IMG/VR virus record: IMGVR_UViG_3300026518_000055
Coordinates: 1 to 25,476 of that record
Length of the DNA: 25,476 nucleotides
Direction: 5' to 3' (one strand)
DNA from: a virus
This document shows, piece by piece, positions 1 to 25,476 of this stretch. Positions within the stretch are counted from its first letter, which is position 1. Each line of letters begins with the position of its first letter. The translations under genes were made by a program, and so were the position numbers. The notes below the pieces were generated by a model that was not told where the DNA came from, made no database searches, and saw nothing but the letters and a program-made list of their open reading frames with translations.

Positions 1-1
1 A

Positions 2-418
2 AAACTTTGCACGATTATTTTGTCTTTGCTCTTTATTGGTATTGGGTATTCAATGCAGACTCAACAAATGATTGCTTATATTAAATCCCCCTATATCTCA
101 AATCAGAACTATGCATCCGGGTATTTTGAGGGCGCGTTCTCAATGGTAAATGTGTCGAGCGACATATTTAAAATCGGAAATAATGTGGAAAAAACCCTTA
201 CGGTTGATGATTCTAAGCAGCTGTATGTGGCATTTATTAAGGATATGGAAAAAACCTTTTCATCCAATGTGGATAAAGTAAAATTGTTACAAACCCCGGC
301 TAATCTTACTGTCTTGGTGTTCTATCTTAAAGTCGGGCTATTAGAGTTTAAAAAAGGCAATAATAAATTTAATGTTACTAAAATGATCCACCACTTAGTT
401 AAAATGGAAGCAGGATAA
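2..418 (+). CDS. Exported or membrane-anchored hypothetical protein, 5' end missing
   Basis: The frame is open to the left edge, so the true start is probably outside the window. The first visible residues (KLCTIILSLLFIGIGYS) form a hydrophobic segment like a signal peptide or anchor, which makes an internal TTG start at 20 unlikely. The rest is a soluble domain of about 115 residues with a central motif ASGYFEGAF and a C-terminal basic helix. The layout (signal, GY.xG motif, helical core) faintly recalls small Rap1a/Tai-type immunity proteins, but the expected cysteines are absent and I do not assign the family. It converges on the minus-strand gene at 487-708. It could be a host gene or a phage moron. 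Confidence 0.55.
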   Translation, partial: KLCTIILSLLFIGIGYSMQTQQMIAYIKSPYISNQNYASGYFEGAFSMVNVSSDIFKIGNNVEKTLTVDDSKQLYVAFIKDMEKTFSSNVDKVKLLQTPANLTVLVFYLKVGLLEFKKGNNKFNVTKMIHHLVKMEAG

Positions 419-486
419 GCACGAAAACACAGGGTAGGGGGATCGGAGGGGGTATTCTTATTGGTAAACCCCCTGGGCTCTGCAGG

Positions 487-708
487 TTATCTTTTTGGTT
501 GTTTTCTATAGAAGCTTTTGAGCCATTGAAAAAGAGTCTTTGGCTTATATTCAGCTAAAGCTTTCATTTCTTTTTGGTGCGCTTTTTCCTCTTCAATCAT
601 GACTTTTATTCTGTCTGGAAAACTGAGGTCAATTTCTCCGTAGGCGGCCAGTTCATTTTCAGTGATATCTAGCCAGTTAATGTATTCTAAAGATCGATTG
701 TTGTTCAT
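487..708 (-). CDS. Small hypothetical protein downstream of the TA pair
   Basis: A 73-residue protein, acidic in the first half (ENELAAYGEIDL) and strongly basic at the C-terminus (FYRKQPKR). No signal peptide, membrane segment or known motif is visible. It lies 9 nt downstream of the stop of the putative toxin gene on the same strand, so it is probably the third cistron of the toxin-antitoxin operon. No clear Shine-Dalgarno sequence precedes its ATG, so translation may depend on coupling. A role as an accessory to the TA pair is inference from position only. Confidence 0.5.
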   Translation of the reverse strand: MNNNRSLEYINWLDITENELAAYGEIDLSFPDRIKVMIEEEKAHQKEMKALAEYKPKTLFQWLKSFYRKQPKR

Positions 709-717
709 TAGTTAAAT

Positions 718-1152
718 CTAGGTATGTTTTTTGTTAGAAATACAAATAGCATGGTGAGGATCCCACCATAAAATAAAAAAAATTTGTCCTTCTTTTATAC
801 CCCAAACCCTCTCTTTTCCACTTAATCTAAGTGAAAACAACTGGTCGTAATCCTCCATTTTTAAATGAAGCAGTCTTTCTTGAGCAGATTTAATTAGCTT
901 GTAGGTTTCCACATGGTGACTGCCATTTGCTTTAAGCTGTCCCCATTTTAATCCTTCGATTTCACCAAATTTCTTAGTTATTAATTGATGAAGTGTATTT
1001 TTACAGATATTTAGGAAGCTCCATTCTCCGCCCGAATCTAGCCGTGAAAAACTCCATCTTATAGGCAAATTTTCCGTGGATATAGGATTAGAGATAGGGG
1101 TTCGAGAATGCTTAGGAATGGCTTTATTTTTGGGTTTTTTGTGTTTAGCCAC
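718..1152 (-). CDS. Putative toxin of a Panacea (DUF4065) toxin-antitoxin pair
   Basis: A 144-residue basic protein read from a GTG start. That GTG shares one base with the stop codon of the upstream DUF4065 gene (TAGTG), so the two are translationally coupled. The first 30 residues are Lys/Pro-rich and probably disordered. The core runs from 'PIRWSFSRLD' (about residue 31) through 'GSHHVETYKL' to a C-terminal block 'LFSLRLSGKERVWGI' and 'LWWDPHHAI' ending 'KKHT'. The alternation of a basic strand and an aromatic/His strand is reminiscent of small RelE/YoeB-like ribonuclease toxins, but no catalytic set is proven. The toxin role rests on pairing with the Panacea-domain antitoxin. The exact activity is unknown. 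Confidence 0.6.
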   Translation of the reverse strand: MAKHKKPKNKAIPKHSRTPISNPISTENLPIRWSFSRLDSGGEWSFLNICKNTLHQLITKKFGEIEGLKWGQLKANGSHHVETYKLIKSAQERLLHLKMEDYDQLFSLRLSGKERVWGIKEGQIFFILWWDPHHAICISNKKHT

Positions 1153-1586
1153 TAGAGCCCCTCGTAAAACTCTTGCATAGACGTAACAGTTATTTCACGC
1201 GTGCCACGCTCATTTTGAGCTAATCCTTTCCTAGCTTGCTGCCATGGCTGTTCTTGGTGGGTTAAATCACTCAGCCATTGAGAGGTTTTATCGCCGTAAT
1301 AATTTATCACGCTGTCAATTGATTCGAGTTGACTAGAGGTTAAATTACCCTCTAATTTATTTTTAAAGGTTTCTTTATCCACTTTGAATTTACCGCGATG
1401 CTCGGCATAAAGAACAGGGCAGACTGGCCCATTAAGCCACGCTTCTATACGCTCCGGGAATAAAACCTCTTCTTCCCATACGGAATGCCACGCCTGGGAA
1501 TAGTATACTAACTTTTGAAGTTTCATTGCTGTGAGCTCACCTTTCTTTTTTAAAATATGGTCAGCTACATCGAAGACATTTGCCAT
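1152..1586 (-). CDS. Panacea-domain (DUF4065, SocA/GepA-like) antitoxin
   Basis: A protein of about 144 residues starting 'MANVFDVADHILKKKG', followed by 'TAMKLQKLVYYSQAWH' and 'PERIEAWLNGPVCPVLY'. These are hallmark motifs of the DUF4065/Panacea family, whose members neutralise very diverse toxins or act as proteolysis adaptors (SocA). I chose the ATG at 1584-1586 because AGAGGA lies 7-8 nt upstream and family members begin there. An in-frame ATG at 1614-1616 lies too close to the predicted transcription start and lacks a ribosome site. The gene overlaps the putative toxin by one base. It has its own sigma70-like promoter with a perfect palindrome in the spacer, which fits autoregulation. 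Confidence 0.88.
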   Translation of the reverse strand: MANVFDVADHILKKKGELTAMKLQKLVYYSQAWHSVWEEEVLFPERIEAWLNGPVCPVLYAEHRGKFKVDKETFKNKLEGNLTSSQLESIDSVINYYGDKTSQWLSDLTHQEQPWQQARKGLAQNERGTREITVTSMQEFYEGL

Positions 1587-1622
1587 TGTTATTTCCTCTG
1601 CAACATAATCTTGCATACTAAA

Positions 1623-1651
1623 ATTATAAATAAAAAGTGCACTTTTTACAA
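1623..1651 (-). promoter_or_regulatory. Promoter of the Panacea TA operon
   Basis: On the minus strand, TTGTAA (1646-1651) and TATAAT (1623-1628) are separated by exactly 17 bp. Transcription would start around 1616, giving a leader of about 30 nt to the chosen ATG. This is the best -35/-10 pair in the left part of the window. Confidence 0.75.
1631..1648. promoter_or_regulatory. 18-bp perfect palindrome, candidate TA operator
   Basis: TAAAAAGTGCACTTTTTA is a perfect 18-bp palindrome. It fills the promoter spacer and enters the -35 box, the usual place for an autorepression site. Which protein binds (antitoxin, complex or other) is not shown by the sequence. Confidence 0.65.
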
Positions 1652-1667
1652 AATAATGTTGTACAGG

Positions 1668-2324
1668 TTATGGCATTTTCTTACGCAAATCTTTTAAGAC
1701 CGCCAGTACCTCAGTCTCTGAATTTGCTAAAATGGAAGGGTATACAGATTCGTTAAGGGCCTTGAGCACCACCTGAGCGCCATCCACAAAATATTGTCTA
1801 ACAATAACTTGGCCGTCATGACGTACAAGAACAAACTTTTCGTTAGCAGGTGTTGCTCCAGCCTCAAAAATGGCTACATCGCCTTTATAAAGATTGTATT
1901 GATGCCCCGTAGGCTTAATCATCGCATCAATATGGGGTAATTCGACTACAAAAAGTCTATCTAAATTTTCAATTCTTTCTTCATCAACTTGAACTTCCAA
2001 CTTGTCCTCGCAATTCTCTATTCCGTGAATTAAGCTGGCGATTGTACATAGATTGATCAGTTCTGAATACCGTATTTTTGCTACAAGTTTATTTTTTTGG
2101 GGATCAAATGATTTTGTTGTGAGTGTTAAGCCTGTAAGAAGAAAATTTTTGTCAACATTAAGGGCAAAGGCAATTTCCTCTATGTTACGAGGCACTCTCT
2201 TTGTATATCTTTCGAAGCTACTTACTGCTTGCCGAGAAATGTTGAGCTTTTTTGCTAGCTCCTCCTGCGTAAGACGGAGGGATTCTCTGGCTTCTTTAAT
2301 ACGGTCGCCGATATTTTGACTCAT
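1668..2324 (-). CDS. CI/LexA-like phage repressor lacking the autocleavage dyad
   Basis: A 218-residue repressor with an N-terminal XRE helix-turn-helix (about residues 7-60; recognition region TQEELAKKLNISRQAVSSFE) and a C-terminal S24-type dimerisation domain (about 120-218). The C-terminal domain aligns by eye with lambda CI: 'NSMTAPTG' corresponds to 'DAMIKPTG', and 'FTFKKL' to 'VIVRQY'. The nucleophilic Ser is therefore Ala134 and the catalytic Lys is Arg176. The linker also has no Ala-Gly or Cys-Gly bond. It should bind DNA and oligomerise but not self-cleave. No Shine-Dalgarno is visible, and a TATAAT lies 9 nt before the ATG, so the message may be leaderless like lambda PRM. It is divergent from the Cro-like gene. 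Confidence 0.87.
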   Translation of the reverse strand: MSQNIGDRIKEARESLRLTQEELAKKLNISRQAVSSFERYTKRVPRNIEEIAFALNVDKNFLLTGLTLTTKSFDPQKNKLVAKIRYSELINLCTIASLIHGIENCEDKLEVQVDEERIENLDRLFVVELPHIDAMIKPTGHQYNLYKGDVAIFEAGATPANEKFVLVRHDGQVIVRQYFVDGAQVVLKALNESVYPSILANSETEVLAVLKDLRKKMP

Positions 2325-2333
2325 TGAAAAACT

Positions 2334-2339
2334 ATTATA
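2334..2339 (-). promoter_or_regulatory. Candidate repressor-maintenance promoter -10 box
   Basis: TATAAT on the minus strand lies 9 nt upstream of the repressor ATG. No good -35 box is present. The region where one would lie overlaps the 2359-2378 operator, which fits an activator-dependent PRM-like promoter. The start of transcription would fall almost on the ATG. Confidence 0.5.
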
Positions 2340-2358
2340 ATAAAAACTTTACATTATT

Positions 2359-2378
2359 TTGTGAGTTATCTCTCACAA
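2359..2378. promoter_or_regulatory. 20-bp inverted repeat, candidate repressor/Cro operator
   Basis: TTGTGAGTTATCTCTCACAA consists of two perfect 7-bp arms (TTGTGAG/CTCACAA) around a 6-bp spacer. It sits in the divergent control region between the repressor and the Cro-like gene, the canonical position of a phage operator. Only one strong copy is visible here. Confidence 0.7.
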
Positions 2379-2450
2379 TTGCAACAAAAATTTGCCAAAA
2401 ATCGATCAATTCACTAAAAATAAGCAAAATCCGAATAAAAACGTTGTTAA

Positions 2451-2477
2451 TGCTACAATTTGTAGCTAAAATGTAGC
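2451..2477 (+). promoter_or_regulatory. Candidate early rightward promoter with TGTAGC repeats
   Basis: TGCTACAAT (2451-2459) is an extended -10 (TGnTACAAT) just upstream of the Cro-like gene. It overlaps GCTACA-ATT-TGTAGC (2452-2466), an inverted repeat, and a further TGTAGC direct copy at 2472-2477, 11 bp (one helical turn) from the one at 2461. The -35 region is weak. The repeats could be Cro-binding sites. Confidence 0.45.
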
Positions 2478-2478
2478 A

Positions 2479-2694
2479 ATGATGACAGGTAATACAATCA
2501 ATGCTATTGAAAAAGCAATTAAATGTGTAGGAACGCACAAAATTTGTGCTGAGCTTTGTGGTATCTCAAGACAAGCAGTAACACGCTGGCTAAAAACAGG
2601 CATTCCAGCCCGCCACGTAATAGCTTTAGAAAAGGCTACGGGTGGGAAGGTTACTCGTTATGAGTTGAGGCCGGATTTGTATCCGAGGGATTGA
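2479..2694 (+). CDS. Cro/YdaS-like HTH transcriptional regulator
   Basis: A protein of 70-71 residues that is essentially a single helix-turn-helix. 'INAIEKAIKCVGTHKICAEL' is followed by 'CGISRQAVTRWLKTGIPARH' and then the diagnostic tail 'ALEKATGGKVTRYELRPDLY'. This pattern (HTH, then 'A.E.ATGG.VTR..LRPD.') is that of the YdaS/Cro family, which controls the lytic branch of lambdoid immunity regions. Two consecutive ATG codons (2479, 2482) can serve as start, and neither has a clear ribosome site. It is divergent from the repressor and shares its control region. Its last 17 bases recur at 3100-3116. Confidence 0.85.
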   Translation: MMTGNTINAIEKAIKCVGTHKICAELCGISRQAVTRWLKTGIPARHVIALEKATGGKVTRYELRPDLYPRD

Positions 2695-3025
2695 GAGTGC
2701 GTTTAAGTACCTCCATAGGTGTTTTTGGTGGTTGGGGCAGTTTTTGTTTGTATTTTAGTGCAATTTCTAAAGCTTCTTCTTTTTCGGAGGATAACATAGA
2801 TACTTGTTTTTGAAGGTCTTTATTTTCTCGTACTAACAATATTGTTTGTCGAAATTGAAAAGCCACACAGGCAACAAGGATAAAAAAACAGATTATAAAA
2901 AATAATTCGTTTGTGGTCATAAGGAAGTCGTTCTCCCTGAGAAGAAAAAGAAGCTTTGCTACTGTTGTTAGCGCTGTTACTGCCGCAATAAATATAGCAA
3001 AAAATAATTTTATAGTTTTTATCAT
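2651..3025 (-). CDS. Two-TM membrane protein with cytoplasmic coiled coil (moron)
   Basis: A 124-residue protein with two hydrophobic segments (about residues 5-29 and 40-58). These are followed by a charged, coiled-coil-like stretch (about 65-95, LLVRENKDLQKQVSMLSSEK) and a Pro-rich tail. The two-TM plus coiled-coil plan is the same as in the neighbour at 3115-3549. It overlaps the 3' end of the Cro-like gene tail to tail by 44 nt, and its promoter lies at 3062-3089. Membrane location and lysogen expression suggest a superinfection-exclusion or host-modifying moron. The function is not recognised. Confidence 0.65.
   Translation of the reverse strand: MIKTIKLFFAIFIAAVTALTTVAKLLFLLRENDFLMTTNELFFIICFFILVACVAFQFRQTILLVRENKDLQKQVSMLSSEKEEALEIALKYKQKLPQPPKTPMEVLKRTLNPSDTNPASTHNE
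2676..2692. repeat. 17-bp direct repeat, copy 1 (end of the Cro-like gene)
   Basis: TTTGTATCCGAGGGATT encodes the final LYPRD of the Cro-like protein. An identical copy is at 3100-3116, so the membrane-protein gene between them is flanked by a short duplication. Confidence 0.85.
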
Positions 3026-3061
3026 GATGCTCTCATGGTTGATTAGAAGGTTAGAGAGCTA

Positions 3062-3089
3062 AGTATACCTGCGCAGGGCATCATGATAA
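3062..3089 (-). promoter_or_regulatory. Moron promoter 1
   Basis: On the minus strand TTATCA (3084-3089) and TATACT (3062-3067) are separated by 16 bp. The -10 box ends 37 nt before the ATG at 3025. The box sequence and this distance match the promoters at 3586-3612 and 4560-4586. Confidence 0.6.
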
Positions 3090-3099
3090 AGGTTATGGG

Positions 3100-3116
3100 T
3101 TTGTATCCGAGGGATT
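3100..3116. repeat. 17-bp direct repeat, copy 2
   Basis: Identical to 2676-2692. Here it is the end of an 11-codon open frame (3083-3118) reading MIKVMGLYPRD, a remnant or echo of the end of the Cro-like gene. Confidence 0.85.
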
Positions 3117-3549
3117 AGTTAAGATTATTTAAATCGTAGGTTTGACGTGTATTAATTTCTACATCCCAATATGCTTTAGCTTCTTCATACTCGGAGTTCG
3201 ATAAATAATTAGGAGTATTTGGGTGAGGATAAATATGATTTTTAGCTAATAGTTTTTGGGCTGCTTGAATATGGTTTGAGAGTTTTATTATATCTTGACG
3301 ATATCTCTCTTTGTCAGCGTTGCTTAGCTTTAGGTTATTTTGAATGACTTGATAGTTCCAGTAAGAGATGAAAGCAAACCCTAAAAGAAAAGTAATCGAA
3401 GTGAGAGTTTTATAAGTTTCAAAATTAATATTTAGTAGGTTGGCTAAATGCGGGGTATAAATTGCGAGTATGGCCGTTGCCAAAGTTGCTAGAAATAAAA
3501 CAAACTTCATAGGATGGAACCCGGGTTGATTAAACTTGATTTTTGTCAT
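3115..3549 (-). CDS. Two-TM membrane protein with coiled coil (moron)
   Basis: A 144-residue protein beginning MTKIKFNQ. Hydrophobic segments at about 14-32 and 48-66 are followed by a Lys/Gln-rich helical stretch (about 66-103) and a polar tail. An AAGGG ribosome site precedes the ATG. Promoter and leader are nearly identical to those of the gene at 4021-4524, including a 35-bp exact repeat (3584-3618 and 4558-4592). No family is recognised. By context it is a lysogenic-conversion or exclusion-type membrane moron. Confidence 0.65.
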   Translation of the reverse strand: MTKIKFNQPGFHPMKFVLFLATLATAILAIYTPHLANLLNINFETYKTLTSITFLLGFAFISYWNYQVIQNNLKLSNADKERYRQDIIKLSNHIQAAQKLLAKNHIYPHPNTPNYLSNSEYEEAKAYWDVEINTRQTYDLNNLN

Positions 3550-3583
3550 GGCACTTGCCCTTTTATTGTGAGTTTCGAAGCAT

Positions 3584-3618
3584 GCAGTATATCAGGGTGA
3601 GTGCTATGACAAAAGTTA
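3584..3618. repeat. 35-bp direct repeat, copy 1
   Basis: The sequence from 3584 to 3618 is identical to 4558-4592. It contains the minus-strand promoter of the gene starting at 3549 and, on the plus strand, an ATGACAAAA start-like sequence. Confidence 0.9.
3586..3612 (-). promoter_or_regulatory. Moron promoter 2
   Basis: Minus strand: TTGTCA (3607-3612), a 15-bp spacer, then an extended -10, TGATATACT (TATACT at 3586-3591). The -10 box ends 37 nt upstream of the ATG at 3549. Confidence 0.6.
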
Positions 3619-3646
3619 CTAAAATTTATAAAGAAACGGAGTAAAG

Positions 3647-3871
3647 ATGGGTGTTATTACAAGTATGACAATGGCGGTCTTTATGTTTTTTACAGGAACT
3701 ATATTAGTCGCTGTAGTATTGGCTCTGTTATTCTGCGAAATAGAAGATTTGCCTGAAATAACGCGCTTCAAGTGGAGTGAAGTATTCCACTGCGTGGTTC
3801 TCTACGTTTATGTCTGGCTTACTTGTGCTTTTGTATATTGGGCCGTCTTTATGAAGGGGATAAAGTTTTGA
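3647..3871 (+). CDS. Small two-TM membrane protein
   Basis: A 74-residue protein with two strongly hydrophobic segments (about 5-29, FMFFTGTILVAVVLALLF, and 46-68, CVVLYVYVWLTCAFVYWAVF) joined by a short charged loop (EIEDLPEITRFKW). GGAG lies 5-6 nt before the ATG. It is directly preceded by a 12-codon open frame, MTKVTKIYKETE (3606-3644), with its own weak ribosome site. Its stop overlaps the start of the next membrane gene by 4 nt, so the two are coupled. Phage morons of this type often block superinfecting DNA entry; that is inference. Confidence 0.6.
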   Translation: MGVITSMTMAVFMFFTGTILVAVVLALLFCEIEDLPEITRFKWSEVFHCVVLYVYVWLTCAFVYWAVFMKGIKF

Positions 3872-4020
3872 TTGGCTTTTTCTTTTGGGTGGTTGCAGTG
3901 GTTTTTTTTTCAGCTTTAACAGTAAACCATGAACGGCTCTCTAAAAAACAAAAGTATTTAGGGTTAATTATTATTAATGCAGCTTGCATTTTATGTTTTA
4001 TTTTTCATAAGCCACTCTAG
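3868..4020 (+). CDS. Small two-TM membrane protein, coupled to the previous gene
   Basis: A 50-residue protein from a TTG start that overlaps the previous stop (TTGA) and has AGGGG about 9-10 nt upstream. In-frame starts further upstream would run deep into the preceding gene without a ribosome site. Two hydrophobic segments (about 2-16 and 29-46) flank a basic loop (NHERLSKKQKY). It ends just before the convergent gene at 4021. The start is uncertain. Confidence 0.5.
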   Translation: MIGFFFWVVAVVFFSALTVNHERLSKKQKYLGLIIINAACILCFIFHKPL

Positions 4021-4524
4021 TTAGCGGATAGGTTCTTTAACATTTTTATTGACGATATTTTTAATTAGCTTGATTGTATCTCTATATGAGGTTCTTTGAT
4101 TGGCGCGATTAATTAATACATTCTCATTGCCACATTTGAAACATGCGGCATTATCGTGCGGTTTTCCACCGAAGGATAATTGAGAAAAATTGATTGGATG
4201 CTTACACTTAACGTCGCCACAATAAGCGTCTAATGTATTTGGGTCCCAATATACATTGTTTACTTTGATTAAAGTGTGTTCTAAATAATATTCGTGTTTA
4301 GCTTCGCTGTACTTGCCGTAAAATAGTAATGCCCAGTATAGAAAAATAAAAATAAGTAAAATGGTTGCGATAATCATGCCTGCCATAGATTTTTCCAAAT
4401 GAAAAGTGCCATAAATTTGAAATATTACTAAAAGAAAAGCTAAAGCAGCCGAACCTTTAAAGTTAGTGGTGTCAATTACGTTTAATGAAATTTTCAGCTT
4501 GCTTAAACTATTAATTTTTGTCAT
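4021..4524 (-). CDS. Two-TM membrane protein with a four-cysteine zinc-ribbon-like domain
   Basis: A 167-residue protein starting MTKINSLSK at 4524, with AAGG about 8-9 nt upstream. An open frame continues back to 4674 but would cross the promoter repeat and lacks a ribosome site, so I reject the longer form. Hydrophobic segments at about 25-41 and 48-69 anchor it. The C-terminal half has Cys102 and Cys107 (CGDVKC) plus Cys128 and Cys131 (CFKC), a likely metal-binding ribbon. Promoter and leader are shared with the gene at 3115-3549, although the proteins differ after MTKI. The function is unrecognised and it may be a host-interaction moron. Confidence 0.65.
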   Translation of the reverse strand: MTKINSLSKLKISLNVIDTTNFKGSAALAFLLVIFQIYGTFHLEKSMAGMIIATILLIFIFLYWALLFYGKYSEAKHEYYLEHTLIKVNNVYWDPNTLDAYCGDVKCKHPINFSQLSFGGKPHDNAACFKCGNENVLINRANQRTSYRDTIKLIKNIVNKNVKEPIR

Positions 4525-4557
4525 AGCATTTGCCTTATATTGTAGTTGTGGTGACTG

Positions 4558-4592
4558 GCAGTATATCAGGGTGAGTGCTATGACAAAAGTTA
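4558..4592. repeat. 35-bp direct repeat, copy 2
   Basis: Identical to 3584-3618. It holds the minus-strand promoter of the gene starting at 4524. Confidence 0.9.
4560..4586 (-). promoter_or_regulatory. Moron promoter 3
   Basis: Minus strand: TTGTCA (4581-4586), a 15-bp spacer, then extended -10 TGATATACT (TATACT at 4560-4565). The -10 box ends 36 nt before the ATG at 4524. A perfect palindrome at 4594-4609 lies just upstream of the -35 box. Confidence 0.6.
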
Positions 4593-4593
4593 G

Positions 4594-4609
4594 TGTTCTA
4601 CGTAGAACA
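4594..4609. promoter_or_regulatory. 16-bp perfect palindrome upstream of moron promoter 3
   Basis: TGTTCTACGTAGAACA is a perfect 16-bp palindrome 8 bp upstream of the -35 box, a common place for an activator or repressor site. No equivalent exists upstream of the other two moron promoters. Confidence 0.5.
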
Positions 4610-4753
4610 AAAGGTTTTCTATGACTTCTCAATTCTTTTAACTTTGATTGCTTGGGATTACAAAGGGAAGTCATAGAAATTATTTTTAAAGCTCTTTTCG
4701 CGTGTAGGTTTTTATTGTTGTTTCCTTGGGCGCGTGAGAGGGGCTTTAAAAAT

Positions 4754-4827
4754 AAGCGAGTGGCTCAAATGGTAGAGTTGTGAGTACGATGTACTGTCGG
4801 TTGCTGGTTCGAGTCCTGCGTCGCTTA
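4754..4827 (+). tRNA. tRNA-like element, degenerate (anticodon not assignable)
   Basis: Canonical D-arm (T8, GCTC / A14 ... GG ... A21 / GAGT) and T-arm (GGTTCGAGTCC) sequences are spaced as in a tRNA, with an acceptor helix AAGCGA/TCGCTT. The anticodon stem does not form a normal 5-bp helix in any register. Candidate loops give GAT or ACG, each with mismatches. There are mismatches at 7:66 and 51:63, and no CCA is encoded. The acceptor helix extends outward to a perfect 12-bp inverted repeat (4748-4759 with 4821-4832). It may be a decayed tRNA or a tRNA-like RNA structure. Confidence 0.5.
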
Positions 4828-4832
4828 TTTTT

Positions 4833-4909
4833 CAGGGTGTAGCTCAGTTTGGGAGAGTACTCGGTTTGGAACTGAGTGGTCGTAGGTTCAAATCCTTCCG
4901 CCCTGACCA
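4833..4909 (+). tRNA. tRNA-Pro (anticodon UGG)
   Basis: A 77-nt tRNA with acceptor CAGGGTG/CGCCCTG, D-arm GCTC...GAGT, anticodon arm CTCGG-TTTGGAA-CTGAG (anticodon TGG), T-loop TTCAAAT and encoded CCA. C1:G72 with A73 agrees with proline identity in bacteria. One T-stem mismatch (T50:T64) is present. It begins directly where the tRNA-like element's extended stem ends. The virion genes use CCA proline codons often, which this tRNA reads, so it may support late translation. Confidence 0.88.
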
Positions 4910-4954
4910 ATTTAAATGCTTTTAAAACAATAATAATAAACAGGGAGATGAGTG

Positions 4955-5812
4955 GTGAAGTATCAGGCTACTTTTATTAGCTCGGAAGAGTTTGAGATTT
5001 TAGCGGATGAGCCGCCAGAGTATTTTAAGTTGTACGCCTTTTTAAGAAGTCGTATGAACATTAAAACTAAAATTTCGGGTGTCGAATCTCGGTTTAATAC
5101 GCAGGCTTTTCGGGAGGTTTTGAGCGTGCCAGACCGGCGCGGAAGACACAAAAAGCATGAAAGTGAAAGTGCAAAAATTACGCCTAGGTCCATCCAACAA
5201 AAGCTAGATTACCTAGTTAAGATTGGCTTGATTCGTCGCCAAAAGAACTATGTGTTTGAGCATCTTTTGCCCATTATTCCGAAGCAACGGATTAGTCCAA
5301 TTAAAACTATGAGTGAACGAAGAGTGAACGATGAGTGCATGATGAGTGAACGCATGAGTGAACGTAAAAACAGCCCGCAGCCCTTGGATTCATTAGCTTC
5401 TTCAAAAATGAGTGAACGCATGAGTGAACGACGAGTGAACGATGAGTGCATGATGAGTGGTACACCTCATAGATATCAGATATCAGATATTAATTTAGAC
5501 ATAGATAAATCTATGTCTTGCTCAAAACCTGCGGTTTCTGAGCGAAAAAAAGTCAATTCTTTAATCAAAACAAAGTTTGAAGAATTCTGGTCTTTGTACC
5601 CACGCAAAGTTGGGAAAAAGAAGTGTGAGTCAAAGTTTGAATCTTTGGTTAGGCAGAAAATTGAATTTGCTGATGAGATTATTTCGGGCTTGAGTTCTCA
5701 GGTGGAAAATTTGAAGTCTAAAGAAGTCGAATATATTCCTCATCCCATCACTTGGCTCAACCAGGGCCGATGGGAGGACGAGATACCTGAAAAAGAAGAT
5801 TGGAGGTTGTAA
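4955..5812 (+). CDS. Phage replication initiator, lambda O-like organisation, containing the candidate origin
   Basis: A 285-residue protein with three parts. The N-terminal winged-helix region (about 1-115) ends 'ITPRSIQQKLDYLVKIGLI'. A low-complexity linker (about 118-170) is made of repeated MSER/RVNDECMM units. The C-terminal domain has 'FEEFWSLYPRKVGKKKCESK' and 'PHPITWLNQGRWEDE', a signature of phage initiator and primosomal proteins that contact helicase loaders. GTG codons at 4952 and 4955 are both possible. GGGAG sits 7 nt before 4955, which I prefer. The repetitive linker is encoded by iteron arrays, as in the lambda O gene. It heads the replication operon, followed by a second replication protein. 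Confidence 0.8.
   Translation: MKYQATFISSEEFEILADEPPEYFKLYAFLRSRMNIKTKISGVESRFNTQAFREVLSVPDRRGRHKKHESESAKITPRSIQQKLDYLVKIGLIRRQKNYVFEHLLPIIPKQRISPIKTMSERRVNDECMMSERMSERKNSPQPLDSLASSKMSERMSERRVNDECMMSGTPHRYQISDINLDIDKSMSCSKPAVSERKKVNSLIKTKFEEFWSLYPRKVGKKKCESKFESLVRQKIEFADEIISGLSSQVENLKSKEVEYIPHPITWLNQGRWEDEIPEKEDWRL
5311..5518. other. Candidate replication origin (iterons, AT-rich heptamers, palindrome)
   Basis: GAGTG-core iterons begin at 5311, 5322, 5333, 5344 and 5356, and again at 5410, 5422, 5433, 5444 and 5455, every 11-12 bp. Most are GAGTGAACG; those at 5333 and 5444 are GAGTGCAT and the last is GAGTGG. Downstream are three AGATAT(C/T) heptamers (5471-5491) and a 10-bp-arm inverted repeat with a 2-bp spacer (5497-5506 and 5509-5518). 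Iterons, an AT-rich element and a palindrome inside the initiator gene match the layout of lambda ori. Confidence 0.78.
5497..5518. repeat. Inverted repeat with 10-bp arms in the candidate origin
   Basis: AGACATAGAT and ATCTATGTCT are perfectly complementary arms separated by AA. The repeat borders the AT-rich heptamers of the origin and lies in the linker-coding part of the initiator gene. Confidence 0.8.
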
Positions 5813-5814
5813 TT

Positions 5815-6279
5815 GTGAATGATGTTTCAACGAAAAAAATAATTAAAAAAATTTTTGCCTACCATGGCATTCCTGAAAGCCAGGAATTGAACTCTGTGTG
5901 GCTGCATGATTTATCAGCCTTCTCGGCGGACAAGATTGAGCAAGCCTGGAATGAATGGCGAGGTATAGCGGATAACGATAAGCGAAAGCCAAAATCAATG
6001 GAGTTGATTCGAATCCTCAAGGCTCGATCAAACCCTACGGCGGTTTATGAAGAGAAGGAATCTAGAAAATTGAAACATGGCAGAAGCCCCGTAGAAGACG
6101 AGTTGATTCGAAGGCTAAAAGCGATGAATAAAAATAATCCCAACTTGATGAGCGAAATAAAAGACTGCGACAGCCCTAAAGAGAAAATTGCTATCTGCAC
6201 GGTCGCAGCTGGTCAGGGGCTTAATAGCAATTCCTCCATGGGTGGACTCATCAAAAATATTAATGCGAGAATTGGTTAA
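5815..6279 (+). CDS. Putative second replication protein (possible helicase-loader type)
   Basis: A 154-residue protein starting at GTG 5815, with GGAGG 8 nt upstream (5802-5806). An in-frame TTG at 5800 would lie inside that ribosome site. It overlaps nothing and follows the initiator stop by 2 nt, the position held by P or DnaC-like loaders in lambdoid phages. The N-terminal region (FAYHGIPESQELNSVWLHDL, then AWNEWRG and KPKSMELIRIL) is helical and resembles the N-terminal domain of G39P-type loader proteins. No Walker A ATPase motif is present. The loader role is inference from position and weak similarity. Confidence 0.6.
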   Translation: MNDVSTKKIIKKIFAYHGIPESQELNSVWLHDLSAFSADKIEQAWNEWRGIADNDKRKPKSMELIRILKARSNPTAVYEEKESRKLKHGRSPVEDELIRRLKAMNKNNPNLMSEIKDCDSPKEKIAICTVAAGQGLNSNSSMGGLIKNINARIG

Positions 6280-6509
6280 TGAAAAAAGCTAAATGCAAAA
6301 GCGATTTGCTGGAAGATATTGAAAAACTAATTGCCGATTACGCAACGTCGGTAATTCATGTTAGGCGCAAACAGTTTAAAAAATTACATCAGGAATTGTT
6401 CCCCCACAGTCGGGACGATTTGGATGAAAAATCACGCTTTGAACACTTGGGGCGCGTCATCCAAGTTTGGCCGCTTGATTCGGTTGAAGGTTCGCAAAGT
6501 GGGTACTAA
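6279..6509 (+). CDS. Small hypothetical protein in the replication operon
   Basis: A 76-residue charged protein (MKKAKCKSDLLEDIEKLIAD ... FKKLHQELFPHSRDDLDEKS). Its ATG overlaps the stop of the preceding gene (TAATG), and its 3' end overlaps the VRR-NUC gene by 11 nt. Predicted mostly helical with no recognised motif. Tight coupling suggests a replication or recombination accessory role. Confidence 0.55.
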   Translation: MKKAKCKSDLLEDIEKLIADYATSVIHVRRKQFKKLHQELFPHSRDDLDEKSRFEHLGRVIQVWPLDSVEGSQSGY

Positions 6510-6864
6510 AAATCTCACTGAAGACCAGATTCAGATGCAGCTTGTAGCTTGGGCGAGACTTCACAACACAATTGGGCCGTATTTGATACATATCCCGAAC
6601 GGTGGATACAGGAATCCACGAGAAGGGGCTAAATTTAAGCGTATGGGCGTTTTAAGAGGGGTAAGCGATATTTTCCTTGCTAAACCTCAAAACGGCCTTC
6701 ACGGGCTTTGGATCGAGCTTAAACGGCCTGGTGGAAAATTAACCAGTGACCAATACAACTGGATAAAGCTGATGTTGGCTCAAGGGTATGAGGCTAAAGT
6801 TTGTTATGGATTTGATGAGGCGAAAGATGTGATTTTGGAATATTTAAAAAATAAAGAGAGATAA
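6499..6864 (+). CDS. VRR-NUC domain nuclease
   Basis: A 121-residue single-domain VRR-NUC protein of the PD-(D/E)XK superfamily. Visible signature: early helix 'EDQIQMQLVAWAR', then 'IPNGG', then 'RGVSDIFL' (Asp57), then 'WIELKRPGGKLTSDQ' (Glu73, Lys75, Gln85). Standalone phage proteins of this type are structure-selective nucleases that can replace RusA-like Holliday junction resolvases in recombination and packaging. I place the start at GTG 6499, with GAAGG 8 nt upstream. A longer frame back to ATG 6358 would lie almost wholly inside the preceding gene and adds residues unlike the family. Confidence 0.85.
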   Translation: MGTKNLTEDQIQMQLVAWARLHNTIGPYLIHIPNGGYRNPREGAKFKRMGVLRGVSDIFLAKPQNGLHGLWIELKRPGGKLTSDQYNWIKLMLAQGYEAKVCYGFDEAKDVILEYLKNKER

Positions 6865-6866
6865 TA

Positions 6867-7202
6867 ATGAAATTTGAAACTTTTATGGAGCTAAGTGAGG
6901 AGGCTCAACTTGAGATGTTGGGGGGGATTCTTGGGTGTGAATGGTGTGATCATGTAAATGGAATTTATATTGCGAGGGATCATGGCATATTAGTATTTAT
7001 TAAAGATGGTAATTTAATAAGGCTATACGAAGATTACGAAATTTTTCGCTCTAATTTATCTGATGGAAAAACAGTTGAATACGAAAGAGATATTGTGAAT
7101 TTAATTGTGGCTTATGAGGAGTTTAAACTTTTAGATGAAAGGCTTAATCAGCTCGCAAAAATTTTCATTAAAAATTTTAGGGTGAAATATGAATTTAGAT
7201 GA
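6867..7202 (+). CDS. Hypothetical protein of the early accessory cluster
   Basis: A 111-residue acidic protein with no recognised domain. The N-terminal motif 'FETFMELSEEAQLEMLGGIL' resembles the start of the next protein (LDEFLKLPDDW), and both end in a long helix with a LI.aY pattern, so the two may be distant paralogues. It starts 2 nt after the VRR-NUC stop and overlaps the next gene by 14 nt. AGAGAG upstream is the likely ribosome site. Confidence 0.55.
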   Translation: MKFETFMELSEEAQLEMLGGILGCEWCDHVNGIYIARDHGILVFIKDGNLIRLYEDYEIFRSNLSDGKTVEYERDIVNLIVAYEEFKLLDERLNQLAKIFIKNFRVKYEFR

Positions 7203-7566
7203 GTTTTTAAAATTGCCAGATGATTGGAAAGTGTCTCAGCTTGTAAAGTCAGAAGATTTATTAACTCCTTTTCGCGTGCAGAATTATTCACTTACTGATG
7301 TAGCACTTTCAATTGCGTATGACTTTAACTCAAAAATATGTGACTTAGAAAGTGAAATATTTGATAATCATGATTGGAGGATTGGCCCCTTTTCCCCGAC
7401 TAAAATTAAATATCGAGAGGAAGTTTGGGGTATTATAAAAACTTATCATTCTAGAGTTGAGCGGCTTAACCACATCAAAGATAGGCAAAGCCTATTTATA
7501 GATGAAATGAAAAGGATTAGTTTACTTAAACAAAAGCTAGAGGGTGAATGTAATGAATCTAAATGA
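7189..7566 (+). CDS. Hypothetical protein of the early accessory cluster
   Basis: A 125-residue protein, N-terminal 'MNLDEFLKLPDDWKVSQLVK', C-terminal amphipathic helices (VERLNHIKDRQSLFIDEMKR). AGGGTGA precedes the ATG at 7189, and the same ribosome-site sequence precedes the following gene. It overlaps both neighbours by about 14 nt. No function is recognised. Confidence 0.55.
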   Translation: MNLDEFLKLPDDWKVSQLVKSEDLLTPFRVQNYSLTDVALSIAYDFNSKICDLESEIFDNHDWRIGPFSPTKIKYREEVWGIIKTYHSRVERLNHIKDRQSLFIDEMKRISLLKQKLEGECNESK

Positions 7567-7813
7567 GTTAGTAAAAACCCATCAATTACGATTGAAAGAA
7601 ATAAAGAATATTTCATGTAAACATGCTACTAGCGAACCTTGCTTGCATATCATTGAGTTTTTCCAGGTAAAGCGTGTGTTACTGGTTTTTATGAATGGCC
7701 TAAAAGATATTGATAATTACGAATTCTTTGATAGTGCAAATGAGTTGAGGGATTTTTTAAAGCGTCAAAGTTATTTGACTACGGTTAGGTTTTTGAAGAG
7801 GGGTGGATTATGA
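7553..7813 (+). CDS. Hypothetical protein of the early accessory cluster
   Basis: An 86-residue protein, MNLNELVKTHQLRLKEIK..., ending KRGGL. I chose ATG 7553 over GTG 7544 because AGAGGGTGA is then correctly spaced and the start mirrors that of the upstream gene. It overlaps the previous gene by 14 nt and the next by the ATGA tetranucleotide. It contains a hydrophobic strand (KRVLLVFMNG) and no known motif. Confidence 0.5.
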   Translation: MNLNELVKTHQLRLKEIKNISCKHATSEPCLHIIEFFQVKRVLLVFMNGLKDIDNYEFFDSANELRDFLKRQSYLTTVRFLKRGGL

Positions 7814-8058
7814 GTGAAAAGAAAGAGTTTATAACGCGAGAAGAGCAAGCATATATCGGGCATCGAGCAGACGCACTTCCTGCATTTGCAGATGAGCTAC
7901 CCTTATGTGAAAGTGGAGAAGTTATGAGTAATGAAAACGCTGAGAAAATTGTTGAGCTACTGGAAAAGCTTTCTGACAAAGTCGGCCGTAGTAACGAATG
8001 TCTTGAATATATCAAAGAGTGGTGCAAGTGGAATTATGATTGCGCCACTTTTACATAG
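7810..8058 (+). CDS. Hypothetical acidic protein
   Basis: An 82-residue protein starting at the ATGA overlap with the gene before. The first half is acidic (REEQAYIGHRADALPAFADE). The second half is a helix with several Cys and Trp (ECLEYIKEWCKWNYDCATF). It ends the tightly overlapped run that began at 4955. A GCGCC...GGCGC inverted repeat at 8079-8099 follows but lacks a T-tract. The function is unknown. Confidence 0.5.
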   Translation: MSEKKEFITREEQAYIGHRADALPAFADELPLCESGEVMSNENAEKIVELLEKLSDKVGRSNECLEYIKEWCKWNYDCATFT

Positions 8059-8126
8059 ACACCAAAGTTGATTTATTAGCGCCCGCCTATAGCTGGCGCA
8101 TTGTTATTTTTATGGAGTAAATTATT

Positions 8127-8483
8127 GTGGAAGATGAAAGATTTAGGTGCGGATTAAGGAAAAGCTGCATTGGAGCAGTAGTCTGGGCTATTTTAATAAA
8201 TTGCGATGACGATGAAGATGGTTGGCGTGGATTTTCACCTAATGACATTGGTGAATACTTAGAGTCTGTCATGGACATACGTTTGGTTGGCATGGAGGTG
8301 GCGGGTGTTAATTTTTCTGAGGATGGCGAAGAACTTATCTTAAAGCCGTTAAACAACGGGCTAGGAGAATTTAGATGCTTTGTTTCATGGACTCGTTCGG
8401 ATTGGAGTATATTCGAAGATTACGCAACCGCTATAGATGTCTATGAAGAAATTATCAATTCTTATTTTCCTCATTGGACATAA
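8127..8483 (+). CDS. Hypothetical acidic protein, last gene before the early terminator
   Basis: A 118-residue acidic protein read from GTG 8127 with GGAG 9 nt upstream. It contains the acidic run 'NCDDDEDGW', a middle strand region (EELILKPLNNGLGEFRCFVSW) and an aromatic C-terminus (IINSYFPHWT). No family is recognised. It stops 2 nt before the hairpin terminator at 8485-8500, so it is probably the last gene of the early operon. Confidence 0.5.
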   Translation: MEDERFRCGLRKSCIGAVVWAILINCDDDEDGWRGFSPNDIGEYLESVMDIRLVGMEVAGVNFSEDGEELILKPLNNGLGEFRCFVSWTRSDWSIFEDYATAIDVYEEIINSYFPHWT

Positions 8484-8484
8484 A

Positions 8485-8500
8485 AGCCCCCGAAGGGGCT
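8485..8500. terminator. Bidirectional hairpin terminator
   Basis: AGCCCC-CGAA-GGGGCT hairpin. On the plus strand AATTCTT follows. On the minus strand CTTTTAT follows, which makes it an especially good terminator for the small gene at 8506-8658. Confidence 0.75.
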
Positions 8501-8505
8501 AATTC

Positions 8506-8658
8506 TTAATGATGCTTCTTAGGTGCATGCTCTTTCAAAGCAGCCTTTAAAGCATGGCGTTCATGACGCTTATCTTTATGAGTTTGGTGATATGGAACCT
8601 TAGTGCGTGCTTCGCCTTCCATTTCATGGACTCTGTCTCTGTGTGATTGTTTCTTCAT
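8506..8658 (-). CDS. Small basic His/Lys-rich protein
   Basis: A 50-codon frame on the minus strand beginning MKKQSHRDRVHEME and ending HAPKKHH, with AGAGAG before the ATG and a strong terminator directly after the stop. The protein has no hydrophobic segment. About half of it is Lys, Arg, His or Glu, suggesting a nucleic-acid- or protein-binding helical peptide. It runs against both flanking operons, so it must have its own promoter in 8660-8815. The evidence is gene-like signals only; no family is recognised. Confidence 0.6.
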   Translation of the reverse strand: MKKQSHRDRVHEMEGEARTKVPYHQTHKDKRHERHALKAALKEHAPKKHH

Positions 8659-8710
8659 TTTATTTCTCTCTTTATTAATTAATAAAAATCACCTTATGGT
8701 GAGGCATTTA

Positions 8711-8789
8711 TTGTACGAACAATAATAGATAAAATCTATCGATGGGTTCGTTACTATAAAAAATATCTATTGTTCGTATTCCCGAACAA
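8711..8789. promoter_or_regulatory. Palindrome-rich control region upstream of the late operon
   Basis: Contains TTGTACGAACAA (8711-8722), ATAGAT-AAA-ATCTAT (8725-8739), a 10-bp inverted repeat ACGAACAATA/TATTGTTCGT (8715-8724 and 8768-8777), and TTGTTCG-N6-CGAACAA (8770-8789). The CGAAC core occurs four times in alternating orientation. No consensus promoter is clear, although TACTATAAA (8752-8760) could be a -10. It probably controls the late operon, the small minus-strand gene, or both. Confidence 0.55.
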
Positions 8790-8815
8790 GAGGGTGCGGC
8801 TGTATAAGGGAGGGT

Positions 8816-9388
8816 ATGAGTAAACAAAAAAAGATTAATCGCGTCATTTCAGAAGAGCGTCTAGAAGATGCCTTTAACTTTGATGGTCGATATAACAAGA
8901 AGTGTGACCAACTAGCTTACGATGTTTTAGCAGACGGCGGGACCTACGCCATGATTGCTAAAGAAGCTAAGGTTTCGTTGAGAACGGTCGAATACTGGAA
9001 GCAGCCAGGCAACCCTCGTTATCGAGAGTCGTTTGCTGAGGCTTGCCTTTTAGGTCGGGCTGCTAATGTTGCCTGGTTTGACGAAATTGAAAAGAAAAAT
9101 TTAGTTCACGCTAATAAACACTTCAACCCCGTTTTACTCATTTCTGCTCGTAAACGCAGGTTTAATGAATCCGAGCAACGCGTTGTACCTCTGCCAGAAG
9201 TTGCTGGAAAAGAAGGTTACAAAGAAAAAGCAAAAGCAATCTTCGATGAAGGCGTGGCAGGCAACTTAAGTCCTGATGAGGTTCAAAAATATACCGCTTC
9301 CTTGGCAAATATGGCGAAACTCATTGAGCTCGAAACGTTAATCGAAGACGTGAAAAAGCTTAAGGAGGCCCAAATTGCCAAGTCGTAA
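8816..9388 (+). CDS. Terminase small subunit
   Basis: A 190-residue protein, first of the late operon, with a strong ribosome site (AAGGGAGG). 'DVLADGGTYAMIAKEAKVSLRTVEYW' (about residues 36-61) is an N-terminal helix-turn-helix of the kind that recognises the packaging site. The C-terminal part (VQKYTASLANMAKLIELETL, then VKKLKEAQ) is helical and would form the oligomeric ring contacting the large subunit. Position before the large terminase and size fit a phage TerS. Sequence similarity to P22 gp3 itself is not obvious. Confidence 0.75.
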   Translation: MSKQKKINRVISEERLEDAFNFDGRYNKKCDQLAYDVLADGGTYAMIAKEAKVSLRTVEYWKQPGNPRYRESFAEACLLGRAANVAWFDEIEKKNLVHANKHFNPVLLISARKRRFNESEQRVVPLPEVAGKEGYKEKAKAIFDEGVAGNLSPDEVQKYTASLANMAKLIELETLIEDVKKLKEAQIAKS

Positions 9389-9650
9389 GAAACTTACTCC
9401 AGCTATCAAAGCAGCCAGAAAGAAGCCAGGTGGCTCTAACGCTGGTAAATACAAATCAGTCGCTAAAAAAGATTTTGCCGGCCCAAAAGGTGGTGCACCT
9501 GCTGGAACCTTCCCAATTAACACAAAAAAAAGAGCTGAGAGCGCATTAAGTTTAGCTCATAACGCTCCAAGGCCATCGGGTATCAAGAAGGCTGTTTATG
9601 CGAAATATCCTGATTTGAAACCGGTCGTGAAGATAGTGAAGAAGAAATAA
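9375..9650 (+). CDS. Small basic phage protein
   Basis: A 91-residue, very basic protein starting at TTG 9375, which follows a perfect TAAGGAGG six bases upstream. This decides the unusual start. The Lys-rich N-terminus (MPSRKKLTPAIKAARKKPGG) leads to 'GPKGGAPAGTFPINTKKRAESALSLAHNAPRPSGIKKAVYAKYPDL'. That Pro/Gly turn followed by an 'A..A.S.AHN.P.....I..AV..KYP' helix recurs in small phage proteins encoded near the terminase. The function is unknown; a DNA-associated role is plausible from charge. It overlaps the terS gene by 14 nt. Confidence 0.7.
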   Translation: MPSRKKLTPAIKAARKKPGGSNAGKYKSVAKKDFAGPKGGAPAGTFPINTKKRAESALSLAHNAPRPSGIKKAVYAKYPDLKPVVKIVKKK

Positions 9651-9652
9651 AA

Positions 9653-9679
9653 AAGCCCGCATAAAGCAGGCTTAATTAT
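9653..9679 (+). terminator. Weak hairpin terminator or attenuator
   Basis: AAGCCCGC-ATAAA-GCAGGCTT (one C.A mismatch) followed by AATTATT. A second hairpin, CTGTTG(c)GTG...CACCAACAG, follows at 9681-9705. Together they may reduce read-through into the terL gene. Confidence 0.5.
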
Positions 9680-9734
9680 TCTGTTGCGTGTAGCAGCACC
9701 AACAGAGTGATGATTACTTAACAGGAGTAACCAT

Positions 9735-9899
9735 GTGAAAAATGATAGCACAAGAATTATTGAGTTGAAATGGTGGAGAGGAATCAAAATGCAAAATGTT
9801 GAATGTAAATTCCTTACAAGATGCATTGGAATTGCAGTCTTGATTTGCTCGGTTGCTTTGACTCTGAAAGTTATTGCCCCCAATGGGCTCATTCACTAA
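9735..9899 (+). CDS. Small single-TM protein
   Basis: A 54-residue protein from GTG 9735, with AGGAG 7 nt upstream. An internal ATG (9789) with GAGAGG would give a 36-residue form. A charged N-terminus (KNDSTRIIELKWWRGIK) precedes one hydrophobic segment (IGIAVLICSVALTLKVIA). It lies between the terS module and terL, where some phages carry small lysis or membrane genes, but nothing identifies it as a holin. Confidence 0.5.
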   Translation: MKNDSTRIIELKWWRGIKMQNVECKFLTRCIGIAVLICSVALTLKVIAPNGLIH

Positions 9900-9909
9900 T
9901 AGGTTGTAG

Positions 9910-11541
9910 ATGTTAGCACTCAAACGAGAAATAGCAGAGTTAAAGCGTGACTTAGTCAAGAAAGACTATGTGCATCTTGCTGTTAACGATGAGTTTGAGT
10001 GCAAGATTATAAATCCAGCTGGTGTTCGCGAGTATAAACCTGTTCCTACGCTTAAAAAAGTTCACGAAGAGCTTTATAAATACACCGTTTCAGGTGTTAT
10101 TGGCCCATATGGCTCGGGTAAATCGGTTGGTTTCAACTGGCAATCAATTCTAATCCCTGCACAGATGATGCCGCCTTGTAAAGATGGCGTGAGAAGGGCA
10201 AAAGCTGTTTTTGTACGAAATACCTATGACCAACTAAAACAAACCACGCATGAAATGTTCATGGATTGGTTTGAGGATTTAGGTTCAGTTCATTCTACTC
10301 AGAAGCCATTAGAGGTTGAAATCAAGTTTAACGATGGCAAAGGCCCAATTGAGCTTAAGGTTCAATTCTATGCGCTTGATAAGCCTAAACAGTTCGGAAA
10401 GTTAAAATCGAGCTCATTTACTTTTGGTTACATCAATGAGGCGTCTGAAAGCCCTGAGGGCATTATTACGCAAGTTCTAGGTCGAACTGGGCGTTATCCT
10501 TCTCGCGACCAAATCGACCTGGATAAGGTTGAAAAATGGTTTGAACGTGATGTTTTAGAAAATGGTAAGTGGGTAAAAGAAAAGATTCCTTACTGGTCAG
10601 GCGTTATTTTTGATAGCAACCCGCCAGAAGTTGATTCTGAGCTATACAATATTTTTGAGAAAGAAAAACCGCGCGGCTTCAAATTATATCGCCAGCCTCC
10701 TGGTCTTATTAAGACAGATTTAGGTTGGGAAGCAAATCCTGAAGCTGAAAATATCGAGCGTTTAGGTAAGAATTATTACTCCCAGATTGCTCAAGGTGCG
10801 ACTGAAGAGTTTATTAAAGTTTATTGCTGTGGTGAATATGGCTCCATTAAGACTGGCAAGCTCATTTATAACGAATATAACGATAATATTCATGCGCAAG
10901 AGAACTTAGAATATTTTCCAGAAACAGGCATCCGCTTATCTTTCGATACTTGGTATCAGCCTGCTTGCACTATTTCACAATATGCAAACCAGCAGCTAAG
11001 AGTGTTAGCTACCTTGCACGAGAGTGATATGGGAATGGAGTTGTTTGCCAATAGTGTGGTCAAGCCTTACCTAGAGCAGCATTTTCCAGGTTATACCATT
11101 CAAAACATCACCATGGACCCTGCGGGTAAAGCTGGTACTTCAGCGTGTGGTGTTTTATCTGATTATCAGGCCGTTAAGAAGGTTTTTGGCAGCAATGTAC
11201 GTCTTGCTGTTTCTAACGACCCAGATGTACGCCATGACGCTGTCCGGCACTTTTTAACGCGCTTAAATGGTGGTTTACCTGCATTTGTCCTAGATAAAGA
11301 CAAATGCAAAGACTTACGCGGTGGTTTTCTTAAGCATTATGTGTGGCAGCAAAGTACTGGCGGTAAAGTTATTTACAAAGCCAAAAAGAATAAACAGTCG
11401 CATACTCACGATGCGCTTCAGTATGAGTGCTTGAGCATTATTCCACAAACTGATGAGTTTGCTAAAAAACAATCTCCAGCATCTAAATTCTTAAAGCCAA
11501 TCCAACACATTCCGCAACACCGGAGTCAATACTATGCTTGA
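9910..11541 (+). CDS. Terminase large subunit
   Basis: A 543-residue packaging motor: N-terminal ATPase plus C-terminal RNase H-like nuclease. Walker A is GPYGSGKS (65-72). Walker B with the catalytic Glu is FGYINEA (172-178, Glu177). Putative nuclease acidic residues are Asp346 (LSFDT), Asp403 (TMDPAG) and Asp501 (HTHDALQY). It cuts concatemeric DNA and pumps it through the portal using ATP. Its 3' end overlaps the portal gene by 8 nt. Length and motif order are those of P22/T4-type TerL proteins. Confidence 0.93.
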   Translation: MLALKREIAELKRDLVKKDYVHLAVNDEFECKIINPAGVREYKPVPTLKKVHEELYKYTVSGVIGPYGSGKSVGFNWQSILIPAQMMPPCKDGVRRAKAVFVRNTYDQLKQTTHEMFMDWFEDLGSVHSTQKPLEVEIKFNDGKGPIELKVQFYALDKPKQFGKLKSSSFTFGYINEASESPEGIITQVLGRTGRYPSRDQIDLDKVEKWFERDVLENGKWVKEKIPYWSGVIFDSNPPEVDSELYNIFEKEKPRGFKLYRQPPGLIKTDLGWEANPEAENIERLGKNYYSQIAQGATEEFIKVYCCGEYGSIKTGKLIYNEYNDNIHAQENLEYFPETGIRLSFDTWYQPACTISQYANQQLRVLATLHESDMGMELFANSVVKPYLEQHFPGYTIQNITMDPAGKAGTSACGVLSDYQAVKKVFGSNVRLAVSNDPDVRHDAVRHFLTRLNGGLPAFVLDKDKCKDLRGGFLKHYVWQQSTGGKVIYKAKKNKQSHTHDALQYECLSIIPQTDEFAKKQSPASKFLKPIQHIPQHRSQYYA

Positions 11542-13699
11542 CCAACAGTTGCCGAATGTTTATCTGTTCAATGATGAGCGCTATCAACAAAAGCGTAAGC
11601 GGTCTATTTCAGCTGAAAAGAGCGATAAGATTATTGAGCAAGCTAAAAAGCATGTTGAAGCTTGGTTTAGCTATTTCTCACATAACATTACAAGCTTTAG
11701 AAACGATAAATACTTTTTCAATGATGAACAGTGGAATAACCAAGAATGGAGTAGTTACGTTCAAACAGGCAAAACGCCTTATACATTCAACAAATTAAAG
11801 CCTTTGGTGCGTCAATTGCTTGGCGAGCAAATGAATATGCAGCCAAAGCTGAATTTGGTACCAACCAACCCGGAATCAGCTAATGCCAATAACGATTTAA
11901 TGCTCAGCAAGTTTCTGCGTGCATTAGCGTATGGCTCCCATGCGTCTCAAGCTTATTCTGAGTGCTTTAAAAACCAGTGTGTTGGTGGGTGGGGTGTCCT
12001 TAAAGTTGGTACTGAGTATGAAGACCCTTATAAGTTCGATCAAAAAATCACAATCAAAGGTTCGCCTGACCCACTTACGGTAGGTTTTGACCCTAATGCT
12101 CAAAAATCATGCAAGACGGATGGTGATTTCCAGTTTTGCTATGAAATCATCTCAAAAGAAGATTTTGAAGCAAGCTACCCAAATGCCAAAGTACCAACAG
12201 GGCAACAAATTTTAGGCTCTTCACGCTCTTTTCTACCGCAAATAGATAGAAAAAGTGTAGTAGTGCTCGAGTACTACGTAAAAGATTACAAGTCTAAGAC
12301 GCTTGTACAGCTCACAAATGGAGTGGATTTCAAACAAGATGTTTTGGAAGAAGATGCAGAAGAAGTTGCGGCTCAATACGAGCAGATGATGGCCATGCGA
12401 GGTGTGCCATTAGAAATGATTCCACCTTTGGTTGAGGCAAATCGCAGAAAAACGAAATTAACCTTTATCAAGTGCTACAAACTTACCTCAGAACAAGTTT
12501 TAGAAGAGTATGAGTGGCCTGCGAGTAGCTTTCCTTTTGTGTTTGTAGATGCCATGAGTTACATCCAAGAAGGCAAGCAATACACCGAGTCATTTATTCA
12601 CGGCGCTAAAGATGCCCAGAAGAATTATAACTACTGTATGTCAGAGGCCATTAATGGCTTATCACGACTTCGTAAAGAGCAAGTTTATGGTACTGAAGAA
12701 AACTTCAAAAACTATGAAGAAATTATGCGCAACCCGGACAGGCAACAAGGGTTTGTGCCATTCAATGTTGACCCTGAAAACCCCCAGCCTATTTTTAGGC
12801 CGCCTGAAGAGCTGCCACAGGCGTTTTTTCAGTTAGCCGAAAGTGCCGAAGAAGACATTTACAAAACTTTAGGCGTTTATCCAGCTGCTAGAGGTGAATT
12901 ACCGAATCAAACCAGTGGCGTTGCTATTGGCAGAACTATTACGCAAGGCAACCTATCTTTTGTGCAGCTAATGCAAAACCTTTACACAGGTATGCAGGCT
13001 GTTGGCGAAATTGTAATGGAGCTTATCCCTAAGCTTTACGACACCGAACGCATTGTTTCTGTCGTGGATGAGTCGGGTAAGAGTCAATCAGTCACTATCA
13101 ATCAAGTTCAAGGCAACCAAGTTAAGAACGATGTTACGGATAGCGTGTATAAGCTAGAAGTGCAGCCCGTAGCTTCATTTACTATTCAGCAAGAATTAGT
13201 GCGTGAGGAGCTTTATCGCTTAGCAAGCATTTACCCAGCTGTCTCACCATTAGTTCTCGACATGATTGCATCGACTATTCAAAGTCCGATAGCTCCAAGA
13301 TTGGTTGATAGGTTTGAAACCCTTGTTCCACAAAATATTTTACGTGAAGAGAAAGGTTTACCACCGCTTCCACCACAGCCAAATCCACAACAAGAACTCA
13401 TGCAAGCCCAAATGGCCAAAGTTCAAAGCGAGACTGCGAAGAATATGGCGTCCGCACAAAAAGATAAAGCTGAAGTCACATTAAAAGCTCAAAAGCTGCA
13501 ACAAGATGCAGTTCAAAATCAGCAAAAGAACCAACTAGATGCTGCGCACCTGCAAGTAGAAAGACAAAAGCTAGCTGATGCGATTGAAAAAGCTTACATC
13601 GATGCAGATGCAGAGATAACGAATGCTCATATGCAAAAAGACATGACGGCTATGAAAGTTTTAAGTGATTTACACAAAGCTGAGATGAAGCACAAATGA
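11534..13699 (+). CDS. Portal protein, P22 gp1-like
   Basis: A 721-residue protein, nearly the size of P22 gp1 (725 residues). N-terminal region 'VEAWFSYFSHNITSFRNDKYFFNDEQW' and 'TPYTFNKLKPLVRQLLGEQ' is typical of the P22 portal family. The C-terminal 100 residues (from about 620) are a Gln/Lys/Ala-rich helix, matching the long barrel that P22 portals extend into the capsid. The dodecamer forms the DNA entry vertex and docks terminase and then the gp4-like factor. The ATG overlaps terL, so the genes are coupled. Confidence 0.92.
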   Translation: MLDQQLPNVYLFNDERYQQKRKRSISAEKSDKIIEQAKKHVEAWFSYFSHNITSFRNDKYFFNDEQWNNQEWSSYVQTGKTPYTFNKLKPLVRQLLGEQMNMQPKLNLVPTNPESANANNDLMLSKFLRALAYGSHASQAYSECFKNQCVGGWGVLKVGTEYEDPYKFDQKITIKGSPDPLTVGFDPNAQKSCKTDGDFQFCYEIISKEDFEASYPNAKVPTGQQILGSSRSFLPQIDRKSVVVLEYYVKDYKSKTLVQLTNGVDFKQDVLEEDAEEVAAQYEQMMAMRGVPLEMIPPLVEANRRKTKLTFIKCYKLTSEQVLEEYEWPASSFPFVFVDAMSYIQEGKQYTESFIHGAKDAQKNYNYCMSEAINGLSRLRKEQVYGTEENFKNYEEIMRNPDRQQGFVPFNVDPENPQPIFRPPEELPQAFFQLAESAEEDIYKTLGVYPAARGELPNQTSGVAIGRTITQGNLSFVQLMQNLYTGMQAVGEIVMELIPKLYDTERIVSVVDESGKSQSVTINQVQGNQVKNDVTDSVYKLEVQPVASFTIQQELVREELYRLASIYPAVSPLVLDMIASTIQSPIAPRLVDRFETLVPQNILREEKGLPPLPPQPNPQQELMQAQMAKVQSETAKNMASAQKDKAEVTLKAQKLQQDAVQNQQKNQLDAAHLQVERQKLADAIEKAYIDADAEITNAHMQKDMTAMKVLSDLHKAEMKHK

Positions 13700-13703
13700 T
13701 TTT

Positions 13704-13773
13704 AAAGAGTCGCGGACTTAAGCCGCGTATCGCAGCTATGCGACAAATAGCAAAGAGTCGCGGCCTTAAGCCG
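13704..13773 (+). repeat. Duplicated 22-bp hairpin sequence between portal and scaffold genes
   Basis: 13704-13725 and 13752-13773 match at 21 of 22 bases (core GTCGCGG.CTTAAGCCG). The first copy folds as CGCGG...CCGCG, the second as CGGC-CTTAA-GCCG, with TCGCA-GCTA-TGCGA (13730-13743) between them. No T-tract follows, so they are probably RNA-processing or stability elements rather than terminators. Confidence 0.75.
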
Positions 13774-13816
13774 GTGATTCGTTAAGTACACGATACGTCT
13801 ATTGGAGGACATAACT

Positions 13817-14623
13817 ATGAACGATGAAATGCAAAATGTTGAACAAGTAGAAGAGCAAGTAAACCCTGAAGCCGAAACTGAAGAGGTTGAAAGTGTGCCC
13901 GAAGCTGAAGTTGAAAACGAATCAGCTCAAGAGGAGGCAATTGATTTGTCACCTGAAGAGCAAGAGAAGTTTGACAAACTTTTAGCTAAAGAGCGTAAAA
14001 AATTCGGCAACGCTATTGCGGCTGAGCGAGCGAAAGCCCGCCAAAAAGGCCAAGAAGCGTTAATGAATGAACCTGCTTACCAACAGCAACCATCCGCACC
14101 CGAAGGGGCTATTTATGACCCTGAAACCGGTGAGTATGTTGATGTAAATAGTGTGACTGGGCAGTTGTTACAGCGCGCGCAAAAAGTTAGTGAGCGTAAG
14201 GCTCAAGAGCAACAAGCGCAAGCTTTCGCAGCTCAACAGAAACAATACGAAGAGCTAGTAGACAGAATTAATGTCGGTTACGGCACGCATGACAATTTTG
14301 ACCAAGCACTTCAAATATTTACTCAAAATGGAACCGATGCAATGGCAGAAGCCTTGCAAGGTGTAGATGAGCCAAGCGAACTCATTGCGTATTACGCAGA
14401 CAAGCCTGGTGAATTGCAAAGAATCGCGAAGTTGCCTCCTGCTAAACAAGTGCGCGAGATACATAGGGCAGAAGACACGATTAAGCCTCGTAAAAAGCTA
14501 GTGAATAAAGCTTCGGAACCGGTATCTGGCGTTAATTCTAATCGTAACCTTGCGGTGCGCTCAAATGACCAATCTTATGAGCAAATGTGTGCGTACTGGA
14601 AGGAAAGACTTAACAGTAGGTAG
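13817..14623 (+). CDS. Scaffolding protein, P22 gp8-like
   Basis: A 268-residue protein, very acidic and Glu-rich at the N-terminus (EEVESVPEAEVENESAQEEA). A highly charged, Gln-rich helical middle (about 75-145) leads to a basic C-terminus (AVRSNDQSYEQMCAYWKERLNSR). P22 gp8 (303 residues) has the same plan, and its basic C-terminal helix-turn-helix binds coat. It directs procapsid assembly and then leaves. GGAGG sits 8 nt before ATG 13817, and an in-frame TTG at 13802 overlaps that site and is rejected. It lies between portal and coat as in P22. Confidence 0.85.
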   Translation: MNDEMQNVEQVEEQVNPEAETEEVESVPEAEVENESAQEEAIDLSPEEQEKFDKLLAKERKKFGNAIAAERAKARQKGQEALMNEPAYQQQPSAPEGAIYDPETGEYVDVNSVTGQLLQRAQKVSERKAQEQQAQAFAAQQKQYEELVDRINVGYGTHDNFDQALQIFTQNGTDAMAEALQGVDEPSELIAYYADKPGELQRIAKLPPAKQVREIHRAEDTIKPRKKLVNKASEPVSGVNSNRNLAVRSNDQSYEQMCAYWKERLNSR

Positions 14624-14628
14624 TAAAA

Positions 14629-15873
14629 ATGGCTAATACATATTTAAACTCAAGTTTAATTAGTAAACAGGCAGCAGCAATCTTTAAAGCAGAAAACAGC
14701 TTTTTAGCAACTGCACATGACAAATATGAAAACATGTTTAACGATAACACCTATAAATCAGGTGATACCGTAAATGTACGAAAAGATAACTTTTTTGAAG
14801 GTCAGCGTGGTGACGTTGCAACAGCAGAAGACATTACTGAAGAAAGCTTTGCGCTTACTATCGGTCCTTTGTACACGGTTGCGATTACTTATACCCCAAC
14901 AGATTTGCAGCGTGATATTGCTGACTTTGGCGCTGAAGTAATTCATCCCGCTGTTCGCCGTTTGGTTAAAATGATTAACAATGATGTGGCAACAGCTTCT
15001 TTAACTCAAGTACACAACTTTACTGGTGACATTAGCGCGCCTATCAACTCTTTTAATGCGATTAATGCAGTTAATCCATTAATGAACAGCTTGAACATGA
15101 ATGGCTACCGTCGCTATCTGTGCATGGATGAATACAATGCTTATGAAGCGCAAGGCAATGTTACTATTCAGAACTCTTTTGTATCACCATTGAACAAAGA
15201 AGTGACCTTGGATGCTCAAATGGGCAGATTAGCTGGTGTGAATATCATGCGTGATACATCTATTCGGCCTCACATTTCTGGTACTCATGCAGCAGCTGGT
15301 GATATCACCGTTAAAACCGCTGTAAGCTCAGGCTCTTCAATCGTTGTAACCGGACTTACCCCAACCACGGGTACATTTGCTGTAGGCGATGTGTTCAGCT
15401 TGGATGGTGTGTTTGAGTTCGATCGCATTGGTCGCCAAGCATTAGCAGTCAAAAAGCAGTTTGCTGTAACCGCGGTAAGCGGCCCTGCTGATGGTAGTGG
15501 TGATATCACTTTGACTGTTACACCTGAATTAATTGCAAGCGGTTCACGTCAGAACTTTATTGTTCCAGGCGCTTCGCCTAATGAAATTCCAGCAGGTGCG
15601 GTTCTTAACGTTCAAACCAACTCTACTGTTGGCTTCATGAATGATATTGCTTACACAGAAAAAGGTTTGATTGTTTGTATGCCTCCTTTAGAGCGTATGG
15701 ATTCTCCTGATTCTTATGTACATACCGATGCTGACTCTGGTGTGTCTATTCGAGTAAGTAAAACAGCTGAAGTTCTTAACAACAAAAACGTTATGCGTTT
15801 GGATGCGCAAGCAGCGATTCGCTGGGTACCAGACCAAGCAGTTCGTTTGTTGGGTAAAAACGCAGCAGCTTAA
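14629..15873 (+). CDS. Major capsid (coat) protein, P22 gp5-like
   Basis: A 414-residue protein (P22 coat is 430). 'ISKQAAAIFKAENSFLATAH', 'YKSGDTVNVRKDNFF' and 'YTPTDLQRDIADFGAEVIHP' follow the P22 coat family (HK97-like fold). A Gly/Ser/Thr-rich region at about 215-300 (TVKTAVSSGSSIVVTG, VSGPADGSGDITLTV) would correspond to the inserted beta-domain. It begins 5 nt after the scaffold stop and is followed by a strong hairpin, the usual arrangement for the most abundant virion protein. Confidence 0.9.
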   Translation: MANTYLNSSLISKQAAAIFKAENSFLATAHDKYENMFNDNTYKSGDTVNVRKDNFFEGQRGDVATAEDITEESFALTIGPLYTVAITYTPTDLQRDIADFGAEVIHPAVRRLVKMINNDVATASLTQVHNFTGDISAPINSFNAINAVNPLMNSLNMNGYRRYLCMDEYNAYEAQGNVTIQNSFVSPLNKEVTLDAQMGRLAGVNIMRDTSIRPHISGTHAAAGDITVKTAVSSGSSIVVTGLTPTTGTFAVGDVFSLDGVFEFDRIGRQALAVKKQFAVTAVSGPADGSGDITLTVTPELIASGSRQNFIVPGASPNEIPAGAVLNVQTNSTVGFMNDIAYTEKGLIVCMPPLERMDSPDSYVHTDADSGVSIRVSKTAEVLNNKNVMRLDAQAAIRWVPDQAVRLLGKNAAA

Positions 15874-15880
15874 CCAGGTT

Positions 15881-15900
15881 GGGGGCTTCGGCCCCCTCAT
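15881..15900 (+). terminator. Strong hairpin after the coat gene
   Basis: GGGGGC-TTCG-GCCCCC followed by TCATTT. The UUCG tetraloop makes it very stable. The T-tract is short, so it may be a partial terminator or a 3' stabiliser of coat mRNA. Confidence 0.75.
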
Positions 15901-15915
15901 TTAGGAGCAGAAATT

Positions 15916-16110
15916 ATGCAGTATTTTGTTTATCACATTGAAGGCGAACGGCGCTTAATTCAAGGTGACAAGTTTGATGATTACATGCGAAACGAAGAGT
16001 GGTTTAAGACACCTTCTGAAGCAAAAGCCGCTTGGCACGCAGCGAAAGATGTAAAGCCAAAGGTAGAAAAGAAAAAAGCAGTCAAAAAAACTGTAGTTAA
16101 AGAAGGTTAG
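15916..16110 (+). CDS. Small Lys-rich protein after coat
   Basis: A 64-residue protein: an alpha/beta N-terminal part (MQYFVYHIEGERRLIQGDKF) and a C-terminal tail of Lys, Ala and Val (KPKVEKKKAVKKTVVKEG), with AGGAG 9 nt before the ATG. It sits between coat and the gp4-like gene. The positive tail could contact DNA or capsid, but no family is recognised. Confidence 0.6.
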   Translation: MQYFVYHIEGERRLIQGDKFDDYMRNEEWFKTPSEAKAAWHAAKDVKPKVEKKKAVKKTVVKEG

Positions 16111-16115
16111 TTCTA

Positions 16116-16838
16116 GTGGATACATTGTCAGTCAATAACATAATCAATAACGCACTTAGAGAAGCTGGTGCTGAATCCGCCTATCAGGGCGAAAATTCGG
16201 CTGCACGTCAGTTTGCGCTTGATTACTTGAATGACATTTTATCTGAAATGGGTTTGATTGGGGATAAAATACCTTATCAGGCTGAATTATCCTTTACACT
16301 AGGCGCAAACCAGCAATCGATTACGATTGGAACTGCGGCCGGGTCAGATGTTGTTACAGCTCATAACTTGGTTGAGTTGGATTATGTGAAAATTGCGGTT
16401 GATGATTTTTATTATCCTTTAGCCATTATCAATTCAAACATAGTGGGTACAAATATCACGTCTGAAACGATTACTGGTCGACCAACCCAGGTGTTTGTAT
16501 CTCCACAAGCCAATCAATGGGTATTAGAGTTTTTTCCTACTCCAGACCGTCAATACTCCATCGAAATGCGCTTTAAATACACCATTAGCACGGTTGACTA
16601 TGGCGATACAATTGATTTGCCTAGAAGTTACAGGGAGTACTTGGTTTTGTCCTTAGCTAAACGAGTAATAAGAAGTACGCGTTTAACTACTTGGACACCA
16701 GAGATGGAAATGGCACTGCGCGAGCAAAAGAAAAACATACAAGCAGCTGCCGTAAAAGATTTTAGCGTACGTACTCGACCACCCATTACACATTATGATT
16801 GGTTTTACACCCAAAGACTGGGAGTGATTTCGTCATGA
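16116..16838 (+). CDS. Tail accessory factor / head completion protein, P22 gp4-like
   Basis: A 240-residue protein from GTG 16116. 'IINNALREAGAESAYQGENSA' and 'ALDYLNDILSEMGLIG' form an N-terminal helical bundle, followed by a beta-rich middle and 'DLPRSYREYLVLSLAKRVIRST' near the end. P22 gp4 binds the portal after packaging and forms the first ring of the tail. The helical start and genomic position match, but this protein is longer than P22 gp4 (166 residues). Its stop overlaps the next ATG (ATGA). Confidence 0.75.
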   Translation: MDTLSVNNIINNALREAGAESAYQGENSAARQFALDYLNDILSEMGLIGDKIPYQAELSFTLGANQQSITIGTAAGSDVVTAHNLVELDYVKIAVDDFYYPLAIINSNIVGTNITSETITGRPTQVFVSPQANQWVLEFFPTPDRQYSIEMRFKYTISTVDYGDTIDLPRSYREYLVLSLAKRVIRSTRLTTWTPEMEMALREQKKNIQAAAVKDFSVRTRPPITHYDWFYTQRLGVISS

Positions 16839-18301
16839 TAAAAACGAACATACCTTTCATTGGTGGCGCTGGCGGTTATTTTGGTCAGCAACTTGACCCG
16901 CAAAAAACCATTAACATGTTTGTTGGGGAAGTAAATGGTGCAGGGCAAAAAGCCTTGATTACAATTCCTGGCTCAAGATTGCTTCACACCGAAGAGGGAA
17001 AAAATAATACAAGAGCACTGTTTGAAAATACAGATAATCTATTTGCTGTATTTGGCGATACTCTCATTAATTTTGACAATGCTTTAACTCCCGTTACCGT
17101 AGGTACGTTTAATACGTCTGCGGGTTACGTGGGTGTTCAAGCTAATAATTCTCAGCAAATTGTTTTTGTGGACAATGTAGAAGGGTGGGTATATGACTTT
17201 TCAAGTACACCTACTTGGACTCAGATTAGCGATACTGACTTTACAAGTTTAAATGGCCCGATAGATGTGGACTTTTTAGATGGATTTATCATTGTGGGCT
17301 TCAGTGGGTCAAATACTTGGGCTATTTCCGATATTGATGACGCCACCAGCTGGAATGCGTTAAATAGAGCTGAATTAACAACAGATGGAAATGAGCGAAT
17401 AACGGGCATTCGTGTATTAGAAGACTTATTGTTTATCTTTGGGCGTAAAGTGACTGAGATTTGGTATAACTCAGGGGTGGGGTCCAGCTTCCCATTTGTT
17501 AGAAACAGCAATTTAACCATGCAGTATGGGTGTGCGGCTACTGCAAGTATTGCTCGAGGCAATTTAAGCAACGGTGAAAGTGTTTTAGCATGGTTAGCTT
17601 CTGATAAAAACGGAGCGCCAACCGTTCGGGTTACTAATGGTGGCAAATCTCAAGCCATATCAGATGCCGCTATAGAATACCGCATTGAGCAACTAGATAC
17701 GATTGATGACGCTGCAGGCTATATCTACCAAGTAGATGGGCATACCTTTTATTTTCTTAATTTCCCAACTGAAGATTTAACGGTCGTTTATGATTTTGAT
17801 AGCGGTGAGTGGCATGACCAACAAATGATTGATGGCAGTCAGTATTTTTCATGTTGCCATGCATACTTCCAGAAAAAACACATTCTTGGGCATACGAGTG
17901 CTGGAAAAATTAGCCAGCTTTCAAGTGACTTTACAAAGAATGATGACGAGGCGATTCACTGTGTGCGTGTCACGCCGATTTTTAGCTTACCTGCTGAGCA
18001 AAGGGCGAAAGCGGCACGTTTTCAAATTGAAATGCGTCAAGGTCTTGGTCTTAAAGAGTCGGACGAAAAGAATGATGCAGATTTTGATCCAAAAGTTTAT
18101 TTAAGCTTTTCAAGCAATGGTGGTTATACGTTTGGTGAGCAGGTTTCACACTCCATTGGCCGAGTCGGTGAAGCAGGGTGGCTTACTATGGGTATTGATT
18201 ACTCTTTATCTGACCGATTGTGCTGGCGTATAGAGTGTATGAATGGCGTTAAAAATATTTGGTTGAACGCGGCCGTATTAATGACAAATGAGGGCTACTG
18301 A
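16835..18301 (+). CDS. DNA stabilization / tail hub protein, P22 gp10-like
   Basis: A 488-residue protein (P22 gp10 is 472) made almost wholly of beta strands with repeated VFGDTLINFD, FVDNVEGWVYDF and FIIVGFSGSNTWAISDIDD units, consistent with the gp10 beta-propeller-like hub. The start 'MIKTNIPFIGGAGGYFGQQLDPQKTINMF' is typical of the family. ATG 16835 lies in an ATGA overlap with the gp4-like gene; an upstream ATG (16799) would read through that gene and is rejected. Gp10 caps the portal-gp4 complex to retain DNA. Confidence 0.85.
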   Translation: MIKTNIPFIGGAGGYFGQQLDPQKTINMFVGEVNGAGQKALITIPGSRLLHTEEGKNNTRALFENTDNLFAVFGDTLINFDNALTPVTVGTFNTSAGYVGVQANNSQQIVFVDNVEGWVYDFSSTPTWTQISDTDFTSLNGPIDVDFLDGFIIVGFSGSNTWAISDIDDATSWNALNRAELTTDGNERITGIRVLEDLLFIFGRKVTEIWYNSGVGSSFPFVRNSNLTMQYGCAATASIARGNLSNGESVLAWLASDKNGAPTVRVTNGGKSQAISDAAIEYRIEQLDTIDDAAGYIYQVDGHTFYFLNFPTEDLTVVYDFDSGEWHDQQMIDGSQYFSCCHAYFQKKHILGHTSAGKISQLSSDFTKNDDEAIHCVRVTPIFSLPAEQRAKAARFQIEMRQGLGLKESDEKNDADFDPKVYLSFSSNGGYTFGEQVSHSIGRVGEAGWLTMGIDYSLSDRLCWRIECMNGVKNIWLNAAVLMTNEGY

Positions 18302-18597
18302 TGAGTATTCAATATTTACAGAGACCGCCTTTGAAGTCAGATGTCGCAGAAGCAAACAAGCTCTCTACTGATTACCAAAAGTACTTAACCAATGTTAATG
18401 CGACGGTTCAAGGGGCTATCAAGCCGATGACTTATACCAAAGGAACAACCGCGGCATTAGGGCATGTATTTCAGGTGCCTCCTTATAAAACGACTGAAAT
18501 AAACAGTATTCAAAATCCGGTGGATGGCGCAATTGTGTATGACACCGATGTTAATGACTTTAAGTTTCGCGTTGCAGGCGCGTGGGTGGTGAAATAA
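18301..18597 (+). CDS. Small virion-region protein (unrecognised)
   Basis: A 98-residue protein whose ATG shares one base with the gp10-like stop and whose stop overlaps the next ATG (TAATG). An N-terminal helix is followed by 'TTEINSIQNPVDGAIVYDTDVNDFKFRVAGAWV'. The 'G.IVYDTD...FKFR..GAWV' ending resembles terminal strands of phage fibre or needle proteins. It occupies the slot of the P22 tail needle gene but is far too short to be gp26. Function uncertain; it may be a structural adaptor. Confidence 0.55.
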   Translation: MSIQYLQRPPLKSDVAEANKLSTDYQKYLTNVNATVQGAIKPMTYTKGTTAALGHVFQVPPYKTTEINSIQNPVDGAIVYDTDVNDFKFRVAGAWVVK

Positions 18598-19214
18598 TGG
18601 CGATAAATTGGGGAAGCATAGCTGGGGGTGCTGGCGGCATTTTAGGTGGTTTGATGGGAGGCTCTACACCAAATTATGGAAGCGCGGAAGGTTCAATCAA
18701 TCAATATACTAATGAAGGTGTTAATAAACTTAACCCTTACGATGAAGGTGGTTTAGCTGGTATGGCTGGCATGGAACATTTTGGGGATATGTTTTCTAAC
18801 CCGGAAGCGTTTTATCAGCACTTTGCTGCAAACTATCAGATGTCTCCAGGGGCGCAGCATCAGCTTCATACAGGTATGAATGCCGTTCGAGCAGCTATGG
18901 CGTCACGCGGATTAGATGGTTCAGGGGCAGAAGCTAAAGCTCTGACTAATTACACCCAGGGCGTAATCAACCAAGACATGAACAGTCAATATAACAATAT
19001 GATGGCGGCGGCCCGCATGGGAATGGGCGCTTATGGCTCTTTGTTTGGTCGAGGAGAAGGTGCAGCTGCTAATGAAGCCGGGTTATATGGGAATGCAGGG
19101 CGAGACATTGCGGGTATGCAGCAAGCTCAAGCTAATGCTGATGCAGCGCAAAAAAATGCTAACAATTCCAGTATTCTTGGCGGTATTGGAGACCTTGTGG
19201 GGAGTTTCTTATGA
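18597..19214 (+). CDS. Ejection/DNA-transfer protein, P22 gp7-like position
   Basis: A 205-residue protein with a Gly-rich hydrophobic start (GSIAGGAGGILGGLMGG), then Gly/Ala/Met-rich helices (QLHTGMNAVRAAMASRGLDGSGAEAKAL) and a second small hydrophobic end (ILGGIGDLVGSFL). Low-complexity amphipathic helices of this kind are typical of internal virion proteins that enter the host with the DNA. It is first of three such genes, as 7-20-16 in P22. I choose ATG 18597 over a GTG at 18582 because of the TAATG coupling. Confidence 0.7.
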   Translation: MAINWGSIAGGAGGILGGLMGGSTPNYGSAEGSINQYTNEGVNKLNPYDEGGLAGMAGMEHFGDMFSNPEAFYQHFAANYQMSPGAQHQLHTGMNAVRAAMASRGLDGSGAEAKALTNYTQGVINQDMNSQYNNMMAAARMGMGAYGSLFGRGEGAAANEAGLYGNAGRDIAGMQQAQANADAAQKNANNSSILGGIGDLVGSFL

Positions 19215-20236
19215 TGGGTTATCGGCCTTTTAATGCTATGCAAGCAATCAGCGGCGGAATAAATGAAGCTTTATCGGCCAAAGCGGCGCAGCTTCAAAAT
19301 AAACGCGCTCAAATGATGAATCAAGAAATGCCTGCAATGAATGCGGCTAAAATGGCACTTTTGAATGCCCAGGTTAAAGGCGCCGATTTAAAAAATCAGT
19401 ATTTACCACAGACCATGCAAATTATGCAGCAGAATGCTAATACTAAACAAGGTATGCTGCGCCAAAGTCAGAATAGATTTGGTAATGCGTATGCTCTTCA
19501 AAAATATTTCCAAACTCCATTTGGTAAAAAGTTGTTGGCATCTAATCCTCAGCTAGCCCAAAATGTAGCTAACTATGTTGGTAATCAAAGCCAACAGCTT
19601 GGTGGAGTTCCAGGTCAGGCTGCCCCTGTGGTTACTCCACAGCAGGTTGCAGCGGGAATGAATAGTGAATCACAAAAACTTTTAAAAGATACAACCGATG
19701 CACAGGCACGACAAAAAAACTTGTATGCAGCAAACATTGATAAAACATTGGCTCAAATTAACCCAGATGATTTAACTCAATATGCGGGAATAAAAGGTGT
19801 TTTTGATAAAGGTGGCGATGAATTCTTAACGATGCTGGGCGAAGCGCCAAAAGATTATCAAAAATACACAAATGCAATGACTAACTCCAAACTTTTGGCT
19901 AAACAAGTTCGTCAGTTTTACGGTGATTCTATTCAGCCGAGTGTGATTCAAGCTTTACAAAATCTTACTAATCCTGCCACCTGGAAAAATAACCCTCAAT
20001 TAGCCAAACAACAGTTTGAAGCTTTTGCAAATACATTACGTAAAGAAACACAAACGTACCGTAGCGCAATGCAAAGCCCAGGAATTTACATGGGCAATCC
20101 CGTTGGCTCGCAAAGTAGCCCATCTCAACCGGCTCCACCAGGAAGGGTAACAGTTATTTCTCCTAATGGAGATGTGGGTCATATTCCAGCTGACCAGTTA
20201 CAAGCAGCTTTGGCACAGGGATATAAAAGAGGTTAA
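19211..20236 (+). CDS. Ejection/internal virion protein, P22 gp20-like position
   Basis: A 341-residue protein, Gln/Ala/Asn/Met-rich with long helices (about 15-80, ALSAKAAQLQNKRAQMMNQE), a central helical domain (about 150-280) and a Pro/Ser-rich tail ending in 'VTVISPNGDVGHIPADQLQAALAQGYK'. It begins in an ATGA overlap. Composition and the middle position of the three-gene ejection cassette support the call; there is no motif specific to gp20. Confidence 0.65.
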   Translation: MMGYRPFNAMQAISGGINEALSAKAAQLQNKRAQMMNQEMPAMNAAKMALLNAQVKGADLKNQYLPQTMQIMQQNANTKQGMLRQSQNRFGNAYALQKYFQTPFGKKLLASNPQLAQNVANYVGNQSQQLGGVPGQAAPVVTPQQVAAGMNSESQKLLKDTTDAQARQKNLYAANIDKTLAQINPDDLTQYAGIKGVFDKGGDEFLTMLGEAPKDYQKYTNAMTNSKLLAKQVRQFYGDSIQPSVIQALQNLTNPATWKNNPQLAKQQFEAFANTLRKETQTYRSAMQSPGIYMGNPVGSQSSPSQPAPPGRVTVISPNGDVGHIPADQLQAALAQGYKRG

Positions 20237-20238
20237 CC

Positions 20239-21915
20239 ATGCAAAATGTAAAGATTGACTTTGTACCTATAGCTCAAAATTCTCAAAAAATAGATTTTGT
20301 GGCTAATCCAGATGTTGTTCCGTCAGTACCAAAACTTCCAGCATCCAAGACGTCCATTCTTGGCGATATTGGAAACTATTTGAAGTCAGTTGGAAATGAT
20401 GTTGTGGGAGGCCTTGATAAAGCTTCAAGCTCCACGTTGAATGATTTACAAAGCTTGGGTGGCAAGACTGTTAATGCATTAAACATATTATCCCCTTTGG
20501 GGGCAGTAGTCCAAGGGGCAGCTAAACAAGGTGCGAAAACTATTGGTGACCCAAATAGTTTTACATACAAGGCTTCAGACTTTCTTGGTAATACGATCCC
20601 ATTTGTGATGGGCGGCGAAGGCCTGGATGCAGCTAGAGGGGCAGCTGAAGCGTTGCCATTCATTGGGAAGGGCGCTGAGTGGCTAGGCGGCTCAGGTCTA
20701 GCTGGTGTATCTAGAAGAGCGTTAGGGGCTGCCGCATACGGTGGGTTAACTAATCCCGGAAACCGTCTTAAGGGCGCTGAGATTGGCGCTGTAGCTTCTC
20801 CAGTGGCTGACATTATTCCTGGTTTGGCTAAAGGGGGTAAATTCCTTACCCAAGGTATAAAAGATTGGATTAGTCCGGATGCGGCAGTAAAAAATATTGT
20901 ACAATATTTAGGGAGTGGACAAAATCGAGAAAATGCAGGACAATATGTAGCGAAAGCAATAAAAAACACCTACGCAAAACATAAGAGTCAAGCAAATGTT
21001 CTATATAATCGTGTTAGTAATTTGGTTAGCCCTAATGGCAATAACCGCTTAACATTTTCAACATTTAAAAAACTTCCTGGTGAAGTCTTACAAAATATTC
21101 TACAAGATTCTGACATTAGAAGCGTAGCTTCTGAATTATCTAAAAATCCTACATTTAATAATGCCATTAATCTGCGTGGTCAACTACAAAGTGAAATAAG
21201 TGCATTAACTCCTGCTAATAGTGTAGGTGATTCTGCCTCTCGGGCTCTTATTAAACATTATCAGAAGGGATTAGATGCTTTAGATCAAGACTTAGATATT
21301 AATCTAAATCGCGCAGGCCCCGAGGCCGAACAAGCATATTCCACGGCCAAAAGTTATTTTCGAAAGAATGTGATTCCTTATCGAGAAAATAGCTCAATTT
21401 TCAAAATGGCCACAGGAAGACTTACAAATCCAACCAATATTCATAATGTATTTTCACTTCCAGAGCCATCTACTTTAAAAGTCTTGAAAGATTTGCCGAC
21501 CGAAGCAAAAAATCGAATTATGTTAAGCCGTCTTGGAAAAATTAATACTGTTACAAAGCCAGAAAAGTTAGCGAAAGAATATGATAACGCTATTAACGAT
21601 GGTTTAGAAACCAGTATGACACCAAAATTACACAGCTTGATGAGTCATTTACAAAGCACCATTAAGCGCAGAAATGATTTCGACCAAGGGGCCGGCCTTG
21701 CAACAGGTTTACTTTTGGGTTCGCATGTCAACCCCGAGTGGGGAACTATAGCCGGAGGGTATGTAGGAAATGCAATAGCTAAGCCATTAGCAAAAGGGAC
21801 GCGTGCCATTCTTAGAACCTTACCAGCAAAAAAATCTGCACAAGCAATAACAACTGCGTATAAACCATCAGCAAAAGCAGTCCTTGCCAACCTCATCGGA
21901 GGCCAATATCAATGA
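20239..21915 (+). CDS. Ejection/internal virion protein, P22 gp16-like position
   Basis: A 558-residue protein (P22 gp16 is about 609). Residues about 45-230 are rich in Gly/Ala hydrophobic helices (GAVVQGAAKQGAKTIG, ALGAAAYGGLTNPGNRLKGA) that could insert into a membrane or line a DNA channel. Residues about 235-470 form a charged helical domain, followed by another Gly/Ala stretch (GAGLATGLLLGSHVNPEWG). No lytic transglycosylase motif is seen. It follows the second ejection gene by 2 nt and overlaps the fibre gene by 4 nt. Confidence 0.65.
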   Translation: MQNVKIDFVPIAQNSQKIDFVANPDVVPSVPKLPASKTSILGDIGNYLKSVGNDVVGGLDKASSSTLNDLQSLGGKTVNALNILSPLGAVVQGAAKQGAKTIGDPNSFTYKASDFLGNTIPFVMGGEGLDAARGAAEALPFIGKGAEWLGGSGLAGVSRRALGAAAYGGLTNPGNRLKGAEIGAVASPVADIIPGLAKGGKFLTQGIKDWISPDAAVKNIVQYLGSGQNRENAGQYVAKAIKNTYAKHKSQANVLYNRVSNLVSPNGNNRLTFSTFKKLPGEVLQNILQDSDIRSVASELSKNPTFNNAINLRGQLQSEISALTPANSVGDSASRALIKHYQKGLDALDQDLDINLNRAGPEAEQAYSTAKSYFRKNVIPYRENSSIFKMATGRLTNPTNIHNVFSLPEPSTLKVLKDLPTEAKNRIMLSRLGKINTVTKPEKLAKEYDNAINDGLETSMTPKLHSLMSHLQSTIKRRNDFDQGAGLATGLLLGSHVNPEWGTIAGGYVGNAIAKPLAKGTRAILRTLPAKKSAQAITTAYKPSAKAVLANLIGGQYQ

Positions 21916-24224
21916 TTTCATATGTCTTAACTCCAAACCCAGTCCTGCAACTAACCGATAACGACGGAAACTTCATACCTTTCGGAACAGTTGAAACATT
22001 AGATTGGGATACTCGCTTGCCAAAGCCAACTTATTTTGACCCAGCAGGTCAAAAACCACGGCCTAATCCGTTTCCTTTAGACTCGATAGGCCGTGCATTT
22101 ACAGTCTATTGGGAAGACGATAAAGCATATTATTTGCGTTTAAGAGACAGAAATGGAAACACAGTTTGGCAAAGTTCTGAGCCTTATACTCCCGGCGCAG
22201 GTGGCGGATCAAGTGTTACAACTAACAATGAAGTAGAAAATTTATTTTTAAATGGGCAAATGCGCTTTTTTGAGCAAGCTCGCTATGAGCCTATTCCCTC
22301 TGGCGTAACTGAAAACGTGGCTGAGGGAGGATGGTCATTCGAAAAGGATGGAACCAACCCTGATGACAAAATAGAATTCTTAGCGTTCACTCTTGACGAA
22401 ACAGCGGTTGATGCGACTCCCATTTATTACTTTAATTATGTTTCGACAACACCTGGTACTGGGGAAACCAAAAAGGATTTTCGCTTTAATATTAAGGATG
22501 TTCGTTCTTTATCAAATGAAGAAATAACAGTAGCGGCAGCCGCTCGGTCTGATTTGGCTGGAACCGTCAACGTTACGGTACTTGCGGTGCAAAACTTTGG
22601 TACTGCTTCAGCTTCAGTGACTCCCAGCGCTCCTGTTGAAACGACTCTAGGGGTTTTTTCTTTAAACACCGCCTGGCAAGCACTAAACGTTACAGAAACT
22701 CTTCCAGATTTAATTGGTAAAACCTTAGGCGATAATGGAGATGACTATTTACAAATAGTGTTTCGATTTCCTTTAAACACAAATGTCAATATTGAAATGA
22801 CCAACTTTTATTTAAAACGTGGTGCATCTTCTTCTGTCTATCCTTATGAAACCTACGCAGAGGTTCAAGCGTCTTTAAATAGATTAAATTTCCCCGAACC
22901 TAATGATTTTACTAATTTCCCAAATTCTTCCTACCCTGCATTTGAGAGTGAGCAAGCTTATGATGTTTTAACTCTTGTTCCTTCTGATAACCGCCTGGTT
23001 GAAGATTGGCGCAGCCCTATCCCTATAGGTGCTACTCAAATGTTTCCAAGTGATTCAATTCCGCCGGGTTGGATTCAGGCAGCAGGACAAGAATTACTAC
23101 AAGCAGGACAATACAACCGGCTTTATAATGTTCCATTCTCAGGAGGTAAACTTTTTGGGAATGTTTATGGCATTGCTGAAGACAATACGGGTGCAGTAAG
23201 TTCCTGGAGTGGTTCCAGTGATATTTTTAGTATTTTCACAACCAATATTGGTGTTACCAATATTTGGAGCGCAGGAACTTCCGGATTCACATTTATTGAA
23301 AATGTTGCCGGTCATGCATCTGTTGGAATTAGGAGTATTGCTGACTCAGGCCCTACATGGACTATGGAAAATACAGCCAATGGCGCAGTTACGACACCCA
23401 CTACTGATACTTCAATGACTTTAAATGTAATCACATTAGGAAGTGCTTCAACACCGGCCCGATGGGAGTTTACTGGTATTCCGGCGACTTCAATTAGTGG
23501 AGGGCAGTATATTGCTTTTGTGACCACGGTCGGAAGTTACTATGTTTGGTTTACTAAAGATGGCGCTGGCACAGACCCAGCACTTCCAGGCTTTGCTGGC
23601 TCATTTCAAATAAATTTGGTAAGTGGAAATACTGCCGAGGAAGTAGCGTTGATAACTGCTCGAGCTATAGATGGATTTGCATCATATGCGTATACGGCCC
23701 TTTCTGGAAATGCGATAAACGCCGGCAATTATTTCGAAATTGCTGTATTAGGTCAAAGCTATGCGATTTATTACAGAGTTGATGGAGCTGGCACGGCACC
23801 GGTTGTTCCAAGCGCTATCACCGTTCCCATTGAAATCCTATCAACGGATACCGCTGCCGACGTATCAAGTAAAACTGCCACGCTTTTAAGTCCTTTATTG
23901 TGGAAAATGCCAGATTGGCGAGGCTCTTTTACAAGAGCGTGGGACGATGGCAGGGGGCTTGACCCCGACGCCGCAAGTCGAACAAATCGAGGAGACGGCA
24001 CAAGCGGTGACAATGTAGGCACGTTTCAAGCTGACGAGTTTGGCTCTCACGCTCACGCGCCCGATTTTGCCGGGTCTTGGATTGGTACGACCCCTGGAAC
24101 AGTGTCGGACCAGTCAGCGGCAGGTGGTGATAACGACTATACGTTTCAAAACAGCACAAACTCGCAGGGCGGTAACGAAACACGCCCCAAAAACTATTAT
24201 TTTAACTTCATTGTCAAATATTAA
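21912..24224 (+). CDS. Tail fibre / receptor-binding protein with interrupted collar domain
   Basis: A 770-residue protein. Residues 1-95 form a virion-attachment domain (SYVLTPNPVLQLTDNDG). About 105-310 is a beta-sandwich of the carbohydrate-binding type (ENLFLNGQMRFFEQARY). About 368-420 is the start of a tail-collar domain (IPIGATQMFPSDSIPPGW). About 421-663 is an inserted region with two DGAGT repeats (530-590, 605-662). About 664-770 is the fibre tip (PDWRGSFTRAWDDGRG, SHAHA, GGNETRPKNYYFNFIVKY). The SHAHA His pair is the usual metal-binding feature of such trimeric tips. It is the likely main host-recognition protein and overlaps the ejection gene by ATGA. Confidence 0.82.
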   Translation: MISYVLTPNPVLQLTDNDGNFIPFGTVETLDWDTRLPKPTYFDPAGQKPRPNPFPLDSIGRAFTVYWEDDKAYYLRLRDRNGNTVWQSSEPYTPGAGGGSSVTTNNEVENLFLNGQMRFFEQARYEPIPSGVTENVAEGGWSFEKDGTNPDDKIEFLAFTLDETAVDATPIYYFNYVSTTPGTGETKKDFRFNIKDVRSLSNEEITVAAAARSDLAGTVNVTVLAVQNFGTASASVTPSAPVETTLGVFSLNTAWQALNVTETLPDLIGKTLGDNGDDYLQIVFRFPLNTNVNIEMTNFYLKRGASSSVYPYETYAEVQASLNRLNFPEPNDFTNFPNSSYPAFESEQAYDVLTLVPSDNRLVEDWRSPIPIGATQMFPSDSIPPGWIQAAGQELLQAGQYNRLYNVPFSGGKLFGNVYGIAEDNTGAVSSWSGSSDIFSIFTTNIGVTNIWSAGTSGFTFIENVAGHASVGIRSIADSGPTWTMENTANGAVTTPTTDTSMTLNVITLGSASTPARWEFTGIPATSISGGQYIAFVTTVGSYYVWFTKDGAGTDPALPGFAGSFQINLVSGNTAEEVALITARAIDGFASYAYTALSGNAINAGNYFEIAVLGQSYAIYYRVDGAGTAPVVPSAITVPIEILSTDTAADVSSKTATLLSPLLWKMPDWRGSFTRAWDDGRGLDPDAASRTNRGDGTSGDNVGTFQADEFGSHAHAPDFAGSWIGTTPGTVSDQSAAGGDNDYTFQNSTNSQGGNETRPKNYYFNFIVKY

Positions 24225-24232
24225 GGTGAACT

Positions 24233-24538
24233 ATGCAATCTTTTAAAACACAGCCTTTAAACAAGTCAGCCAACAGCACCGAATACTCTATTTATCCAAC
24301 ACGAGGTGGTTTTATTACTGTTGGTACGGAAACCCCAGAAATTTTTTGCCAATTAATGGTTGGAAACACGGGAAGTGTTATTGTGGAAACAGCTGATGGC
24401 GAACAGCGTTATTACCCTCAACTCAATGCAGGTGTAATTTACCCAATAGCAGGTGTAAAAATTATAGCGTCTGCAACTATAGACGCTCAAGCTGTAACAA
24501 CTTCTGCAACCAATATTTGGTGGTACGGGGGAATCTAA
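24233..24538 (+). CDS. Small beta-rich virion-region protein
   Basis: A 101-residue protein, mostly short strands (GGFITVGTETPEIFCQLMVG, SVIVETADGEQRYYPQLNAG), no signal peptide or membrane segment. It lies 8 nt after the fibre gene and one base before the next ORF. Possibly a fibre-associated or chaperone-like protein; no family is recognised. Confidence 0.6.
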   Translation: MQSFKTQPLNKSANSTEYSIYPTRGGFITVGTETPEIFCQLMVGNTGSVIVETADGEQRYYPQLNAGVIYPIAGVKIIASATIDAQAVTTSATNIWWYGGI

Positions 24539-24539
24539 T

Positions 24540-24683
24540 ATGAATCAATTGCCAGTTCACAATCAATATTTATTTGCATTAATTCCTGATGGGGAATCAA
24601 TTGTCAATGCTGAACTTCGATTCACTGAGGATGACTCAGTTAGAGATATTGAAGACGGCCAAGAGCGAGAAATCGAGGGGTAA
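24540..24683 (+). CDS. Short acidic protein between fibre genes
   Basis: A 47-codon frame starting one base after the previous stop, MNQLPVHNQYLFALIPDGES, ending in an acidic tail (DDSVRDIEDGQEREIEG). A GGGGGA site precedes the ATG at moderate distance, and the next gene starts 4 nt after its stop. The compact spacing supports a real small gene. The function is unknown. Confidence 0.5.
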   Translation: MNQLPVHNQYLFALIPDGESIVNAELRFTEDDSVRDIEDGQEREIEG

Positions 24684-24687
24684 AAAA

Positions 24688-25476
24688 ATGGGTGTAAAAA
24701 TATCAGAAATGACAGCGGCTGGGTCTGCGGAATTAAGTGATAATTTAGAGATTGATAGAGCCGGTGTTACGCTTCGCATCAGTAATCAACAAATTGTCGA
24801 TTTAGCTACATCAGAAATCGGAGCGCTCAGATTTGTTGGCACGTGGAATGCTAACACAAATACGCCCGCCCTAGTGAGTGGTACTGGCACGAACGGAGAC
24901 GTATATATCGTAAGCGCGGCTGGGTCAACCAGCCTAGATGGTACGTCATCCTGGAATGTTGGTGACTGGGCTGTATTTGATGGAGACACTTCGGTGTGGC
25001 GACGCATTTTTTATGTTCCGACCTTAACTGAGAATTACATCCCCATCGGAAGCTCTACTGGCGCGATAACAGAATCGGCCAACTTGCAGTATGACACTGG
25101 CAGTGACCGCTTTTCAGTAGGAACTGGGCATCTATTTCTTTCTACAGACAACGCAGTTTTAGGTGGAGCCTTTAACCAAGCGCAAGCGGTTTACGCAGCT
25201 ACAGTTGGTGGAACCAGCTTGGTGGCTTCTGGAGATAAATCTGCTGTGCTTGGCGGTGAAAGTAATATTGCTTCAGGCACAAACTCCGCAATCGTAGGCG
25301 GTAACTTTAATCAAGCTAGCGGGACTGATTCAAGCGTTCTTTTTGGCAAGTCGAGCGTCGCATCTGGGGATTATTGCGCTGCTGGGGGCGATACCAACCA
25401 ATGCTTAAGTGATTTGGGTGTAGTTTTTGGCGGCAATGCTAATATCCTTAATGCTGGGTCAGAATACTCAGCTATA
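24688..25476 (+). CDS. Second tail fibre with YadA-like beta-roll repeats, 3' end missing
   Basis: The reading frame from ATG 24688 stays open for 263 codons to the window edge. The N-terminus 'MGVKISEMTAAGSAELSDNLEIDRAG' and then 'GTWNANTNTP...NGDVYIVSAAGS...WNVGDWAVFDG' are modules common in phage fibres. From about residue 150 there are degenerate repeats of about 14-16 residues (AVLGGAFNQA, AVLGGESNIASGTNS, AIVGGNFNQASGTDS, VVFGGNANI). This GG.xN.A.G.xS pattern is that of the left-handed beta-roll head of YadA-type adhesins. It is probably a second, trimeric receptor-binding fibre. Confidence 0.75.
   Translation, partial: MGVKISEMTAAGSAELSDNLEIDRAGVTLRISNQQIVDLATSEIGALRFVGTWNANTNTPALVSGTGTNGDVYIVSAAGSTSLDGTSSWNVGDWAVFDGDTSVWRRIFYVPTLTENYIPIGSSTGAITESANLQYDTGSDRFSVGTGHLFLSTDNAVLGGAFNQAQAVYAATVGGTSLVASGDKSAVLGGESNIASGTNSAIVGGNFNQASGTDSSVLFGKSSVASGDYCAAGGDTNQCLSDLGVVFGGNANILNAGSEYSAI

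Follow-up and report, generated by a model that had tools for sequence, protein, structure and literature searches.

Does the repeat-rich linker of a phage replication initiator gene hold the origin at which the encoded protein acts? The window analyzed here, 25,476 bases long, makes up an entire IMG/VR record. With a P22-like portal and coat, a terminase and an S24/CI-type repressor, it has temperate-phage content, and its source appears to be a temperate podovirus-like phage. The first-pass annotation had placed a lambda-like origin, composed of two phased iteron arrays, inside the initiator gene.

The initiator gene and its neighborhood

The genes and gene segments that bear on this question are:

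1668-2324, minus strand: S24/CI-type repressor
4952-5812, plus strand: replication initiator gene, 286 aa with a GTG start (phrog_270, phrog_13103, AlphaFold models)
5183-5221, plus strand: predicted recognition-helix codons, residues 78-90, within TPRSIQQKLDYLV (AF2 helices and covariation)
5809-6279, plus strand: gene after the initiator, about 156 aa (sole match phrog_10105, of unknown function, E 0.003)
6358-6864, plus strand: VRR-NUC nuclease/resolvase-like gene (PF08774, E 1.2e-10; phrog_5702; synteny)

The initiator, composed of an N-terminal winged helix, a disordered linker whose DNA holds the repeats, and a C-terminal domain (FEEFWSLYPRK...HPITWLNQGRW), matches phage families annotated as replication initiation/primosomal: phrog_270 (E 2.2e-21), phrog_9474 and phrog_9327. 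The C-terminal domain carries the FW-LYP...WLN-RW pattern of phrog_270, adopts a confident AlphaFold fold (pLDDT >90) and is 36-53% identical to dozens of viral C-terminal domains. The N-terminal winged helix matches phrog_13103 (E 1.5e-8) and, in the AF2 model, comprises helices at residues 11-17, 22-35, 50-58 and 78-90 and a wing hairpin at 94-98/101-104 (moderate pLDDT). Foldseek returned no match with the full model and weak winged-helix matches, none significant, with the N-terminal model; VIA-align of the latter reached Z of up to 7.1, in the non-specific range. A search by sequence for a solved structure of the initiator found none.

Relatives share the order cro/cII or S24 repressor, initiator, P-like loader and resolvase, and in Pseudomonas phage relatives a Holliday-junction resolvase follows O-P. 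The gene at 5809-6279 occupies the position of the helicase loader (P) in these relatives, yet is not recognizable as a loader, phrog_10105 being its one match; it may be a diverged helicase loader. A promoter and terminator scan of 4500-6000 found nothing above chance. The stretch at 4765-4830, directly upstream of a tRNA-Pro gene, has a T-arm resembling that of a tRNA (GCTGGTTCGAGTCCTGC) together with acceptor ends AAGCGA/TCGCTT; ARAGORN and Rfam make no tRNA call there, and it is perhaps a decayed tRNA or an attachment-site remnant.

Two iteron blocks in the linker DNA

The linker DNA and its 3' flank contain the following elements:

5311-5364, plus strand: iteron block 1, made up of five GAGTG(A/C)A(C/T)G units at steps of 11, 11, 11, 12 bp
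5365-5409, no strand: spacer between the iteron blocks, 45 bp, with a similar-sized gap family-wide
5410-5463, plus strand: iteron block 2, likewise of five units, with a degenerate one at 5455 in last place, at steps of 12, 11, 11, 11 bp
5464-5468, plus strand: ACCTC box separating block 2 from the melting region and conserved across the family
5469-5518, no strand: predicted DNA unwinding element, ranked third for instability among the distinct 50-bp sites of the whole record
5471-5491, plus strand: tandem heptamers AGATATC, AGATATC, AGATATT inside the unwinding element
5497-5518, no strand: palindrome AGACATAGAT-AA-ATCTATGTCT with 10-bp arms, at the 3' end of the unwinding element

All ten GAGTG cores lie exactly where the first-pass annotation had put them, at 5311, 5322, 5333, 5344 and 5356 and at 5410, 5422, 5433, 5444 and 5455. 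Measured steps of 11, 11, 11, 12 / 54 / 12, 11, 11, 11 bp agree with its claimed spacing of 11 or 12 bp, and its 45-bp separation is the distance between blocks, corresponding to 54 bp core to core. Seven units read GAGTGAACG, two (5333 and 5444) read GAGTGCATG, and the degenerate tenth, GAGTGGTAC, sits at the edge of the melting region. As the 11-12 bp steps slightly exceed 10.5 bp, the iterons would wind gently round the helix and not lie on one face. A search of the rest of the window for a second array of this core found none.

The repetition is kept at the DNA level

The encoded linker is repetitive, as had been claimed, with MSER and RVNDECMM recurring in the initiator, and this recurrence would suit a repeat that belongs to the protein, the DNA repetition being a by-product. 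The unit frames (2, 1, 0, 2, 2 / 2, 2, 1, 0, 2) nevertheless use all three frames: each 11-bp step moves the frame by one base, so that MSER, RVND and DECM all come from one DNA unit. Across 20,000 rounds of synonymous-codon shuffling of the initiator gene, the maximum reached was 8 GAGTG cores (10 observed), 5 copies of GAGTGAACG (7 observed) and 5 spacings of 11/12 bp (8 observed). Since no shuffle attains the observed cores, units or spacings, the repeat is kept as DNA, and the shuffles and the three frames together exclude chance and protein repetition as the source of the window array. The 11-bp periodicity of family linkers likewise exceeds that of synonymous shuffles: autocorrelation across 67 linkers lies above them at 11 bp (z 10.3), 23 bp (7.2) and 34 bp (4.7), with an excess that extends over 23-24 and 34-35 bp and a deficit at 20-21 and 29-33 bp. 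A protein-borne repeat is thus scarcely credible, and relatives present the opposite of the pattern named beforehand as refuting the origin reading, in which linker peptides are kept and the DNA repeat is scrambled.

GAGTG was also considered as a special universal core and rejected: with four copies at 11/12 bp in viral contigs as the measure, the composition-matched control GATGG matched more contigs (66 versus 50). Many GAGTG-scan matches in viral contigs fall in other phage initiator-like genes. Several other initiator-like types (L072, L092, L117, L118, L073, L076, L081, L083, L086 and L107) carry 11-bp linker arrays on either strand, so origin arrays of 11-bp period seem to be a general feature of phage initiators. 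Seven viral contigs (L085, L088, L105, L113, L074, L093 and L110) contain 11-bp GAGTG arrays, such as CTGAGTGGACG, with no long sense frame; several of these non-genic arrays end in GTGTTACTAGAT and are possible origins outside genes.

The ACCTC box and the predicted unwinding element

The three AGATAT(C/T) heptamers and the 10-bp-arm palindrome that had been listed are present within 5469-5518; the ACCTC box and the instability of this segment are additions to that list. The segment has a stability of -52.1 kcal/mol, against a window mean of -65.8 (sd 4.5), and its palindrome is one of two with such 10-bp arms in the window.

[CT]ACCTC occurs in 41 of 54 family linkers (expected 3.1; no more than 8 in any of 500 shuffles). 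Where the box is in frame, the proline codon beneath it is CCT in 40/40 cases, compared with 24% of all proline codons in family genes, and part of the box conservation could be protein, as 40 of the 41 boxes share one reading frame. The stretch 3' of the box in relatives has a median instability rank of 0.8% of the gene. Compared by eye, Pseudomonas-type CCGGTATCCGGTAATAAT and window CAGATATCAGATATTAAT are alike at 13 of 18 positions.

The layout recurs across the family

Among 68 distinct family linkers, 63 contain at least one step of 10-13 bp, and these steps number 2.38 per linker, compared with 0.17 once codons are shuffled; because these rows share ancestry, family P-values overstate independence. 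Two blocks with at least two copies each are present in 36 of 51 divergent linkers (sharing <25% of 9-mers), nearly all of which carry 11-13-bp iterons with differing cores. The gap between blocks clusters at 45, 55-57, 66-69, 78-79 and 90 bp, roughly multiples of 11.25, in copies that share ancestry and leave the period indistinguishable between 10.5 and 12. Family cores include GCCG(A/C)CA, CCCGACACA, (G)CAACC, GAGCAACA, AAGTGGGCA, AAGTGGTGA, GGTGGGGCC and GAACCCCA. Fourteen new members were fetched as a test after the layout rules had been written down: all 14 carry repeat arrays, nearly all in two blocks and one truncated, with a strict box in 9 and a variant box in 4.

The window has this family layout, with two blocks of 11-13-bp iterons, an ACCTC box and a melting region in the linker. 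The earlier suggestion of a different design is therefore right with respect to lambda, in that the iterons are short, head-to-tail, non-palindromic and in two blocks, and wrong if read as unique, the design being family-wide. Origins inside initiator genes are already known. In the literature searched, which left subscription papers mostly uncovered, we found no description of the two-block short-iteron layout with a box.

The two blocks of the window are closely similar, with 5309-5348 and 5420-5459 being 98% identical over 40 nt, as expected if block 2 were a recent functionless copy of block 1, made by slippage or duplication at an offset of 111 bp. Two blocks, 11-13-bp steps, a box and a melting region are nonetheless found again in dozens of relatives that have diverged and use other cores, which makes functionless duplication very improbable; duplication may still lie behind the making or homogenizing of the window's block copy.

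Covariation of the recognition helix and the iteron core

The recognition helix of the window initiator, TPRSIQQKL, has its nearest counterpart in SPRSVQNKL, found in Arthrobacter phages whose N-terminus is otherwise unrelated, and the Arthrobacter unit GGGGTG(A/C)ACG resembles the GAGTG(A/C)A(C/T)G of the window. Across 69 distinct C-terminal-domain initiators, at least three GTGMAYG copies are found in 4 of 6 with a PRS[IV]QxKL helix and in 0 of 63 without it (Fisher 1.7e-5), in a comparison built on two independent lineages, helix-directed sampling and a motif chosen post hoc.

Four Arthrobacter phage initiators with N at helix position 7 (L187, L200, L348 and the Andrew-type L350) have GGGGTG(A/C)AC iterons about 22 bp apart, and L349, with R in place of N (SPRSVQRKL), has GGGGTG(A/C)CA-like units, that is, GGGGTGMCA-like and not GGGGTGMAC. 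This N-to-R/A-to-C change among Arthrobacter phages would represent a natural specificity switch; it makes chemical sense for N or Q to pair with A and for R to pair with the G across from C.

In the gammaproteobacterial family, R at helix column 7 accompanies GMCA in 26 of 32 cases, compared with 1 of 11 for other residues, which go with GMA; the same link holds outside the Legionella-type set (5/6 versus 1/9, p 0.011, post hoc). Among the new members, each helix class keeps its own core, and the S class and one R member fit the helix-column rule. The SEKELRRAL and ATRKEVRYA classes misfit, leaving a one-residue rule that R means GMCA only partly right. The proposed check for covariation of iteron sequence with the N-terminal domain comes out in favor, as an association between helix and iteron, of which a simple one-residue rule captures only part.

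Origin reading and proposed mechanism

Given the initiator family match, DNA-level selection, the 3' melting region, family recurrence, covariation and synteny, it is highly likely that 5311-5518 is a phage replication origin embedded in the linker of its own initiator gene. The first-pass placement of the origin is well supported by the match to phage initiator proteins, by conservation of the repeat as DNA and by iterons that abut the melting region.

Plasmid iterons have a second role in autoregulation and copy-number control, and the repeats could serve mainly such a role, as an operator or in handcuffing, with the origin elsewhere; the gap between the two blocks would suit looping. We regard this as unlikely, since in the window, as in most relatives, block 2 adjoins a melting region, in the lambda order, and the window lacks a further GAGTG-core array. 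A promoter-like site was not found in or near the array on the coding strand, and the array is consequently not a classic operator.

For an origin at 5311-5518, we propose that the N-terminal winged helix, through its recognition helix TPRSIQQKLDYL, would bind each 11-bp unit in the same orientation, probably as one monomer per helical turn. The two blocks, separated by about 45-70 bp, would together carry one nucleoprotein complex in which the intervening DNA is bent or looped. The block beside the ACCTC box and AT-rich stretch would drive melting of 5469-5518, starting at 5469, and the distal block would stabilize or bend the complex; the C-terminal domain would then recruit the helicase or its loader.

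Distribution of the family and a probable link to LvrA

A whole-protein search of viral contigs and a plasmid search with the window N-terminus returned nothing, and a profile search of genome contigs returned one relative only. Relatives of the N-terminal domain are sparse in phage records and commoner in gammaproteobacterial genomes, being present in 7/391 genomes of one order, 10/369 of the class, 15/248 of one family and 100/143 of another. The window N-terminus is 34.7% identical to that of AUS531phi and 33% identical to that of L289, a member from G233; phage D14P has a relative as well.

The family with 100/143 is very probably Legionellaceae, judging by the best plasmid match (Legionella adelaidensis, 61.6%), a phage homologue annotated as "Legionella vir domain-containing protein" and an lvr-like gene order. 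This order comprises an XRE/S24 repressor, the initiator relative, a P-like loader (phrog_109, E about 1e-6) and CsrA, with the repressor, initiator relative, P-like loader and CsrA operon seen in L301, L304, L317 and L327. It matches the published lvrR-A-B-C order, in which lvrRABC is described as a regulatory module and not as replication genes, on islands said to be without a replication module (PMC3864950). The Legionella-type initiator relative is presumably lvrA, and the position of the family gene in an lvrRABC-like operon at these loci suggests that lvrA is an initiator with an internal origin. In the literature searched, with subscription papers mostly uncovered, neither an internal lvrA origin nor iterons of the LvrA-like family were found described.

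More broadly, we consider it fairly probable that the window belongs to a large unrecognized class of LvrA-like initiators of mobile elements with a linker origin, in which lvrA-lvrB form an O-P-like replication module and the recognition helix sets specificity; within this class, the residue at helix column 7 would switch the unit from A to C in some lineages. The layout marks family genes of unknown function as probable replication initiators and provides a sequence signature for origins in phages and integrative elements without annotated ones. Origin recognition becomes testable through dozens of naturally occurring initiator/iteron pairs of differing specificity, some of them one helix residue apart. 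Should the reading hold for LvrA, Legionella islands would turn out to have the replication module that they are reported to lack (PMC3864950), and their replication and copy number would become directly testable.

The C-terminal domain is associated with a second arrangement. Among 35 distinct linkers of C-terminal-domain relatives from viral contigs, several have iterons spaced either 11 bp or 21-23 bp apart, and the wider-spaced ones are often palindromic. As both spacings occur, a single C-terminal domain goes with two origin designs, one built of 11-bp head-to-tail units and the other of often palindromic units two turns apart. L223, L262, L274, L280 and L258 share this domain and carry 21-23-bp, often palindromic linker iterons, such as GCGCAAAATGCGC.

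Comparison with known systems

The likeness to lambda claimed for this origin holds for the layout, in which iterons abut the melting region, and not for the protein, which is not recognizably of the lambda O family. Pfam Phage_rep_O scores the initiator below threshold (E 0.083; 13.9 bits, cut-off 28.7) and is absent from the matches of an 11-member family scan; BLASTP of the initiator against lambda O returned nothing, and hhalign to the lambda O family was not significant (probability 0.8%, E 0.07), with an alignment that keeps the wHTH register. The Pfam and profile results do not support membership in the lambda O protein family.

When the same code was applied to lambda as a control, the least stable gene O 40-mer started 3 nt after annotated iteron 4, and the iteron frames were 0, 2, 2 and 1. 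As in lambda O, the window's ori lies in the initiator gene between the DNA-binding domain and the C-terminal part, with iterons in different frames and an AT-rich melting region directly 3' of the last one; a helicase-loader gene (phrog_109) comes next in the window's relatives. Lambda carries four 18-bp palindromic iterons, 20-24 bp apart and bound by dimeric O, of which the two beside the AT-rich tract suffice for replication in vitro, whereas Stx phages require additional distal iterons (PMC7466680). The window, in contrast, has ten non-palindromic 11-12-bp units in two blocks, plus the ACCTC box.

The initiators of Arthrobacter phages Kuleana, Andrew-type and Renna12 have a near-identical helix (SPRSVQNKL), a near-identical unit and a common C-terminal domain, but differ in an unrelated N-terminal remainder, units about 22 bp apart and a second 11-bp array (TTGAACCGTCC). 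RepA_N proteins (MDR/pSK1 RepA) and DnaD share a winged-helix N-terminus and match weakly in structure (4pta, 5kbj, 2v79; Z about 6), in a tied, non-specific range and with no sequence similarity found. RepA_N plasmids keep iterons in the rep gene. Phage P4 has two separated sets of short type I iterons at ori and crr, with a GGTGAAC-like core, kilobases apart and bound by the alpha protein, a parallel that serves as a lead only. The LvrA-like proteins of Legionella mobile islands (lvrRABC) and the Pseudomonas prophage proteins (phrog_13103/23635) share a homologous winged helix, two-block iterons, an ACCTC box and a melting region and differ in their cores (GCCG(A/C)CA, CAACC, AAGTGGGCA and others). 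Judged by sequence and origin layout, the window initiator is a member of this phrog_13103/LvrA-like wHTH family.
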